Shown in pieces: positions 1 through 64,000 of a stretch of 64,000 nt of DNA. How positions within the stretch are numbered: the stretch's first letter is position 1; every line of letters starts with the position of its first letter. The notes under the pieces were generated by a model that was given only the letters and a program-made list of their open reading frames with translations, searched no databases and had not been told where the DNA came from. The stretch is from positions 682,001 through 746,000 of the forward strand of contig NZ_REFH01000007.1 in assembly GCF_003688495.1 (NCBI RefSeq). The letters run 5' to 3'. The stretch is from Flavobacterium weaverense. Its GTDB lineage: Bacteria > Bacteroidota > Bacteroidia > Flavobacteriales > Flavobacteriaceae. A program made the translations under genes and the position numbers.

Positions 1-15
1 TTGTGAATACTATTT

Positions 16-582
16 TTATTTTCTAATAATCTTCACTTGATTATCTAAAGAAAGTTTAATGATTGTCGAAGGTTTCCCAGCAATTTTATCACGATGCAAA
101 TTTACAACATAGTCCACGCCTTTTATAATCTCGGCACTAATTTCTTTGAAACTTTTTGGTGTTGGTTGTCCCGAAATATTTGCAGAAGTAGATACTAGTG
201 GCTTCTTCATTTTTTCCAATAGTTTAAAACAAAATTGTTCTTTTACTATTCGAATTCCTAATGTTTGATCAGAAGCAATCAAATTTGCAGCTACATTTTT
301 TGGTTTATCAAGAACTAAAGTGGTTGGATACTCCGATAATTCAAGTATTTGCCATGCAACTTCAGGAATATCTGCAAATACATTGTGCATCATTCGATCA
401 CCATTCATAAGAACGATCATACTTTGTTCTTCGGCTCTTTTCTTCAATTTATAAATTTTTGCCACAGCCTCTGGATTTGTAGCATCGCAACCAATACCCC
501 AAACAGTGTCAGTAGGATATAATATAATCCCACCTTCTTTTATGATGTCGTAGGCATTTTGTATTTCTTCATTTATATTCAT
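16..582 (-). CDS. tsaC: L-threonylcarbamoyladenylate synthase (Sua5/YciO/YrdC family)
   Basis: This cytoplasmic enzyme is predicted to make threonylcarbamoyl-AMP from threonine, bicarbonate and ATP, the first step of t6A modification of tRNAs that read ANN codons. The 188 residues cover one YrdC domain. Visible motifs are the N-terminal YPTDTVWGIGCDATN segment, the basic KLKKR stretch and the late STSANISG loop. It lacks the extra C-terminal Sua5 domain, so it is the short bacterial form. It stands alone, divergent from the glycosyltransferase gene to its right. YciO paralogues look similar, so the exact activity is inferred from the family. Confidence 0.9.
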   Translation of the reverse strand: MNINEEIQNAYDIIKEGGIILYPTDTVWGIGCDATNPEAVAKIYKLKKRAEEQSMIVLMNGDRMMHNVFADIPEVAWQILELSEYPTTLVLDKPKNVAANLIASDQTLGIRIVKEQFCFKLLEKMKKPLVSTSANISGQPTPKSFKEISAEIIKGVDYVVNLHRDKIAGKPSTIIKLSLDNQVKIIRK

Positions 583-748
583 ATCATCAAAATAGATTTA
601 ATGCAAAAATACTATTCTAGTTGGTATATGAGTTAAATTTAATTCTGAATAAAAGCATTTTTACTAAATATAAAGTTATTTTTGCTTTTACAGGCTGATT
701 TAGGTAAGCAATTTACATTACACCTTATTAAATTTTAATTTTTTTCAC

Positions 749-1549
749 ATGTTTGCAACGACATTTAAGTATCTATACATAAGATTTTGTTTTTATTACA
801 GTAAATTTCTTAGTATTGATTATCAGATTTTAACTTTAGAGCAATCAAAAAAAATCCCAATAATTATAATTAGCTTTAATCAGCTGGAATACTTAAAAAA
901 ATTAGTCAATTTTTTAAGCTTGAAGGGATTTACAAATATTATTATTATAGATAATAATTCAAATTATGAGCCTTTGCTATCTTATTTTTCTTCAATTGAA
1001 GGAAAGATAAGCATTCACAGATTACATAAAAATTACGGACATTTAGTTTTCTGGAAAAGAATGGATTTATTCGTTAAATATGCTGCAGGATATTACGTTA
1101 TAACAGATTCAGATGTAGTGCCTCTATCTATTACGCCTCATGATTTTTTAATTAAATTTCAGGGCCTTCTTTTAAAATATCCAAAAAAAATGAAAGTTGG
1201 CTTTGGCCTAAAAATTGATGACATACCTAGTTCTAATCCGTTAAAACAAAAAGTGATAAATTGGGAATCAAAGTTTTGGGAAAAAAGAATTACGGACGAA
1301 GCTTTTGATGCGGATATAGATACAACTTTTGCATTATACAAACCATTTTATCATAGAAAAAACAAGAAATTTAAAACTGCTCTAAGAACTTGTGCGCCAT
1401 ATTTAGCTCAGCATGGTGGATGGTATTTTGATATTGAAAATCTTACCGAAGAGCAGAAATTTTATTTTAAAACTGCCAACGATTCAAGTTCATGGAAAGT
1501 TAATGAAAAAGGCGAACTTTTAAATAAAGACTATGACGGTAAATATTAA
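749..1549 (+). CDS. GT2-like (GT-A fold) glycosyltransferase
   Basis: This 266-residue protein looks like a GT-A fold sugar transferase. After about 35 N-terminal residues it has IPIIIISFNQ, then IIIIDNNS, the usual nucleotide-sugar entry of family 2 enzymes. Residues 117-122 (VITDSD) give a DxD-type metal-binding motif. There is no obvious signal peptide or multi-pass region, so it probably works at the cytoplasmic face of the inner membrane. It is followed 34 bases later by a DUF5672 gene and then an LPS-kinase-like gene on the same strand, which points to lipopolysaccharide or surface-glycan assembly. The sugar and acceptor cannot be read from the sequence. Confidence 0.75.
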   Translation: MFATTFKYLYIRFCFYYSKFLSIDYQILTLEQSKKIPIIIISFNQLEYLKKLVNFLSLKGFTNIIIIDNNSNYEPLLSYFSSIEGKISIHRLHKNYGHLVFWKRMDLFVKYAAGYYVITDSDVVPLSITPHDFLIKFQGLLLKYPKKMKVGFGLKIDDIPSSNPLKQKVINWESKFWEKRITDEAFDADIDTTFALYKPFYHRKNKKFKTALRTCAPYLAQHGGWYFDIENLTEEQKFYFKTANDSSSWKVNEKGELLNKDYDGKY

Positions 1550-1583
1550 TCATTTTCCCTCAAATAAATAAAATATATAAAAA

Positions 1584-2363
1584 TTGAAGACTTCAGTAAA
1601 AATTATAATTCCTGTTTATAAGACGTTTTTTGGTGAGTTAGAAGAAAAGTCCTTGGTACAGTGCTTAAAAGTTCTGAAAGATTATCAAGTAGTTCTTGTG
1701 CAACCTGAAGGATTAGATACGAGCTATATTACACAAAAATATCGAACGATAGAAGTCGAAAGTTTCTCTGTAAACTATTTTAAGAATCTAGATGGTTATA
1801 ATAAATTATTATTATCTGCTGAGTTTTACCATCGCTTTATAACTTCTAAATTTATTTTAGTACATCAGTTAGATGCTTTCGTTTTTAAAGATGAGTTAAA
1901 GGAATGGTGTGAAAAAGGATATGATTACATTGGTGCGCCATGGATTGCTACTAAGGAAAATTTTGTAATAATTCAGATTAATAAGTTTTTGAAAATTTTC
2001 AAGTCAAATAAAACAAATAGACGGCATGTTATTTTTTACAAAGTAGGAAATGGAGGATTTTCATTAAGAAAGACAGCTTCACATTTAAAAATCATTAAAG
2101 AAAACGAAGATCTAATAACTACTCTAATTAACAATAAAGAGAAAGAACTTTGTGCTATCGAAGATGTTTTTTGGTCTTTAAAAGCGCCTGAAATTGATCC
2201 AAACTTTAAAATTCCTGAATATAAAGAAGCGCTAGGATTTGCTATGGATCGAAAACCAAAATTAGCATTAGAACTTAATAGCAATCAGCTTCCTTTTGGA
2301 TGTCATGCTATCAATAAGCCTAAAGTGATTGATTTTTGGAAACCTATTTTAGATAAATACTAA
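1584..2363 (+). CDS. DUF5672 family protein, probable glycan-synthesis enzyme
   Basis: This 259-residue protein matches the DUF5672 family, which is found in surface-polysaccharide and LPS loci and is often described as glycosyltransferase-like. Recognisable family segments are the N-terminal IIIPVYK, the central LVHQLDAFVF, the following YDYIGAPW, and VGNGGFSLRK near residue 155. The start used is a TTG codon. The first in-frame ATG comes far inside the protein and would remove the conserved N-terminal strand, so TTG is the better choice. It sits between a GT2-like gene and an LPS-kinase-like gene with short gaps, so the three are likely co-transcribed. No biochemical function is established for the family. 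Confidence 0.75.
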   Translation: MKTSVKIIIPVYKTFFGELEEKSLVQCLKVLKDYQVVLVQPEGLDTSYITQKYRTIEVESFSVNYFKNLDGYNKLLLSAEFYHRFITSKFILVHQLDAFVFKDELKEWCEKGYDYIGAPWIATKENFVIIQINKFLKIFKSNKTNRRHVIFYKVGNGGFSLRKTASHLKIIKENEDLITTLINNKEKELCAIEDVFWSLKAPEIDPNFKIPEYKEALGFAMDRKPKLALELNSNQLPFGCHAINKPKVIDFWKPILDKY

Positions 2364-2387
2364 GTACTGAATTGTAAAGAAAGAAAT

Positions 2388-3155
2388 ATGACGATAAAAC
2401 TTATGTTTTCTAACAGAGTTGAAAATTCGAGAGAGATACTCAGATTTATAAAAGAGTTCAACTCCTCTGAAGAAATTATTTTTGGGAATGGAGACCGAAA
2501 TGTAATAAAGCTATTTAAATTAGAAAGTGAGACCATTAATATAAAGTCTTTCAAAAAACCGAATTTAATTAATAAAGTTGCCTACAAATATTTTAGAAAA
2601 TCAAAAGCAAAGCGCTCATTTGAATATGCTTCTATATTGTTACAAAAAGGAATTGGAACACCACAACCAATGGCGTATTACGAGAATTTTGATACAGTTG
2701 GTTTACTTGAAAGCTACTATGTGTCTGAACATCTAAGTTGTGATTTAACTTATAGAGAATTAGTAGAAACGGATTATCCTGATGCAGAAAATATTTTAAG
2801 ACAATTTACTCGTTTTTCTTATGATTTACATCAAAATGGAATTGAGTTTATGGATCATTCGCCAGGAAATACCTTAATTAAAAATGATGATGACGGCAAA
2901 TATTCCTTTTATTTAGTTGACCTAAATAGAATGAAGTTTCATGAATCAATGTCTTTTGAAATGCGCATGAATAATCTAAGACGTCTTACGCCTAGCAAGG
3001 ATATGATTATCATTATGAGTAATGAATATGCAAAAGTATCTGGAGAATCGGAAAAATCTGTTTTTGAAACACTTTGGAGAATGACAAGCGATTTTCAAGA
3101 AAAGTTTTCGAGAAAAAAAAGATTTAAAAAACAATTCCAGTTTTGGAAAAAATGA
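2388..3155 (+). CDS. Lipopolysaccharide kinase (InaA/WaaP/Kdo kinase) family protein
   Basis: This 255-residue protein is a small kinase-fold protein of the InaA/WaaP group, whose characterised members phosphorylate Kdo or heptose in the LPS core. The second half carries the catalytic-loop equivalent DHSPGN (the HxD...N pattern) and the metal-binding DLN in LVDLNRMKF. The first 80 residues are variable and include a basic stretch. It lies 24 bases after the DUF5672 gene and close to two glycosyltransferase genes, which supports a role in LPS core decoration. The substrate is inferred from the family only. Confidence 0.8.
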   Translation: MTIKLMFSNRVENSREILRFIKEFNSSEEIIFGNGDRNVIKLFKLESETINIKSFKKPNLINKVAYKYFRKSKAKRSFEYASILLQKGIGTPQPMAYYENFDTVGLLESYYVSEHLSCDLTYRELVETDYPDAENILRQFTRFSYDLHQNGIEFMDHSPGNTLIKNDDDGKYSFYLVDLNRMKFHESMSFEMRMNNLRRLTPSKDMIIIMSNEYAKVSGESEKSVFETLWRMTSDFQEKFSRKKRFKKQFQFWKK

Positions 3156-3286
3156 TTTTAATATAAAACTATTTTTTCGTTATAGATTATTTTACTCACT
3201 TAATTAACGTTTTTATAAAAAAATTGGAATTTTACTTTAGTGTCAAAAAAAAGTACATAAATTATTATTTAATACTCAATTCGTGA

Positions 3287-4357
3287 TTAGGGTAAAAGAT
3301 GCTGCTGTAAAAAAGGAATCATTTTTTTTATCACAAACTCAGGTTTCAAATTCTCATATAAAGAAATAGCATTCTCTTTTAATTCTTTTTCTGTTTTGTC
3401 AGAAAAAAATTCTGGCAAAACATCTTTAAGATGAATTGAAGTATGATGAATACCGTCTTCAAAAGTTGCCCAAATTTTCTTTTCGATCCAGGGAGAAAAA
3501 ATAATAAAGGAAGGTTTTCCTAACGCTTTGGCTAGATTTATTGCACCACCGTCGTTTCCTACAATAACATCACATTTACTCATTATAGCTATATATTGTC
3601 TTAAGTCAGCTCCTAAAAGATTGAAATAAATGTTTTTTTGAGTTTTTGTAGTGCAGTAATTATATATAATTCTGGCTTCCTCAATTTGGCTAGGAAAATA
3701 ATTAAATACAATATTTATCTGGAACGAGTCACTTACAGAATCTAAAATAGCAGCCATATACTGCGGCGGATAAGTCTTAAGTTTTTCGCTCCCTAGCAAA
3801 CTCACCATTATGGTTTTTCGAGATTCATCTATTTTATGTTGCTCAAAAAGAGCAGTAGCGAATTTTATTTCCTCCTGATCAAGAAATACTTTTGGAAAAG
3901 GATCAATAGATATAGTTAAATTCAATGGAGAAAGTAATGATAATCTCCGTTCAATGGCTAAGCCAAAATTTGATGATGGATTTTTTGCCAGCGGTATGTT
4001 GTAATCGTATAAAAATGTCCTTCCCGTTTTTTTATAAGATATTTTTTGTTTAGCACCAGACAGCAATGTAATAATCCAGCTTTGTAATTTTGAATAAGCA
4101 TCAATAACAAGGTCATATTTGTTTTTTCGGATTTGAAATGCAAATTTGGTCAATTCAAAAAAACTTTTTTGCATTTTTTTATCGAAAATAATAAGGTTGC
4201 TAATGTTGGAATTTCCTTTTAAAACTGAAACGGTATTGTCATTTACTAAATAATCAATCTGAGCATTAGGATAGGCTTTTCGTAAATTATTACAGATAAT
4301 GCTACTTACTAAAACGTCGCCAATCATTTTGTGTTGAATTACTAATATTCTCACCAT
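3287..4357 (-). CDS. Glycosyltransferase family 9 (heptosyltransferase-like)
   Basis: This 356-residue protein has the two-domain GT-B architecture of ADP-heptose:LPS heptosyltransferases. The N-terminal segment VRILVIQHKMIGDVLVSS is the typical acceptor-domain start. Later come VSLLGSEKLKTYPPQY and CDVIVGNDGGAINLAKALG, the family 9 donor-binding loop (G-D-G-A-x-N-L, in place of the usual D-S-G-P-x-H). It is probably peripheral to the inner membrane and adds a sugar to the LPS core. Its start lies only 4 bases after the end of the broken sulfatase remnant, and dapD lies further upstream, so it is the last gene of that operon. It converges with the LPS-kinase-like gene. Confidence 0.85.
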   Translation of the reverse strand: MVRILVIQHKMIGDVLVSSIICNNLRKAYPNAQIDYLVNDNTVSVLKGNSNISNLIIFDKKMQKSFFELTKFAFQIRKNKYDLVIDAYSKLQSWIITLLSGAKQKISYKKTGRTFLYDYNIPLAKNPSSNFGLAIERRLSLLSPLNLTISIDPFPKVFLDQEEIKFATALFEQHKIDESRKTIMVSLLGSEKLKTYPPQYMAAILDSVSDSFQINIVFNYFPSQIEEARIIYNYCTTKTQKNIYFNLLGADLRQYIAIMSKCDVIVGNDGGAINLAKALGKPSFIIFSPWIEKKIWATFEDGIHHTSIHLKDVLPEFFSDKTEKELKENAISLYENLKPEFVIKKMIPFLQQHLLP

Positions 4358-4361
4358 TAGT

Positions 4362-5116
4362 TTATTTTTTTAATGTAAGCTCATTTTTGATTAAACGTTC
4401 GTTAAAACTCTGAACATACGCTTTGATAAATCGTTCCATCTCCGTTTCTTTTGCTAGATTAGTTTTTAATACATTATTTTTTTAATAATTCGTCATTTTT
4501 GAGATTGTAAAGTCTCAATGATTTTTTTCCGTCAAAAGCCAAGTAGAAATCTTTTGAGATATAGTGGTAGATATTGTCCAAATAATAAACCACTAAGTTT
4601 TAACGATTGAAGTTTGCTACAACTTGTTTCAGTAACCATTTTTAAATTAGGAATTGCTTTCCAAAAAAGGAAGGCCAAAACAATTGCTAATAAAGGTAAA
4701 TACCAGAATTCAACTAAAAATGAAAAGAGTAATCCACCAATCTCATTTTCCATTCCAGTTTCTGTAATCATTCCAAATGTACTGCGTCTTCCTGTAAATT
4801 TATAATATTCGAAATCAACAAAATTGGTTAATATGAAAATTAAGTTTACAGTAAAAAAGGCGTTTTTTAATCCCTTTTGATAATTAAGTCTGTATTTAAA
4901 ATTCCCAGGTAACAGGTGCAATACGGCGAAGATCAGATTGATGTAAGCAATTGCAGATAAGTCAAAATGAATGCCGCCTAAAAATCCTTTAAAAGAGATA
5001 CTTTCAAAAGCATTGCGATTAAAGAAGTAAAATAAAAATCTACAAATTTCATAAACAAATAGTACTACTAAAAAACGTTTGACAAAAAGTTTTACAGTTT
5101 GAAGATAATTTTGCAT
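4362..5116 (-). pseudogene. Remnant of LTA synthase/sulfatase-family membrane protein, catalytic domain deleted
   Basis: The 5' part encodes about 165 residues of an LTA-synthase-like membrane domain with several hydrophobic helices and the segment FVDFEYYKFTGRRSTFG. After LKMVTETSCSKLQSLK, near 4590-4620, this frame runs into unrelated sequence and stops at 4532. From the same point a second frame reads a family-like C-terminus, YHYISKDFYLAFDGKK and LRLYNLKNDELLK. A further one-base shift in a run of seven T (4477-4483) gives FIKAYVQSFNERL, ending at 4362. The whole sulfatase domain with its catalytic Thr and metal ligands is therefore missing (about 400 residues, judging from the usual family length). 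A 194-residue open frame (4532-5116) may still be translated as a membrane stub. It lies between dapD and the GT9 gene. Confidence 0.85.
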
Positions 5117-5147
5117 TGGTAAATTTGTAGATTTTTATTAGAAAGTT

Positions 5148-5963
5148 TTAGACTGCTACGTCATATTCTCTCAACGCGTTATTTAAAGACGTTTTTAAAT
5201 CAGTTGAAGCTTTACGTGTTCCTATAATTAGTGCGCAAGGAACTTGAAATTCTCCAGCAGCAAACTTTTTAGTGTAACTTCCAGGAATTACCACTGAACG
5301 TGCAGGAACAAAACCTTTCATTTCAACTGGAGTATCACCAGTTACATCTATAATTTTTGTCGAAGCTGTTAAGCAAACGTTTGCACCAAGAACTGCTTCT
5401 TTTCCTACGTGAACACCTTCAACGACAATACAACGAGAACCTATAAAGGCGCCATCTTCTATGATTACAGGAGCAGCTTGTAGAGGTTCAAGAACACCAC
5501 CAATACCTACACCGCCACTTAAATGTACATTTTTACCTATTTGAGCACAGCTTCCAACTGTTACCCAAGTGTCTACCATTGTTCCTTCATCAACATAAGC
5601 ACCTATGTTTACATAACTTGGCATTAATATAACGCCACTTGAAATGTATGCTCCGTAACGCGCTACTGCATTAGGTACAACACGAATTCCTTTTTCAGCA
5701 AAACCTCTTTTTAAAAGCATTTTGTCGTGATATTCGAAAATTCCTGCCTCCCAAGTTTCCATTTTTTGAATAGGGAAGTACATTACTACTGCTTTTTTTA
5801 GCCATTCGTTTACTTGCCAACCTTCAGCTAACGGTTCAGCTACTCGTAATTTGCCAGTGTCTAATAATTCAATAACTTCTCTAATGGCATCAGTAGTTGC
5901 CGTTTCTTGTAACAAGGCGCGGTTTTCCCAAGCTTGTTCTATAATAATTTGTAATGGATTCAT
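5148..5963 (-). CDS. dapD: 2,3,4,5-tetrahydropyridine-2,6-dicarboxylate N-succinyltransferase
   Basis: DapD transfers a succinyl group from succinyl-CoA to tetrahydrodipicolinate in the lysine and diaminopimelate pathway. The 271-residue protein has a helical N-terminal domain, then a left-handed beta-helix of hexapeptide repeats, including GAYVDEGTMVDTWVTVGSCA and the run HLSGGVGIGGVLEPLQ, both diagnostic of the family. I place the start at the ATG before NPLQIIIEQAW. An upstream in-frame ATG at 6008 lies before the promoter -7 element and would add an unrelated extension. A good promoter ends about 18 bases upstream. The sulfatase remnant and GT9 gene follow on the same strand. Confidence 0.95.
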   Translation of the reverse strand: MNPLQIIIEQAWENRALLQETATTDAIREVIELLDTGKLRVAEPLAEGWQVNEWLKKAVVMYFPIQKMETWEAGIFEYHDKMLLKRGFAEKGIRVVPNAVARYGAYISSGVILMPSYVNIGAYVDEGTMVDTWVTVGSCAQIGKNVHLSGGVGIGGVLEPLQAAPVIIEDGAFIGSRCIVVEGVHVGKEAVLGANVCLTASTKIIDVTGDTPVEMKGFVPARSVVIPGSYTKKFAAGEFQVPCALIIGTRKASTDLKTSLNNALREYDVAV

Positions 5964-5980
5964 CTTAAATTTATTTTTGC

Positions 5981-6009
5981 CAAATATAGGATTTTTAGCC
6001 AAAAGCAAA
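5981..6009 (-). promoter_or_regulatory. Bacteroidota-type promoter of dapD
   Basis: On the minus strand TTTG (6009-6006) is followed after 17 bases by TATATTTG (5988-5981). This matches the Bacteroidetes sigma pattern TTTG-N17-23-TAnnTTTG. Transcription would begin about 6 bases downstream, roughly 10 bases before the dapD ATG. This placement also excludes the longer in-frame start at 6008. Confidence 0.65.
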
Positions 6010-6150
6010 AAGTCAATTTGCTTTGAAAATGTTATATATTTGTCTTTTAAATAACATTGTTTATTACTGTTACTCTAACCTTAACTGAAGTTGTAAAACT
6101 GAAGTATACGATACAATTTAGTTTTATAAAATAAAAGATTCCATATAAAA

Positions 6151-6567
6151 ATGCCAAGAATTCTCTCCATAGATTACGGACAAAAACGTACTGGAATTGC
6201 AGTTACTGATGAGATGCAGATTATTGCTTCGGGATTGACTACAATTCCAAGTGCTACAGCAATAGCTTTTTTAAAAGATTATTTTTCAAAAGAAAAAGTG
6301 GAGGCAGTTCTTATTGGTGAACCAAAGCAAATGAATGGACAACCATCAGAAAGTGCTTCAATGATAAAAGGCTTTGTAACGCATTTTACGAATCACTTTC
6401 CAGAGATGAAAGTAATTAGAGTTGATGAACGATTTACTTCAAAAATGGCTTTTCAATCTATGATTGATAGCGGAATGAAAAAGAAGCAAAGACAAAATAA
6501 AGCATTGATTGACGAGATTTCAGCAACTATAATGTTACAAGATTATCTGAAGCAAAAAAGATTTTAA
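6151..6567 (+). CDS. ruvX: Putative Holliday junction resolvase / pre-16S rRNA nuclease, YqgF family
   Basis: This 138-residue protein has the RNase H-like fold of the YqgF/RuvX family. Motifs are the N-terminal LSIDYGQKRTGIAVTD with the first catalytic Asp, then VLIGEPKQMNGQPSESA, then VIRVDERFTSKMA with later acidic residues. Family members act in the cytoplasm on 16S rRNA 5'-end maturation and have been proposed to cut Holliday junctions. It is transcribed away from dapD and stands alone before mqo. Length and motifs are complete. Confidence 0.9.
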   Translation: MPRILSIDYGQKRTGIAVTDEMQIIASGLTTIPSATAIAFLKDYFSKEKVEAVLIGEPKQMNGQPSESASMIKGFVTHFTNHFPEMKVIRVDERFTSKMAFQSMIDSGMKKKQRQNKALIDEISATIMLQDYLKQKRF

Positions 6568-6621
6568 AATCTACTATTCTAAATTTTTAAGGCTTCAAAT
6601 TATCGCTTCGATTCTTACTTT

Positions 6622-6668
6622 TTAACATTATATTGTTACATTTTTTTTAGTATTTTCAAGTATCTTTG
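6622..6668 (+). promoter_or_regulatory. Candidate mqo promoter with an inverted-repeat operator
   Basis: A -7 element TATCTTTG (6661-6668) lies 17 bases before the mqo ATG. An inverted repeat TAACA-N6-TGTTA (6623-6638, centre 6630.5) lies upstream. The centre is 37.5 bases from the last G of the -7 element, the same spacing seen for the Fnr-type boxes of ccoI, ccoS and hemN, but the half-site is different. No TTG at normal -33 spacing is seen (nearest 6633-6635, 25 bases away), which fits an activator-dependent promoter. Confidence 0.4.
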
Positions 6669-6685
6669 CGTTTTAAATTTTTGTT

Positions 6686-8182
6686 ATGTCAGATACAACA
6701 ATACGTACAAATAGTGATGTAGTTCTTATAGGCGCTGGGATCATGAGTGCTACTTTAGGTTTAATCCTCAAAGAATTACAGCCAGATATTAAAATAGAAA
6801 TCTACGAAAGACTAGATATTGCAGCAGCAGAAAGTTCTGATGCTTGGAATAATGCAGGAACAGGTCACTCTGCTTTTTGCGAACTCAACTACACACCTGA
6901 AAGTGAAGACAAAACTGTAAGTGCTAAAAAAGCGATTTCCATAGCGGAGTCTTTTGAAGTTTCGCGACAATTCTGGTCTTATCTTGTTCAAGAAAATAAA
7001 GTTTCTTCTCCCGAAAACTTCATAAAAAGCATTCCTCATATGAGTTTTGTTTGGGGCGAAAAAAACGTAGAATATCTTAAAAAAAGATATGATGCTCTTA
7101 CGGCAAATCCTCTTTTTAAAGACATGCTTTTTAGTACTAATTTTGCAAAATTGCAAGAATGGATGCCTCTTGTTATGGAAGGCAGAAATGACAATGAGAA
7201 AGTAGCCGCAACATCAATGGCTTTGGGAACAGATGTGAATTTTGGCGAACTAACAAGAAATATATTCAATCATCTTACAACATTAGATGGTGTAACGATC
7301 CATTTTCACCACGAAGTTAAAAAGTTGAAACAGCGTGACGATAAAGTATGGAGAATCAAAGTTACTGATTTGGCTACTGGTCAAAAAAGAAAAGCATACA
7401 CAAAATTTGTTTTTATTGGCGCTGGAGGAGGATCTTTACCTTTACTTGAGAAAGCTGATGTCCCAGAAGGTAAAGGATACGGAGGTTTTCCAGTAAGCGG
7501 GCAGTGGTTAAAATGTATAAATCCTGAGGTAATTGCTAAACACCAAGCGAAAGTATATGGAAAAGCTAGTGTAGGTGCGCCGCCAATGTCAGTTCCGCAT
7601 ATTGATTCCCGAATGATAAATGGAGAGCGAGCATTGCTTTTTGGACCATTTGCTGGTTTCTCTACTCGTTTTTTAAAAAATGGTTCTTATTCTGATTTGC
7701 CATTATCTATAAAAACCGATAATATTATTCCAATGATTGCTGCAGGAATAAAAAACATTCCACTCACACGCTATTTGATTGAGCAAGTACGTCAATCACC
7801 TAAAGATAGAATTAATGCCTTGAAAGAATATGTCCCAACTGCAAAATCTAAAGATTGGGTTTTAGAAAGAGCGGGCCAACGTGTACAAGTTATTAAGAAA
7901 GATGAAAAAGAAGGTGGAATATTAGAATTTGGTACTGAAGTGATTACGACGCATGACGGTTCGTTATCAGTGCTTCTTGGAGCTTCACCAGGTGCTTCCA
8001 CTGCAGTTTCTATTATGGTTGATTTAGTTAGTAGATGTTTTGCCGATCAGTTCAATTCGCCAGAATGGCAACAAAAACTAAAGCATATGATTCCTTCTTT
8101 TGGACAAAAATTAAATGACAATCCTGAATTATTATTGGAAGTTAGAAAAGCAACTGCTACTGTTTTAAAACTGAAAAATTAA
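6686..8182 (+). CDS. mqo: Malate:quinone oxidoreductase
   Basis: Mqo is a membrane-associated FAD enzyme that oxidises malate to oxaloacetate and passes electrons to quinone. It serves the citric acid cycle alongside or instead of malate dehydrogenase. The 498-residue protein starts with the FAD-binding motif VLIGAGIMSATLG. The family segments WNNAGTGHSAFCELNYTP, GAGGGSLPLLEKA and LFGPFAGFSTRFLK follow. The C-terminal GASPGASTAVSIM is typical. Length is normal. It is followed by a strong terminator and the convergent FUSC gene. Confidence 0.97.
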   Translation: MSDTTIRTNSDVVLIGAGIMSATLGLILKELQPDIKIEIYERLDIAAAESSDAWNNAGTGHSAFCELNYTPESEDKTVSAKKAISIAESFEVSRQFWSYLVQENKVSSPENFIKSIPHMSFVWGEKNVEYLKKRYDALTANPLFKDMLFSTNFAKLQEWMPLVMEGRNDNEKVAATSMALGTDVNFGELTRNIFNHLTTLDGVTIHFHHEVKKLKQRDDKVWRIKVTDLATGQKRKAYTKFVFIGAGGGSLPLLEKADVPEGKGYGGFPVSGQWLKCINPEVIAKHQAKVYGKASVGAPPMSVPHIDSRMINGERALLFGPFAGFSTRFLKNGSYSDLPLSIKTDNIIPMIAAGIKNIPLTRYLIEQVRQSPKDRINALKEYVPTAKSKDWVLERAGQRVQVIKKDEKEGGILEFGTEVITTHDGSLSVLLGASPGASTAVSIMVDLVSRCFADQFNSPEWQQKLKHMIPSFGQKLNDNPELLLEVRKATATVLKLKN

Positions 8183-8205
8183 ACAATATTATAAATTTTT
8201 AAGTG

Positions 8206-8246
8206 GTGCTAAATTTAGAGTTGATCTAATTTTAGCACTTTTTTTT
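8206..8246. terminator. Intrinsic terminator between mqo and FUSC gene
   Basis: Arms 8206-8219 and 8225-8238 (GTGCTAAATTTAGA and its near-perfect complement, one mismatch) form a 14-bp stem with a 5-base loop, followed by a run of T. It lies 23 bases after the mqo stop and just before the end of the convergent gene. Confidence 0.8.
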
Positions 8247-8248
8247 AT

Positions 8249-10462
8249 CTAGATACTTTTTATAATTTTAGTAGTTTTAGTAATGTTTTCAGATAAGTTT
8301 ATTAACCAAATAAGCTGCTCTATTACTAATTGTGCTTCCTGCATTTTTAATTGAAATGCCTCTTCGTCAGCGGGAAATCCTTTTTTTAACTCTTTTTCTT
8401 GAATCTTTTTTAAGGAAGTAAAATGCATTGCTAATTCTTCTTTTGGTGTGTTTTCTTCAAAACAACAATCATTTCCTTTTAGCAGGACAACTGAATTTTC
8501 TAAGTTTTTAACTACTGTATCAACAACCACATTAAAAGCTTCTGAAGCAGTGGTCGTGGCATTAGATTGCGTATAAGTTCCTAGTGATGCTAAGGAGGAA
8601 AGTAAAGAGTGATTAAGCACAGCAAGTTGATAAACTTGGGGTAACTGCTTTTGTTTCGATTTTGGTTCTTGTGACATTCGCTGGTAGGAGGACATTAGAT
8701 TTCCAACTTCTATGAATGCATTTTTTCGGGCTAAGCGATAAGATATTGGCACGATACCTTTTTTGTTATAAAATGCCGCTATTTCCTTTAAGTAATTTTG
8801 GTTGGCTCGAATGGATTTTTCTAAATGATTAGGAACATTCAAGAATTCCCATGACGGCCATAAAAAGTGATTCGCTAGGAAAGCCAAGATAGCACCAACA
8901 ACTGTGTCTAAAATTCGATACTGAACTAAGTCACTAATGTTTGGAGTTAAGATTCCATATATAAAAACGACATACATCGTTACAAAAGTTGCACTGACCT
9001 TGTAGTTAATTTGCGTAAATGTAAAACCCAGTAGAATACAGAGAATCGAGAAAATACTAATTGTAATATTGTCTTTAATAAAATATAGGATTCCAAATGC
9101 TATTAGTCCACCCAACACGGTACCAATGATTCTTTGAAATGAACGTTCTTTAGTCAAACCGTACGTAGGACGTAAAATCACGATTACCGTAAGCAGAATC
9201 CAATATACATTCTGGAATGGAAAGGAAATACCAATGAGAAAACCAATTATTAATGTAATCGTCAATCGTAAGGAATGTCGGAAAATATTTGATGAAAAAC
9301 TCAAATTCTGAGTTAATGTACTTAAAGGATAATATTGTGGTGTAAGGAACTTTTCTAAATCTTTTCCTATTCCTTTGAAATCCTCTGAGTTTGCTGGAAG
9401 CGTAAATGCTTTTTCTATGATTTTTATTTTCTCTACTTGCTTTTCAGCATAGTTAAGCATTGTAGTTAACATAAATACACCTTCTGAGGCTGCGATTTTA
9501 CCTAAATCAGTCTCATAATTATCTATTGTAGATTGTAGGGCATTCAAGTCTCTTAATAGATTATGTTTAGATACATAATTATTTCTTTTCTTGACACTTT
9601 TTGAAATTTTCTTGAGACTAGCAGCAAGATGATACGCTAAGCTTTGATAGGTGAATAAAACTTTTGGATGATTATCAAATTTACTATTCAGTTTGTCGTG
9701 GTCAAAAGCGGTAGATAAGGCAAGCTCTAAAATTTCAACTAACGAAATAAAGACCAAAAGCATTTTACGATTTTGATTTGAAGAAGCAGTATTATTCGAA
9801 CCATTAATAAGAACCTCCCTAATATTTTGATGTATTGAGTTCAGCTCAACTTGGAGATGAAGTTGCTTTTCTATAATTACTTTTTTATCACTATCTAAGG
9901 TCCATAAATCACCGCGCAGTTTCAAGTATTTAGCAGTTAATTTTATGCATTCTGCAATTTGCAGCTCGACATAACGGTTCGGTCTGATATAATAAAATAA
10001 TAGTGAGACAGTAAGATAAAACAAACCACCGGCCAGAATTAGGCCCGCGTGCTCTAAAATAGCCCAACCCGTATTCAAGCTGGAGAATGACAATGAAACC
10101 GTTACTAATCCTGAAAAGGAAATCATAGTACCGCGATGCCCGTAAACAGATATCATTGATAGCAGAAAAATAAGCAAAATTAAAAATGGATAAAAAACCC
10201 ATGAATAAGGATGAATCAAATTCACAACGAGATTAATTCCTGCAACTAAAAATGCCGTTACAAGAATTCCGTTTATTTTGTGTTTTAAACTACTTGGAAT
10301 ATCACTTGGATACGTAAAAAAAGCGCCAAGAGCCATAGTAAATCCCATGGCAAAATGTCCTAAAAAAGAAAATACTACAACCGGAATAACAGCTGCTATG
10401 GTCACTTTCATAGCATTCGTAAAATAAGTGCTGTCTATAAATTTTCTAATTTTATTAATCAT
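8249..10462 (-). CDS. FUSC family (YccS/YhfK-like) inner membrane protein
   Basis: This 737-residue protein has two blocks of five to six hydrophobic helices, near residues 15-170 and 390-520, separated and followed by soluble helical regions. That is the layout of the FUSC/YccS group. Members are proposed efflux pumps or transporters of aromatic acids, but no substrate can be read here. Segments such as RHSLRLTITLIIGFLIG and PTYGLTKERSFQRIIGTVLGG are characteristic. I start at ATG 10462 because a longer TTG-initiated frame (from 10480) would begin inside the -7 promoter element. It stands alone between mqo and def. Confidence 0.85.
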   Translation of the reverse strand: MINKIRKFIDSTYFTNAMKVTIAAVIPVVVFSFLGHFAMGFTMALGAFFTYPSDIPSSLKHKINGILVTAFLVAGINLVVNLIHPYSWVFYPFLILLIFLLSMISVYGHRGTMISFSGLVTVSLSFSSLNTGWAILEHAGLILAGGLFYLTVSLLFYYIRPNRYVELQIAECIKLTAKYLKLRGDLWTLDSDKKVIIEKQLHLQVELNSIHQNIREVLINGSNNTASSNQNRKMLLVFISLVEILELALSTAFDHDKLNSKFDNHPKVLFTYQSLAYHLAASLKKISKSVKKRNNYVSKHNLLRDLNALQSTIDNYETDLGKIAASEGVFMLTTMLNYAEKQVEKIKIIEKAFTLPANSEDFKGIGKDLEKFLTPQYYPLSTLTQNLSFSSNIFRHSLRLTITLIIGFLIGISFPFQNVYWILLTVIVILRPTYGLTKERSFQRIIGTVLGGLIAFGILYFIKDNITISIFSILCILLGFTFTQINYKVSATFVTMYVVFIYGILTPNISDLVQYRILDTVVGAILAFLANHFLWPSWEFLNVPNHLEKSIRANQNYLKEIAAFYNKKGIVPISYRLARKNAFIEVGNLMSSYQRMSQEPKSKQKQLPQVYQLAVLNHSLLSSLASLGTYTQSNATTTASEAFNVVVDTVVKNLENSVVLLKGNDCCFEENTPKEELAMHFTSLKKIQEKELKKGFPADEEAFQLKMQEAQLVIEQLIWLINLSENITKTTKIIKSI

Positions 10463-10477
10463 AAGGTAGTATTGCAG

Positions 10478-10507
10478 CAAAGGTAAGATTTGTAGGTATT
10501 ATTCAAA
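10478..10507 (-). promoter_or_regulatory. Promoter of the FUSC gene
   Basis: On the minus strand TTTG (10507-10504) is followed after 18 bases by TACCTTTG (10485-10478). The predicted transcript would start near 10472, giving a leader of about 10 bases. This rules out the upstream TTG start codon at 10480. Confidence 0.6.
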
Positions 10508-10656
10508 GTATAAATGGCCAACTTTTGGTTAATATTGTTAATATTCAGTAATAATTAATAGATGATTATCCATTGTCTATTTTTTTACTATTTTTGCGAA
10601 CTGAAATAAAAAGAATGCAATTCTAATTATAGACGATAATAATTAATATAACTCGC

Positions 10657-11244
10657 ATGATTTTACCAATTATAGGATACGGTGATCCGATTTTAAGAAA
10701 AACTGGAGAGATTCTTACGCCAGAATATCCAAATTTGAAAGAAACGATTACTAATATGTACGACACAATGTACAACGCTTGTGGCGTTGGACTAGCTGCA
10801 CCTCAAATAGGAATGGCACTTCGTTTATTTGTTATCGATACCACTCCATTTAGTGATGATGAAGATTTAGACGATGCTTCGCAAAAGCAATTAGAAGGAT
10901 TTAAAAAGACTTTTATTAATGCAAAAATGATTAAAGAAGAAGGTGTTGAGTGGAGTTTCAATGAAGGTTGTCTTAGTATCCCTGATGTTAGGGAAGATGT
11001 TTATAGAAATCCTACTATCACTATCGAATATTGCGAAGAGGATTTTGTTATGAAAACGGAAGTTTTTGATGGTTTGATCGCTAGAGTTATTCAGCATGAA
11101 TACGATCATATTGAAGGAATTTTGTTTACTGATAAAATTTCCACATTAAAGAAAAGATTAATACAAAAGAAATTAAAAAATATATTAGAAGGTAAAACGT
11201 TTCAAGATTACCGAATGAAATTTTTTGGTAAAAAGGGAAGGTAA
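10657..11244 (+). CDS. def: Peptide deformylase
   Basis: Def removes the formyl group from the N-terminal methionine of new proteins, acting at the ribosome. All three signature motifs are present: GVGLAAPQIG (residues 43-52), EGCLSIP (103-109, metal ligand Cys105) and HEYDHIEG (147-154, ligands His147 and His151, catalytic Glu148). At 195 residues it is slightly longer than the E. coli enzyme because of an acidic insertion around residues 66-85 that is usual in Bacteroidota. DUF5606 and mazG follow on the same strand, a neighbourhood common in flavobacteria. Confidence 0.97.
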   Translation: MILPIIGYGDPILRKTGEILTPEYPNLKETITNMYDTMYNACGVGLAAPQIGMALRLFVIDTTPFSDDEDLDDASQKQLEGFKKTFINAKMIKEEGVEWSFNEGCLSIPDVREDVYRNPTITIEYCEEDFVMKTEVFDGLIARVIQHEYDHIEGILFTDKISTLKKRLIQKKLKNILEGKTFQDYRMKFFGKKGR

Positions 11245-11329
11245 GATAAGTTTACGTTTCAGTTGGTATGGTTCTTGGTCTTTAACGAAAAAATAATAAG
11301 TCAAATTCTTAATAATAATTACAAAAAAC

Positions 11330-11797
11330 ATGAATTTAGAAAAAATATTAGCGATTTCTGGGAAACCAGGTTTATATGTATTACAAGTACAAACTCGCAC
11401 AGGATTTGTTGCAGAATCATTAGTTGATGGAAAGAAAATCACCGTTAACTTAAAAAGTAATGTGAGCTTATTATCTGAGATTTCTATTTACACGTATGAA
11501 GGTGAAAAACCACTGTCTGAAATCATGCAAAAAATTGCTGATAAAGAGAATAAGCAACCTGCAATTTCTCACAAAGAGGATAACGCAACATTAACGTCTT
11601 ATTTTAAAGAGATTTTACCGGATTATGATGAGGAAAGAGTCTATCCTTCTGATATTAAAAAAGTTTTAAACTGGTACAATATGCTTCAAGCAAAAGGTCT
11701 TGTGGTAGATACAGTTCCAGCTGTTGCAGTTGAGGAAGAAGCAGCGGTCGTTGCAGATGCGGCTCCAGCTAAAAAAGAAAAAGTAGAGAAAGAATAA
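11330..11797 (+). CDS. DUF5606 domain-containing protein
   Basis: This 155-residue protein belongs to the Bacteroidota family DUF5606, recognised by the N-terminus MNLEKILAISGKPGLYVL, then RTGFVAESLVDGKKITV and LSEISIYTYEG. A second conserved segment, YDEERVYPSDIKKVLNWYN, precedes a low-complexity Ala/Val/Glu/Lys-rich tail. It has no signal peptide or membrane helix, so it is cytoplasmic. Its function is unknown. It lies between def and mazG and is followed directly by a strong terminator. Confidence 0.9.
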   Translation: MNLEKILAISGKPGLYVLQVQTRTGFVAESLVDGKKITVNLKSNVSLLSEISIYTYEGEKPLSEIMQKIADKENKQPAISHKEDNATLTSYFKEILPDYDEERVYPSDIKKVLNWYNMLQAKGLVVDTVPAVAVEEEAAVVADAAPAKKEKVEKE

Positions 11798-11818
11798 TTT
11801 TACTTTTAAATACAATTT

Positions 11819-11857
11819 AATCCTGTTCAGCTATTTTTTCTGAACAGGATTTTTTTA
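11819..11857 (+). terminator. Intrinsic terminator after the DUF5606 gene
   Basis: A perfect 12-bp stem (AATCCTGTTCAG and its complement) with a 9-base loop is followed by seven T. It separates the DUF5606 gene from mazG, which starts about 25 bases later, so mazG probably relies partly on its own promoter or on read-through. Confidence 0.85.
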
Positions 11858-11881
11858 TTTTTACTAAAAAATAGAATCCTA

Positions 11882-12664
11882 ATGAATTCAAGACAAAACC
11901 AGTTACAAGCTTTCGGAAGATTATTAGATATAATGGATGATTTGCGCGAAAAATGCCCTTGGGATATGAAGCAAACCATGCAAAGCTTACGTCATTTAAC
12001 TATTGAGGAAACCTATGAATTAGGTGATGCTATTCTAGATAATGATATGTCTGAGATCAAGAAAGAATTAGGTGATGTTTTATTGCACATTGTTTTTTAT
12101 TCGAAAATTGGAAGTGAAACTAATGATTTTGATATCGCTGATGTCTGTAATGAATTATGTGAAAAGCTAATACATCGTCATCCGCATATCTACAGTGATG
12201 TTGTTGTAAAAGATGAAGAAGAAGTAAAGCAAAACTGGGAAAAACTCAAACTAAAAGAAGGCAAAAAATCTGTTTTAGAAGGAGTGCCAAAAAGTTTGCC
12301 TGCATTAGTAAAAGCGAGCCGAATTCAAGATAAAGTAAAAGGTGTGGGATTTGATTGGGAGGAATCGCATCAAGTGTGGGATAAAGTGCAAGAAGAATTA
12401 GCCGAATTACAAGTTGAGGTCGAAGCTGGTGATCAAGATAAAATTGAAGACGAATTTGGGGATGTTTTATTTTCGATGATAAATTACGCTAGATTTCTAA
12501 AAGTAAATCCAGAAGATGCATTAGAACGTACCAATAAAAAATTCATAAAGCGTTTTCAGTATTTAGAAAGTAAAGCTGGAGAGCTAGGAAAACCACTGAT
12601 GGATATGACCTTAGCTGAAATGGATGTTTTTTGGGAAGAAGCGAAGCGGCTTCCTAAAAAATAG
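11882..12664 (+). CDS. mazG: Nucleoside triphosphate pyrophosphohydrolase MazG
   Basis: MazG hydrolyses NTPs and dNTPs to monophosphates, limiting nucleotide-pool damage and (p)ppGpp effects. The 260-residue protein has both tandem MazG domains. The first carries CPWDMKQTMQSLRHLTIEE with EETYELGDAI. The second carries EELAELQVEVEAGD and then DEFGDVLFS, the EExxE and ExxD metal-binding residues. The last eight residues (EAKRLPKK) come from a 69-bp unit duplicated at the 3' end. The older end (EAKKL then TAA) is still readable downstream at 12776-12793, so the C-terminus has been replaced without harm to the catalytic domain. Confidence 0.95.
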   Translation: MNSRQNQLQAFGRLLDIMDDLREKCPWDMKQTMQSLRHLTIEETYELGDAILDNDMSEIKKELGDVLLHIVFYSKIGSETNDFDIADVCNELCEKLIHRHPHIYSDVVVKDEEEVKQNWEKLKLKEGKKSVLEGVPKSLPALVKASRIQDKVKGVGFDWEESHQVWDKVQEELAELQVEVEAGDQDKIEDEFGDVLFSMINYARFLKVNPEDALERTNKKFIKRFQYLESKAGELGKPLMDMTLAEMDVFWEEAKRLPKK

Positions 12665-12785
12665 GATTTGAAAATCTTTGATTTTCAAATATTTCAATTT
12701 TGGGAAGAAGCGAAGCGGCTTCCTAAAAAATAGGATTTGAAAATCTTTGATTTTCAAATATTCCAATTTTGGGAAGAAGCGAAAA
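12633..12785 (+). repeat. 69-bp tandem repeat, two full copies plus a partial third, at the mazG 3' end
   Basis: The unit starting GGGAAGAAGCGAAGCGGCTT begins at 12633 and 12702 with exactly 69-bp spacing, and a partial third copy begins at 12771. The two full copies differ by one base (TTTCAA versus TTCCAA). Each contains a perfect 11-bp inverted repeat ATTTGAAAATC-TTT-GATTTTCAAAT (12666-12690 and 12735-12759) and a shorter GAAGC/GCTTC pair. The third copy diverges after GAAGCGAA into AAAGCTATAA, which reads as the original mazG stop. Confidence 0.95.
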
Positions 12786-12791
12786 AGCTAT

Positions 12792-12861
12792 AAGTGTTCA
12801 GTTCTTAGTGATCACTGAAAGGTGTTCACAAGATAATATTCAATAACAAGTATTCAGTTCT
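12792..12861 (+). repeat. Dispersed TTCAGT-type extragenic element, copy 1
   Basis: The segment contains AAGTGTTCAGTTCTTAGTG, TGATCACT and AAGTATTCAGTTCT. The last 14 bases recur exactly, in inverse orientation, at 47446-47459, and related TGTTCAG heptamers occur at 46250-46270. All three copies sit just 3' of a coding sequence, here mazG. Confidence 0.55.
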
Positions 12862-12894
12862 ATATTAATAGATTGTAGAATAGTAAATTAACCA

Positions 12895-14343
12895 ATGGCA
12901 GAAAACAAAACCGAGTTAAAGCGTTCTTTAGGATTAATAGATGCGACGAGTTTAGTCGCAGGTTCTATGATAGGTTCAGGGATCTTCATTGTTACTTCTG
13001 CCATGGCGAGAGATATTGGCTCTGCAGCTTGGCTCTTGGTAATATGGATTGTGACAGGATTAATAACTGTTGCAGCTGCATTAAGTTATGGAGAATTAGC
13101 TGGAATGATGCCTAATGCTGGTGGGCAATTTGTATATATTCAAAGAGCATACGGACGATTAATTTCGTTTCTATATGGCTGGACTGTTTTTACAGTGATT
13201 CAAACGGGAGTTATTGCAGCCATTGCAGTAACATTTGCTAATTATGCTGCAATATTTTTTCCAGTTTTAGATATAACGATTTTTACTGTTGGTGCAACGT
13301 TTGTTTTTTCGTACCAAAAAGTTTTAGCAATTTTTAGTATTGTTTTGTTGACATTTATTAATACCAAAGGGATTCAAAGCGGTAAAACCGTTCAATTGAT
13401 TCTCACTTCAGCAAAATTAATTGCACTTTTTGCATTAATTGTTCTAGGATTGTATGTGGGCTTGCAAACAAATATCCTGTCAGATAATTTTACAAATATG
13501 TGGGAGGCTAGTAAAACAGTTGCTAATCCTGATGGAACTATTACAGTTACTAAACTTGCTGGAATGGCACTTTTGGGAGCTGCAGGAGCAACCATTATCA
13601 ATTCCCTTTTCTCCAGTGATGCATGGAATAATGTTACATTTATTGCTGGCGAAATTAAAGAGCCGAAAAAGAATATTCCGCGAAGTTTATTTTTGGGAAC
13701 GTTGATTGTAACTGTCATCTACGTATTGGCAAATCTAGCGTATTTAGCTTTATTGCCGCTGCATGGAACTCCTGGAGTTACTGATGTAGCTAATAACGGA
13801 ATCATGTTTGCGAGCAACGATAGAGTAGGTGCTGCAGCTGCAAGTATGATTATGGGAAATATGAGCGTTTTTGTAATGGCAGCATTAATTATGGTATCCA
13901 CTTTTGGATGTAATAGCGGCTTAATTCTCTCTGGTGGAAGATTGTTTTTTGCAATGGCTAAAGATGGATTGTTTTTTAAACAAGCAACTGAACTTAATAA
14001 AAACCAAGTTCCTGCAAAGGCTTTATGGGTTCAATGTATTTGGGCTTGTGTATTATGTGTTTCTGGCAAATTTGGAGATTTACTTACGTATGCGACTTTT
14101 GCATCGCTACTGTTTTATATATTAACAATCATGGGTGTTTTTATCCTTCGAAAAAAAGAACCAGATGCTGATCGACCTTACAAAGCGTTTGGTTATCCAC
14201 TTGTTCCTGCCATCTACATTGTAATTACAACAGGTATCTGTTTAACTTTATTAATCTATGATACTTTCAATACGGGTTTAGGACTTTGTATTGTCGCTTT
14301 AGGAGTTCCAGTTTATTATTTGGTAATGAATAAAAAAGCCTAA
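12895..14343 (+). CDS. APC superfamily amino acid permease
   Basis: This 482-residue inner membrane protein has about 12 hydrophobic helices and the N-terminal APC signature GSMIGSGIFIVTS in helix 1. ALSYGELAGMMPNAGGQFVY follows in helices 2-3. It should import or exchange an amino acid by secondary transport. The layout resembles the LAT/AdiC-like bacterial branch, but substrate residues cannot be assigned by eye. It stands after mazG with its own upstream region and converges with the Crp/Fnr gene, the two stop codons being one base apart. Family call is firm, substrate unknown. Confidence 0.9.
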   Translation: MAENKTELKRSLGLIDATSLVAGSMIGSGIFIVTSAMARDIGSAAWLLVIWIVTGLITVAAALSYGELAGMMPNAGGQFVYIQRAYGRLISFLYGWTVFTVIQTGVIAAIAVTFANYAAIFFPVLDITIFTVGATFVFSYQKVLAIFSIVLLTFINTKGIQSGKTVQLILTSAKLIALFALIVLGLYVGLQTNILSDNFTNMWEASKTVANPDGTITVTKLAGMALLGAAGATIINSLFSSDAWNNVTFIAGEIKEPKKNIPRSLFLGTLIVTVIYVLANLAYLALLPLHGTPGVTDVANNGIMFASNDRVGAAAASMIMGNMSVFVMAALIMVSTFGCNSGLILSGGRLFFAMAKDGLFFKQATELNKNQVPAKALWVQCIWACVLCVSGKFGDLLTYATFASLLFYILTIMGVFILRKKEPDADRPYKAFGYPLVPAIYIVITTGICLTLLIYDTFNTGLGLCIVALGVPVYYLVMNKKA

Positions 14344-14344
14344 A

Positions 14345-15031
14345 TTAAACTGTTCGGCTAATTTTTTTCAGCTTACTAATATCTTTAAGGACTATTTTTT
14401 TACCTGATAATTCAATCAATTCTAATTTCTTGAAATCTGAAAGTAAACGAATACAGCTTTCAGTAGCTGTTCCTATCATGCTTGCTAATTCATCACGAGA
14501 AAGCTGAACTTTCAATGAATTATCTTCGTTTTTGCCAAAAGTATCGTGCAGATAAAGAAGTACTTCTGCTAATCTTTCTTTTACAGTTTTCTGAGCTAAA
14601 TTAACCATATGGTCATCGGCATCTCTTAAATCACCGCATATCGATTTCATAACATTCATAGAGAACTGATTGTTTTTATCGAAAAATCCCATTACTTCTG
14701 TCTTTGGAATAAAACAAACTTGCATGTCTTCTAAGGCAACTGCACTTAGGTTCACAGGCTCTTCACTAATCATTGAGCGTTGTCCTAATAGTTCGCCTTT
14801 TGTAACTAATTTGACAATGTGATCTTTACCATTTGCGCTGAGTTTTGTTAACTTGCAAATACCATCTTTTATGCAGTAAATTCCATTTACATTTTCTCCT
14901 TCTTCAAATATAACTTCCCCTTTTTTAATAATGTGAGAGGTTTTACAATCAGAAATTTTTAAAAGCTCGTCTTTTGTAAGTGCTTTTAGTGAGCTAAATT
15001 CTCTGACGATACATTGTTCACATTTACTCAT
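14345..15031 (-). CDS. Crp/Fnr family transcriptional regulator (probable oxygen-responsive regulator of cbb3 genes)
   Basis: This 228-residue protein has an N-terminal cyclic-nucleotide-binding-like domain (about 20-140) and a C-terminal winged helix. The recognition helix IGTATESCIRLLSDF aligns with that of FNR and keeps the Glu and Arg that contact the TGA core, with Ile in place of the FNR Ser. The N-terminus has C4-x2-C7 plus C29 and further cysteines, which could hold an Fe-S cluster, but the exact FNR four-Cys pattern is not evident. It is divergent from ccoI. A palindrome lies midway between the two starts, and the same palindrome precedes ccoS and hemN, so it most likely activates these genes at low oxygen. 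Confidence 0.88.
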   Translation of the reverse strand: MSKCEQCIVREFSSLKALTKDELLKISDCKTSHIIKKGEVIFEEGENVNGIYCIKDGICKLTKLSANGKDHIVKLVTKGELLGQRSMISEEPVNLSAVALEDMQVCFIPKTEVMGFFDKNNQFSMNVMKSICGDLRDADDHMVNLAQKTVKERLAEVLLYLHDTFGKNEDNSLKVQLSRDELASMIGTATESCIRLLSDFKKLELIELSGKKIVLKDISKLKKISRTV

Positions 15032-15073
15032 AATAGAAGATGGGTTTTTAACTTGACAAATTTAGACATTTAT

Positions 15074-15118
15074 ATGACAAATATCATTTTTTTAAGTGAA
15101 TCAATTTAGCAACCTTTG
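15074..15118 (+). promoter_or_regulatory. Fnr-type operator and -7 element upstream of ccoI
   Basis: ATGACAAATATCAT (15074-15087) is a 14-bp palindrome with half-sites ATGACA and ATGATA. It is 43 bases from the start codons of both the divergent regulator gene and ccoI. A -7-like element AACCTTTG (15111-15118) lies with its G 37.5 bases from the box centre. This places the box near -43, the position of a class II activator. Confidence 0.6.
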
Positions 15119-15129
15119 CCCTAGGTAAA

Positions 15130-17547
15130 ATGAGCAATGTTATGGACACACAAAACTGTTTCCATTGTGGTTTAGATATTATAAAAGAGGACGAAATTAT
15201 TTTTGATGCTAAAAGTTTCTGTTGTAACGGTTGTAAAACGGTTTATGAAATTTTTAGTCTGAATGATATGTCTTGCTATTATGATTTCGAAAAATCACCT
15301 GGAGCAACTCCGCAGGATATTAAAGGTAAATATGATTTTTTAGATAATGAAAGCATTGTATCCAAACTTTTGGAATTCGAAGAGAATTCAACCGCTATTA
15401 TTTCACTTAACATTCCACACATACACTGTAGCTCGTGTATTTGGATTTTGGAAAATCTACAGCGTCTTCAAAAAGGAATAAGTACTTCCCAAGTTAATTT
15501 TCCTGAAAAGAAGGTGCGAATTACCTATAATCCTGAAATCGTAACCATCAAGAGCATTGTTTACTTACTCAGTTCGATAGGCTATGAGCCATATATTAGT
15601 TTAGAAAACTATGAAACTGGAGATAATAAAGTGGATCGCACGCTAACTTATAAATTAGGCGTTGCTTTTTTCTGCTTTGGGAATGTGATGTTGTTATCCT
15701 TTCCTGAATATTTTGAAGTAAAAGAGTATTGGCTAGATCAATATCGCGGTTTCTTTAGATGGTTAATTTTTGCTTTGGCAATGCCAAGTTTCTTTTACTC
15801 GGCTAGTGGATACTACGTTTCTGCATACAAAAGCATTAAAACTAAAATGCTAAATATTGATATTCCTATTGCTTTGGGAATTATGGTGATGTTTGTTAGA
15901 AGTGCATTTGATATCATAATGGATTACGGTTCAGGCTTTTTTGATAGTTTGACAGGATTGATTTTCTTTATGCTTTTAGGTAAAATGTTCCAAATCAAAA
16001 CTTATAGTTTCTTAAGTTTTGAAAGAGATTTTAAATCCTATTTCCCAATTGCAATTACTAAAATTAAAGCAGACTCCTCAGAGGAAAGTGTGCCAATTTA
16101 TGAGGTCGAAAAAGGAGATCGTTTGCTGATAAGGAACCAGGAATTGATTCCTGTGGATGGAATCTTAATCTCAGAACAAGCTGAAATTGACTATAGTTTT
16201 GTTACAGGTGAAGCCGTTGCAATTGCAAAGAAATCAGGAGATAAAGTCTTTGCAGGCGGAAAGCAAATAGGGAAAGTTATCGAAATGGAAGTTTTACATT
16301 CGGTTTCTCAAAGTTATTTAACGCAGTTGTGGAGTAATGATGTTTTCCAAAAAAATGTCGAGCAGAAACACAAAACCATTACAGATAGCATTTCTCGCTA
16401 TTTCACACCAATACTATTACTTATTGCTTTTTCATCTTTTGGTTACTGGATTTTTATAGATGCTAATATCGCTTTTAATGTTTTTACAGCTGTTTTAATT
16501 GTCGCTTGTCCGTGCGCTCTAGCATTAACAGCTCCTTTTACTTTTGGGAATGTATTGCGAATTATGGGTAAGCAGAAATTTTATCTGAAGAACGCATTAG
16601 TGATCGAGCAATTGGCAAAAGTTGATACCATTGTTTTCGACAAAACAGGAACAATTACGACGAATAAAAAATCAAATATCTCTTATGAAGGCGATGAATT
16701 ATCAGATGAAAATTTATTGTTGATAAAAAATGTCCTTCGCGCTTCTAATCATCCATTGAGTCGGATGTTATATGATTATTTGCCTTTACCAATTTTAGAA
16801 AATAAATCTACTTCAAATGCTAAAAAAATGAAAGTTGATTATTTCGAAGAGATCGTTGGAAAAGGTATTAAGTCGCAAATTTTTGGTTACCATATTTTAA
16901 TTGGTTCTGCGGCTTTTGTGGAGAAAATAGAAAATTCTAATCTTCAGCAAACGTCAGTTCACATAAAAATTGATGAGGTATATTATGGAAAATTTATTTT
17001 TAACAATCAGTACAGAGATGGTTTAGAGGAGTTATTTAATGTTTTAAGTAAGCAGTATAAAATCAAAGTTTTATCTGGAGATAATGAAGGTGAGCGATCG
17101 GTGCTAGAGGAATTGCTGCCTAAAGGAACTGAGCTGGTTTTTAATCAAAAACCAGAACAAAAATTAGAGTTTATTAAAAACTTGCAAGATAGTGGTAGTA
17201 ACGTTATGATGGTGGGTGATGGTTTGAACGATGCTGGTGCTTTGGCACAAAGTAACGTAGGGATTTCAATTTCAGAAAATGTAAATGTGTTCTCTCCCGC
17301 TTGCGATGCTATTTTAGATGCTACTGAATTTAAGAAATTAAATTATTTTCTCAACTTTTCTAAGAATTCTATTACTACAATTAAAATGAGTTTTGCACTG
17401 TCTTTATTATATAATGTAGTAGGTCTTTCATTTGCAGTGACTGGTAATTTACTGCCACTAGTTGCTGCTATTATAATGCCGCTGAGCACTATAACAATTG
17501 TTAGCTTTGTGACAGTGATGAGTAGCTACTACTCTAAGAAGAAATAA
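15130..17547 (+). CDS. ccoI: Copper-translocating P1B-type ATPase CcoI/FixI
   Basis: CcoI moves copper across the inner membrane for assembly of cbb3 cytochrome oxidase. The 805-residue protein begins with a cysteine-rich segment (C10, C13, C31, C32, C35), as in FixI proteins. An HMA domain follows with the metal site C100-SS-C103. After the first membrane helices come the actuator motif FVTGEAV, the transmembrane CPC motif (residues 460-462), the phosphorylation motif DKTGT starting at Asp504 and the hinge GDGLNDAGAL. It leads the cco cluster, with ccoS after a gap containing a second operator. Confidence 0.93.
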   Translation: MSNVMDTQNCFHCGLDIIKEDEIIFDAKSFCCNGCKTVYEIFSLNDMSCYYDFEKSPGATPQDIKGKYDFLDNESIVSKLLEFEENSTAIISLNIPHIHCSSCIWILENLQRLQKGISTSQVNFPEKKVRITYNPEIVTIKSIVYLLSSIGYEPYISLENYETGDNKVDRTLTYKLGVAFFCFGNVMLLSFPEYFEVKEYWLDQYRGFFRWLIFALAMPSFFYSASGYYVSAYKSIKTKMLNIDIPIALGIMVMFVRSAFDIIMDYGSGFFDSLTGLIFFMLLGKMFQIKTYSFLSFERDFKSYFPIAITKIKADSSEESVPIYEVEKGDRLLIRNQELIPVDGILISEQAEIDYSFVTGEAVAIAKKSGDKVFAGGKQIGKVIEMEVLHSVSQSYLTQLWSNDVFQKNVEQKHKTITDSISRYFTPILLLIAFSSFGYWIFIDANIAFNVFTAVLIVACPCALALTAPFTFGNVLRIMGKQKFYLKNALVIEQLAKVDTIVFDKTGTITTNKKSNISYEGDELSDENLLLIKNVLRASNHPLSRMLYDYLPLPILENKSTSNAKKMKVDYFEEIVGKGIKSQIFGYHILIGSAAFVEKIENSNLQQTSVHIKIDEVYYGKFIFNNQYRDGLEELFNVLSKQYKIKVLSGDNEGERSVLEELLPKGTELVFNQKPEQKLEFIKNLQDSGSNVMMVGDGLNDAGALAQSNVGISISENVNVFSPACDAILDATEFKKLNYFLNFSKNSITTIKMSFALSLLYNVVGLSFAVTGNLLPLVAAIIMPLSTITIVSFVTVMSSYYSKKK

Positions 17548-17603
17548 ATTTGAAATTAAAATAATTGTGTATCTTCACATTTATTTAACGTTTGTCAATG
17601 TGT

Positions 17604-17647
17604 ATGACAATTGTCATGTTTTGCGTAAAATAATCACAGTAATTTTG
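17604..17647 (+). promoter_or_regulatory. Fnr-type operator and promoter upstream of ccoS-ccoNO
   Basis: ATGACAATTGTCAT (17604-17617) is a perfect 14-bp palindrome. A looser inverted repeat, TTGTCA-N7-TGACAA (17592-17610), overlaps it. The -7 element TAATTTTG (17640-17647) has its G 36.5 bases from the box centre, matching ccoI and hemN. The site would allow the oxidase genes to be induced separately from ccoI. Confidence 0.7.
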
Positions 17648-17664
17648 TTCACATAAACTTAGGT

Positions 17665-17868
17665 ATGAGTGTCATTTATTTATTAATAACCATCAGTATA
17701 ATCATTGCGATTGGCTTTTTTATTGCCTTTATAACAGCAGTAAAAACAGGACAATACGATGATGATTACACGCCGTCTGTCAGAATGCTTTTTGATGATG
17801 AGTTGATGAAATCTCCAAAAAAAGTAACACAATTAGAAGAAATTGAAGAAAAGGAGCAGGATAAATAG
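17665..17868 (+). CDS. ccoS: cbb3-type cytochrome oxidase assembly protein CcoS
   Basis: CcoS is a small inner membrane protein needed for cofactor insertion into cbb3 oxidase. The 67 residues begin with one transmembrane helix (about residues 3-25). A short cytoplasmic part with the family segment KTGQYDDDYTPSVRMLFDD follows, then a charged tail. It lies between ccoI and the fused ccoNO gene, 53 bases before the latter, in the usual Bacteroidota order. Confidence 0.93.
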   Translation: MSVIYLLITISIIIAIGFFIAFITAVKTGQYDDDYTPSVRMLFDDELMKSPKKVTQLEEIEEKEQDK

Positions 17869-17921
17869 TCCTGTTCTATTGACTTCAAACATTAAAATTA
17901 AAATAAAAAACAAATTTAATT

Positions 17922-20099
17922 ATGGAAATGCAGCAGTTTTATTATGACAACAAAATTGTAAAGAAATTCATTTTCGCTACTATCGCTTTCGGTGTAGTAG
18001 GGATGATAGTTGGGCTCACATTGGCCTTTATGTTTCTTTTCCCAAACATGACCGATGGAATATCGTGGTTAAGCTACGGTAGGTTGAGACCTTTACATAC
18101 AAACGCTGTTATTTTTGCTTTTGTAGGAAATGCTTTTTTTGCTGGAATGTATTATTCCATGCAGCGATTGCTTAAAGCGAGAATGTTTAGTGATTTATTA
18201 AGTAACATTCACTTCTGGGGTTGGCAGCTAATTATTGTTGGAGCCGCTATAACACTGCCTTTAGGTTATAGTTCTTCAAAAGAATATGCTGAGCTGGAGT
18301 GGCCTATTGATATTGCAATTACCATTATTTGGGTTGTAATGGGAATCAATATGATTGGGACTATGATAAAACGTAGAGAGCGCCACTTATATGTTGCGAT
18401 CTGGTTTTACTTAGCAACTTTCGTTACTGTTGCGGTATTGCATATTTTCAACAATTTAGAGATTCCGGTATCTGCTTGGAAAAGTTATTCTGTTTATGCA
18501 GGAGTTCAAGATGCATTAGTTCAATGGTGGTATGGTCATAACGCAGTTGCATTTTTCCTAACGACTCCTTTCTTAGGTTTGATGTATTACTTTGTACCTA
18601 AAGCTGCTAATCGTCCGGTTTACTCATATAGACTATCTATTGTTCACTTCTGGTCTTTAATTTTTATTTATATCTGGGCTGGACCGCACCACTTGTTATA
18701 TTCGGCATTACCTAACTGGGCGCAAAACTTAGGTGTTGCATTCTCAATTATGTTGCTTGCTCCATCTTGGGGAGGTATGATTAATGGATTGTTAACATTA
18801 AGAGGTGTTTGGGATAAAGTACGTGTTGATCCTGTTTTAAAATTCTTCGTTGTAGCAATTACTGGTTATGGTATGGCTACTTTTGAAGGTCCAATGTTGT
18901 CTCTTAAAAATGTAAATGCTATCGCGCACTACACGGACTGGATTATTGCACACGTTCACGTAGGTGCATTAGCATGGAATGGTTTCTTAGCATTCGGTAT
19001 GATTTATTGGTTGGTTCCTAGAATGTCTAAAACTACTTTGTACTCTTTAAAGTTAGCTAACTTCCACTTTTGGATTGGTACTTTAGGTATTATATTATAT
19101 ACAATTCCAATGTATGTTGCTGGTTTCTTGCAAGCATCTATGTGGAAACAATTTAATCCAGACGGAACTTTAACGTATGGTAACTTCCTTGAAACGGTAA
19201 CTCAAATCATGCCAATGTATTGGATGAGAGCTATTGGTGGATGTCTTTATTTAACTGGAATGCTTGTTTTAGTGTATAACATCATTCAAACACTAAGAGC
19301 AGGATCTGTAATTGAAGATGAATTAGCTGAAGCTCCAGCATTAGTAAGAATTAGCTCTGGAAGAGTTAAAGGAGAAAAATTCCACCCTTGGTTAGAAAGA
19401 AAACCAATTCAGTTAACAATTTTAGCAACTATTGCTATTTTAATTGGAGGTGTGATTCAAATTGTTCCAACTATAATGGTTAAATCTAATATCCCAACAA
19501 TTACAAGTGTTAAACCATATTCTCCGCTAGAATTAGAAGGACGTGATTTATATATTCGTGAAGGTTGTGTGGGATGTCACTCTCAGTCTGTTCGTCCTTT
19601 CCGTAGTGAAGTAGAACGTTATGGACCACAATCTAAAGCAGGTGAGTTTGTTTATGACCATCCATTCTTATGGGGATCAAAACGTACAGGACCAGATTTA
19701 TTAAGAGTAGGTGGTAAATACAATGACAACTGGCACTTTAACCATTTCTGGAGCCCACAAAGTATTTCAGCCGGTTCTATTATGCCTGGATATAAATGGT
19801 TGTTTGATAATAAAGCAATGGACATTTCTCATACTCAAAAGAAAATGGAAGTGATGGTAACATTAGGTGTTCCGTACACAGAAGCTGAAGTAGCTGGTGG
19901 ATTAGATAACCTAAGAAAACAAGCAATTTCGATTGAAGAAAGTTTGAAAAACGATCCAGATTTTGTGAAAAGTTACGAGGAAAGCAAGCAAAAAGCAGCA
20001 GCTAGAGGTGAGGAATTTGTTCCAATGAACGAAAGAGAAATTGTAGCAATGATTGCTTACATGCAAAGACTTGGAACTGATATAAAAGTAAAGAAATAG
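17922..20099 (+). CDS. ccoNO: Fused cbb3-type cytochrome c oxidase subunits I and II
   Basis: The single 725-residue chain joins CcoN, the oxygen-reducing subunit, to CcoO, its mono-haem cytochrome c partner. The CcoN part (1-455) keeps the haem and CuB histidines: H59, H206, H256-H257, H344 and H346. After a linker and one more helix (about 498-515) comes the CcoO domain with the haem c motif C549-VG-C552-H553 and the axial Met621 in GSIMPGY. The fusion is common in Bacteroidota. The complex reduces oxygen with high affinity at the inner membrane and pumps protons. ccoQ and ccoP follow at once. Confidence 0.97.
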   Translation: MEMQQFYYDNKIVKKFIFATIAFGVVGMIVGLTLAFMFLFPNMTDGISWLSYGRLRPLHTNAVIFAFVGNAFFAGMYYSMQRLLKARMFSDLLSNIHFWGWQLIIVGAAITLPLGYSSSKEYAELEWPIDIAITIIWVVMGINMIGTMIKRRERHLYVAIWFYLATFVTVAVLHIFNNLEIPVSAWKSYSVYAGVQDALVQWWYGHNAVAFFLTTPFLGLMYYFVPKAANRPVYSYRLSIVHFWSLIFIYIWAGPHHLLYSALPNWAQNLGVAFSIMLLAPSWGGMINGLLTLRGVWDKVRVDPVLKFFVVAITGYGMATFEGPMLSLKNVNAIAHYTDWIIAHVHVGALAWNGFLAFGMIYWLVPRMSKTTLYSLKLANFHFWIGTLGIILYTIPMYVAGFLQASMWKQFNPDGTLTYGNFLETVTQIMPMYWMRAIGGCLYLTGMLVLVYNIIQTLRAGSVIEDELAEAPALVRISSGRVKGEKFHPWLERKPIQLTILATIAILIGGVIQIVPTIMVKSNIPTITSVKPYSPLELEGRDLYIREGCVGCHSQSVRPFRSEVERYGPQSKAGEFVYDHPFLWGSKRTGPDLLRVGGKYNDNWHFNHFWSPQSISAGSIMPGYKWLFDNKAMDISHTQKKMEVMVTLGVPYTEAEVAGGLDNLRKQAISIEESLKNDPDFVKSYEESKQKAAARGEEFVPMNEREIVAMIAYMQRLGTDIKVKK

Positions 20100-20117
20100 T
20101 ACTAAAATTATAGAGTC

Positions 20118-20297
20118 ATGTTCGAACAAGTAAAACATAATTTAGAGACCATTGATGGTGTGGAAACATTTCCAATCATATCGTTATTAATATTTTTTTC
20201 CTTTTTTGTAGGATTAGGAATTTGGGTTTTTTCCTATAAAAAAGAGAGAATAGACGAGTTGAGCCAAATGCCATTAGAAGACAATAAAATAGTATAA
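20118..20297 (+). CDS. ccoQ: CcoQ-like small subunit of cbb3 oxidase
   Basis: This 59-codon frame starts MFEQVKHNLETIDGVETFPI, has one hydrophobic helix (about residues 19-40) and ends in a charged tail after YKKER. This is the layout of the small CcoQ/FixQ-type subunit, which stabilises the oxidase. It starts 18 bases after the ccoNO stop and ends 19 bases before ccoP, the expected place. Sequence in this family is poorly conserved, so size, topology and position carry the assignment. Confidence 0.82.
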   Translation: MFEQVKHNLETIDGVETFPIISLLIFFSFFVGLGIWVFSYKKERIDELSQMPLEDNKIV

Positions 20298-20316
20298 TTT
20301 TTTAATAATATATAGA

Positions 20317-21258
20317 ATGAAAAAATTAATTCCAGCATACGTTAGCGTAATTGTCATTTTCTTTGCTGCATTTGGGGCGATGGAATATTTCATAGACTCG
20401 GGCAATCAACCAGCTTTCATTAGGTATCCTATGGTTTCTGTCTTCTTACTAGTATTTCTTTTCGTATTAATAGCGATATCAATTACAATGAGAGCGGTAG
20501 ATAATATTACGTATCATTTAATGACCGAACAAGAAAAAGCCGAATTACAAGAGAAATGTGATGAGAGTTTTACGGATAGCGAATGGTATAAAAAATTAGT
20601 ATCAACATTTGTAAGACCAGAATCTACAATAGTAAGTGAAGATCAATTACTGTTAGAGCACGATTACGATGGTATTAAAGAATTAGATAACAATCTTCCG
20701 CCATGGTGGGTATATTTATTCTATGCTTCTATTTTTTTTGGAATTGTTTATATGGTTAGATTCGAAGTTTTAGGTGCTGATGACCAAGAAATGGAGTTGG
20801 CTAAAGAGATCGCTCAAGCTAAAATTGAAGTAGCAGAATATATGAAAACTGCTCCTGATATGATGGACGAAGAAACAGTAACAGTATTAACTGATGCTGC
20901 AGATTTATCTGTAGGTAAGGAAATATATATTACAAATTGTGCAGCATGTCATAGAGCAGATGCAGGTGGACAAATTGGTCCAAACCTAACAGATGATTAC
21001 TGGATTTTAGGTGGCGGGATAAAAAATATATTCCACACATTAGTAAATGGTGGTCGTGATGGTAAAGGTATGATTGCATGGAAAGGAACTTTAAAACCTA
21101 AAGAAATGCAAAAGGTAGCGAGTTACATTATCTCATTAAGAGGAAGTGATCCAGCTGATGCAAAAGAAGCAGAAGGTGAAGTTTGGGTAGACAAAGATGC
21201 AGCTAAATCTACTACAATTCCGGTACCAAATGCTATTGACTCTACACAAGTAAAGTAA
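20317..21258 (+). CDS. ccoP: cbb3-type cytochrome c oxidase subunit III
   Basis: CcoP feeds electrons to the oxidase core. This 313-residue protein has two N-terminal helices (about 5-25 and 40-60), a cytoplasmic loop, a third helix (about 130-150) and one periplasmic cytochrome c domain. The haem motif is C208-AA-C211-H212 and the likely axial ligand is Met252. Proteobacterial CcoP has two haem c motifs; only one is present here. The tail after the haem domain is acidic and Ala-rich. A terminator-like hairpin follows before ccoG. Confidence 0.95.
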   Translation: MKKLIPAYVSVIVIFFAAFGAMEYFIDSGNQPAFIRYPMVSVFLLVFLFVLIAISITMRAVDNITYHLMTEQEKAELQEKCDESFTDSEWYKKLVSTFVRPESTIVSEDQLLLEHDYDGIKELDNNLPPWWVYLFYASIFFGIVYMVRFEVLGADDQEMELAKEIAQAKIEVAEYMKTAPDMMDEETVTVLTDAADLSVGKEIYITNCAACHRADAGGQIGPNLTDDYWILGGGIKNIFHTLVNGGRDGKGMIAWKGTLKPKEMQKVASYIISLRGSDPADAKEAEGEVWVDKDAAKSTTIPVPNAIDSTQVK

Positions 21259-21269
21259 TATCATAATAA

Positions 21270-21320
21270 AAGAGCTTTATAAAAATCATATTTTTTTAGA
21301 GCTCTTCATTAATTTTTTTT
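21270..21320 (+). terminator. Weak terminator or attenuator between ccoP and ccoG
   Basis: AAGAGCT (21270-21276) pairs with AGCTCTT (21300-21306), with further A/T pairing inside, and a run of T follows 5-10 bases later. It may lower expression of the assembly genes relative to the oxidase subunits. Confidence 0.45.
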
Positions 21321-21332
21321 AAAATTAAAAAA

Positions 21333-22751
21333 ATGTCAAAATTACCAGACGAAGCTTTTAGAGATACTATTGGAACGATAGATGTAGATGGTAGTAGAAA
21401 ATTTATTTTTCCAAAAAAACCTTCAGGTAGGTTTTATGATTACAGGAAGTGGGTTAGTTATATTTTACTAATTATTCTTGTCGCTAATCCTTTTATAAAG
21501 ATTAATGGCAATCAGTTCATGATGTTTAATATTCTTGAACGTCGATTTAATATTTTCGGATTTCCATTTTGGCCACAGGATTTCTACATTTTTGTTCTTT
21601 TTTTACTGGTAGGTGTCGTATTCGTAATTCTGTTTACTGTTATTTTTGGACGGATATTTTGTGGATGGATTTGTCCGCAAACTATATTTTTAGAGATGGT
21701 TTTTCGTCGAATTGAATATTTGATTGAAGGAGATAGAGGAGCTCAAATTCGTTTAGAGAAACAAGAGTGGAACGCGGAGAAAATCAGAAAAAAAGCACTT
21801 AAATGGACTGTGTTTCTTATTATTTCGTTTTTCATTGCTAATGTATTTCTTGCCTATTTAATTAGTAGTGATAAACTATTTTTAATGATTGAAGAAGGAC
21901 CTGTAAATCACGTGAGTACTTTAATTTCTTTACTGATATTCACAGGTATATTTTACTTTGTTTTCGCATGGTTTAGAGAGCAAGTATGTATTATTGCTTG
22001 TCCGTATGGAAGGTTACAAGGAGTTTTACTAGATGATAAATCTATAAATGTAGCTTATGACTTTGTACGAGGTGAAAAGGAATTAGGAAGAGCTAAATAC
22101 AATAAGCAAGAAGATCGCGCTGCAAGTGGAAAAGGAGATTGTATTGATTGTAAACAATGTGTGCATGTTTGTCCTACCGGAATTGATATTCGTAACGGTA
22201 CTCAAATGGAATGCGTAAATTGTACGGCTTGTATTGATGAATGTGATGTTATTATGGATAACATCGGTTTGCCTAGAGGTTTAATCCGTTATGCATCAGA
22301 AGAGGAAATTGAGAAGAAAAATAAGTTTAAGATAACGCCAAGAATTAAGGGATATTCAGCTGTATTATTTATTCTTACAGGAATTTTAATTGGTCTTTTA
22401 TTCTTACGTACTGATGTCGAAGCGACGATTTTACGTTTACCAGGGCAGCTATTCCAACATAAAGGAGATAATATAAGTAATATTTACACTTTCAAAATTA
22501 TTAATAAAACTAACAATGATTTTAATGATGTTCATTTTAAATTAGTTGGTATAAATGGTACTTTGAATGTGGTAGGTAAACAAGAATTAAAAGTGCCAAA
22601 ACAAGGAATGAGTGGTGGTACATTATTTGTCGAAATCAATAAAAATTTATTGGATAGCGATAAAACAAAATTGAAGATAGAAGTTTACGATGGTGATAAG
22701 AAAATTGAAACGAGTACGACCAACTTTTTAAGTCCACGAAGTTTCGATTAA
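21333..22751 (+). CDS. ccoG: Cytochrome c oxidase accessory protein CcoG (ferredoxin-type)
   Basis: CcoG is a membrane iron-sulfur protein that reduces copper for delivery to the cbb3 active site. The 472 residues contain about five transmembrane helices with the cysteine motifs CGWICP (110-115) and C219-x3-C223-P. Two [4Fe-4S] clusters follow, C270/C273/C276/C280 and C294/C297/C300/C304. The C-terminal 120 residues form an Ig-like periplasmic domain after the last helix. Order and length are normal for the family. Confidence 0.95.
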   Translation: MSKLPDEAFRDTIGTIDVDGSRKFIFPKKPSGRFYDYRKWVSYILLIILVANPFIKINGNQFMMFNILERRFNIFGFPFWPQDFYIFVLFLLVGVVFVILFTVIFGRIFCGWICPQTIFLEMVFRRIEYLIEGDRGAQIRLEKQEWNAEKIRKKALKWTVFLIISFFIANVFLAYLISSDKLFLMIEEGPVNHVSTLISLLIFTGIFYFVFAWFREQVCIIACPYGRLQGVLLDDKSINVAYDFVRGEKELGRAKYNKQEDRAASGKGDCIDCKQCVHVCPTGIDIRNGTQMECVNCTACIDECDVIMDNIGLPRGLIRYASEEEIEKKNKFKITPRIKGYSAVLFILTGILIGLLFLRTDVEATILRLPGQLFQHKGDNISNIYTFKIINKTNNDFNDVHFKLVGINGTLNVVGKQELKVPKQGMSGGTLFVEINKNLLDSDKTKLKIEVYDGDKKIETSTTNFLSPRSFD

Positions 22752-22788
22752 CACTTTAGCAATACTTCAAATTATTAAATAAAATATC

Positions 22789-23241
22789 ATGAAAATTAAT
22801 TGGGGAACAGCAATTGTCATTGCTTTCAGTTTGTTTATTTCGTTCATATTGTATTTTGTTATAAAAGTTCAATCAGATTCTAAATACGATAATGATTTGG
22901 TCGTAGAAGAATATTACAAGCACGATGCTAAATTTGGTGATGAGATGGAGCGCATTCAAAACGCTCAAGATTTAAAGTCAAAACCTATAATTACTATAGT
23001 GGAAGAAGGAGTTACTATTGTTTTTCCAACAACTTTAGTTCCAAAAAATATCAAAGGAAAAGTGTCCCTTTATAGACCGTCTAACAAAAAATTAGATTTC
23101 GAAATTCCTATTTCATTATCTGATGCTACTACTTTGCTCATACCTAAAAAAAGTTTGGCAGGCGGTCGATGGGACATTAACATGGAATGGAAATATGATG
23201 GAAAATTATATTTGACTAAAGAAACAATTTACATTAATTAG
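22789..23241 (+). CDS. ccoH: FixH/CcoH family protein
   Basis: CcoH helps assemble or stabilise cbb3 oxidase. This 150-residue protein has one N-terminal helix (about residues 5-25), the family segment VVEEYYKHDAKFGDEMERI, and a periplasmic beta-rich domain ending LAGGRWDINMEWKYDGKLY. It follows ccoG after 37 bases. A long hairpin begins at its stop codon. Confidence 0.9.
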   Translation: MKINWGTAIVIAFSLFISFILYFVIKVQSDSKYDNDLVVEEYYKHDAKFGDEMERIQNAQDLKSKPIITIVEEGVTIVFPTTLVPKNIKGKVSLYRPSNKKLDFEIPISLSDATTLLIPKKSLAGGRWDINMEWKYDGKLYLTKETIYIN

Positions 23242-23243
23242 AT

Positions 23244-23280
23244 AAAAGCCATAAAGTCAAATATTGACATTATGGCTTTT
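23244..23280 (+). terminator. Long hairpin after ccoH, overlapping the first possible safE start
   Basis: AAAAGCCATAA (23244-23254) pairs perfectly with TTATGGCTTTT (23270-23280). Inside, GTCAA (23256-23260) pairs with TTGAC (23264-23268) around a 3-base loop. The 3' arm ends in four T. The ATG at 23272 lies inside that arm, so it is either a hidden start or not a start at all. Confidence 0.7.
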
Positions 23281-23307
23281 AATCTTTATAATATCCTATA
23301 TAGTAAA

Positions 23308-24009
23308 ATGCTATACTCAGCGTTTATATTCGGTTTAATAAGTAGTTTTCATTGCATAGGTATGTGCGGACCTATTGCGATGATGTTGCCTATTGATAGA
23401 ACGAATCAAGCTAAAAAGGTAACACAAATAATTACATATCATATTGGACGACTAACTGCTTACGGAACTATCGGATTTGTTTTCGGACTTCTAGGTAAAG
23501 GTTTCTTCTTAGCAGGAATTCAGCAAAATTTATCGATATTCATAGGTGCCGCAATGATTATTGTAGTGTTGATACCAGAGAAGATTTTCGCAAAATATAA
23601 TTTTTCTAAACCAGCGTATAGATTAATCTCTAAAATTAAGACATCTTTAGGAAGTCAATTTAGAAATAAAAGCTATAAGTCATTATTTACTATTGGTTTA
23701 TTAAATGGATTTTTACCGTGTGGAATGGTTTATGTCGCTCTCTTTGGTGCAATTGCGATGCAAAGTGAAAGTCTTGGAGTTTTGTATATGATATTATTTG
23801 GTCTTGGTACAGTTCCTATGATGAGTAGTATTGTGTACATTAATTCGTACTTGACAATGCCTGTTAGAAATAAAATCCAAAAATTAATTCCATACGTTGC
23901 TGTTTTAATCGGATGCTTGTTTATTTTGAGAGGTTTAGGATTAGGAATTCCTTATATCTCGCCATCCAATATGAGCTTGTTCGTTCAAGAAGATCCAAAT
24001 TGTCACTAA
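23308..24009 (+). CDS. Sulfite exporter TauE/SafE-like membrane protein of the cco cluster
   Basis: This protein of about 233 residues has six hydrophobic helices and the N-terminal motif ISSFHCIGMCGPIAMMLP, typical of the SafE/UreH-domain proteins found at the end of cco clusters. NGFLPCGMVYVAL opens the second half. The two Cys-containing motifs in membrane helices suggest handling of copper or another metal for oxidase assembly, but this is inference. I use ATG 23308 rather than 23272, because the earlier codon is buried in the ccoH hairpin and the later start gives the usual N-terminus. A bidirectional terminator follows. Confidence 0.82.
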   Translation: MLYSAFIFGLISSFHCIGMCGPIAMMLPIDRTNQAKKVTQIITYHIGRLTAYGTIGFVFGLLGKGFFLAGIQQNLSIFIGAAMIIVVLIPEKIFAKYNFSKPAYRLISKIKTSLGSQFRNKSYKSLFTIGLLNGFLPCGMVYVALFGAIAMQSESLGVLYMILFGLGTVPMMSSIVYINSYLTMPVRNKIQKLIPYVAVLIGCLFILRGLGLGIPYISPSNMSLFVQEDPNCH

Positions 24010-24032
24010 TATATTAGTAAGCATATTTCAAT

Positions 24033-24061
24033 AAAAAAACACGCTAACAGCGTGTTTTTTT
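24033..24061. terminator. Bidirectional terminator between the cco cluster and hemN
   Basis: AAAAAACACGCT pairs with AGCGTGTTTTTT around a 3-base AAC loop, with A and T runs on both sides. It lies between two convergent genes and can stop both. Confidence 0.9.
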
Positions 24062-24075
24062 ATTTAACTAATAAT

Positions 24076-25440
24076 TTATATTGTCATCGAAAACAATTCG
24101 GTTTCCGGAGCTTTTCGTTTTAATCGAAGATCAAAAGCCATGCAGATATTTCGAACATAAGGTTTTCCAGCATCTGCCACTTCGATACTGTTTTCTTTAA
24201 TAATAAGTAAGCCATCGTTTTCCATTTCTTTCAATTGAATTAGAACATCTGGAATTTCTTCAAAGTAAACATCTTTATTTTCCCATGAAGTTTCAAATTG
24301 GCACATTAAATTCAAGATATGTTTTCTGATTATTAAATCTTCATTTGTCAGTGAATGTCCACGATAAACAGGTATTTTATCCCATTCTAATATTTGGTAA
24401 TAATCTTCTAAGTTTTTTACATTTTGGGCAAAGCTATACCAACTATCACTAATAGATGAAACGCCCAAGCCTACCATTAGTTGCGTTTTTGAAGAGCTAT
24501 AACCCATAAAGTTACGATGTAATTTTCCTTTTTCAAAGGCATCATGAAGACTATCCGTTTCTAGGGCAAAATGATCCATTCCTATTTCGTGATAACCATT
24601 TTCGAAAAGTAGTTTTTTACCTGTTTCATATAACAATCTTTTCTTGTCATCTTTTGGTATATCTTCATCTTTAAAACCACGCTGACCGTTTCCTTTAATC
24701 CACGGAACGTGAGCATAACTGTAAAATGCCAATCGATCAGGTTGTAATGATTTTGTTTTTTCTATCGTATCGATAATATCATCAAGTTCTTGAAATGGTA
24801 AACCAAAGATGATATCGTGGCCTATCGAAGTATAACCTATTTCTCTAGCCCAGAAAGTAACCTTTGCAACGTTGTGAAAGGGTTGTTCTCTGTGAATTGC
24901 TTTCTGCACTTTTGCAGAATAATCTTGTACTCCGTAGCTTACTCTTCTAAAACCTAAATCGTATAGCTTTTGCAAATGCTCGTAAGAGGTATTGTTGGGA
25001 TGTCCTTCAAAACTAAATTCATAATTTTCGGCTTTAGTTGCGCTTGTGAAAATACCGTTAATTAAATCCTCTAAATTTTTTGGGGAGAAAAAAGTAGGCG
25101 TTCCGCCTCCTAAATGGATTTCTTTTACAGTTGGCTTTTCTCCTAATATTTTACAGTAGATTGACCATTCTTTTAAGACAGCTTCTATATAAGGATTTTC
25201 TACACTGTGGTTTTTTGTGATACGCTTATTACATCCACAAAAAGTGCATAGACTTTCACAAAAAGGAAGATGTATATAAAGACTTATTCCTTCTGGACCG
25301 TTACTTTGTATAAATGATTTTTTTAAGGTGTCAGTCCATGCTTCATATGAAAAATCAGCTTCATCCCAATAGGGAACCGTAGGATAACTAGTGTATCTGG
25401 GACCTGGAACGTTGTATTTTTGAATTAAGGAGTTTTTCAT
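24076..25440 (-). CDS. hemN: Oxygen-independent coproporphyrinogen III oxidase
   Basis: HemN is a cytoplasmic radical-SAM enzyme that converts coproporphyrinogen III to protoporphyrinogen IX without oxygen, feeding haem to cytochromes. The 454 residues include the radical-SAM cluster C61-x3-C65-x2-C68 with Cys70 next to it, the SAM-binding LGGGTPTF, and the family segment YGVQDYSAKVQKAIHREQPF. The full length and the N-terminal GPRYTSYPT identify true HemN rather than the shorter HemW. An Fnr-type operator and matching -7 element lie upstream, so it is probably co-induced with the cbb3 genes it faces. Confidence 0.95.
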   Translation of the reverse strand: MKNSLIQKYNVPGPRYTSYPTVPYWDEADFSYEAWTDTLKKSFIQSNGPEGISLYIHLPFCESLCTFCGCNKRITKNHSVENPYIEAVLKEWSIYCKILGEKPTVKEIHLGGGTPTFFSPKNLEDLINGIFTSATKAENYEFSFEGHPNNTSYEHLQKLYDLGFRRVSYGVQDYSAKVQKAIHREQPFHNVAKVTFWAREIGYTSIGHDIIFGLPFQELDDIIDTIEKTKSLQPDRLAFYSYAHVPWIKGNGQRGFKDEDIPKDDKKRLLYETGKKLLFENGYHEIGMDHFALETDSLHDAFEKGKLHRNFMGYSSSKTQLMVGLGVSSISDSWYSFAQNVKNLEDYYQILEWDKIPVYRGHSLTNEDLIIRKHILNLMCQFETSWENKDVYFEEIPDVLIQLKEMENDGLLIIKENSIEVADAGKPYVRNICMAFDLRLKRKAPETELFSMTI

Positions 25441-25462
25441 AATAAAAGCTTTTAGTAATATC

Positions 25463-25506
25463 CAAAAGTACTCCTAACACTAAATATTTAAAATGATATT
25501 TATCAT
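25463..25506 (-). promoter_or_regulatory. Fnr-type operator and promoter of hemN
   Basis: ATGATATTTATCAT (25493-25506) has two exact ATGATA half-sites. On the minus strand the -7 element TACTTTTG (25470-25463) follows, with its G 36.5 bases from the box centre, the same as at ccoS. The operator takes the place of the -33 element, as in class II activation. Confidence 0.68.
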
Positions 25507-25524
25507 GTTAGAAAAAGACAAAAA

Positions 25525-25551
25525 AAAAGAGACCTTTTTAAAGTCTCTTTT
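25525..25551 (-). terminator. Terminator downstream of the 158-residue unknown gene
   Basis: AAAAGAGAC (25525-25533) and GTCTCTTTT (25543-25551) form a 9-bp stem with a 9-base loop. On the minus strand it is followed by a run of T, right after the stop of the gene that ends at 25555. Confidence 0.8.
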
Positions 25552-25554
25552 AAA

Positions 25555-26031
25555 TTATTTAGTAATACAGTTATCAATTAGTGATTTCCATTTTTTTGCA
25601 AGCTGATGATCTTCGTATAAGCAAAGTTGCCCCATTTGGTCATTGACTATTTTGTAAAATGGAATAGATTCTGATTTTTTACTATTCATATATTGGAACT
25701 CTAAATCTACTTGATTTGTATCACCATTAGCACTGTCCTTAGTAACGTTCACTTTACAAGATTGTACATCATTTAAATTGATAAATGAATTAGACTCTGT
25801 CTTCGGGTTAAAATCCATTAAAATAAATCCTTTATTGTGTTCGTCGAAAGCCAAAACTTTTTTATTTAATGTGTCTATCACCTCAAATTTAAAATTTCCT
25901 GGCTGAGTGTATTGATTTATAATCGAATTAATTTTTGATTTATTAAGTGAATTTGATCGTATTGAGTAGAATATTGGAATAGCGATTAAGAAAGATAATG
26001 CAAGTCCGATAATTGTAATTGAAGTGTCCAT
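25555..26031 (-). CDS. Hypothetical membrane-anchored protein
   Basis: I do not recognise this protein. It has 158 residues, one N-terminal transmembrane helix (about residues 4-24: ITIIGLALSFLIAIPIFYSI) and a soluble domain of alternating strands with charged turns, including VDLEFQYMNSK. The topology suggests a cytoplasmic or membrane-associated domain after a signal-anchor. I use the ATG before DTSITIIG; an earlier in-frame start at 26076 would add an unlikely basic extension. It follows the unrelated 115-residue membrane protein gene on the same strand and has its own terminator. Confidence 0.65.
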   Translation of the reverse strand: MDTSITIIGLALSFLIAIPIFYSIRSNSLNKSKINSIINQYTQPGNFKFEVIDTLNKKVLAFDEHNKGFILMDFNPKTESNSFINLNDVQSCKVNVTKDSANGDTNQVDLEFQYMNSKKSESIPFYKIVNDQMGQLCLYEDHQLAKKWKSLIDNCITK

Positions 26032-26169
26032 TTTTTTTAATTTTAGGTGTTTATATAACAAGATGACTTGAACCAATTGATTTGTTCAAATAGTTTGAGT
26101 AAATAATATTAATTTGTGTTAATTGCGAGAATTAAAAAAGTCTCTTAATAATAGAAGTAAGAATATATT

Positions 26170-26517
26170 TTACCAAAAAGAGTGATACGGAAATAAGAGT
26201 AGCGAAACCATCTCGCATCGATTGATGTCTTGATTCGCATAACGGATGAAAAGAGTCTTAATTTTAAACTCTGGAAGTAAAGCTAAATAGCTTTCTAAAT
26301 ATTTTACTACAGTGTAGCTTTGTGTTTTATACTGTAATATAAAAGCAGCTGTAGTTTGAGGCTGAATAAAAACAGAACTATGTATACTGTCTGGTGAATA
26401 AGAAGGTGCTGTTTTTTCTATTTCGATGGAGTCACCCAATGATTTGCTAGCAGTAAAAGCAGCGAAAATAACTAATGAAAGTCCAATAATAAGTATTGTT
26501 CTCCTTAACCAATCCAT
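26170..26517 (-). CDS. Hypothetical protein with an N-terminal membrane anchor
   Basis: I do not recognise this 115-residue protein. It begins with a transmembrane helix or uncleaved signal (WLRRTILIIGLSLVIFAAF, residues 3-21). A polar Ser/Pro/Thr linker follows, then a short mixed segment ending in NRCEMVSLLLFPYHSFW. It lies between the DUF349 gene and another small membrane-anchored unknown, all on the minus strand, with gaps of 138 bases on either side. There is no promoter I can assign with confidence. It could be lineage-specific. Confidence 0.55.
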   Translation of the reverse strand: MDWLRRTILIIGLSLVIFAAFTASKSLGDSIEIEKTAPSYSPDSIHSSVFIQPQTTAAFILQYKTQSYTVVKYLESYLALLPEFKIKTLFIRYANQDINRCEMVSLLLFPYHSFW

Positions 26518-26595
26518 AATGTAAATATAGCCATTGGATTTGATTATGAGTCATTCTTTCCTGTAAATGAAGGTTATTCTGCGAATTAATACAGA

Positions 26596-26630
26596 TAAAA
26601 AAAAACCTCGAACAGTATTTGTTCGAGGTT
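26596..26630 (-). terminator. Terminator of the DUF349 gene
   Basis: AACCTCGAACA (26604-26614) and TGTTCGAGGTT (26620-26630) form a perfect 11-bp stem with a 5-base loop. On the minus strand a run of T follows, 26 bases after the DUF349 stop codon. Confidence 0.9.
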
Positions 26631-26655
26631 ACTACTTTATAAGCTTATTTGTAGT

Positions 26656-28671
26656 TTATTCTACGTTAAGATTTCGCAACTGTTTAAGTTTTTCTTTCCA
26701 AACAGTAAGCGTTTCTTTATGAATTGCTATGTTTTTTCTAACTTCTAGAACTATAGAGTTTTCTTTTTTAGCGTTACGCGTATTGGTGAAAAACTGAATG
26801 TTATTTTCTAATTGGAAAATTTCATTTTGAACTTCTTCAATTTTGCGCATGATAAAAATTTTCTCATTATCAAGCTTGCGTGTATCATTACTTTCAGATA
26901 AATGATCCATTCTATTTGAAAAACGCATCATCTCAGTATCTTTTTTACTTAGATTTAATTTTTCAAAAAGAGCATCTAGTATTTTATTGAACTTACCTTC
27001 GATATGTCTTCTTGGAAAAGGAACTTTACCAAAGTTTTTCCAAGTTTCGATGTGCAATTTTATAGCGTCTAAATCCGCTTTATGTTCACCTATCAGTTGA
27101 AACTCTCTTAGTGTTTCTAAATAGGTTTTCTTGTTATCGAATGCTTCTACTTCTTCACTATTTTCTTCGTTTTTTTGCTCTTTTAACTTCTCAAAATAAT
27201 GATTACAAGCATCTTTAAATTCTTTCCAGATTTTATCTGAATATTTTCTCGGCACATGACCTATTTGCTTCCATTCTTCTTGAATTTGCTTCATGATAGG
27301 AGTAGTAGTAGCAAAATCTGTACTTTCTTGTAACTCTTTAGCTTTGGCTACAAGTGCCGTTTTTTTACTTAAATTATCGTTTTGATCCTTCTTAATATCT
27401 TTGTAAAAAGAGTTTTTGAAAGAATTAAAATTTCTAACAGCAGTTTTAAATGCAGACCACGTTTCTTCATTTACATCTGAAGGAACTTTGCCAGCTGAGA
27501 AAAAAGCAGTACGTAAAGCTTCTACTTTTTCAATCTGTGCAAGCCATTGCGAATGAGCATTAACTTTCTCAGTTGCTAAAACTTCAATTTGAGCGATTAT
27601 TTCTTTTTTCTTTTCTAGATTTTCTTGCTCTGTACCTCTTTGGTTTTCAAACAAAACTTCTCTTTTATCGTGCATTTGTTTAGTTAATTCACTAAACTTA
27701 TTCCAGATATCATCACGGTGTTCTCTAGAAACTGGACCGATATCTTCTTTCCAAATTCGATGTAAATCCTGTAATTCTCTAAAAGCTTTATTGATGTCCG
27801 CTTCGTTTACTAGTTCTTCAACACGAGCAACGATTTTTTGTTTTTGCTCAAGATTGTGCTTAAAGTCTAAATCTCTTGCTTCTCTATCTAAGTGTAAATA
27901 ATCGTAAAAATTCTCTACATGGAAATGAAAATTATTCCATACATGATTGTACTTATCTTTAGGAATTGGTCCTGCATTTTTCCAACGGTCTCTTAAATCA
28001 TTAAAATGTTTTAAGGTATCTTTAATGTTTGCTTGAGGATCTATAAGTTCTTTAAGTTCCTCAACGATTGCTAATCTATTTTCTAAATTAGATTTTAGAT
28101 TAGTTTGCAAACTTTTGAAATGCGTATTTTTAGCATCTCTAAAAATGGAATAATATTTATCGAAATTTGTTTTTAGAGGAGAATGATATTGGAAATCTTC
28201 ATTTGGATCTTGATTTTCAGCAAGGAATTCTTCTTTTTTCTCTTCTAAAAGATGATTGTATTTTGCTAAGAATGATTTTTTAATTTCTTCAATATGATCT
28301 TTAGCAGATAATACTTTTTCGTTCGAAACTAAATTAGATAACTCGTCTACTAATTCCTCTAATGATAAAGTATCATAATCTTGCATAGGAATAGCATGAC
28401 GTTCTTTCAGTGTTTCATCTTCACTTTCTTCAGCATTTGAATCTGCGATAGCGTCAACGGCATTCTGATTTTTCGTTTCAACGGCATCAGTGGAATTACT
28501 TTCTTCTGGATTTACAACATTGTCTTCAGCAGGTTCTTCAGTTATTTCCGTAGATGCGGATTGCTCTAAATTATCCGTTGGAGATTGGTTTGTATCAACC
28601 GCATTGTTTTCCACGTTTCCATCTGTTTCGTTTTCATTACGAGACAGGTTATCATTCTTTTCTTCTAACAT
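26656..28671 (-). CDS. DUF349 repeat protein
   Basis: This 671-residue protein is a long, highly charged helical protein. The first 110 residues are acidic and disordered, rich in Glu, Asp, Asn and Thr. At least five DUF349 units of about 70 residues follow, marked by W-K-x-x-G-P/H-V/I-P segments such as RWKNAGPIPKDKYNHVW, EWKQIGHVPRKYSDKIW and TWKNFGKVPFPRRHIEG. The last 90 residues are predicted coiled coil. There is no signal peptide. The family is widespread in Bacteroidota, and its role is not established; helical RNA- or ribosome-associated functions have been suggested. It stands alone with a strong terminator. Confidence 0.9.
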   Translation of the reverse strand: MLEEKNDNLSRNENETDGNVENNAVDTNQSPTDNLEQSASTEITEEPAEDNVVNPEESNSTDAVETKNQNAVDAIADSNAEESEDETLKERHAIPMQDYDTLSLEELVDELSNLVSNEKVLSAKDHIEEIKKSFLAKYNHLLEEKKEEFLAENQDPNEDFQYHSPLKTNFDKYYSIFRDAKNTHFKSLQTNLKSNLENRLAIVEELKELIDPQANIKDTLKHFNDLRDRWKNAGPIPKDKYNHVWNNFHFHVENFYDYLHLDREARDLDFKHNLEQKQKIVARVEELVNEADINKAFRELQDLHRIWKEDIGPVSREHRDDIWNKFSELTKQMHDKREVLFENQRGTEQENLEKKKEIIAQIEVLATEKVNAHSQWLAQIEKVEALRTAFFSAGKVPSDVNEETWSAFKTAVRNFNSFKNSFYKDIKKDQNDNLSKKTALVAKAKELQESTDFATTTPIMKQIQEEWKQIGHVPRKYSDKIWKEFKDACNHYFEKLKEQKNEENSEEVEAFDNKKTYLETLREFQLIGEHKADLDAIKLHIETWKNFGKVPFPRRHIEGKFNKILDALFEKLNLSKKDTEMMRFSNRMDHLSESNDTRKLDNEKIFIMRKIEEVQNEIFQLENNIQFFTNTRNAKKENSIVLEVRKNIAIHKETLTVWKEKLKQLRNLNVE

Positions 28672-28862
28672 TTGTTCAATGTGTAAGGTTTGTAATTGTA
28701 TCTATTGCGAAAGGTACTAAAGCCCTATGAAAGTACAAAATTAATATGCTAATTATGGGCACTTTTGATGGAAAACAATCGATTTAAAGTGATTATAAAT
28801 TATGAAGCTGAGCATTCTTGCCTAAGTATTAATTATTTTTAGGTATTTGAAAACCTTGTAAA

Positions 28863-28898
28863 TAAAAAAAAAGCTATAACTTTTAAGGGTTGTAGCTT
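28863..28898 (-). terminator. Terminator of the TPR-aroE operon
   Basis: AAGCTATAAC (28871-28880) pairs with GTTGTAGCTT (28889-28898) with one G-T pair and an 8-base loop. On the minus strand it is followed by a run of nine T, about 33 bases after the aroE stop. Confidence 0.85.
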
Positions 28899-28930
28899 GA
28901 AATATTGGTAGATGTCTTTGTGTTTTAGTT

Positions 28931-29680
28931 TTATTTATTCCAAATTTTCCATGCTTTCTCGGCCTGAAAAATGAGCATATCTAAACCATTTTTTGTTTTA
29001 GCGCCTCGTTCTTTTGCTTTTTTTAAAAATTGTGTTTCTTCTGGATTGTAAATTAAATCATAAGCAATATGCTTTTCTGTAAAATACTCGTAAGGAATTA
29101 GTGGAAAAGCATCAATATTAGGACTTGTTCCTACTGGAGTAGAATTAATTATGATTTGGTAATTTTCAAATGTTGAAGCATTAATAGCTTCATAACTAAT
29201 TGCATTTTCTTTCGCTTCTCTGGAAACAAATGTATAGGAAATCTTTAACTCGTCCAAAGCGAAAGCTACACCTTTTGAAGCGCCACCTGTTCCTAAGATT
29301 AATGCTCGCTGATGACTTTTATTTAATAGAGGTTTTAACGATTTTTTAAAGCCAAAATAGTCTGTATTGTATCCTTTAAGCTTGCCTTTTTTGGAAACTT
29401 TAATCGTATTAACAGCACCAATTTTCTTTGCTTTTTTTGATAATTTATCCAAGAAAGGAATTACAGTTTCTTTGTAAGGAATTGTAACGCTCAAACCTTT
29501 TAATTCTAAATTGTCTCTAATAATCTCAGGTAAAGTTGTGATTTCTTGAATATCAAAATTCTCATAAGTACAACCTTCAAAGTTTTCATTACTAAATTTC
29601 TCAGTAAAATATCCTTTAGAAAAGGAGTAGCTTATATTTCTACCCAACAAACCAAAACGCTTTTTTACTATTTCAATCAT
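28931..29680 (-). CDS. aroE: Shikimate dehydrogenase
   Basis: AroE reduces 3-dehydroshikimate to shikimate with NADPH in aromatic amino acid synthesis. The 249-residue protein starts with the substrate-binding GLLGRNISYSFSKGYF (S-x-S pattern) and keeps GLSVTIPYKE with the catalytic Lys. The Rossmann motif LGTGGASKGVAFAL follows, and later GTSPN and DLIYNPEETQFL. The ATG at 29680 overlaps the TAA of the upstream TPR gene (TAATG), which indicates translational coupling. The longer frame from 29731 lies inside the TPR gene and would add an unrelated N-terminus. Confidence 0.95.
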   Translation of the reverse strand: MIEIVKKRFGLLGRNISYSFSKGYFTEKFSNENFEGCTYENFDIQEITTLPEIIRDNLELKGLSVTIPYKETVIPFLDKLSKKAKKIGAVNTIKVSKKGKLKGYNTDYFGFKKSLKPLLNKSHQRALILGTGGASKGVAFALDELKISYTFVSREAKENAISYEAINASTFENYQIIINSTPVGTSPNIDAFPLIPYEYFTEKHIAYDLIYNPEETQFLKKAKERGAKTKNGLDMLIFQAEKAWKIWNK

Positions 29681-31077
29681 TATGGTTTTATGTATTTTAA
29701 GATATGATTCTGAACTATTTTTCTTGCCCAAACTACCGGATATAATTCCTCGAGAACAACTTTGTTATCAAAGTTTAGTCGTAAAGCATTACTCAAATGA
29801 AATTTTGCTTTAGTATTGTCAGCTTGCATATAATACAATCCAGCTAATCGATATTCAACTTCGTTTTCTTCCGGAAAATATTCAGACGCCTGCAGCAATG
29901 TTTTTATTGCGCTATCAAATTCTCCTAAAAATTGAAGAATATCAACCCAAAACAACCATGTCTCTAAAGAGTGGTCTCCAAATTCGACTGCTTTTCTATA
30001 TCCAAACTCTGCTTCCTCAAAAAAGTTCATTTGTTTATTTATAGAGGCATATCGCTTCCAGTACAATTGATTTTGATTATCAATTGCTAATGCTTTGTTG
30101 ACAAAGAAAAGTGCTTTTTGAAAGTTTTTTTGGCGAACATAAAAGTCAGTAATTGCAATCCATCCTTTATCAAGAAGCGGATCTTCATGCACTGTTTGAT
30201 TAAAATATTTTAGAGCAAGTGCTTTATTTCCTAATTTCTCGTGACATTTTCCTATTCTTAGTAATGCATATGAAGTTGCATCATCTAGCTCTATAGTTCT
30301 TTCGTAACTTTCAATAGCTTCCTTATATTTTTTAAGTCTTTCAAAAGCTTTCGCTTTTTCCATAAACGCTCCTAAGAATTCATCGTCTATTAAAGTCGCG
30401 TAATCGAAAGCGCGAATTGCATTTTCATATTCTTTTACACCGTAATGCAATCGACCTACTTGGTGCCAAGCAATCTCACTGTATGGATTTTTTTCAATAT
30501 ATTCATTTAAGAAAGTAATCGCTTCTTGATTTTGATCTAAAAATTCAAAGCAATAAACAACATTATATAATGCAGATTGATCTTCTAAGTCTTCCTCTAA
30601 GCATTTGATGAAACTTTCTTTCGCTAATTCGAAATTATCCATGAATAAGTATTCCATGCCTATTAAATTATAGACATCTGCATAATCATCAGTATATTTT
30701 AAAGCAATTTTTAATAACTCAACTGCTTTTTCGTGTTGGTCTCTTTTAGAGTATATATTTGCTTTTTGAATGTATATTTCTTCGTTCGTAGGTTCGATTG
30801 CATATAATTCATTTAGCAATTTTTCGGCTAATTCTAGTTTGTCATCATAGACTAACATCTCCACTTGGACTAGTTTTAGTCCTGTTGATTTGGGGTGTTG
30901 ATCAAGTGCTAACTTTAATGCTTTTTTAGCTAAAGCGGCCTTACCCATATCGAGATAATGAAGAATGATTTCTTCAAATTCCTCAGAGTCAAAAAAGAGC
31001 ACTTTGTTGGTTTTCAACATAGACTCAAATTTAGACAAGGATAAGTTATAGTCTTCTTCTTCGTTGCTTAATTGCAT
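29680..31077 (-). CDS. Tetratricopeptide repeat protein
   Basis: This 465-residue protein is built almost entirely of about a dozen TPR units of 34 residues, with the usual small residues at positions 8 and 20, for example NAIRAFDYATLIDDEFLGAF. It has no signal peptide or membrane helix, so it should be a cytoplasmic scaffold or adaptor. It is coupled to aroE by a one-base stop/start overlap, an arrangement I recall as common in flavobacteria. Nothing in it suggests an enzymatic role, and its partner is unknown. Confidence 0.9.
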   Translation of the reverse strand: MQLSNEEEDYNLSLSKFESMLKTNKVLFFDSEEFEEIILHYLDMGKAALAKKALKLALDQHPKSTGLKLVQVEMLVYDDKLELAEKLLNELYAIEPTNEEIYIQKANIYSKRDQHEKAVELLKIALKYTDDYADVYNLIGMEYLFMDNFELAKESFIKCLEEDLEDQSALYNVVYCFEFLDQNQEAITFLNEYIEKNPYSEIAWHQVGRLHYGVKEYENAIRAFDYATLIDDEFLGAFMEKAKAFERLKKYKEAIESYERTIELDDATSYALLRIGKCHEKLGNKALALKYFNQTVHEDPLLDKGWIAITDFYVRQKNFQKALFFVNKALAIDNQNQLYWKRYASINKQMNFFEEAEFGYRKAVEFGDHSLETWLFWVDILQFLGEFDSAIKTLLQASEYFPEENEVEYRLAGLYYMQADNTKAKFHLSNALRLNFDNKVVLEELYPVVWARKIVQNHILKYIKP

Positions 31078-31281
31078 ACTGTGTTTTTTTAATTTGGCCT
31101 AAATAAAGTTAGGCATCATTAATGTTAAAGCGCTGAGGAGTAGGAATTGTTTTGAACAATTTAATTAACAAAAAACAAATTTCAATTAATAAATATTTTT
31201 GTTCATAACCTGCTATTCTAGTCCTGATGAAAGAGTGTAGCGTCCCGAAGTTTAGGGAGCAAGAATACCTTCGTACTATAA

Positions 31282-32469
31282 TTATTCTTTATTGAAAATC
31301 TCGTCCATTACATCTAGCATTATTTTGCAACCTTCTTTAATTTCTTCATTTGAAATGGTAAGCGGTGGCGTTATGCGGATTGCTGTTCCTTCAAAAAGTA
31401 ACCAAAATAAAATAAGTCCTTTGTCTTGACATTTAAGAATCACTTCATTAGTAATATCAGCGCTTTTTGTCATTGCGGCCAGCATTAATCCTCGTCCTCG
31501 TACATCCTCTATCAAAGGATGTACCAAAAGCGATCTAAATAAGTTTTCTTTCTCAATGGCTTCATCCATCAAATTCGTCTCGGTAATTTCCTTCAAAGTC
31601 GCTAAACAGGCTGACGCTATGACAGGGTGACCACCAAATGTGGTGATGTGACCTAATTTAGGATTATCGCTTAATAAATCCATCCTTGAAGCCTCGGCAG
31701 TGAAGGCACCTACTGGCATTCCGCCACCCATTCCTTTGCCCATTACCAAAATATCTGGAACTACATCGTAATGTTGAAATCCGAATAATTTTCCTGTTCT
31801 TCCAAAACCAGGCTGAATTTCATCTAATATCATCATGGCACCTACTTCATCACAACGTTGACGTACTTTCTTGAGGAAATCATTATGCGGCTGAATAAAT
31901 CCAGCACCTCCTTGAATGGTTTCTAAGATTATTCCAGCAGTTTTAGTTGTTATTTTTTCTAAGTCTGCTTCATTATTAAAAGTTATAAAGTCAACATCTG
32001 GTATAAGAGGACGAAAAACTTGTTTGCGCTCTTCAAATCCCATCACGCTCATAGAACCCATTGTATTTCCATGATACGCATTATGACAAGAAATTAATTG
32101 ACTTCTACCAGTTGTTCTTCGCGCTAATTTTAAAGCGCCTTCAATAGCTTCTGTACCTGAATTTACTAAATAAGTTTTGTTCAATGTTGGTGGTAGGAGT
32201 GAAACTAATAATTTGCAATATTCAACTGCTGGACTTTGCGAGTATTCGCCATAAACCATTACGTGAGAATATTTATCAAGTTGATTTTTTATAGCTTGAT
32301 TTACTTTTGGATGCTGATGCCCCAGCGCGCAAGCAGAAACTCCAGCAACAAAATCTAAATATTTTTTATTATTTGTGTCGTAAATGTATGAACCTACCGC
32401 ATGTGAAACTTCCATGCCTAAAGGATAAGGTGAAGTTTGTGCTTGATATTTTGTAAAATCAGTATTCAC
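31282..32469 (-). CDS. Class III PLP-dependent aminotransferase (acetylornithine-aminotransferase-like)
   Basis: This 395-residue enzyme belongs to the class III aminotransferases. Motifs include VNSGTEAIEGALKLAR near residue 100, HNAYHGNTMGSMSV, the metal/PLP aspartate in MMILDEIQPGFGRTG, and the Schiff-base lysine in VMGKGMGGGMPVGAF. The group includes acetylornithine, ornithine and other omega-amino acid aminotransferases. The gene lies by itself next to the OstA-like gene and far from arginine genes, so the substrate is uncertain. It is 49 bases downstream of the OstA-like gene and may be co-transcribed with it. Confidence 0.9.
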   Translation of the reverse strand: MNTDFTKYQAQTSPYPLGMEVSHAVGSYIYDTNNKKYLDFVAGVSACALGHQHPKVNQAIKNQLDKYSHVMVYGEYSQSPAVEYCKLLVSLLPPTLNKTYLVNSGTEAIEGALKLARRTTGRSQLISCHNAYHGNTMGSMSVMGFEERKQVFRPLIPDVDFITFNNEADLEKITTKTAGIILETIQGGAGFIQPHNDFLKKVRQRCDEVGAMMILDEIQPGFGRTGKLFGFQHYDVVPDILVMGKGMGGGMPVGAFTAEASRMDLLSDNPKLGHITTFGGHPVIASACLATLKEITETNLMDEAIEKENLFRSLLVHPLIEDVRGRGLMLAAMTKSADITNEVILKCQDKGLILFWLLFEGTAIRITPPLTISNEEIKEGCKIMLDVMDEIFNKE

Positions 32470-32518
32470 TTTTTTTATATTTAATGTTTTAAACTAATAA
32501 CCGCTTAGAAAACTGTTA

Positions 32519-34165
32519 TCATTTTATTTTTTTAGGCTTTGGTTTAGATTTTTTATCGTAATTCAAAGTTTCTTCTCTAATTTTCATTGGAGCATTGTCT
32601 TTTGCCGCAGTAGATTTTGACGCTTTAGCGGACTTATAAATGTCTTCACTTTCCTCAGGAGGAAAAATATCATCTTTTGTCTTTATTCTCTCGTCGCCAC
32701 GCCACAATAATCCTCTAAGCTTACGGGCATTTTCTGGCAAATCTTTTTCAGGAAAAATATCACCATCAACTTGATTAAAAAATGTAATTGTTTCTATCTC
32801 ATTTTTATTTAATAAAAGATTGATTTTGCTACTAACATTTTTATTAATGCCAATTAATTCTTGATCATCATTTCGCATATAATAAATCACTTCTGCATTC
32901 TTAACAATATCAACGTCCCGTAATTTTCCTTCCTCAAATTTTCCGTAGAGATTTTGGCCTTTTACTTGGTTGTAGCCAGTGCCCAAAGTATCTTTTGACA
33001 CTATAAAAGTATTGTTGAGTACTTTAAGCGAATCTAACTTTTTAGAGTTGTTATTTCCTATAAGGTGCATAATGTCACCTGTGATTTGGCTTTCGCCATT
33101 CCATAATATAGGATTTCCTATCATTTTTGTCAAGGCAGTTTTAGAACTTGAATGTATCGAATCACATTTGCCGCTCATATCTGTTTTGTAAAAGCGTACA
33201 TTATTAAAAGCTCTGATAATTCGATTTTCTTCCTTGCCAGTAACCATTAATTTTTTTCCATGAATATAGACGGAGTCATTTTCGACAAAATTTATAGCGA
33301 CTGCTCTCTTAGTAACAAATACCGAATCTTGCTTTTTATACATTTCAGCATAATGGCCTTTGATAATTCCCCGATTAATAGAATCTGTAATTTTCACATT
33401 TCGCGTTGCCGAAGCAAATTCTCTATTTCGATCGTAATACAAACTATCTCCTTTAATCACGCGATCATCGTACTTGATGTACGATTTGTTGAGGAAGTGA
33501 GCTAGATTTTTTTTAGTATCATAAAAACCTTTTTCAGTGTAAATGAAATTTGCTTTACTAGTAATTGTCGACGGTCCTAAAAGATAGGAATGTCCGGAGT
33601 TGCTAAAATAATCGAGATGATTTGACTTAATGACGTAAGTTGGATTTGTAATCGTAACTGCTGTCAGGAACTGAAACTTCTTCTGAGTGACGTAATACCG
33701 GCCTGAATTACTTTGTAATATATTTTCTTTGTTGGTAATTGTTCCGGGAGTTTCGTAGAATGCTTCTTGTGTATTTCTATCAAAGTTAATTATTTCAGTT
33801 ACAAGAGTTGCGTCTGGCGAACTCATAACAGCATCACCGGAAGCATATGCTTTTTTTAGATTACCATTATATTCAGCATATTTACTATTTAAAAACAAAG
33901 TGTCACCTTGTACCATTTGCACATTACCAAAAGCTTTTATGTAATTCTCTTTCTGGAAATAATAAGCTTTATTGCACGTCATTACAATTCCGTCATGATT
34001 TACACGAACGTTCCCAATAAGCAATAAAGCATCAGGAGTTTCTGTTTGATTTACATCTGCAAAATCAGAATTTTCAATAATAATTTTTTTCGGTGCTTGT
34101 GCCAAAATTAAATTGCTAGCAATCAACAAGAAACAATAACAAAGGGAAAAAAGTGATTTATTCAA
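32519..34165 (-). CDS. OstA-like (LptA/organic solvent tolerance) periplasmic protein
   Basis: This 548-residue secreted protein begins with a signal peptide (about residues 1-22, ending ILAQ). Repeated beta-strand units of the OstA/LptA jelly-roll type follow, such as VRVNHDGIVMTCNKAYYF and GDTLFLNSKYAEYNGNLKKAYA. This points to LPS transport across the periplasm, either as a bridge protein or an LptD-linked accessory. The final 60 residues are lysine-rich and disordered. Full-length Bacteroidota OstA-like proteins are of this size. No membrane beta-barrel domain of LptD is present. Confidence 0.88.
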   Translation of the reverse strand: MNKSLFSLCYCFLLIASNLILAQAPKKIIIENSDFADVNQTETPDALLLIGNVRVNHDGIVMTCNKAYYFQKENYIKAFGNVQMVQGDTLFLNSKYAEYNGNLKKAYASGDAVMSSPDATLVTEIINFDRNTQEAFYETPGTITNKENILQSNSGRYYVTQKKFQFLTAVTITNPTYVIKSNHLDYFSNSGHSYLLGPSTITSKANFIYTEKGFYDTKKNLAHFLNKSYIKYDDRVIKGDSLYYDRNREFASATRNVKITDSINRGIIKGHYAEMYKKQDSVFVTKRAVAINFVENDSVYIHGKKLMVTGKEENRIIRAFNNVRFYKTDMSGKCDSIHSSSKTALTKMIGNPILWNGESQITGDIMHLIGNNNSKKLDSLKVLNNTFIVSKDTLGTGYNQVKGQNLYGKFEEGKLRDVDIVKNAEVIYYMRNDDQELIGINKNVSSKINLLLNKNEIETITFFNQVDGDIFPEKDLPENARKLRGLLWRGDERIKTKDDIFPPEESEDIYKSAKASKSTAAKDNAPMKIREETLNYDKKSKPKPKKIK

Positions 34166-34658
34166 TGGATTTAATTTTTGTCAAATTTATGAAAAAGGAT
34201 ACAATCCTAATCCATATTAAGGTTTATTTATAATTGATCAAAAGCAATTACAATCATTTATAATTTATCGTCTTTACTGGTTTTTTCGAAAGAGGAAAAG
34301 AATTGACAATTTCAAACTAAATTCTAAATAATTGAAGATTAGATTTGAGTTACTTTCGATACTTTTAAATAGAAAATTTTGAAAAAGTCTCTAGTACGAA
34401 AGAAGTCTAATTGCGATTTTAAATAATTTAAGTAATAGAGTAAGAATGCTGTAAAGTAATGACTCTTATTTAAATTACAATCGGATTCTCGTAGAGCGGT
34501 AACACATCAAGTTTTAAAAAATACAAGTTTTATGATTGCTTATTATACTGCTAAAATCGATAGTAGAATTTTTGAATAGTACTAAAATAAAGGTCTTCTT
34601 ACTTTTCTTTAGAGCTAAAATAGAGCGGAGTAATTAAATGGTAGCAATAATTGAAAAA
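34166..34658. other. Gene-free stretch
   Basis: This AT-rich interval lies between the start of the OstA-like gene and the end of the superoxide dismutase gene, both on the minus strand. I see no open frame of useful length, no strong hairpin and no match to the repeats found elsewhere in the window. It must contain the OstA-like promoter, but I cannot single one out. Confidence 0.5.
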
Positions 34659-35435
34659 TTATTTTTTCACAGCACTCTCGTAATTCTCTTGTACTTTTTT
34701 CCAATTAATTAAAGTAAAAAAAGCATCGATATAATTTGCTCTTCTGTACTGGTAATCTAAGTAATACGAATGTTCCCAAATATCTAATGCTAAAATTGGA
34801 GTACCTGGCATAGTAGCGTTTCGCATTAATGGATTATCTTGATTGTCAGTGCTGCTTACTTGCAACTTGCCTGAACGATCAATAATTAACCATACCCAAC
34901 CAGAACCAAAATGCTTTGTAGCTTCATTTTTGAACATAGTCGTAAAGCGACCAAAAGATCCAAAGTCTCTGATAATAGCCTCTGCTAATGAACCACTTGC
35001 TTCACGTGCCGAATCTGGTCTCATGCATTTCCAGTACATAGAATGATTGTAAAATCCTCCTGCATTATTGCGAATCGCTTGGTCGTTAGGATCTAATTTA
35101 GCCAAAACCTCTTCAATTGTTAGGTTTTCTAGCGGAGTTCCTAAAACGGCTTTGTTTAAATTATTAGTATAAGTTAGATAATGTTTAGAGTAATGCATTT
35201 CTAATGTAGTAGCAGATATGCTCGGAGCTAGTGCGTCATAAGTGTAAGGTAATTTCTCCATTTGAAAAGAGCCTTCAATTGCTCTAACATCATCAGGAGA
35301 TCCCATCACAGGTTTTTCCTCCACGGTTGTAGGTAATGGCACTTCAACGACTTCTATTAATTTCTTGTCATTACAAGCTTGTAAAAGTATAATCAGCAAA
35401 AGTATTGGAATTAGTAAATAGGTCTTTTTCATCAT
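34659..35435 (-). CDS. Lipoprotein superoxide dismutase, Mn-type
   Basis: This 258-residue Fe/Mn superoxide dismutase has an N-terminal lipoprotein signal with lipobox LLQAC (Cys21) and a 35-residue linker, so it is tethered outside the cytoplasm. The metal ligands are His81, His131, Asp218 and His222. The NNAGGFYNH segment has Gly at the position of the Fe-type Gln, and NQD at 198-200 supplies the Mn-type Gln199, so manganese or cambialistic use is predicted. Its start is 4 bases after the acyl-CoA-binding gene, making it the last gene of the LUD-cdsA-psd operon. Most cellular superoxide dismutases of this type lack such an anchor. Confidence 0.92.
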   Translation of the reverse strand: MMKKTYLLIPILLLIILLQACNDKKLIEVVEVPLPTTVEEKPVMGSPDDVRAIEGSFQMEKLPYTYDALAPSISATTLEMHYSKHYLTYTNNLNKAVLGTPLENLTIEEVLAKLDPNDQAIRNNAGGFYNHSMYWKCMRPDSAREASGSLAEAIIRDFGSFGRFTTMFKNEATKHFGSGWVWLIIDRSGKLQVSSTDNQDNPLMRNATMPGTPILALDIWEHSYYLDYQYRRANYIDAFFTLINWKKVQENYESAVKK

Positions 35436-35439
35436 TAGA

Positions 35440-35709
35440 TTATTTTTTATATAGCGAAAGTATCATTTCGATATATTGCTGCTTGGCTTCGTTTGAAGTG
35501 AGATGGCTAATTTGCATCCAAGCGTTTGTTTTAAAAGCATCTCTCAAATGGAATGAAGGATTTTGTTTTAGATCTACGGTACCTTTAGTCGAATGTTTGT
35601 ATAAAGCGTATAGTCGCAATTGTACATCCTGTGGTAAAGAAGCTTGCGTCATATTCGACGCTATTTCTACAGCTTCTAGAAATTGAGTATCTAAATCTTT
35701 TTCGGTCAT
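35440..35709 (-). CDS. Acyl-CoA-binding protein
   Basis: This 89-residue protein is a complete acyl-CoA-binding domain of four helices. Family marks are the early LPQDVQLRLYALYKHSTKG, the Pro-rich turn, DAFKTNAWMQISHLTSNEAKQQYIEMI and its conserved Tyr and Lys contacts for the CoA moiety. It should bind long-chain acyl-CoA in the cytoplasm. Its ATG overlaps the TAA of the phosphatidylserine decarboxylase gene (TAATG), so the two are translationally coupled. The position within a phospholipid operon suggests that it supplies acyl groups for lipid synthesis. Confidence 0.93.
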   Translation of the reverse strand: MTEKDLDTQFLEAVEIASNMTQASLPQDVQLRLYALYKHSTKGTVDLKQNPSFHLRDAFKTNAWMQISHLTSNEAKQQYIEMILSLYKK

Positions 35710-36362
35710 TATTTTTTTGTTGCTATAACTGTTTTTCCTCCTACTGCTGTTTCATTTAAGGTAACATTGATAGGAGTTCCTAATGGTAAAAAAATATCAA
35801 CTCTTGAACCAAATTTGATAAAACCAGCATCAGTACCTTGAACAACTTGCATACCCACTTCAGCGTAGTTAACTATTCGGCGTGCTAATGCTCCAGCGAT
35901 CTGGCGGTATAGAACTTCACCAAAACTGTTATTCTCAACAACAATGGTAGTTCTTTCGTTTTCTTCACTTGCTTTTGGATGCCAAGCCACTAAAAATTTA
36001 CCAGGATGGTATTTACTAAATTTCACTAAACCACTCAAGCCGTAACGCGTAACGTGTACATTTATAGGTGACATGAAAATTGATATTTGTAAACGCTTGT
36101 CTTTAAAATATTCTCCCTCGTATACTTCTTCAATCACAACAACTTTACCGTCAACTGGTGCAAGAATTTGATTCTCGTTGATGATGACAGTTCTTTTTGG
36201 GTTTCTAAAAAATTGTAAAATAATAACCAAAAGCAATAATGCTACAATTTGAACGGCCATTTTTAGCCAGTTCGTGTCAATAAAATAATCAGACAATAAA
36301 AGTACAATAGCAGTAAAAATCGTTCCTAATAAAATCGATTGGGTTCCTTCTTTATGAAACAT
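35709..36362 (-). CDS. psd: Phosphatidylserine decarboxylase, short type
   Basis: Psd converts phosphatidylserine to phosphatidylethanolamine. This 217-residue form has two N-terminal membrane helices (about 12-55) and the compact catalytic core with ILAPVDGKVV, SPINVHVTRYGLSG and the C-terminal FIKFGSRVDIFLP. In the last segment the Gly-Ser bond is the self-cleavage site that makes the pyruvoyl group. It belongs to the shorter, archaeal-like branch common in Bacteroidota. It overlaps the 3' end of cdsA by 11 bases and the acyl-CoA-binding gene start by one base. Confidence 0.93.
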   Translation of the reverse strand: MFHKEGTQSILLGTIFTAIVLLLSDYFIDTNWLKMAVQIVALLLLVIILQFFRNPKRTVIINENQILAPVDGKVVVIEEVYEGEYFKDKRLQISIFMSPINVHVTRYGLSGLVKFSKYHPGKFLVAWHPKASEENERTTIVVENNSFGEVLYRQIAGALARRIVNYAEVGMQVVQGTDAGFIKFGSRVDIFLPLGTPINVTLNETAVGGKTVIATKK

Positions 36363-37242
36363 AGTTTAAAATTTGATAAAACAAAAAAATTATTGGTGCT
36401 ACAAATATAACACTATCTAAACGATCTAGTATGCCTCCGTGGCCAGGCATTATACTTCCGCTATCTTTTACACCAGCTATTCGCTTGAATTTAGATTCAA
36501 TTAAGTCTCCAATTGTACCTACAATTCCAACGATAACTGCAATTGATGTCCATATTAATATAGAACGATCGCTGTGTTCTGGGCTCGCCTTTATGTAATA
36601 CCTAGATATCATGTAACCAGCTAAAACCGCAAAAACAATTCCGCCTAAGAAGCCTTCAACAGTTTTCTTAGGTGATATTCTTTCGAATAATTTAGTTCTA
36701 CCTATTGACTTACCTACGATGTACGCAAATGTATCGTTTGTCCAAACCAATATAAAAAGTCCTATAATAATCTTTGGATTGTAGTCTTGTACTCCAAAAG
36801 AAATTTTGGTAATAAAGATAAAGGGTAATATTATGTAACCTATTAAATATAGGTATTTTGAAGAATTGCTTATTTTCTGAATACTATCGTAAAACAAGAA
36901 CAATATTGCTTTGAGAGAAACAACTAATGCTATCACTAACAGTATTATATCTAATTGATGAATGTTAAAGGAAATATCAATATCAGTATTGAAAATTTCA
37001 TCAATCCATTGTTTAGTTAACTTATTGTAATGGCTCAATAGAGTGATAGCGGTATATAACGTAATTCCTAAAATTATAGGAAACACTTTTCCAATTTGAA
37101 CAAGGTTACAAAACTCGTAAATTGCTATTGCCATAAATATACCGAAAAGAATAAAAAAAGTTTCTGTCGAATATAAAATGGATGCCAGTAACAATAAGAT
37201 ATATACAGCTCCTGATATACCTCGTTTTAGGGTTTCATTCAT
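36352..37242 (-). CDS. cdsA: Phosphatidate cytidylyltransferase
   Basis: CdsA makes CDP-diacylglycerol from phosphatidic acid and CTP, the branch point of phospholipid synthesis. The 296 residues have seven to eight transmembrane helices and the family signature S-K-F-K-R followed by KDSGSIMPGHGGILDRLDS near the C-terminus. It is one base after the LUD gene and overlaps psd, so the products act in consecutive lipid steps from one transcript. Confidence 0.95.
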   Translation of the reverse strand: MNETLKRGISGAVYILLLLASILYSTETFFILFGIFMAIAIYEFCNLVQIGKVFPIILGITLYTAITLLSHYNKLTKQWIDEIFNTDIDISFNIHQLDIILLVIALVVSLKAILFLFYDSIQKISNSSKYLYLIGYIILPFIFITKISFGVQDYNPKIIIGLFILVWTNDTFAYIVGKSIGRTKLFERISPKKTVEGFLGGIVFAVLAGYMISRYYIKASPEHSDRSILIWTSIAVIVGIVGTIGDLIESKFKRIAGVKDSGSIMPGHGGILDRLDSVIFVAPIIFLFYQILNYVS

Positions 37243-37243
37243 C

Positions 37244-37846
37244 TTAAAGATCTTCTAAGAGCAATAAATATAGGTTTTTAGCAGTGCTTCCGTATTGTGT
37301 GAAATCTTCTTCTTTAGCTTTTTCGAAATATTTTATCGTAGTGATATTAGTAGGGTAGTCTGTTTCATACTTCTTTTTAATAACACTCAACAAATCACTT
37401 TTAGCGCCAATAATTTGACTAGTCGTAGCTAATATAATAATGTTTGCGGGAAGTTCGTGCGGTTTATTTTGCTTGATTTGCTTAGATGAAAACAGTATAG
37501 AACCTTCATCAGCTATTAAGTTTTCACAGGTAGCATATAGGAATTTTGGATCTGCACTTTTACTGTAATCCAATTTATTGTCGTCAAGGATCGAAAACAA
37601 ATCAGGATTGTAGCATAGAACTTTACTCTCAAACCAGTCGTTTTCCTCTAGTATATTTTCAAACTGCTCTTTTACTTCTTCAAGATTTTCACAGTATAAA
37701 AACTTACCTCCATTTTTTTTAAAATTGAAAATAAATATCTCGTCAATTGATTTGTTGCTTTCAGTAAATGACTCGTTAGATTCATTTGCTTTATCTTCAT
37801 CAGAAGCAGGATTGATTGAACCAAAAAATTTTCTAAAAAGACTCAT
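37244..37846 (-). CDS. LUD domain-containing protein
   Basis: This 200-residue protein belongs to the LUD/DUF162 family (LutC/YkgG group), whose known members take part in lactate utilisation. Here it is a lone cytoplasmic protein with LIADEGSILFSSKQIKQNKPHELPANIII, split by me as LIADEGSILFSS and HELPANIIILATTSQIIGAK, the fold's nucleotide-binding-like core. The first 35 residues are polar and disordered. LutA and LutB partners are absent. It heads the cdsA-psd operon, as in other flavobacteria, so a link to lactate is doubtful. A TATCTTTG -7 element (37892-37885, minus strand) lies upstream. Confidence 0.85.
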   Translation of the reverse strand: MSLFRKFFGSINPASDEDKANESNESFTESNKSIDEIFIFNFKKNGGKFLYCENLEEVKEQFENILEENDWFESKVLCYNPDLFSILDDNKLDYSKSADPKFLYATCENLIADEGSILFSSKQIKQNKPHELPANIIILATTSQIIGAKSDLLSVIKKKYETDYPTNITTIKYFEKAKEEDFTQYGSTAKNLYLLLLEDL

Positions 37847-37893
37847 ACACTTTTAAACTACTTGATTTATTATTTGAAAACGTCCAAAGATAA

Positions 37894-37930
37894 AAAAATC
37901 TTAATTCAAAAGTTGTTTTTGAATTAAGAT
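37894..37930 (-). terminator. Terminator downstream of ftsH
   Basis: AAATCTTAATTCAAAA pairs with TTTTTGAATTAAGATTT around a 4-base loop, an almost perfect 16-bp stem. It lies between the ftsH stop and the start of the LUD gene and overlaps the likely LUD promoter region. Confidence 0.75.
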
Positions 37931-37960
37931 TTTCTAAATAATTAAATATTGGTATTTTAT

Positions 37961-39886
37961 TTATGAAACTACTTCTTCGAGATTTTTATCCCATGTTCTT
38001 TTACCGAAAATAGCTTCTAAGTCATCTTTAAAAATAACTTCTTTTTCGATTAAGATATCAGCAAGTTGGTTCAACTTATCTTTATTTTCTTCTAAGATTG
38101 CAATCGCTCTTGTGTACTGACCTTCAATCAAATCAGAAATTTCAGCATCAATTACTTTAGCAGTTTCATCAGAATAAGGTTTAGAGAAATTGTACTCACT
38201 TTGTCCAGTTGAATCATAATAAGTAACGTTTCCTATTTTTTCGTTCAATCCGTAAATGGTTACCATTGCACGAGCTTGACGCGTTACTTTTTCTAAATCG
38301 CTTAATGCTCCTGTAGAAATTCTATCAAAAGTTACTTTTTCTGCAGCTCTTCCACCCATTGTTGCACACATTTCGTCTAACATTTGATCTGTTCTTACGA
38401 TTTGTCTTTCTTCAGGAAGATACCAAGCCGCTCCTAAACTTTGTCCACGAGGAACAATAGTTACTTTGATAAGAGGCGCAGCATGCTCTAGCATCCAGCT
38501 TACAGTTGCATGACCCGCTTCGTGGATTGCAATTGCTCTTTTCTCGTCAGGTGTAATAATTTTATTTTTCTTTTCGAGACCACCAATAATTCTATCTACT
38601 GCATCCAAGAAATCTTGTCTGTCAACAGCAGTTTTATTATGTCTTGCCGCTATTAAAGCAGCTTCGTTACAAACATTAGCTATATCAGCACCAGAGAAAC
38701 CTGGGGTTTGTTTTGCTAAGAAATCAAGATCTAAACCTTCTACTTTTTTAATAGGAGCTAAGTGTACTTGGAAAATTTCAGCTCTTTCTCTGATATCTGG
38801 CAAGTCAACAAATATTTGTCTATCAAAACGTCCCGCACGCATTAAAGCTTTGTCAAGAACATCAGCTCTGTTAGTAGCAGCTAATACTATTACGTTAGAA
38901 TTTGTACCAAAACCATCCATTTCTGTTAGTAATTGGTTTAATGTATTCTCACGCTCGTCATTTCCACCTGACATGTTGCTTTTTCCTCTCGCTCTACCTA
39001 CTGCATCAATTTCATCAATAAAGATAATAGCTGGAGATTTTTCTTTAGCTTGTTTGAACAAATCACGTACACGTGATGCTCCTACACCCACAAACATTTC
39101 AACAAAATCAGAACCTGATAAAGAGAAGAATGGTACTTGTGCTTCACCAGCAACGGCTTTAGCTAATAATGTTTTACCAGTTCCTGGAGGTCCTACAAGT
39201 AGAGCACCTTTTGGTATTTTACCTCCTAGATTAGTATATTTTTCGGGGTTTTTTAAGAACTCTACAATCTCTTGTATTTCTTCTTTTGCACCTTCTAAAC
39301 CAGCAACATCTTTAAATGTAGTTTTGATATCTGTTTTTTCATCAAATAGTTTTGCTTTGGATTTTCCAATGTTGAAAATCTGTCCGCCACCACCTGCGCC
39401 ACCACCAGACATTTTTCTCATAATAAAGATCCAAACAGCGATGATAATTATAATAGGTAAAAGACTAATTAAAATATCAGACCAATTGTTTTTAGGTAAG
39501 AAATTAAAATCTTTTAATTTTTTCTCTTCAACTGCTTTTTCCAATTTATTTTGGAAAATTTGATCGTTACCAATATCAAATTTGTAGTGCGGTCCTTTGT
39601 TAGCTCTATCAAAAACATCTTTAGAAACTTTCTTGTGTGCAGCATCTTTCAGTGCAGCAGCTGTCAAAAAGACTTCAGCTTCTGTTTTGTTATAAACAAT
39701 AACCTTTTCGATTTGACCTTTTTCTAAATAGTCGTTAAATTTTGATGAAGTCAACTGTCCTGGTTCATCTATACTAGAACCTCCAGTTATAAAACTTATA
39801 AATAAGAAAATAAGTAAGATTGCAGCATAAATTAACCACGGACTTACTTTAAATTTATTTGGAGTTGGATTATTTTCTTTAGCCAT
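37961..39886 (-). CDS. ftsH: ATP-dependent zinc metalloprotease FtsH
   Basis: FtsH is a membrane-anchored AAA+ protease that degrades misfolded membrane proteins and short-lived regulators. The 641 residues have helices at about 16-34 and 138-156 around a periplasmic domain, a Gly-rich linker, then the AAA module with Walker A GPPGTGKT (232-239), Walker B IIFIDEIDA and the SRH segment NRADVLDKALMRAGRFD. The zinc site is HEAGH (455-459). Length is normal. rsfS lies 19 bases upstream and is probably co-transcribed. Confidence 0.98.
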   Translation of the reverse strand: MAKENNPTPNKFKVSPWLIYAAILLIFLFISFITGGSSIDEPGQLTSSKFNDYLEKGQIEKVIVYNKTEAEVFLTAAALKDAAHKKVSKDVFDRANKGPHYKFDIGNDQIFQNKLEKAVEEKKLKDFNFLPKNNWSDILISLLPIIIIIAVWIFIMRKMSGGGAGGGGQIFNIGKSKAKLFDEKTDIKTTFKDVAGLEGAKEEIQEIVEFLKNPEKYTNLGGKIPKGALLVGPPGTGKTLLAKAVAGEAQVPFFSLSGSDFVEMFVGVGASRVRDLFKQAKEKSPAIIFIDEIDAVGRARGKSNMSGGNDERENTLNQLLTEMDGFGTNSNVIVLAATNRADVLDKALMRAGRFDRQIFVDLPDIRERAEIFQVHLAPIKKVEGLDLDFLAKQTPGFSGADIANVCNEAALIAARHNKTAVDRQDFLDAVDRIIGGLEKKNKIITPDEKRAIAIHEAGHATVSWMLEHAAPLIKVTIVPRGQSLGAAWYLPEERQIVRTDQMLDEMCATMGGRAAEKVTFDRISTGALSDLEKVTRQARAMVTIYGLNEKIGNVTYYDSTGQSEYNFSKPYSDETAKVIDAEISDLIEGQYTRAIAILEENKDKLNQLADILIEKEVIFKDDLEAIFGKRTWDKNLEEVVS

Positions 39887-39905
39887 TACTACGGATTATG
39901 TGTCT

Positions 39906-40277
39906 TTAGTATTTGTTTTCTATGGTTGTTATTTTAGCATCGCCCCATAAACTTTCGATGTTGTAATATTCTCTAATGTGCTTTTGGAAAACATGTACTA
40001 CAATATTTACGTAATCTATCAGTACCCATTCTGCATTATCCGTTCCTTCAACATGCCATGGCTTGTCTTTCAATTCTTTTGAAACTATTTTTTGGATGGA
40101 GTTTACGATGGCGTTAACTTGTGTGTTGGAATTACCGTTGCAAATAACGAAATAGTCGCATACTGCTGTATCTATTTCTCTTAAATCTAGGATAGTAATG
40201 TCATTTCCTTTTACTTCTTCGATTCCGTTAATGATATTCGCTAATAGGATGTCATTGTTTATAGTCTTTTTGGCCAT
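39906..40277 (-). CDS. rsfS: Ribosomal silencing factor RsfS
   Basis: RsfS binds ribosomal protein L14 and blocks subunit joining when nutrients are short. The 123-residue protein carries the DUF143 core: ILDLREIDTAVCDYFVICNG, then KPWHVEGTDNAEWVLIDYVN and VVHVFQKHIREYYNIESLWGD. It is encoded directly before ftsH on the minus strand and is divergent from birA, with 95 bases between start codons. Confidence 0.95.
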   Translation of the reverse strand: MAKKTINNDILLANIINGIEEVKGNDITILDLREIDTAVCDYFVICNGNSNTQVNAIVNSIQKIVSKELKDKPWHVEGTDNAEWVLIDYVNIVVHVFQKHIREYYNIESLWGDAKITTIENKY

Positions 40278-40295
40278 GAATTATTTTTATATAAG

Positions 40296-40329
40296 TTTGT
40301 AAAGTTACCATTTTTTGTCATTATTTTTG
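40296..40329 (+). promoter_or_regulatory. Candidate promoter of birA
   Basis: TTTG (40296-40299) is followed after 22 bases by TATTTTTG (40322-40329), the Bacteroidota pattern. Transcription would start near 40335, about 37 bases before the chosen ATG. This excludes an in-frame ATG at 40315, which lies before the -7 element. Confidence 0.5.
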
Positions 40330-40371
40330 AACCTTAACATAATATTAAATTCTGTTTACAAAAAACGTATC

Positions 40372-41100
40372 ATGAAACTAATCAAACTCGATGCCATAGA
40401 TTCGACAAACGAGTTCTTAAAAGGCTTGTCAAGTAAGCAAAATATTGAAAATTTTACTGTTGTAAGTGCTGAGAATCAATTCAAAGGCAAAGGCCAAATG
40501 GGTGCCGTATGGTCGTCTGAGGCAAGTAAAAACTTAGTAATGAGTATTTTGATTAAGGATTTCCTATCTGATATAACTCAAATTTTCAATCTAAATATAG
40601 CAGTTTCTCTCGCTGTAATGGAGGCTTTAGAATCACTAAATATTCCGAATCTTTCTATAAAATGGCCTAACGACATAATGTCATATAATAAAAAGATAGG
40701 TGGCATTTTGATCGAAAACGTTATAAAAAGTGACGGCACAATTAATTCAGTAGTTGGTTTAGGATTAAATGTAAATCAAATTAATTTTGAAAACTTACCT
40801 AAAGCGTCTTCGATGGCAGTTATAGCAGCAAAACAATTTAACAAAGAAGAAGTTCTTTTAAAAGTGGCTGAAAATATTGAGAAAAATGCTGCAACTGGGA
40901 TAAAAGATGCAGCGATTTTATGGGAGAAATATGTTTTTAATTTATATAAAAGAGGAATTCCTATGGCGTTTTCGAATGCGAAGAATATAAAATTTATGGG
41001 TATTATTCATGGGGTATCTGCTATTGGGAAATTGCAAGTTTTACTCGAAGATGATTTTATTTGCGAATATGATATCAAAGAAATTCAAATGCTATATTAA
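40372..41100 (+). CDS. birA: Biotin--[acetyl-CoA-carboxylase] ligase
   Basis: BirA activates biotin as biotinyl-AMP and attaches it to the carboxyl carrier protein of acetyl-CoA carboxylase. The 242-residue protein has the catalytic domain only, with no N-terminal DNA-binding domain, so it is not the E. coli-type repressor. Motifs are DAIDSTNEFLK, the biotin loop KGKGQMGAVWSSEASKNL (GRGRRGRxW equivalent), IKWPNDIM and GGILIEN. I start at ATG 40372 because the earlier frame begins upstream of the promoter. A bidirectional terminator follows. Confidence 0.94.
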   Translation: MKLIKLDAIDSTNEFLKGLSSKQNIENFTVVSAENQFKGKGQMGAVWSSEASKNLVMSILIKDFLSDITQIFNLNIAVSLAVMEALESLNIPNLSIKWPNDIMSYNKKIGGILIENVIKSDGTINSVVGLGLNVNQINFENLPKASSMAVIAAKQFNKEEVLLKVAENIEKNAATGIKDAAILWEKYVFNLYKRGIPMAFSNAKNIKFMGIIHGVSAIGKLQVLLEDDFICEYDIKEIQMLY

Positions 41101-41161
41101 AAACTTGAGCTTAAATACAATATTCAGGATTCAAGATTATAAAGTATTGACATTATTAAAT

Positions 41162-41218
41162 AAAAAAAAACAGAGAAAAGAATTACACTTGTATGTAAAT
41201 CTTTTCTCTGTTTTTTTT
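41162..41218. terminator. Bidirectional terminator between birA and the SRPBCC gene
   Basis: AAAAACAGAGAAAAG (41166-41180) pairs with CTTTTCTCTGTTTTT (41201-41215), a perfect 15-bp stem with A and T runs outside. It lies between convergent genes. Confidence 0.9.
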
Positions 41219-41234
41219 AATACTATTTTGTAAA

Positions 41235-41627
41235 CTACAGCTTGTGCATGTTGCTTGCTAAAGTTTCAATAAACTTTCCAATAGGTCCTTTGATCATCAT
41301 TGCCATCATTGGGTTGAAATCACCTTCAAAATCTAATTTAACATCGCTTGAGCTATCTGAAATGCTATCAATATTAGCAATCAAAGTAAAAGGTAATTTA
41401 TCGCTCGCAGCTCCCAGAACTACTTTACTTGGCGCTACTTTTTCCTTCATTTTTAATTTGATTTCTGGCATGCCTTTTAACCCAAAGATGAAAGCATCGT
41501 CACCAATAACTTCAAATTTTGCTATATTTTCCGGCATCAATTTTCCGAAATTTTTGACGTCAGTCAACAAATCAAATAATTCTTGCGCTGATTTTTGAAC
41601 GGTAACTTTTGGACTTTCTAAGTTCAT
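41235..41627 (-). CDS. SRPBCC (START-like) domain protein
   Basis: This 130-residue protein is a single START-like/SRPBCC domain, with the N-terminal VTVQKSAQELFDLLTDVKNFGKLMP and a C-terminal helix GKFIETLASNMHKL. Such domains form a hydrophobic cavity that binds lipids or other small ligands. There is no signal peptide. It is 18 bases after pyrE and likely co-transcribed, an order common in flavobacteria. The ligand is unknown. Confidence 0.85.
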   Translation of the reverse strand: MNLESPKVTVQKSAQELFDLLTDVKNFGKLMPENIAKFEVIGDDAFIFGLKGMPEIKLKMKEKVAPSKVVLGAASDKLPFTLIANIDSISDSSSDVKLDFEGDFNPMMAMMIKGPIGKFIETLASNMHKL

Positions 41628-41645
41628 TATTTTATGTTTTTGTAT

Positions 41646-42293
41646 TTAAACTTCAATGGTCCAAGTGGACGGACTCACATTCCATTCTCTTAATGTTTGT
41701 TCTTCTTCTTCAGTAATATATCTTTTGGCTACAGCCAAATTCAATAAGTTTGAGTAATTACTTAAGGTATATAAATCAACATTTGCCGCTTTAAAATTTT
41801 CCTCCGAAACACCAAATCCATAAGTGAATATTGCTGCCATTCCTTTTACATTCGCACCTGCTTCACGTAAAGCTGCAACAGCCATTAAACTGCTGTTTCC
41901 AGTACTGATTAGATCCTCTACAACAACAACGTTTTGTCCTTTTTGTAAAAATCCCTCAACTTGATTTTGTCTTCCATGCTTTTTAGCTTCTGGACGAACA
42001 TACACGAAAGGCAATCCCAAGCTTTCCGCTACAAGAATACCAATTCCTATCGCTCCTGTGGCAACACCGGCAATAACATCTGGTTTTCCAAATTGTTTCT
42101 CAATATTTTTCGAAAATTCATCTCTGACATAATTTCTTACTGCTGGAAATGAGAGAATTAATCGGTTATCACAATAAATTGGCGATTTCCATCCCGAAGC
42201 CCATGTAAAAGGATTTCTTGGATTCAATTTAATTGCATTTATTTGCAAAAGGAATTCGGCTGTTTTTTCGGCTGTATCTTTATTAAAAATCAT
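41646..42293 (-). CDS. pyrE: Orotate phosphoribosyltransferase
   Basis: PyrE joins orotate to PRPP, forming OMP in pyrimidine synthesis. The 215-residue protein has NPRNPFTWASGWKSPIYCDNR at the N-terminus, Lys-rich RPEAKKHGRQNQVEG (the flexible catalytic loop) and the PRPP motif VVVVEDLISTGNSSL. I use the ATG at 42293. The longer frame from 42326 begins upstream of a good -7 element (42305-42298), so it would not be on the transcript. The predicted transcript starts at or within a base or two of the ATG, suggesting a leaderless mRNA. Confidence 0.95.
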   Translation of the reverse strand: MIFNKDTAEKTAEFLLQINAIKLNPRNPFTWASGWKSPIYCDNRLILSFPAVRNYVRDEFSKNIEKQFGKPDVIAGVATGAIGIGILVAESLGLPFVYVRPEAKKHGRQNQVEGFLQKGQNVVVVEDLISTGNSSLMAVAALREAGANVKGMAAIFTYGFGVSEENFKAANVDLYTLSNYSNLLNLAVAKRYITEEEEQTLREWNVSPSTWTIEV

Positions 42294-42297
42294 AGTA

Positions 42298-42326
42298 CAA
42301 ATGTATAAAGTTTTTGTTAACGACAA
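42298..42326 (-). promoter_or_regulatory. pyrE promoter overlapping the NUDIX start codon
   Basis: On the minus strand TTG (42326-42324) is followed after 18 bases by TACATTTG (42305-42298). The -7 element contains the complement of the NUDIX ATG (42301-42303). The expected initiation site, 5-7 bases on, falls at the pyrE ATG (42293-42291). Confidence 0.6.
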
Positions 42327-42903
42327 GCCACTTTTTTTGACAAATCACATCTCTAAGGAGACAGATTTTCAATTATTTCTGTTAGAGAGTATTGATATAG
42401 AACAACTTATAGTTAAAATATTTCAAAATAAAATTAATAAAGCTTATTTGTATCATCCTGATGAGAGCTTGATTATGAAGACTTTAAAAGCTAAAATCCC
42501 TGTCTGTAAAGCCGGCGGAGGTTTAGTTTACAATAAAAAAAGGGAAGTATTATTTATCTTTAGAAATGGGAAATGGGACTTACCTAAAGGTGGTATCGAG
42601 AAAGGTGAGGAAATTGAAGATACTGCTAAGCGTGAAGTAGAGGAGGAGACTGGTGTAAATGGTCTTTCTATTTCTCACAAATTACAAAAGACCTATCACG
42701 TTTTTAGAAGAAACGGAAAATATAAATTAAAGATTACGCACTGGTTCGAAATGCAATCTGATTTTGAAGGAACACCTCAAGGGCAACTAGAAGAAGGAAT
42801 CGAAAAAGTGGCTTGGTTAAATCCAGAGCAAATTAAAGAAGCATTAAAAAATTCTTATGAAAATATAAAATTGCTTTTTGAGGAAGAAACTATTGTAAAA
42901 TAA
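42301..42903 (+). CDS. NUDIX hydrolase
   Basis: This 200-residue protein has a NUDIX domain from about residue 65, with the full box GGIEKGEEIEDTAKREVEEETGV (G-x5-E-x7-REVxEExGV), here spread over residues about 97-119. The N-terminal 65 residues are a separate small domain seen in Bacteroidota NUDIX proteins. It should hydrolyse a nucleoside diphosphate derivative, but the substrate cannot be told. Its ATG is only 7 bases from the pyrE ATG on the other strand, so its own promoter must lie within pyrE coding sequence. Confidence 0.9.
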   Translation: MYKVFVNDKPLFLTNHISKETDFQLFLLESIDIEQLIVKIFQNKINKAYLYHPDESLIMKTLKAKIPVCKAGGGLVYNKKREVLFIFRNGKWDLPKGGIEKGEEIEDTAKREVEEETGVNGLSISHKLQKTYHVFRRNGKYKLKITHWFEMQSDFEGTPQGQLEEGIEKVAWLNPEQIKEALKNSYENIKLLFEEETIVK

Positions 42904-42943
42904 TCTGTTTTACCATTTAAATAACAGATTCAATTGTAATCGA

Positions 42944-43000
42944 AAACACCACTAACTATAACTTTTTGAAAGTTAAAAATTAGTGGTGTTTGCGTTTTTT
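42944..43000. terminator. Bidirectional terminator between NUDIX and M14 peptidase genes
   Basis: AAACACCACTAA (42944-42955) pairs with TTAGTGGTGTTT (42980-42991), with an inner AACTTT/AAAGTT stem, followed by TTTTTT after three bases. It lies between convergent genes. Confidence 0.85.
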
Positions 43001-43030
43001 AAGAAATATCTTTTAAATTATGTCTTTCGA

Positions 43031-44761
43031 TTATTTTAAAATTCTAAAGACAGGATATTGTAAATGAGCGGATTCATAATACACTGAATGTTTGTAAACC
43101 CAGTTTAATTGTGCCGCAGGGCTCTTTAAAAAGTCGCTGTCACTCTGTTTTTTTTGCTCGAATTCTAATTTTAATTTCGGATTCTTTTTTAATAATTGAG
43201 CAGCAGTATCTTCAAAAACATAATCTGAATAGCCTTCCTTTTGCTGTAAAATTGTATCGAAAAAGTTCCAGTTAAAGAACGAATCAATGGCCTCTGGTTC
43301 GAGACTTTCCAGCAAGTATTTAATACCTTTTTGAGTTGTTTTTATAATATAATCACCTTTGGCGAAAGCCACTTTCTTAATTTGCGATGTTGTAGTGGTA
43401 TTACTATGTAAATAATGTCCTTCATAAGCTGAATTTGAAGTGTTAAAGTCGGCAATTTTATAGCTTTCAACTTCAATTATAGTATCCTGCTGTAGTTTTT
43501 CCATTATGATTCCATTGCTTTTTAGTAAGTCGATAACGGGCCAAAATCCTCTTGGAATAACGTAGGCTGCTGGTATCGTAATTTCTTTGGTGGACTTATA
43601 TTCTTTGCTGAAAGGGACGTCTTTTTTGTAAGGTTTAGTTCGGTCATAAAAGAGTCTTTTTCCGGAAGTTACCTCACTTTTTTTGTAAGTACCTTCAAAA
43701 CCAAGAAAAGAAAACGGAACTACTTTGGTAGTATCAATTTCCCACTTAATAGTATATGATTTTTGTGGTTTATATTGTTCCTCGTTATTTAAACGTAATT
43801 GTTTAATTTCCTTAAAATTAATGTCAGTAAAATTAATAGTAGATCTCATATACTCGTAAGTAACTTTGACGCGCTCTGCATATTTTTTCAGCATATGGGT
43901 CTCCACCACAAAACCTATGGTATTGAATAAAGAAGTATATCCTGTTGCATATCTAGGACTTTCAAAAAACTGAGCAAAACCTTTATCAGGTGTATCTGAA
44001 AATGCGTTTACATAAGGAGTCGTTTCAATCCCTTTTTTTTGTAAATCTGTGACTAAAGCAGGCATCATTTTAGTATCTAAAAAATTACCTAAAACAGTTC
44101 CTAATTTGTTATGTTGCGTCATTATGTAAGTCAATTTATACTGGTAATCAGCACCATTACTAACATGATTGTCAATAAAAACATCAGGATTTATTTTGTG
44201 GAATATCTCGACAAAACTTTTTGTATTTCTAGTATCTGATTTGATAAAATCGCGATTCAAGTCGTAATTTCTTGCATTTCCTCTAAAACCATAAATTTCT
44301 GGACCGTCTTGATTCGCTCTAGAATTTGAATTTCTATTTAAAGCGCCTCCTATATTGTAGACTGGAATACATACAATTACAGTGTTTTTTGGAGCTTTTA
44401 TTTTTCCTAAAACTAAATCCCTAAATAATTGCATACTGGCATCAATTCCATCAGGTTCACCTGCATGAATTCCGTTATTCAATAAGATTACTGCTTTATT
44501 TTTTTGAATTTCTCCAAAGTTGAATTGCTTTTCAGGATTAAAGATCACAATGTGCAATGGCTCGCCGCTATCCGTTAATCCCATTTCTTGCATTTCGATT
44601 GTTGGGAAATCTTTTGCTAGAAGTTTGTAATATGCTATTGTTTCCTGATAGCTTCCCGACTGATTTCCATTTCCTTTTTCGAAAAAAGTATCGTATTTAT
44701 TTGTTTTTTGCGCCAACAGACTTATGGAAAATAGTAAAAAAAAGAAAGTGCAAAATCTCAC
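43031..44761 (-). CDS. Secreted M14 family zinc carboxypeptidase
   Basis: This 576-residue protein is a secreted M14 metallopeptidase. A signal peptide (about 1-17, FFLLFSISLLAQ) precedes the catalytic domain. Zinc ligands are His99 and Glu102 in NNGIHAGEPDGIDAS and His199 in VFIDNHVSNGADY. The general base is Glu287 in GFVVETHML, and NRDF near residue 171 binds substrate. The 290 C-terminal residues hold no domain I recognise. The protein should act in the periplasm or outside the cell on peptides or cell-wall fragments. It is divergent from the DEAD-box gene. Confidence 0.9.
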   Translation of the reverse strand: MRFCTFFFLLFSISLLAQKTNKYDTFFEKGNGNQSGSYQETIAYYKLLAKDFPTIEMQEMGLTDSGEPLHIVIFNPEKQFNFGEIQKNKAVILLNNGIHAGEPDGIDASMQLFRDLVLGKIKAPKNTVIVCIPVYNIGGALNRNSNSRANQDGPEIYGFRGNARNYDLNRDFIKSDTRNTKSFVEIFHKINPDVFIDNHVSNGADYQYKLTYIMTQHNKLGTVLGNFLDTKMMPALVTDLQKKGIETTPYVNAFSDTPDKGFAQFFESPRYATGYTSLFNTIGFVVETHMLKKYAERVKVTYEYMRSTINFTDINFKEIKQLRLNNEEQYKPQKSYTIKWEIDTTKVVPFSFLGFEGTYKKSEVTSGKRLFYDRTKPYKKDVPFSKEYKSTKEITIPAAYVIPRGFWPVIDLLKSNGIIMEKLQQDTIIEVESYKIADFNTSNSAYEGHYLHSNTTTTSQIKKVAFAKGDYIIKTTQKGIKYLLESLEPEAIDSFFNWNFFDTILQQKEGYSDYVFEDTAAQLLKKNPKLKLEFEQKKQSDSDFLKSPAAQLNWVYKHSVYYESAHLQYPVFRILK

Positions 44762-44897
44762 AATTTAGTTTTTATATTGAGTATCAAATGTAGCTATTTT
44801 TAGATAATATTTTAACGGTTTGTTAGTGTTCAAAGTAGGCTATTTAAAACAAATGAAAATTTAAAAATTTAAAATTACCTTTGCACAAATAAAAAAA

Positions 44898-46244
44898 ATG
44901 AATAAGAAACACCATTCCAACAATATACTTTTGAATTTAGGCATTGAAAGTCTGAACGAAATGCAAGAAGTTGCTCAAGACGCAATACTAAATGATAATA
45001 ATGTTCTTTTACTTTCGCCAACAGGTTCTGGTAAGACTTTAGCTTTTTTATTGCCAGTTTTAGAAATGTTGCAACCGGAAATACAGTCCGTGCAATGTTT
45101 AATTTTAGTTCCATCACGCGAATTAGGATTACAGATTGAGCAAGTTTGGAAAAAAATGGGTACTGATTACAAAGTAAATGTGTGCTACGGCGGACACTCT
45201 ATTGAAACAGAAATTAAAAATTTAAGCAATCCACCAGCAGTTCTATTGGGAACTCCAGGAAGAATTGCTGATCATATTGACAGAGGAACTTTTCGTCTGG
45301 ATAAAATCCAAACTTTAATTCTGGATGAGTTTGATAAATCATTACAATTAGGTTTCCATGAGCAAATGTCATTTATCATAGGTAAATTAACAAAACTGAA
45401 CAAACGTGTTTTGGTTTCTGCGACTTCAGACATTGAGATTCCAAGATATACACGAGTTGTTAACCCAACGATTCTTGATTTTATTCCAGAAAACGAACAG
45501 GAATCAAACCTTTCCACAAAAATGGTCGTTTCTAAAGAAAAGGATAAAATAGGCAGTTTGTTCAACTTAATTTGTTCTTTAAAATCAGAATCGGCTATTG
45601 TATTTTGTAACCATCGTGATGCTGCAGAACGCATAAGCGATACTTTAAACGAAAAAGGAATTTATGCTACGTGCTACCATGGTGGCATGGATCAGGATGA
45701 AAGAGAACGTGCTTTAATTCAATTTCGCAACGGAAGTGTAAGTTATTTAATCACAACTGATTTAGCAGCTCGTGGACTTGACATTCCTGAAATGAATCAT
45801 GTTATCCATTATCATTTACCGGCCAAGGAAGATGAGTTTACTCATAGAAATGGTAGAACAGCTCGTATGTTATCCTCAGGGACAGCGTATATAGTGGCGC
45901 ATGAAAGTGAGAAAAAAGCAGATTATTTAGATTATGGAATGCCCGTTTTCAATGTAGAAAACAATGTTTCTTTACCAAAACCGCCTCAATTTCATACGAT
46001 TTATATCAGCGGTGGAAAGAAAAACAAATTAAATAAAATTGACATCGTAGGTTTCTTTTCTCAAAAAGGTAATCTTGAAAAAGGTGATTTAGGTTTAATC
46101 GAAGTAAAAGATTTCATTTCTTTTGCAGCAGTAAAATTCAATAAAGTAAAAGACTTATTGCACGCAATTAAAGATGAAAAAATGAAAGGCAAGAAATTTA
46201 AGATTGAAGTAGCGAGAAAAGTTATTAAAAAGGAAGAGGAGTAG
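44898..46244 (+). CDS. DEAD-box-type RNA helicase with DEFD motif and DbpA-like tail
   Basis: This 448-residue protein has both RecA domains of an ATP-dependent RNA helicase. Motifs are Walker A SPTGSGKT (40-47), PSRELGLQ, TPGRIADHI, motif II LDEFDKSL, motif III SAT and motif VI HRNGRTAR. Motif II reads D-E-F-D in place of D-E-A-D. The last 80 residues resemble the DbpA RNA-binding domain (KNKLNKIDIVGFFSQKG, GLIEVKDFISFAAVKF), which targets 23S rRNA helix 92 in DbpA, so a ribosome-assembly role is likely. A TACCTTTG -7 element lies at 44876-44883. A TGTTCAG repeat begins directly after the stop. Confidence 0.92.
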   Translation: MNKKHHSNNILLNLGIESLNEMQEVAQDAILNDNNVLLLSPTGSGKTLAFLLPVLEMLQPEIQSVQCLILVPSRELGLQIEQVWKKMGTDYKVNVCYGGHSIETEIKNLSNPPAVLLGTPGRIADHIDRGTFRLDKIQTLILDEFDKSLQLGFHEQMSFIIGKLTKLNKRVLVSATSDIEIPRYTRVVNPTILDFIPENEQESNLSTKMVVSKEKDKIGSLFNLICSLKSESAIVFCNHRDAAERISDTLNEKGIYATCYHGGMDQDERERALIQFRNGSVSYLITTDLAARGLDIPEMNHVIHYHLPAKEDEFTHRNGRTARMLSSGTAYIVAHESEKKADYLDYGMPVFNVENNVSLPKPPQFHTIYISGGKKNKLNKIDIVGFFSQKGNLEKGDLGLIEVKDFISFAAVKFNKVKDLLHAIKDEKMKGKKFKIEVARKVIKKEEE

Positions 46245-46249
46245 AAAAG

Positions 46250-46270
46250 TGTTCAGTGTTCAGTGTTCAG
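46250..46270 (+). repeat. Three tandem TGTTCAG heptamers after the helicase gene
   Basis: TGTTCAG occurs three times in a row (46250-46256, 46257-46263, 46264-46270), starting 5 bases after the helicase stop. Looser relatives follow at 46292-46308 (AAGTGCTCAGTATTCAC). They match the elements at 12792-12861 and 47446-47472. Confidence 0.75.
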
Positions 46271-46588
46271 GAGGGGAATTTGAAAAGTCATAAGTGCTCA
46301 GTATTCACTTTCTATGATTATTTGTTTCATTTGTCATAATTGAAGCACCCTTGTGAAGTTGCTCAGTATTTTTGATAAGGGCTCCACGGTTACAATTGGA
46401 GTAGAATTTATTGTTAAAAAGGGAATGATAATCTTCATTTTAATTTGTCATGCTGGAAGCATCCCTACAAAGTTGCTCAATAGTGTTGAGACGCTTCCAG
46501 CGTGACAATTGGAGTTGTATATATTTATAAGTAAAAGAACGCAGAAGTTTTAGAGATTAAAATTTATACTTACATATTTTCACACTAA

Positions 46589-46632
46589 AAAGCCGTTAGC
46601 AAGAGATAATTATTTTGCTAGCGGTTTTTTTT
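46589..46632 (+). terminator. Terminator-like hairpin inserted after array unit 2
   Basis: CCGTTAGCAA (46593-46602) pairs with TTGCTAGCGG (46615-46624) with one G-T pair, followed by eight T. A near copy lies at 47017-47055. Confidence 0.7.
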
Positions 46633-47012
46633 AACTTTAATTTTGTCATGCTGGAAGCATCTCGGTAAAGTTGCTCAATTGTTTTAGGACTCTTTTAACG
46701 TGACAATTGGATTTGCATTTATTTTTAGAATTAAATGATAATTTTCGTTTTTACTTTGTCATGCGGTAAGCATCCCGAAAAAGTTGCTCAATAGTGTTGA
46801 GGCGCTTCCAGCGTGACAACTGCAGTTGGATTTATTGTTAAAAAGTGAATGTTAAGTTTTATTTTTATTTTGTCGTGCTGGAAGCATCTTTACAAAGTTG
46901 TTCAATAGTGTTGAGGCGCTTCCAGCATGACAATTGGAGTTTATTTATTGATAAATAAAAGAACGCAGAAGTTTTAGAGATTAAAATCTCTACTTATATA
47001 TCTTCACATTAA

Positions 47013-47055
47013 AATGCCGTTAGCAAGAGATAATTCTTTTGCTAGCGGTTTTTTT
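47013..47055 (+). terminator. Terminator-like hairpin inserted after array unit 5
   Basis: CCGTTAGCAA (47017-47026) pairs with TTGCTAGCGG (47039-47048), followed by seven T. It repeats the hairpin at 46593-46632 together with its upstream flank (AAAAGAACGCAGAAGTTTTA), so the two belong to one duplicated segment. Confidence 0.7.
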
Positions 47056-47390
47056 AACTTCAATTTTGTCATGCTAGAAGCATCCCGACAAAGTTGCTCA
47101 ATAGTGTTCAAACACTTCCACCGCAACAATTAAAGTCGCATTTATTGTTAAAAATAGAATGATAATTTTATTTTTAATTTGTCATGCTGGAAGCATCCCG
47201 ATAAAGTTGCTCAATTGTGTTGAGACGCTTCCAGCGTGACAACTGGAGTTGTATGTATTGTTAAAAAGAGAATGATAATTTTTGTTTTACTTTGTCATGC
47301 TGGAAGCATCCCGACGAAGTTGCTCAATAGTGTTGAGAAGCTTACAGCTTCACAATTGGGTTTACTATTTTTGTTGGAAATGAAAAATAA

Positions 47391-47432
47391 AAAAAGCGTT
47401 AGCAGCCTAAATTTAGACTGCTAACGCTTTTT
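47391..47432. terminator. Strong bidirectional terminator at the end of the array
   Basis: AAAAAGCGTTAGCAG (47391-47405) and CTGCTAACGCTTTTT (47418-47432) form a perfect 15-bp stem around a 12-base loop. It shares the GTTAGCA core with the two array hairpins. It lies before the convergent phnA-like gene. Confidence 0.9.
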
Positions 47433-47445
47433 TTAATATTTACTC

Positions 47446-47472
47446 AGAACTGAATACTTAAAAATGATCACT
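47446..47472 (-). repeat. Dispersed TTCAGT-type extragenic element, inverse copy
   Basis: Read on the minus strand it contains AAGTATTCAGTTCT (47459-47446), identical to 12848-12861. AGTGATCA lies next to it (47472-47465), as also found beside the 12.8-kb copy. With the heptamers at 46250 it flanks the hairpin array on the other side in inverse orientation. Confidence 0.6.
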
Positions 47473-47499
47473 CAAAAACTTATCACTGAAGACTAAATT

Positions 47500-48078
47500 T
47501 TAAGTTTTCTTCACGTATTGCGTAATAATCACAATCGTTTGTCCATCAACTTTTCCTTCAATATATTCTGCATTTTCATGATCTAAACGGATATTGCGAA
47601 CTGCAGTTCCTTGCTTAGCAACCATACTTGATCCTTTTACTTTTAAGTCTTTGACCAAAACCACTGAGTCTCCAGTTTCTAGGATAACTCCGTTGCTATC
47701 GCGATGTATTATTTTATTTTCGTCGTCTTCTCCTTCTCCTGTTGCTTGTGCCCAAGCCAAGTTATCTTCATCTAAATACATCTGATCTAGCAATTCTTGA
47801 GGCCATCCTGCAGCACGTAAACGACTTAACATTCTCCAAGCTACAACTTGCACTGGAACTTGTTCGCTCCACATGCTGTCATTTAAACATCTCCAATGGT
47901 TTAAATCTACATTGTCAGGGTTTTCAATTTGATCAACACAAGTACTGCAAGCCAAAATGCTTTCGTCTAGTCCACCTTTTTTTGTTGGAAGTACTTCGTA
48001 AACTTTTAAGTTTTCGTTTGCGCCACAAAGTTCACATTTCGATCCACTACGTTTGCTTAATTCTCTTTCTATGCTCAT
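47500..48078 (-). CDS. PhnA-type zinc-ribbon protein
   Basis: This 192-residue protein matches the PhnA/YjdM family. It has an N-terminal zinc ribbon with C15-x2-C18 and C44-x2-C47, a helical middle (VPVQVVAWRMLSRLRAAGWP), and the C-terminal PhnA domain with VILETGDSVVLVKDLKVKGSS and GTAVRNIRL. Despite the name, most members are not shown to act on phosphonates, and the role is unknown. It is cytoplasmic and stands alone, converging on the hairpin array. Confidence 0.88.
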   Translation of the reverse strand: MSIERELSKRSGSKCELCGANENLKVYEVLPTKKGGLDESILACSTCVDQIENPDNVDLNHWRCLNDSMWSEQVPVQVVAWRMLSRLRAAGWPQELLDQMYLDEDNLAWAQATGEGEDDENKIIHRDSNGVILETGDSVVLVKDLKVKGSSMVAKQGTAVRNIRLDHENAEYIEGKVDGQTIVIITQYVKKT

Positions 48079-48218
48079 TATATGTTGTATTTATTTTAAG
48101 CGAAATTACTCTTTAAAGATAGTCTTCGCAAATTATTGTAGTTTTGATTGTTTATCTGTGCGAGTCTCTGAATATTGATCGTGCAATGATTAATTAAGTT
48201 GTGTTTTAAAAAAATAAT

Positions 48219-48239
48219 GAGACGCGTCCAGCGTGACAA
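48219..48239 (+). repeat. Solo 3' half of the 60-bp hairpin unit
   Basis: GAGACGCGTCCAGCGTGACAA matches the 3' end of the array units with one change (GCGTCC for GCTTCC). The 5' arm is missing. It lies between the phnA-like and coaD genes, about 0.9 kb from the array. Confidence 0.7.
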
Positions 48240-48275
48240 ATAAATTAACTTAAGATTTTTTCTACGACTTTAAAA

Positions 48276-48731
48276 CTATTTTACTCTAACGGCATCAGGA
48301 ACTAGTAATTCATATTGTCCGCCGTTACGAAGAACATCTCTCACAATACTTGAGCTAATGTAGGATGTTTTTGCAGCTGTTAATAAAAAAACTGTTTCTA
48401 TTTTAGCCAAGCGTCTATTAGTGTGTGCAATTGCTTTCTCAAATTCAAAGTCGGCGGGATTGCGTAAACCGCGAAGAATAAAGTTAGCTTTTATTTTATG
48501 GCATAAATCTATTGTCAATCCTTCGTAAGTAATAACAGAAACTTTTGGTTCGTCTTTAAAAGTTTCCTCAATGAATCGCTTTCTTTCTTCAAGTGAAAAC
48601 ATGTATTTCTTTTCGGCATTGACACCAATAGCAATTACGATTTCATCAAAAAGCGAAATCGCTCTTTTGATAATGTCTTCATGACCTAAAGTAATTGGGT
48701 CAAAAGATCCGGGGAATATTGCTTTTCTCAT
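48276..48731 (-). CDS. coaD: Pantetheine-phosphate adenylyltransferase
   Basis: CoaD joins 4'-phosphopantetheine and ATP to dephospho-CoA, the penultimate step of coenzyme A synthesis. The 151-residue protein has the nucleotidyltransferase motif FPGSFDPITLGHEDII (TxGH), RGLRNPADFEFE and the C-terminal ISSSIVRDVLRNGG. Length is usual. It is the last gene of a minus-strand group behind the DUF421 gene and ddl, an order seen in other flavobacteria. Confidence 0.96.
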   Translation of the reverse strand: MRKAIFPGSFDPITLGHEDIIKRAISLFDEIVIAIGVNAEKKYMFSLEERKRFIEETFKDEPKVSVITYEGLTIDLCHKIKANFILRGLRNPADFEFEKAIAHTNRRLAKIETVFLLTAAKTSYISSSIVRDVLRNGGQYELLVPDAVRVK

Positions 48732-48771
48732 CTTTTATGATACTCTTATTGTGAACAAATTTGATGTTCAA

Positions 48772-49464
48772 TTATGTTTTTCGAATCGTCTTTATCGCTT
48801 TAACCCATTCTGTTTTACTGCAAACTTTACAAGTTGCAATTCCTGTGTTTTGAGGTTCTGTATTGCCACAGAACGTACAGGAGAATATGCCATCTTCGGG
48901 GATAATAGTACTTTTTTTATTAAACAAGAATGGTAGAATGGGTAATCCTGGTTTAACGTTTTCGTCCTCGTAATAAAAAACGCTTATATCACCGCTAGTT
49001 TCCAGAAATGCGTTTCTTACTTGTCCTAAATGCTCTATAGATTTCAAACGCAGTTCAGAAAAAAATTCATCTTGCGCCAAACTTTCTTTTTTAAAAGTAG
49101 TGATTGAAAATTCTCCTTCACTTATTAAACATTCCGTTTTTCCTTCTACGAATTCTTCAAACTTTTTGCTTTTTCCTGTAAGCCAAGTAACCAATCGATA
49201 TAAAACAATAATCACAGTAAATACAGTAATTGCTGGAACTATACCTACATCTTCGTAAAACATGGGATCTCCTGCTGCTGATCCTAAAGCAATAATAATT
49301 ACGGTTTCAAAAACCGACAATTGTTTCACGCCGCGTTTTCCTGCAATTTTTAACGTCACCAATAAAACGATAAACATTATTGTCGAACGAAAAATAACTT
49401 CTAAAAGAAATGATTCGGGTAAACCGTTAAACAACAATCTGTTCCATTCAAAAATTTCTTTCAT
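48772..49464 (-). CDS. DUF421 (YetF-like) membrane protein with C-terminal zinc ribbon
   Basis: This 230-residue protein has three N-terminal transmembrane helices (about 22-40, 52-65, 74-95) and then the soluble DUF421 domain, with GKTECLISEGEFS and FFSELRLKSIEHLGQVRNA as marks. After it comes a short tail with C196-x2-C199 and C212-x2-C215, a probable zinc ribbon that is not part of the basic YetF layout. Function is unknown. It sits 9 bases after ddl and 40 bases before coaD on the same strand. Confidence 0.85.
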   Translation of the reverse strand: MKEIFEWNRLLFNGLPESFLLEVIFRSTIMFIVLLVTLKIAGKRGVKQLSVFETVIIIALGSAAGDPMFYEDVGIVPAITVFTVIIVLYRLVTWLTGKSKKFEEFVEGKTECLISEGEFSITTFKKESLAQDEFFSELRLKSIEHLGQVRNAFLETSGDISVFYYEDENVKPGLPILPFLFNKKSTIIPEDGIFSCTFCGNTEPQNTGIATCKVCSKTEWVKAIKTIRKT

Positions 49465-49473
49465 AACAGCAAA

Positions 49474-50448
49474 TTAATTGTTTAAAGCTAGTTCGATAGC
49501 ATTAGTAAACAAATCTTCTAGCGAAATTCCAGCTGCTTGTGCTTGTTGTGGAATCAAACTTTCAGTTGTTAATCCCGGAATAGTATTCATTTCTAGCATA
49601 AAAGGCTCGCCATTTACTATAATAAATTCACTTCTAGAGAAGCCTTTCATTTTTAAAACTTCATAAGCTCGTTTTGCTATTTCGCCTACTTTTTCAGTCA
49701 TTTCATCTGAGATTCTGGCTGGTGTAATTTCTTGAGATTTACCAAGATATTTCGCTTCATAATCGAAAAAATCATTTTCAGAAACAATTTCAGTGATTGG
49801 TAAAACAGTTACTTTTCCTTTGTAATTGATGACTCCAACAGAAACTTCTGTGCCGTCAAGGAAACTTTCTATAATGATTTCGTTGTCCTCTTTATAAGCG
49901 ATTTCGATAGCAATAGGTAATTCAGCAGCGGTTTTTACTTTAGAAATTCCGAAACTCGATCCTGCTTTATTAGGTTTAACAAAACAAGGCAAACCCACTT
50001 TAGCTACAATTTCGTCTGTATTGATTTTGTCACCTTTGTTTAAGTAGTACGAAGTCGCCGTTTTGATTCCGTAGGGTTTTAAAACGGACAATAAATCGCG
50101 TTTGTTGAAGGTTAATGCCGCCTGATAATAATCACATGATGTTTGAGGGATATTTAAAAGTTCGAAGTACGCTTGCATTAATCCGTCCTCTCCTGGTGTA
50201 CCATGAATAGCATTAAAAACGCAGTCAAAACTTATTTTATTTCCTTGAACAGTTGTTGAAAAATCATTTTTGTCAATAGGAAATTCTGCGTCATTAGCAT
50301 CTACGTATACCCATTTCTCTTTAAAAATATGGATACGAAATGGATTGTATTTTGTTTTATCCATAAATTCGTAAACTACGTTTCCGCTGATTAGTGAGAT
50401 TTTATATTCGCTGGAATATCCGCCCATGATGATGGCAATGTTCTTCAT
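49474..50448 (-). CDS. ddl: D-alanine--D-alanine ligase
   Basis: Ddl makes the D-Ala-D-Ala dipeptide for peptidoglycan precursors. The 324-residue protein has the ATP-grasp fold with IAIIMGGYSSEYKISL, NAIHGTPGEDGLMQAYFE, PCFVKPNKAGSSFGISKVK and the C-terminal FMLEMNTIPGLTTESL, which carries metal and substrate ligands. It starts the ddl-DUF421-coaD group and is divergent from the PASTA gene, with an RNA-like element between them. Confidence 0.96.
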   Translation of the reverse strand: MKNIAIIMGGYSSEYKISLISGNVVYEFMDKTKYNPFRIHIFKEKWVYVDANDAEFPIDKNDFSTTVQGNKISFDCVFNAIHGTPGEDGLMQAYFELLNIPQTSCDYYQAALTFNKRDLLSVLKPYGIKTATSYYLNKGDKINTDEIVAKVGLPCFVKPNKAGSSFGISKVKTAAELPIAIEIAYKEDNEIIIESFLDGTEVSVGVINYKGKVTVLPITEIVSENDFFDYEAKYLGKSQEITPARISDEMTEKVGEIAKRAYEVLKMKGFSRSEFIIVNGEPFMLEMNTIPGLTTESLIPQQAQAAGISLEDLFTNAIELALNN

Positions 50449-50486
50449 TTTTGAAATATATAAGTTATGAAAACGATTCGTTTTTT

Positions 50487-50554
50487 AGCCCCGATAGAAG
50501 TGAAAATCCCACGCTTTTGGGCGTGGATTGTAACGAATAGCGGGAAATAGCTCC
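50487..50554 (+). ncRNA. Structured extragenic element resembling a recurrent flavobacterial RNA motif
   Basis: The sequence starts AGCCCCGATAGAAGTGAAAA. It contains the hairpin AATCCCACGC-TTTTGG-GCGTGGATT (50506-50529) and ends AATAGCGGGAAATAGCTCCT. I recall near-identical blocks between genes in Flavobacterium genomes, with the same ends and a variable central stem. It may correspond to the published Flavo-1 RNA motif, but the name is from memory. Strand is uncertain. It lies between divergent ddl and the PASTA gene. Confidence 0.45.
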
Positions 50555-50652
50555 TAAAATCCATTAGGATTAATCTTAAAAAGCATTAAACAAAATTATC
50601 ATTTTTTTTGAAACGAAATAGCTTTATCTTTGCGACATATAAAAATAAATTT

Positions 50653-51255
50653 ATGAGTTTACGTAAGTATCTTACTAGCCGTGTTTTTTTAGTGCAAGTA
50701 TTAATTGCTTTTGCCATTTTAGCCACATTGATTTACCTGTTTATGCACTGGTTGACTTTTACAACAGATCATGGTCACGAAATTGCAGTACCTGATTTGC
50801 GCAAACTTACCGAGGAGCAAGTGCAAAGCAAATTAGATGATTTGGATTTAGATTATGTGCTACTAGATAGCGTAGATTATAGAAGTGAATTTCCTCAATT
50901 TAGTGTGGTGGAGCAAGATCCAACGCCTGGAACGATGGTTAAAGTGGGTCGAAAAATATATATCAAAATCAATACTTCTGGTTTTTCATCTGTTAGAATT
51001 CCTGATTTGATTGAAAAAACGTATCGTGAAGCAGTGCCAACACTAAAAGCACTGGGGCTTGATGAAGGAACTGTTACTTATGTTCCTAATTTAGGTAAGG
51101 ATATGGTACTAGAAATGCGTTTTAAAGGACGAAACCTGAAAGTAGGCGATCGAGTTCTTAAATCATCTAAAATTGACTTGGTTTTAGGCGACGGAAAAAT
51201 GAGTTACCAGGAAGAAGAAAATGCTGCGGATACGATAACTGCTCCAATAGAATAA
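50653..51255 (+). CDS. PASTA domain protein with one membrane helix
   Basis: This 200-residue protein has a short cytoplasmic start (SLRKYLTSRV), one transmembrane helix (about 12-32) and then PASTA domains outside the membrane: one from AVPDLRKLTEEQVQSKL, the next from VRIPDLIEKTYREAVPTL, and possibly a short third. PASTA domains bind peptidoglycan fragments in Ser/Thr kinases and penicillin-binding proteins, but no kinase or transpeptidase domain is attached here. I use ATG 50653, since the upstream frame begins before a TATCTTTG -7 element (50625-50632). It is 10 bases before rluD. Confidence 0.9.
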   Translation: MSLRKYLTSRVFLVQVLIAFAILATLIYLFMHWLTFTTDHGHEIAVPDLRKLTEEQVQSKLDDLDLDYVLLDSVDYRSEFPQFSVVEQDPTPGTMVKVGRKIYIKINTSGFSSVRIPDLIEKTYREAVPTLKALGLDEGTVTYVPNLGKDMVLEMRFKGRNLKVGDRVLKSSKIDLVLGDGKMSYQEEENAADTITAPIE

Positions 51256-51265
51256 ACACCATTTA

Positions 51266-52309
51266 ATGAACAATACTGTAGATACAATAGATTTAGAAGA
51301 CGAGTTATATGAACATTTTAGATTTGAAGTTCCTAAGGGCCAAACGGCTTTGCGAATTGATAAATACTTGATGGGATTAATCCAAAATGCGACTCGCAAT
51401 AAAATACAAACTGCCGCAACTGAAGGAAATATCTTTGTAAATGATGCGACAGTAAAATCAAATTACAAGGTGAAAGCCAATGATATAGTTCGTGTGATGC
51501 TTACTCATCCTCCTTATGAAAATCATATTATTCCAGAGAATATTCCGCTGGATATTGTTTATGAGGACGATACTTTACTGCTGATAAACAAATTACCTGG
51601 AATGGTAGTGCATCCTGGTCACGGGAATTACACAGGTACTTTGGTTCATGCGCTTGCATATCATTTTGATAACTTGCCAATGAATAGCAGTGAGCGTCCA
51701 GGATTAGTGCATAGAATTGATAAAGACACATCAGGTTTATTGGTTATTGCTAAAACAGAAGCTGCGATGACACATCTTGCTAAACAGTTTGAGGCTAAAA
51801 CTTCTGAAAGGGAATATGTGGCTTTAGTTTGGGGAAATGTAGTGGAAGATCAAGGAACGATTGAAGGGAACTTAGCGCGTCACTTGAAAGATCGCATGCA
51901 AATGGCTGTTTTTGCTGATCCAGAAATAGGAAAGCCTGCTATTACTCATTATAAAGTTTTGGAACGTTTTGGTTATGTTACTTTGATTTCGTGCCAACTA
52001 GAAACGGGTAGAACACATCAGATTCGCGCGCATTTAAAGCACATAGGACATCCTCTTTTTAATGACGAGCGTTATGGTGGTCATTTAATTTTGAAAGGAA
52101 CTACGTTTACTAAATACAAGCAATTTATAGACAACTGTTTCAAAGCGTTACCAAGGCAAGCCTTGCATGCTAAAACTCTTGGATTTGTACATCCTACAAC
52201 GGGAGAATTAATGCGTTTTGATACAAAACTTCCAAAAGATTTAGAAGACTGCATTGAAAAATGGAGAAATTATTCGAAATCCCACGGGACTGATCAAGTA
52301 GAAGAATAA
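51266..52309 (+). CDS. rluD: RluA family 23S rRNA pseudouridine synthase (RluD-like)
   Basis: The enzyme should convert uridines to pseudouridine in 23S rRNA helix 69 or a related site. The 347-residue protein has an N-terminal S4 RNA-binding domain (about 25-80) and the catalytic domain with LVHRIDKDTSGLLV, in which Asp154 is the catalytic residue. LETGRTHQIRAHLKHIGHP is also present. Gene order PASTA-rluD opposite ddl-coaD is a familiar flavobacterial layout. The exact target uridine is inferred. A terminator follows. Confidence 0.93.
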   Translation: MNNTVDTIDLEDELYEHFRFEVPKGQTALRIDKYLMGLIQNATRNKIQTAATEGNIFVNDATVKSNYKVKANDIVRVMLTHPPYENHIIPENIPLDIVYEDDTLLLINKLPGMVVHPGHGNYTGTLVHALAYHFDNLPMNSSERPGLVHRIDKDTSGLLVIAKTEAAMTHLAKQFEAKTSEREYVALVWGNVVEDQGTIEGNLARHLKDRMQMAVFADPEIGKPAITHYKVLERFGYVTLISCQLETGRTHQIRAHLKHIGHPLFNDERYGGHLILKGTTFTKYKQFIDNCFKALPRQALHAKTLGFVHPTTGELMRFDTKLPKDLEDCIEKWRNYSKSHGTDQVEE

Positions 52310-52315
52310 GATTTG

Positions 52316-52341
52316 AAAAGCTCCTTAAAGGGGCTTTTTTT
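52316..52341 (+). terminator. Terminator of the PASTA-rluD operon
   Basis: AAAAGCTCC (52316-52324) pairs with GGGGCTTTT (52330-52338) with one G-T pair and a 5-base loop, followed by further T. Confidence 0.85.
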
Positions 52342-52520
52342 ATGGCTTTTTTAACGGATTTCTCTTTATCCAAATTTAGCTTTCTAGCATCTTTTAAATT
52401 TAATTACGCAATTTAAATAGATTAGAAACGTTAAAATATATAATTTTCACATCTCATTTAATTGTAGAGAGTAATATCTCTTTTGATTTTAGGTAAATAA
52501 TATTCATTTAGGTTTTTTAT

Positions 52521-53075
52521 ATGACACATAAAAATTTTGCTTTTTTAAAATTGAAAACAGTTTTAACTTTCGTAGTAATACTGTTTTGTACTCAAGCTTA
52601 TTCCTCTTCTATAATAGGAGTGTGTGCTAAGTCGCAATATACTACGAATGGTAAAGACACTTTAATTAATACATTTAAAAAAGATGTTCCTCTAAGAGAT
52701 AAAATTATCAATTTTGGAAGAGGATTGTTAGGAACGCCTTATGTAACAGCGGGAAGCAGTACTAAAGGTTTTGATTGTTCTGGATTTGTCTATTTTATCT
52801 TTAATCAATTTAATATCAAAGTTCCACGTAGCTCTTCGCTGTTTAAAAATTTTGGGAAAGAAATTGCTATTGACGAAGTTCAAAAAGGAGATATATTACT
52901 GTTTTTAAGTCCAACAAGAAATGTTATCGGTCATGTAGGTGTTGTCACAAATCCAAAAGGCTTGGATAGTGATTTTATACACTCCTCTTCAGGTCGGGAG
53001 ATGAAAGTTATTATCACTAGCTTAAAAAAACCTGGTTATGCAAAAAGATTTGTAAAAGAAGTGCGGGTTTTGTAA
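52521..53075 (+). CDS. Secreted NlpC/P60 family peptidase
   Basis: This 184-residue protein is a C40 endopeptidase likely to cut peptidoglycan stem peptides in the periplasm. A signal peptide covers about residues 1-29. The catalytic domain has Cys86 in GFDCSGFVYFIF, His138 in VIGHVGVV and His154 in FIHSSS as the third residue. RSSSLFKNFGKEIAIDEVQKGDI, the usual substrate-groove segment, lies between, quoted here as its core LFKNFGKEI. It is a minimal enzyme with no SH3 or LysM domain. It stands alone. Confidence 0.92.
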   Translation: MTHKNFAFLKLKTVLTFVVILFCTQAYSSSIIGVCAKSQYTTNGKDTLINTFKKDVPLRDKIINFGRGLLGTPYVTAGSSTKGFDCSGFVYFIFNQFNIKVPRSSSLFKNFGKEIAIDEVQKGDILLFLSPTRNVIGHVGVVTNPKGLDSDFIHSSSGREMKVIITSLKKPGYAKRFVKEVRVL

Positions 53076-53448
53076 TTTGGAGAGAATTGTATTGTTTAGT
53101 CATTCCTAGACTTATCGACTTTAATAGATAGAATTAAATTTTTTAGCAGTTAACATTAAAATGAAAAGCGAAATTATTTTAAATTTAGAACAAATAGAAG
53201 ATGCTTAATTTTAATTAAACCCAACTTCAAAAACTATTTCCACTTGTACTACTTAAACCAATAAGCATTCTCTGTTTTTATTTTTTAAGTTATTTTTCTT
53301 TTAGAAGTTTGTAAAAAGTATAAACCTCCGCAAATGCCGTTCTTAAAACGAATATTTATGAAGGTTATTTTATATTAGCAAGTCTAAAATTTTGTTGATA
53401 TTCTTTCAAAATAATTAGAAGTGCTTTACTAATTTCTATATAAATTAA
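53076..53448. other. Gene-free stretch between NlpC/P60 and cysM
   Basis: The region is AT-rich and lies between convergent genes. It has a 15-codon frame at 53161 (starting MKSEIILNLEQ) that I would not call a gene. I see no strong terminator hairpin and no copy of the repeats found elsewhere. It may hold decayed sequence. Confidence 0.5.
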
Positions 53449-54363
53449 TTACACAAACAATCCTTCCACACTTAAATAATGTTCTCCAGTGTCATAACAA
53501 AACGTCAGTATTTTTGAGTTTTCAGGAATTTCAGTTAGTTTTTTGGCAACTGCAGCTAAAGATGCTCCGGAAGAAATACCTATAAACATTCCTTCTTCTT
53601 TTGCAGCTCTTTGTGCGTAAGTGAAAGCTTCATCTTTGCTCACTTGAATGCTTCCATCTAATAAATCAGTATGTAAATTTGCAGGAATAAATCCAGCGCC
53701 AATTCCTTGAATAGGATGCGGACCAGGTTTTCCACCGTTGATAACAGGAGAATCTTCTGGTTCTACCGCGAAAACTTTAAAATTTGGAAAATGTTGTTTT
53801 AATATTTCAGCACAACCAGTAATGTGACCACCAGTTCCTACGCCTGTTATTAAATAATCCAATCCATCAGGAAACGCCTTGATAATTTCTTGAGCAGTAG
53901 TCTTTTTGTGGATATCGATGTTTACTTGATTTTCAAATTGCAGTGGCGACCAAGCATTTTTTAATTCGCTTACTAATTCATTAGCTTTTGCGATTGCACC
54001 GTTCATTCCTTTTTCGCGAGGCGTTAAAACAAATTCTGCGCCATACAAACTCATTAGTCGGCGTCTTTCAATTGACATTGATTCAGGCATAACTAGAATC
54101 AGTTTATAACCTTTTACAGCAGCTACCATAGCGAGTCCTATTCCTGTATTGCCAGATGTAGCTTCAATAATAGTTCCGCCTTCTTTTAGTAATCCTTTTT
54201 CCTCGGCATCTTCGATCATTGCTAGAGCAATTCTATCTTTAATGCTGGCTCCTGGATTTGCTCGTTCTAGTTTGATCCAGACGTTTTGATTATCTCCAAA
54301 TAATCTATTTATTTTTACATGTGGCGTGTTGCCTATCGTTTCGAGAATATTATTGTATTTCAT
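53449..54363 (-). CDS. cysM: Cysteine synthase (O-acetylserine sulfhydrylase)
   Basis: The enzyme replaces the acetate of O-acetylserine with sulfide, giving cysteine. The 304-residue protein binds PLP at Lys42 in [12 protein letters not shown] and has the substrate loop [14 protein letters not shown] and the phosphate-binding [10 protein letters not shown]. Sequence features such as [14 protein letters not shown] favour the CysM type, though thiosulfate use is not proved. It lies 5 bases after cysE, so the two-step pathway is in one operon. Confidence 0.93.
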
Positions 54364-54368
54364 AATTA

Positions 54369-55205
54369 TTATATTGAGAAAAAATTTATTTCTTTTATTT
54401 CTTTTTGGTTCAAAATCGTGTTTTTGTTAGACTGCATCACAAATGAGTAAGGATTCAGACTTTTGGTCACAAAAGTATTTCCGCCTATGATACTGTGATT
54501 TCCTATTATTGTGCTTCCGCCAAGTATTGTTGCATTAGCATAAATAATTACATGATCTTCTACCGTAGGATGTCGCTTTTTTTCTTGCATGCTTTTTTCA
54601 ACTTGCAAAGCTCCTAGAGTTACACCTTGATAAATACTAACATGTTTTCCTATTGTTGTAGTTTCACCAATCACAATACCAGTTCCATGATCGATAATGA
54701 ATGGCACGCCTATAGTTGCTTTTGGGTGAATGTCGATTCCTGTTTTACTATGTGCATATTCTGTTAGTATGCGAGGCAGAAGGCAATTAGTTAAAGTAGA
54801 AATAGCGTTGGCGATGCGATAGACTTCTATGGCAAAAAAACCAGGGTACGAGTTGATAATTTCCTGAATACAATCTGCGGCAGGATCAGTATCCAATATA
54901 GCTTGCGCATCTTGTTGCATCGATGAATACAAAGTAGGAAGCTGGACGTAAAAAGAGTCTGCTACTGCGCGACTCTTAGAAGTTGTTTCGTCTTTGTTGA
55001 TTTCAGTCAGAATAGCGATGAAACGTGTTTTATTTTGTTCTAGTAACAATTCAATTTGTACACTATCTAAAGCTTTCTCCGGAAATATTATTCTAAATAA
55101 ATCGTCAAGCCAACTTATAATTTTCGAAGAGTCGATAGCTCTAATCCACTTTTCTTGTTGGTTTTGATGAAGTATATTTGCGAAATCAGTAATACTAGTA
55201 TTCAT
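54369..55205 (-). CDS. cysE: Serine O-acetyltransferase
   Basis: CysE acetylates serine with acetyl-CoA, the entry to cysteine synthesis. The 278-residue protein has a long helical N-terminal part (1-140) and a left-handed beta-helix with [30 protein letters not shown] and [20 protein letters not shown]. The C-terminus ends in a short tail ending in Ile (KEINFFSI), which could enter the active site of the cysteine synthase as in the known CysE-CysK complex. A TATCTTTG -7 element lies at 55251-55244 on the minus strand. Confidence 0.94.
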
Positions 55206-55388
55206 TTATTTTCAAATTTAGAGAGTAAGATAACTCAGAATACAAAGATAGTTTACAATAGGAATCTTTTTTGGCACGATTTGTAAAATATTGTTAAGAT
55301 TTTAGATGTTTTGAAAACCCAGGATTATGTTATAATCCGTTTAAGAAATAGAAGAACATCTAAGTTTGATGTTCAATTAGGAACAAAA

Positions 55389-55419
55389 AAAATCCGTTTA
55401 GAATTTCTAAACGGATTTT
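55389..55419 (-). terminator. Terminator of lpd
   Basis: AAAATCCGTTTAGAA (55389-55403) and TTCTAAACGGATTTT (55405-55419) are perfect complements. On the minus strand a T run follows. It lies about 40 bases beyond the lpd stop. Confidence 0.88.
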
Positions 55420-55459
55420 AATATATGGAATGAGGTTTCTTCGTTCCTCGCAATGATAA

Positions 55460-56848
55460 TTATAGGTGAATTACTTCATCATAAGCAGCAGCAACCGCTT
55501 CCATTACCGCTTCACTCATAGTTGGGTGAGGGTGGATTGATTTTAGGATTTCGTGTCCTGTAGTTTCAAGTTTACGAGCTACAACTGCCTCAGCAATCAT
55601 ATCAGTAACTCCCGCACCTATCATGTGACAACCTAACCACTCGCCATATTTTGCATCAAAAATTACTTTAACAAAACCATCAGGAGTTCCTGCTGCTTTT
55701 GCTTTTCCTGAAGCAGAAAACGGGAATTTACCAATTTTTAATTCGTATCCTTTCTCTCTCGCTTGTTTCTCAGTTAATCCTACAGAAGCAATTTCAGGAG
55801 TAGCATACGTACAACCTGGAACATTTCCGTAATCTATAGGTTCTACGTGTAATCCTGCAATTTTCTCAACACAGTTGATTCCTTCTGCAGATGCAACGTG
55901 TGCTAATGCTTGTCCTGGTGTAATATCTCCAATAGCGTAATATCCAGGGATATTAGTTTGATTGTATGCGTTTACCAAGATTTTGTCTCTATCTGTAGCG
56001 ATTCCTACTTCTTCTAAACCGATGTTTTCAATGTTGGTTTTAATTCCAACAGCCGAAAGTAAAATTTCAGCTTCAATAACTTCTTCTCCTTTTGCAGTTT
56101 TTACAAATGCTTTCACACCTGCTCCAGTAGTATCGATTCTCTCTACAGATGAGTTTGTCATGATTTTGATGCCTGCTTTTTTCAAAGAGCGCTCCATTTG
56201 TTTCGAAATATCCTCGTCTTCAACAGGAACTACGTTTGGCATAAATTCTACAATAGTAACATCTGTTCCCATTGAGTTGTAGAAGTGTGCAAACTCAACT
56301 CCAATAGCTCCAGAACCAACGATAATCATTGATTTAGGTTGTGTTGCTAGTGTCATTGCTTGTCTGTATCCAATTACTTTTATACCATCTTGCGGTAAAC
56401 TTGGTAACTCACGTGAACGTGCTCCAGTTGCAATTATGATATGATCAGCGCTGTACTCTGTAACTTTATTATCTTTATCAGTAACATCGATTTTTTTACC
56501 TGGCTTTAATTTTCCAAAACCATCAATTACGTCAATTTTATTTTTTTTCATTAAGAATTGAACACCTTTGCTCATTCCATCTGCGACGCTACGGCTTCGT
56601 TGAACAACAGCAGGAAAGTCTTTGTCAAATGATGAAACAGTCAATCCGTAATCAGAAGCATGCTTTAAATAATCAAAAACTTGAGCTGATTTCAGCAAAG
56701 CTTTTGTTGGTATACATCCCCAGTTCAAACAAACTCCACCTAAGTTTTCTTTTTCAATTACGGCTACTTTAAACCCTAATTGTGATGCTCTAATGGCTGT
56801 AACGTATCCGCCTGGGCCACTTCCTAAAACTATAATATCGTATTTCAT
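55460..56848 (-). CDS. lpd: Dihydrolipoyl dehydrogenase (E3)
   Basis: Lpd reoxidises dihydrolipoamide in 2-oxoacid dehydrogenase and glycine-cleavage complexes, passing electrons to NAD. The 462-residue protein has the FAD motif VLGSGPGGYVTAIRA, the redox disulfide C40-LNWG-C45, the NAD motif IIVGSGAIGVEFAHF, and the C-terminal dimer segment HPHPTMSEAVMEA with the catalytic His. It is a lone gene here, away from E1 and E2 genes. Confidence 0.96.
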   Translation of the reverse strand: MKYDIIVLGSGPGGYVTAIRASQLGFKVAVIEKENLGGVCLNWGCIPTKALLKSAQVFDYLKHASDYGLTVSSFDKDFPAVVQRSRSVADGMSKGVQFLMKKNKIDVIDGFGKLKPGKKIDVTDKDNKVTEYSADHIIIATGARSRELPSLPQDGIKVIGYRQAMTLATQPKSMIIVGSGAIGVEFAHFYNSMGTDVTIVEFMPNVVPVEDEDISKQMERSLKKAGIKIMTNSSVERIDTTGAGVKAFVKTAKGEEVIEAEILLSAVGIKTNIENIGLEEVGIATDRDKILVNAYNQTNIPGYYAIGDITPGQALAHVASAEGINCVEKIAGLHVEPIDYGNVPGCTYATPEIASVGLTEKQAREKGYELKIGKFPFSASGKAKAAGTPDGFVKVIFDAKYGEWLGCHMIGAGVTDMIAEAVVARKLETTGHEILKSIHPHPTMSEAVMEAVAAAYDEVIHL

Positions 56849-57133
56849 TTTTTAAAGTGTTTATTATTTTATACTACCGTCATTCATAATTGAATACAAA
56901 GACAAGTCGTTTATCTTAGTTTTTTTTAATTTTTAACGTTGCGAATTTAAGGAATTATTCTGTTGTGAGAAAGTTTCAAACTGATAAAGTGTTAAACAAA
57001 TCCTCGTGTTTTATTTATTGTTTTTGAAGACGATAAATAATAAATTTAAAATCAGTAAAAAGAGGTATAAAATGATATTTAGTATTTCTTACAATGTCTG
57101 TTATGCTACTATTAAATTAATGTTTTTAACAAA

Positions 57134-58888
57134 TTAATTCGCAACCGAAAATTGAGAGTCATATAAGTTTTTATAATATCCATTTTCGCGGTGAATTAGT
57201 TCTTGATGCGTTCCTTCCTCTACAATCAGACCTTTATCCATTACCACGATTTTATCAGCATTAACAATTGTTGCTAATCTATGCGCAATAACTATTGATG
57301 TTCTCCCTTTAGTAATAGTTTCAGTCGCGCGCTGAATTAATTCTTCAGAATAGGTATCGATAGATGAGGTAGCTTCATCTAAAATCAAAATGCTAGGATT
57401 ACTCACATAAGCTCGTAGGAAAGCAATCAGTTGGCGCTGTCCCGAAGAAAGCATTACACCACGTTCCTTAACATCAAAATCGTAATTGTCAGGAAGACTC
57501 ATAATGAAATCGTGAACTCCAATTTTTTTGGCTGCTGCCAAAACTTGATCACGACTAATTTCTGGGTTATTAAGAGTAATATTATTAAAAATTGTATCTG
57601 CAAATAAGAAAATATCTTGTAAAACCACTGCAATTTGTAATCGTAACGATCCTAGCGTGTAATTCTCAATATTATTATTATCGATGTAAATCGAACCGCT
57701 ATTAATTTCATAAAAACGATTCAGTAAATTTATTATTGTTGATTTCCCAGCTCCTGTAGATCCTACAATTGCAACAGTTTGTCCTGCACTCACTTTTAAA
57801 TCAATTCCTTTTATTACCTCTTCACCTGGGATGTATCCAAAATGTACTTTCTTGAATTCGATGTCTCCATTGAAATCCGGAGCTTCAATCATTCCCGTAT
57901 CTTGAATTTGATCTTCAGTGTCCAAAATATCAAAAACACGATTTGCTGCAATCATTCCTAATTGCATTTCGTTGAATTTATCAGCAATTTGGCGCAAAGG
58001 ATTAAACAACATTGCAATAAACATAGTATACGAAAATAAATCTCCAAAAGTGGTGAATGTGTCTCCATTTAAAATTTTAAATCCGCCGTAAAGTACTATG
58101 AAACCTAATGTTAACGAAGAAATTATATCAGCGATAGGGAAGAAGATGGAGTTATACAAAATCGTTTTTATCCATGCTTTTTTATGCTTATCATTAATTT
58201 CTTTGAAGTTCTCCGACTCAATTTTCTCGCGGTTGAATAATTGGACAATTTTCATTCCAGTTACGCGCTCTTGGACAAATGAGTTCATATTTGCGATTTG
58301 GTTACGCACTTCTTCAAACGCAACTTGCATTTTACGTTGAAATATTCTCGTAAAGAAAACTAGAATAGGCATTGCAACAATAACAATCCACGTTAGCTTC
58401 CAGTTCATATAGAACATGAAAAGTAAAACCACTACCATTTTCATTAAATCACTTATAATCATGAATAAACCTTGACTGAAAATACGAGCAATAGATTCAA
58501 TATCAGAAACGGAACGGGTTACAAGTTGACCAACAGGAACTAGGTCAAAATACTTCATTCGGAAACTTAAAATATGTTGGAAAAGTTTTATTCTAATATC
58601 TTTTACAATATCTTGACCTAACCAGTTGGCCCAGAACACAAAGAAGAATTGAGAAAACACTTCTAGTAAAAGAACGATTCCCATCAAAACAACGTAATGC
58701 AATAAACCTTGTTGATCTTGATTAGAAATATAACCATCAACTGTTTGCTTTAATAAATAGGGACGCAATGCCGCAAAAACGGATAGTGAAATTGCAAATA
58801 TAATTACGCCATTAAACCGAAATTGATATGGTTTGGTATATTTTAATATTCTTTTAAATAATCTAGTATCGAATGCTTTTGCTTTCAT
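57134..58888 (-). CDS. MsbA-like ABC exporter (permease and ATPase fused)
   Basis: This 584-residue half-transporter has six transmembrane helices in its first 325 residues and a C-terminal ATPase. The ATPase has Walker A VGSTGAGKST, signature LSSGQRQL, Walker B SILILDEATSS and the H-loop VIAHRLATI. It should act as a homodimer exporting a lipid or hydrophobic compound across the inner membrane. MsbA-type LPS flipping is possible, but the substrate cannot be told. It is 63 bases after truA on the same strand. Confidence 0.9.
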   Translation of the reverse strand: MKAKAFDTRLFKRILKYTKPYQFRFNGVIIFAISLSVFAALRPYLLKQTVDGYISNQDQQGLLHYVVLMGIVLLLEVFSQFFFVFWANWLGQDIVKDIRIKLFQHILSFRMKYFDLVPVGQLVTRSVSDIESIARIFSQGLFMIISDLMKMVVVLLFMFYMNWKLTWIVIVAMPILVFFTRIFQRKMQVAFEEVRNQIANMNSFVQERVTGMKIVQLFNREKIESENFKEINDKHKKAWIKTILYNSIFFPIADIISSLTLGFIVLYGGFKILNGDTFTTFGDLFSYTMFIAMLFNPLRQIADKFNEMQLGMIAANRVFDILDTEDQIQDTGMIEAPDFNGDIEFKKVHFGYIPGEEVIKGIDLKVSAGQTVAIVGSTGAGKSTIINLLNRFYEINSGSIYIDNNNIENYTLGSLRLQIAVVLQDIFLFADTIFNNITLNNPEISRDQVLAAAKKIGVHDFIMSLPDNYDFDVKERGVMLSSGQRQLIAFLRAYVSNPSILILDEATSSIDTYSEELIQRATETITKGRTSIVIAHRLATIVNADKIVVMDKGLIVEEGTHQELIHRENGYYKNLYDSQFSVAN

Positions 58889-58951
58889 GTTTTTTATTTG
58901 CGAGCTACTAAGCAGTCTTAAATTGCTGCAGCACTTATTTTATTAATTATT

Positions 58952-59686
58952 TTACAAATAATCGTATTCTATTTTGGTCAAGTATAAACCATGTGCCGGC
59001 ACTGAAAAACCAGCTTTATCTCTGTTTTTACTTTTTATGATATTTTCAAAATCAGTTAAAGCAATTTTGTGTAAACCAATATTTACTAAAGTTCCAACAA
59101 TTGCACGAACCATATTTCGCAAAAACCGATTTGCCGAAATAGTAAATATTAATTTATCATTTTCTTGTTTCCAAAATGCTTCAAAAATTGTACAATCAAA
59201 GGTGTTGACATCTGTATTGACTTTAGAAAAACACTGAAAATCAGTATGATTAAATAATAATTGCGCTGCTTCATTCATAAGATTTACATCAAGTGATTGA
59301 TGAAAATACCAACTTTGTTCTTGTAAAAACGGATCTTTGAATGTGTTAATGTGATATTCGTATGTTCTTTTAAGTGCGTCAAAACGGGTGTGCGCCTCAT
59401 TCAAAACAGGAATAATATCATAAACCGTAATATCTTTGGGTAAAAAGGAATTAAGCTTATGGACAAGGTTTGCAACTTCAAATACCTTATCAAAATCAAA
59501 ATGAGCGTACATTTCCTTAGCGTGAACTCCAGTATCTGTGCGTCCTGCACCCATTAAATTAATCTCAGTATTTAATAAAGTAGAAACAGCTTTATTCATC
59601 GTTTCTTGCACTGACGAAGCGTTTGGTTGGTATTGCCAACCATGATATTGCGTTCCGTTGTATGCTAGTTTTATAAAATATCTCAA
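58952..59686 (-). CDS. truA: tRNA pseudouridine(38-40) synthase
   Basis: TruA makes pseudouridine at positions 38-40 of the tRNA anticodon arm. The 244-residue protein starts with YFIKLAYNGTQYHGWQ and has the catalytic Asp51 in GAGRTDTGVHAKE. Later marks are the C-terminal RFLRNMVRAIVGTLVNIG and KDKAGFSVPAHGLYL-type ending, here NRDKAGFSVPAHGLYL. A TATCTTTG -7 element lies at 59713-59706 on the minus strand, 20 bases before the ATG. Confidence 0.96.
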   Translation of the reverse strand: MRYFIKLAYNGTQYHGWQYQPNASSVQETMNKAVSTLLNTEINLMGAGRTDTGVHAKEMYAHFDFDKVFEVANLVHKLNSFLPKDITVYDIIPVLNEAHTRFDALKRTYEYHINTFKDPFLQEQSWYFHQSLDVNLMNEAAQLLFNHTDFQCFSKVNTDVNTFDCTIFEAFWKQENDKLIFTISANRFLRNMVRAIVGTLVNIGLHKIALTDFENIIKSKNRDKAGFSVPAHGLYLTKIEYDYL

Positions 59687-59891
59687 GTCACTTTTTTTGA
59701 AGCTACAAAGATACTTATTAATTTTTTGGCTATGAAATGGCTAATAGCCAAAGTTTGTTAAGTTTTTAAAGGATTTTTTATTTGGAATCGGAATGTTTAA
59801 TTTTACCGAAAATGCTAGGTCAGATTGTTCCGATGCTTCGGGAGCAGAAATAGCTCCTGATTGCTTCGTTTCTAAAAATGAAATTATTACT

Positions 59892-60389
59892 ATGAAAAAA
59901 ATTCTTCTCTTATCTGATACGCACAGTCATATTGATGACACGATTTTAAAATATGTAAATCAGGCTGATGAAGTTTGGCATGCTGGCGATATCGGCGATT
60001 TAGTGGTGACGGATACCATTAAAAAACTGAAACCATTGCGCTGTGTTTTTGGAAATATTGATGACGCTCAAGCACGACTTGAATTTCCGCTACACAATCG
60101 GTTTCTGTGTGAAGGGGTTGATGTTTGGATTACGCATATTGGGGGTTATCCAGGAAAATACAATTTAAATATAAAAGAAGAAATAAGCGCAAATCCTCCA
60201 AATTTATTTATTTGTGGACATTCACATATTCTGAAAGTAATTTTCGATAAAAAAAATAATTTTTTACACATGAATCCAGGCGCTGCAGGAAAAAGTGGTT
60301 TTCACCAAGTGAGAACGATGCTTCGTTTTGTAATTGATGGCGATAAAATCAAAGATTTGGAAATAATTGAATTCGAAAAAAAGGCGTAA
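59892..60389 (+). CDS. YfcE/MJ0936-type metallophosphoesterase
   Basis: This 165-residue protein is a small calcineurin-like phosphoesterase. Metal-binding motifs are SDTHSH (residues 8-13), HAGDIGD, FGNIDD and CGHSHILK, with NPGAAGKSG near the end. Related enzymes cleave phosphodiesters such as 2',3'-cAMP or model substrates. I use the ATG at 59892. An upstream in-frame ATG at 59793 would add 33 residues translated from a low-complexity leader that looks like extragenic repeat. It converges with the histidine kinase gene, 4 bases apart. Confidence 0.9.
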   Translation: MKKILLLSDTHSHIDDTILKYVNQADEVWHAGDIGDLVVTDTIKKLKPLRCVFGNIDDAQARLEFPLHNRFLCEGVDVWITHIGGYPGKYNLNIKEEISANPPNLFICGHSHILKVIFDKKNNFLHMNPGAAGKSGFHQVRTMLRFVIDGDKIKDLEIIEFEKKA

Positions 60390-60393
60390 TTCA

Positions 60394-62091
60394 TTATACG
60401 CGGTGGACGATAGGAACAATAATTTTGATTGAGGTTCCCACTTCTAAAGTTGAATTAATATCAATATTGCCCTGCAAATTGTTTAGCCTAGCGGTAATTT
60501 GACTCAGTCCAAAACCTTCAACAATTTGGAATTTATTAGCGTCAAAACCTTTGCCATTATCAATGATGTCAATTTGGAGAGAATCATTATTTTCTTTTAA
60601 ACGTAGTTGAGCTTCTATAGCGTCACTGTGTTTGATAATATTATTTAAAAGCTCCATGACGATAAAATAGATTTTCATTTCAAAGTCTTCATCATAGCGG
60701 GTAGTTCTCTCAACGGCACTTATATACTTAAAATTCAAAATTGAGTTTGAATTTTTATCGCACAGATCTTCTAACGCATCAAATAAGCCAAAACGCGCTA
60801 AGAGCGAAGGCATTAATTCGTGTGATAAGTTTCGAACTTGATCATGTGCTTCTTCAAGAATTGCTTTTGTCTTTATAATTTCTTGTGAAGTTGTTGGGTT
60901 TTGAGATATGTGTGCAAAAAGGTGCATTCCTGCTGAAGAAAGTAAAGCGCTAATGTTATCATGTAGAAAAGATGCAATCTTTTTGCGCTCTAATTCTTGA
61001 CCATTGATAGTGGCGTTAATAGTGTTTTCCTGCACTTTACTACGTAAATCTTTTAGCCTATTTTTATGTTTTAGTTTGACGTTTTGCGCGTAAAAATAGA
61101 ACAGAAAAAATAACATTATTAAAACGGCTACTAAAACAATAACAATTTTTTTATTTCGAGACTGTTCGTGCAGAAATTTATGCTCTTTAGTTTTTAGTTC
61201 ACTTTCTATTTTATCTATTTCTCGCTTAAATTCATCTATTTCAAGATTGATACCGGCAATATTTGACTTGTTGTGTTTAGCTTCATTGTTTAATTGGTCT
61301 GTAATGGCATTATAGATAGTTAAATTTTTATAGGCGTTTTCGTAGTCGCCATTTTTATTTAAAAATTCAGCATACTCATGATATGAATAAGATAGATCTG
61401 ATTTTTCGTCTCCTTCGATACCTAACTTTATTGCGTTCTCAAAATAGAAAATTGCTTTATCACAATCATTTTTGTGACTGTAATACATTCCATTAAGCAT
61501 GTTTAGCGCTACAACAGTAGTAGAGTCTCCATGTTTTTCGTGAAATTTATTAATGTAGTTTAAGTAGGGAAGGCCTTGATCGAATTGTTCAATGTCAAAA
61601 TGGGCCCATGTTAGATTTAGCTTTGTGAAAACTATCTGTGATGAATCACGACTTTTAGTGCTAAATTCCAATGATTTTTTATAGTAGTAAATTCCTTTTT
61701 CATATTGTTTCTTATCAAAGCAATAGATATTACCTAAATTATTATTTAACCAGTTTTTGAGTAGATCATTATTTGTTTTATTAGCGTAGACTAATCCTTT
61801 GTGATAATATAAGTACGCTTTATCAAATTCAGATAATTGATCAAAATTTGCGGCAATTGTATTGTATGCACTAGCTATTAAATTATTATCTTTTGAAGAA
61901 AGCGCGAGACTTAAAGCAAGTCTTGACTTGACTAATGATTTCTCATAATTTCCATTTTTCATCAAATCAACTGCTTCTTTGATCAGTGCAGCTGCTTTTT
62001 TTTGTTCTTCTTTTTCTACGTGCGCAAAGGCTGTATTAGAAGAAAAAGTCAAAAGTAAAATCAATGCAAAAAGAACTTTTTTAAGAAGCAT
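60394..62091 (-). CDS. TPR-containing sensor histidine kinase (HisKA_3 type)
   Basis: This 565-residue kinase has a signal peptide (1-23), about six periplasmic TPR units (30-260), a coiled coil, one transmembrane helix (about 315-336) and a cytoplasmic kinase. The phospho-acceptor is His377 in KKIASFLHDNISALL, which is the NarX/DesK-type dimerisation motif. The ATPase domain has the N-box ELLNNIIKHS (480-489) and the G-box DNGKGFDANK. Its partner is very likely the NarL-type regulator encoded 140 bases upstream on the same strand. The signal sensed is unknown. Confidence 0.93.
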   Translation of the reverse strand: MLLKKVLFALILLLTFSSNTAFAHVEKEEQKKAAALIKEAVDLMKNGNYEKSLVKSRLALSLALSSKDNNLIASAYNTIAANFDQLSEFDKAYLYYHKGLVYANKTNNDLLKNWLNNNLGNIYCFDKKQYEKGIYYYKKSLEFSTKSRDSSQIVFTKLNLTWAHFDIEQFDQGLPYLNYINKFHEKHGDSTTVVALNMLNGMYYSHKNDCDKAIFYFENAIKLGIEGDEKSDLSYSYHEYAEFLNKNGDYENAYKNLTIYNAITDQLNNEAKHNKSNIAGINLEIDEFKREIDKIESELKTKEHKFLHEQSRNKKIVIVLVAVLIMLFFLFYFYAQNVKLKHKNRLKDLRSKVQENTINATINGQELERKKIASFLHDNISALLSSAGMHLFAHISQNPTTSQEIIKTKAILEEAHDQVRNLSHELMPSLLARFGLFDALEDLCDKNSNSILNFKYISAVERTTRYDEDFEMKIYFIVMELLNNIIKHSDAIEAQLRLKENNDSLQIDIIDNGKGFDANKFQIVEGFGLSQITARLNNLQGNIDINSTLEVGTSIKIIVPIVHRV

Positions 62092-62231
62092 AATAAGTTT
62101 GCTAAGTAGTTAAAATTGAATTTTGATCAATTGTTTTAATGGAAATTTTTAATTTATGGTATTCGAATCTTTTTAATGTACTATTCTAATATGCTTGTAA
62201 ACTAAATGCAAAATTATAAATAATACAGTGC

Positions 62232-62894
62232 TTATGGTTTTACCAGTTTGTGTTTTATTGCATATTTTACAAGACTAATCGAATTTTTAGCGCCAAGCTT
62301 TTTCATTATATTTTTACGATGCGTTTCGACTGTGTTTGCACTAATAAATAATTGATCACTAATTTCCTTACCGCTGAATTCAAGCGAAATTAAGATTATA
62401 ATTTCAAGCTCTCTTTCTGTTAAAATTTCGTTTCCGTGTAATTGAGATTTATTTAATTTAGGGTTACCTTTAGTTACTTTCGTGAAAATTTTCTCCCTAA
62501 CATCTTTACAGAAATATTCTTCGCCATTATTAACCGCTAGTATGGCGTTAATAATGTTCTCGCCTGCACATTTTTTAGTCAAATAACCACTACTACCTAA
62601 CTTCATCACTTCTCGCACTATTCTTAAATCGTCGTGGCTTGATAAAACTATGATTTTGCAGGGAAAACCTTTGGCGGCAAATTCTTTTATAACCTCAATT
62701 CCGTCCTTGCCAGGCATGTTGATGTCAAGTACAAGAATATCTGAGTTGTTACTTTGCACCTCTTCAAATAAATTATCACCTGTAATGGAGTGGCCAACTA
62801 CTTTAAATGCAGCGTTAGTATGCAAGATTGTTTTGATACCATCAATTAGTATTTGATGATCATCAGCTAGGTGAATTCGTATTTTGTCTAACAT
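62232..62894 (-). CDS. NarL/FixJ-type response regulator
   Basis: This 220-residue protein has a receiver domain with acidic Asp11-Asp12, phospho-acceptor Asp57 in LVLDINMPGKDG, and a conserved Lys in GYLTKKCAGE. A LuxR-type helix-turn-helix follows (LTERELEIIILISLEFSG, then ISANTVETHRKNIMKKL). It should bind DNA when phosphorylated by the downstream-encoded TPR kinase. A good promoter precedes it, so the pair is probably transcribed from here. Confidence 0.95.
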   Translation of the reverse strand: MLDKIRIHLADDHQILIDGIKTILHTNAAFKVVGHSITGDNLFEEVQSNNSDILVLDINMPGKDGIEVIKEFAAKGFPCKIIVLSSHDDLRIVREVMKLGSSGYLTKKCAGENIINAILAVNNGEEYFCKDVREKIFTKVTKGNPKLNKSQLHGNEILTERELEIIILISLEFSGKEISDQLFISANTVETHRKNIMKKLGAKNSISLVKYAIKHKLVKP

Positions 62895-62911
62895 AGTGTG
62901 TTTGTTATTGC

Positions 62912-62944
62912 CAAATTTAGATAAAATAAATAGCTGTGCGCAAA
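62912..62944 (-). promoter_or_regulatory. Promoter of the two-component genes
   Basis: On the minus strand TTTG (62944-62941) is followed after 21 bases by TAAATTTG (62919-62912). Initiation would fall near 62906, about 12 bases before the regulator ATG. Confidence 0.55.
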
Positions 62945-62986
62945 TTTTCTCAAATTATTGCTGACTTTGAGTTTTGAACACAAAAA

Positions 62987-63011
62987 AACCCGAACTGTTA
63001 CATTCGGGTTT
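62987..63011 (-). terminator. Terminator of the DUF4293 gene
   Basis: AAACCCGAA (62987-62995) pairs with TTCGGGTTT (63003-63011) around a 7-base loop. On the minus strand a run of T follows, about 32 bases after the DUF4293 stop. Confidence 0.85.
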
Positions 63012-63042
63012 CCTTCGCACTAATAAACTAAAGTTTATAGGT

Positions 63043-63456
63043 TTACCTCAATCTGTCCACAGATTTTACGAGATCTTCATCCTTTTTGATGGCCTTATTA
63101 GCTAAAACTAATAACACGATAGCAACTACAGGTAGAAACATCCCAATACCTTTCTCAGAAACAGCGGGTGTTTCTCCAGATACATTTAGTGAACGATATA
63201 CAAACAATCCTAATAAAATCAAATTTAATATGATATTCAATCTGCCAATAACAAATTGATTTTGTCTTTTTTTATAGGAAACGATACTCAAAACAGTTAG
63301 CGTAGTACTAAGTCCTAGCAATACCGTGTAGATTTGACTTTGCATGAAATAATAAGAGCTATTATCGCTCATAGTCCATAAAGGAATAAAAAACAATAAT
63401 ATACCTGTAACTACAAAAGCAAGAAATAAATAAATGGTCTGAATTCTCTGTATCAT
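63043..63456 (-). CDS. DUF4293 family membrane protein
   Basis: This 137-residue protein is a four-helix membrane protein of the Bacteroidota family DUF4293. It starts MIQRIQTIYLFLAFVVTGILL, whose first part MIQRIQTIYL is the family signature, has a second conserved segment VLSIVSYKKRQNQFVIGRLN, and ends KKDEDLVKSVDRLR. Function is unknown. It commonly lies beside rho in this phylum, as here, divergent from it. Confidence 0.92.
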   Translation of the reverse strand: MIQRIQTIYLFLAFVVTGILLFFIPLWTMSDNSSYYFMQSQIYTVLLGLSTTLTVLSIVSYKKRQNQFVIGRLNIILNLILLGLFVYRSLNVSGETPAVSEKGIGMFLPVVAIVLLVLANKAIKKDEDLVKSVDRLR

Positions 63457-63638
63457 GTGTTAAATATGTTTGACAAAAATATATCTTCTTTTTTACAAAT
63501 ACTATTGTCTGATAAAAATTTATTCGTATTATTGCATCATAATTCCGTAAGCACTTCATACTGCGGTTGATTCAATTTAAAGTTACTACCTATCTTTTAC
63601 GTTATTCCAAAAAAACTAATTAAACTCATAGAACATTC

Positions 63639-64000
63639 ATGTTTGATATTTCTGCATTAAAAGAAATGAAGCTTTCTGAGCTTCAAGAAATAGCTAAAAC
63701 GGCTAAAAACATAAAATTTAACGGTGTTAAAAAAGAGACATTGATTGGTCATATTTTAGATCATCAAGCTGCTACAGTTGAATCGAAAGTAACTACAACA
63801 GCAGAAACTGTTCTTGAAGATGATAAACCTAAAAGAGCCCGAATTGTTCCTGTTAAAAAAGTAGCTATTCAAAAAACGAAAGTTAATCCTGTTATTGAGA
63901 ATCAGGAAATTGCAGTCGCTGAAATAGAAACAGAAGAAAATAACGTTTCAGAAAAAGCGGAAATTGCTATTAATGAAACAGATTCTTCAGATCAAGAGCA
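63639..64000 (+). CDS. rho: Transcription termination factor Rho, 5' part (cut by window end)
   Basis: The frame from ATG 63639 stays open to the window edge, giving 120 residues. It begins FDISALKEMKLSELQEIAKT, the Rho N-terminal domain, with KKETLIGHILDHQA after it. A long, Lys/Glu-rich disordered stretch of the kind inserted in Bacteroidota Rho then begins (RARIVPVKKVAIQKTK, then acidic). The RNA-binding and ATPase domains lie outside the window, so the call rests on the N-terminal domain and on the neighbouring DUF4293 gene. Confidence 0.88.
   Translation, partial: MFDISALKEMKLSELQEIAKTAKNIKFNGVKKETLIGHILDHQAATVESKVTTTAETVLEDDKPKRARIVPVKKVAIQKTKVNPVIENQEIAVAEIETEENNVSEKAEIAINETDSSDQE

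Follow-up and report, generated by a model that had tools for sequence, protein, structure and literature searches.

Between a helicase gene and a convergent phnA-type gene of Flavobacterium weaverense lies a regular series of palindromic units that holds no gene. What are these units, and how did so many of them come to stand in a row? We approached both questions computationally, using the 64,000-nucleotide stretch that carries the array (the window; G000:C1:682001-746000), the rest of the genome and the genomes of relatives.

The array and the structure of its units

The array comprises eight units (Table 1) spaced by 114, 198, 113, 114, 196, 113 and 113 bp. The initial annotation, made from the letters of the window, had described eight units with a period of about 113-114 bp that lengthens after units 2 and 5, related linkers and a position between convergent genes; the unit starts and spacings, the homology of the 49-50-nt linkers and the opposed strands of the DbpA-like helicase gene and the YjdM/PhnA family gene confirm this description. 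The unit itself is longer than the 60 bp given there, extending by two bases at each end to 64 bp (TTGTC...GACAA). Pairwise identity among units 2-8 is 77-95%, unit 1 is a decayed relative of the others, and the 3' arms of units 3, 6 and 8 are damaged. Allowing up to three mismatches, a pattern describing the hairpin matches the genome 59 times at 15 places, the array included, as compared to no match in the reversed control. As the three units that we folded also outfold their shuffled versions (z of -5.9, -4.9 and -5.8 for units 2, 5 and 7, respectively), a chance origin is excluded.

Table 1. The array, its linkers and its surroundings (positions are those of the window)
Feature	Position	Strand	Basis or remark
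Left neighbour, DbpA-like DEAD-box helicase	44898..46244	+	PF00270, PF00271, PF03880
Unit 1, decayed doublet	46331..46394	+	alignment A1; 68-78% identity to other units
Unit 2	46445..46508	+	alignment A1, hairpin pattern, R1 match (E 1.8e-19), fold
Unit 2, 5' hairpin ATGCT-GGA-AGCAT	46450-46462		
Unit 2, 3' hairpin ACGCT-GGA-AGCGT	46491-46503		read on - strand
Long linker after unit 2, 134 nt	46509..46642	+	terminator-like hairpin 46587-46630
Unit 3, 3' arm decayed	46643..46706	+	alignment A1, R1 match
Unit 4	46756..46819	+	alignment A1, R1 match
Unit 5	46870..46933	+	alignment A1, R1 match, fold
Long linker after unit 5, 132 nt	46934..47065	+	terminator-like hairpin 47016-47049
Unit 6, 3' arm decayed	47066..47129	+	alignment A1, R1 match
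Unit 7	47179..47242	+	alignment A1, R1 match, fold
Unit 8, 3' arm damaged	47292..47355	+	alignment A1, R1 match
Terminator-like hairpin of the convergent gene pair, right of array	47388..47435	.	similar in most of 20 array-less relatives
Right neighbour, YjdM/PhnA family protein	47500..48078	-	PF03831
Single hairpin remnant, TGTC family, next intergenic space	48221..48239	-	G000:C1:730221-730239, 1 mismatch

Each arm of a unit forms a hairpin of its own, with a TGTC foot, an AYGCT stem strand, a GGA loop, the AGCRT return strand and a tail that is mostly CYC (5 bp of stem, 3 nt of loop). The arms of unit 2 are not identical, being ATGCT/AGCAT on the left and ACGCT/AGCGT (in its own reading direction) on the right, and each of them pairs within itself. 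In alignment A2, which brings together 30 doublets of this genome (eight loci), the two-hairpin model leaves 91.3% of cells paired with 27 double-change cells, values inflated by relatedness, and none of 500 shuffles is as high, whereas a long stem joining the two arms pairs 80.9% of cells with three double-change cells, and all 500 shuffles are as high. Two of the five covariation measures used did not rise above the shuffles for the two-hairpin model, namely the number of pairs with a double change (four; 330/500) and of further pair types (12; 212/500); the inflation by relatedness applies to the remaining measures of this model.

Other genomes supplied 42 loci with 164 matches, yielding 150 aligned rows and 79 distinct doublets, or 54 after removal of within-locus repeats. 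These 54 keep 9.59 of 10 own-hairpin pairs and 8.28 of 10 arm-to-arm pairs, in an alignment that was fitted to the two-hairpin model and in which two rows were kept despite gaps in one arm. The two arms carry unlike stems in 39 of the 54 doublets. ATTCC/GGAAT is the commonest stem among the 108 arms (40), followed by ACGCT/AGCGT (15), ATGCT/AGCAT (10), ACTCC/GGAGT (7), ACTCT/AGAGT (6), ATCCT/AGGAT (3) and ACCCT/AGGGT (3). At the phnA locus of F. micromati, where a regular expression finds 32 units, the 5' stems are perfect in 26 despite variation of the 5' loop (TTA in 13, GTA in 12, GAA in 7).

A long hairpin can form, since unit 5, the example singled out in the initial annotation, on its own pairs better arm to arm, and since the best fold of symmetric doublets is one long hairpin (-16 to -17 kcal/mol, compared to -2.7 and -3.9 for single arms); for heterodimer doublets two hairpins are predicted. 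The long hairpin is not the structure conserved across the family: compensatory changes track the arms, which rules out a long-stem palindrome as the conserved unit. Of the earlier proposal of a palindrome with pairing-preserving changes, the covariation thus stands, located inside each arm, and arm-to-arm pairing as the conserved feature falls.

The strong folding of single units could also suggest a transcribed tandem small RNA, another of the options first put forward. This we consider highly improbable: covariation does not run along the long stem, sigma-70-like promoters show no excess (five found, 4.3 expected in shuffles), and no Rfam family reached its gathering score, upon which the RNA gene was dropped as a candidate. 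We are highly confident that the array consists of tandem TGTC-footed doublets, REP-like and head-to-head, and the original REP/BIME-like label is to this extent upheld. E. coli BIMEs are inverted REP pairs in intergenic arrays; the arraying of inverted hairpin pairs between genes is shared with the doublets, and the foot and hairpin are unlike those here.

Several variants of the doublet were seen along the way. Heterodimer arrays at L015 (1707-2582) and L016 (1849-2192) combine an ATTCC-GGA-GGAAT arm with an arm of ACGCT or ATGCT type. The loops of doublets at L097, L102 and L293 are 9-11 nt long rather than 3, a possible link to longer CGTC hairpins. At L189 (reverse complement 162, 323, 645, 1544) the doublet spacer lengthens in steps of 12-13 nt (TCTCGATAAAGTT).

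Distribution of the doublets and their genomic setting

About 13 further sites in the genome carry the repeat; the match at C1:785k (three mismatches) falls within an open frame and could be due to chance. Two or more tandem units are present at eight of the 13 own-genome loci examined, with differing periods; one of the eight, C2:45.7k, holds half units only. The doublet model R1 matches 55 of 199 genomes of the genus and 8 of 20 named Flavobacterium genomes. Within the order it matches 41 of 296 genomes (eight from the genus itself, 33 from a single other family), and within the class 8 of 247, including this genome and G028, the other six matches being weak; match numbers per genome are listed candidates in which both strands match, not copy numbers. 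A unit that is dispersed in its genome and in many relatives, and that covaries inside its arms, is on these two points unlike the simple decaying local duplication, found only here, free of covariation and untranscribed, which the initial annotation had kept as its fallback.

Of 80 Flavobacterium loci, 70 have the helicase gene convergent with phnA. Only two of these 80 phnA loci, those of F. segetis and F. micromati, yield R1 matches at E up to 1e-4, and L150 has a single weaker match (E 0.059). Among the remaining 78 loci, 14 have TGTC hairpins with longer loops, and L153 (5565) alone has one in the same intergenic space. The size of the array at this site runs from three units in F. segetis (spacing 114 and 203) through eight in this genome to at least 28 in F. 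micromati. In the latter, the helicase is followed by nine units up to a contig end, while another contig carries at least 19 units from its end to phnA with linkers like those on the helicase side; the two contig ends appear to face each other. About four further units with similar linkers lie beyond the other side of phnA, so that F. micromati has doublet arrays on both sides of the gene (L189 3040-3753 and 4705-7488, linkers alike); on this second side, the window has one hairpin remnant only.

We read by eye the site in 20 relatives that lack the array and have shorter gaps. A terminator-like hairpin, mostly of the CGTTA type, is present, as are heptamer-like repeats in most. In the window, degenerate 7-mer repeats (GTGTTCA / ACTGAAC) flank the 3' ends of the genes at 46249-46320 and 47440-47500; they form a separate repeat class that occupies the same site in many relatives. 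Elsewhere in this genome an array at C2:278k (L010) adjoins folB, as does the L276 array of F. segetis, and the neighbouring proteins are 91% identical. This second array site therefore seems common to the two species; the linkers of L010 and L276 gave no match at the linker-likeness threshold.

Gene orientation was scored at 53 doublet loci searched with nhmmer, of which three gave no match, six were unclassifiable and 44 could be classified: the neighbours are convergent at 28, point in the same direction at 16 and are divergent at none (p about 5e-6 against an assumed one quarter), the frames having been called mechanically, with a few of the loci orthologous and one of them, L283, having two doublets 3.3 kb apart. 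E. coli REPs have published roles at 3' ends and as gyrase or nucleoid sites, and the lack of divergent loci, together with the share of convergent ones, would fit a selected 3'-end element that serves the convergent pair as mRNA stabiliser, terminator helper or gyrase or nucleoid site. Such a role is unlikely here: while the pair is convergent at most of the 80 loci, doublets of the array's type stand near phnA at just the two, the 20 relatives read have the terminator-like hairpin though no array, and copies decay. The doublet array probably has no role for the cell, its place behind convergent or same-direction genes being probably one that is tolerated because promoters are absent there.

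Probable growth of the arrays in place

The two long linkers, exceptions among the 49-50-nt ones, are 92% identical to each other, and the long linker of F. segetis is 85% and 84% identical to those after units 2 and 5, respectively. A recent 424-bp double repeat finds partial support only and was rejected: units 3 and 6 are just 77% alike, diverging more than the long linkers that precede them, and hence the double repeat is no simple recent duplication.

To compare linkers across arrays, we collected 173 of them from 23 loci, keeping lengths of 30-200 nt and dropping others. Within a locus 745 of 1029 linker pairs are alike, and between loci 220 of 13849. All 220 fall in five locus pairs. 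One is the orthologous pair of the window and F. segetis, and another is formed by the two contig ends of F. micromati; the other three link F. micromati C17, F. fryxellicola and F. xanthum, whose neighbour frames have equal lengths. We read all five as orthologous or split arrays.

In some arrays the linkers also resemble the surrounding DNA. At the C1:117k array of this genome, the linker equals the right flank (1-121) followed by the left flank (last 30 of 150 nt), and in an F. segetis array with AAAATCA at both edges it equals the right flank (1-19) followed by the left (last 69 of 81 nt). A linker composed of right plus left flank is the mark of tandem duplication together with both flanks. 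Two of the 17 arrays examined show it clearly. For 13 of the 17, the similarity to at least one flank exceeds that of 99 of 100 shuffles, in some of them trivially, through an undetected end unit, and four (L016, L269, L280 and L282) have no flank match. A TRF search for periods of 60-500 returned 14 rows, ten of which hold the repeat (two loci) and four of which do not (up to 3.8 copies), a weak control in that the 732 kb searched, the window plus 80 loci, are centred on the array's own locus. A 69-bp tandem repeat at window positions 12629-12783 (2.2 copies, 98% alike) has no hairpin. No single doublet yielded an insertion footprint, and C3:42.7k was discarded as an empty site of one, as the distance between the two genes there varies among relatives.

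The suggestion that the element expands in situ, made from the window's letters, held up in the likeness of linkers within most arrays, in their unlikeness between non-orthologous ones and in the differing array sizes at one site. We have good confidence in growth in place as such, taken apart from its copying step and trigger, and it is likely that one doublet with its flanking DNA was tandemly duplicated again and again. The founding doublet would have landed beside the terminator of the convergent pair, and strand slippage or illegitimate recombination would then have copied it along with its flank, a step that hairpins stalling replication may have helped; unequal exchange between copies could subsequently have altered the number of units. 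More tentatively, TGTC mini-hairpin doublets may act as satellite seeds, the neighbouring DNA duplicating in tandem wherever one lands, without a transposase. If so, one bacterium gains many locus-specific satellites; in F. micromati we examined nine arrays, the largest of at least 28 units.

Candidate enzymes and the closest known systems

Could a dedicated enzyme instead move and amplify the doublets? The layout resembles that of REPINs, and the enzyme proposed for GTAG REPs, a tyrosine transposase called RAYT (TnpA-REP), is at hand: this genome encodes one (NF047646, 92.1 bits, cut-off 80), and at E up to 0.001 a RAYT is matched in 152 of the 199 genomes of the genus, in 77 of them above the cut-off. 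Two inverted REPs do form the unit, as in a REPIN, but the foot is TGTC rather than GTAG (GTRG), and a cognate RAYT flanked by the same REP is lacking, the RAYT here being flanked by a different repeat, GGGCACGGATTGCAAATCCGCGC (also denoted GGGCACGGATT), in four copies with up to three mismatches that all adjoin the gene. The gene, the only one of its kind that we found in this genome, lies among these four copies at L009 880-2120, and the repeat is found nowhere else in the genome at that number of mismatches. In 31 RAYT loci (30 matched in genus genomes plus the own locus; 104.7 kb) we detected no TGTC hairpin, as compared to 15 in 78 other loci (651.8 kb), with six other tags giving 0-6 matches in the same comparison; as 2.4 would be expected in the RAYT loci (P(0)=0.09), this is absence rather than proven avoidance. 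The best R1 match in these 31 loci has an E of 0.16, with none below 0.1. Finally, RAYT matches are present in 44 of 55 doublet-positive and 108 of 144 doublet-negative genomes (p=0.58), leaving 11 doublet-positive genomes without one. We therefore regard a RAYT-driven REPIN as improbable.

The recombinase of the neisserial phage Nf1 is of the IS110/Piv type. Nf1 integrates at dRS3 (ATTCCC-N8-GGGAAT), a hairpin alike in style that occurs in arrays with 30-160-bp RS repeats (PMC3898611, as far as its available text goes), and the doublet might likewise be a site for a phage or an IS110/Piv-type recombinase. The evidence makes this very unlikely. IS110 (PF01548) has no match in this genome and is found in 13 of 55 doublet-positive and 31 of 144 negative genomes (p=0.85), 30 IS110 loci (98.2 kb) hold no TGTC hairpin, and IMG/VR contigs gave no match to the exact pattern TTGTCAYGCTGGAAGCRTC, the sole stem scanned, for which viral carriage was set aside. 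Neither RAYT nor IS110 is associated with the doublets, and both were rejected as drivers; nor is there a transposase among the 25 most frequent of the 137 Pfam families that occur in 86 proteins from the flanks. Growth in place by tandem duplication is the reading that we retain.

The closest relatives are the CGTC-tagged REPs, for which, in the available text of Di Nocera et al. (2013, PMC3733652), TGTC is a variant foot, head-head dimers are described and no dedicated transposase is named. As in these REPs, the doublets have an unpaired TGTC foot (here at both unit ends) and an A-T first stem pair, are mostly head-head dimers, many of them unlike-armed, and lie between convergent or same-direction genes; Bacteroidetes are included among the CGTC carriers (PMC3733652). 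At the first and second stem positions, where CGTC families 1-4 have complementary A and T, the doublets have A-T and then T-A or C-G. The differences lie in stem length, loop and tail. The stems of 8-9 bp and loops of 4-5 nt in families 1-4, as compared to 5 bp and 3 nt, keep the doublets out of these families, and the tail is mostly CYC here and mostly CCA there (PMC3733652). Long tandem arrays are common here, whereas CGTC groups are described in that text as rare outside Neisseria and Wolbachia.

NIMEs, made of dRS3 (which is CGTC-1; PMC3733652) and RS, likewise form intergenic arrays, 200-2700 bp long, in which short hairpins stand together with repeats of 30-160 bp; RS are repeat families, whereas the linkers here are private to their locus save in orthologous or split arrays (PMC3898611, available text). 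In Pseudomonas fluorescens SBW25, REP doublets stand in tandem with flanking sequence as REPIN clusters, similarly to our arrays (Bertels and Rainey 2011, PMC3116915). According to the available part of that study, an ordered cluster has up to four REPINs, as compared to at least 28 units here, and three clusters adjoin RAYTs, whereas we saw no RAYT link for the TGTC type. Five family sequence strings had no match in the literature searched, and among the matches listed there (titles and starts of abstracts) we found no account of Flavobacterium arrays.

Our verdict is that the repeat belongs to a known kind, of which it is a variant with a short stem, and that it would seed local satellite arrays. 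A survey of reference species reports, in its available text, non-coding satellite families with long repeats in two species only, and its family table lists a 69-nt family in Flavobacterium psychrophilum (PMC6749651). CGTC-type REPs have, in the text available to us, no known dedicated transposase (PMC3733652), and the genus offers a workable case: same-site arrays differ in length between related species, private linkers record each local expansion, and some genomes with doublets match neither RAYT nor IS110. This makes it testable whether hairpins alone can seed bacterial satellites.
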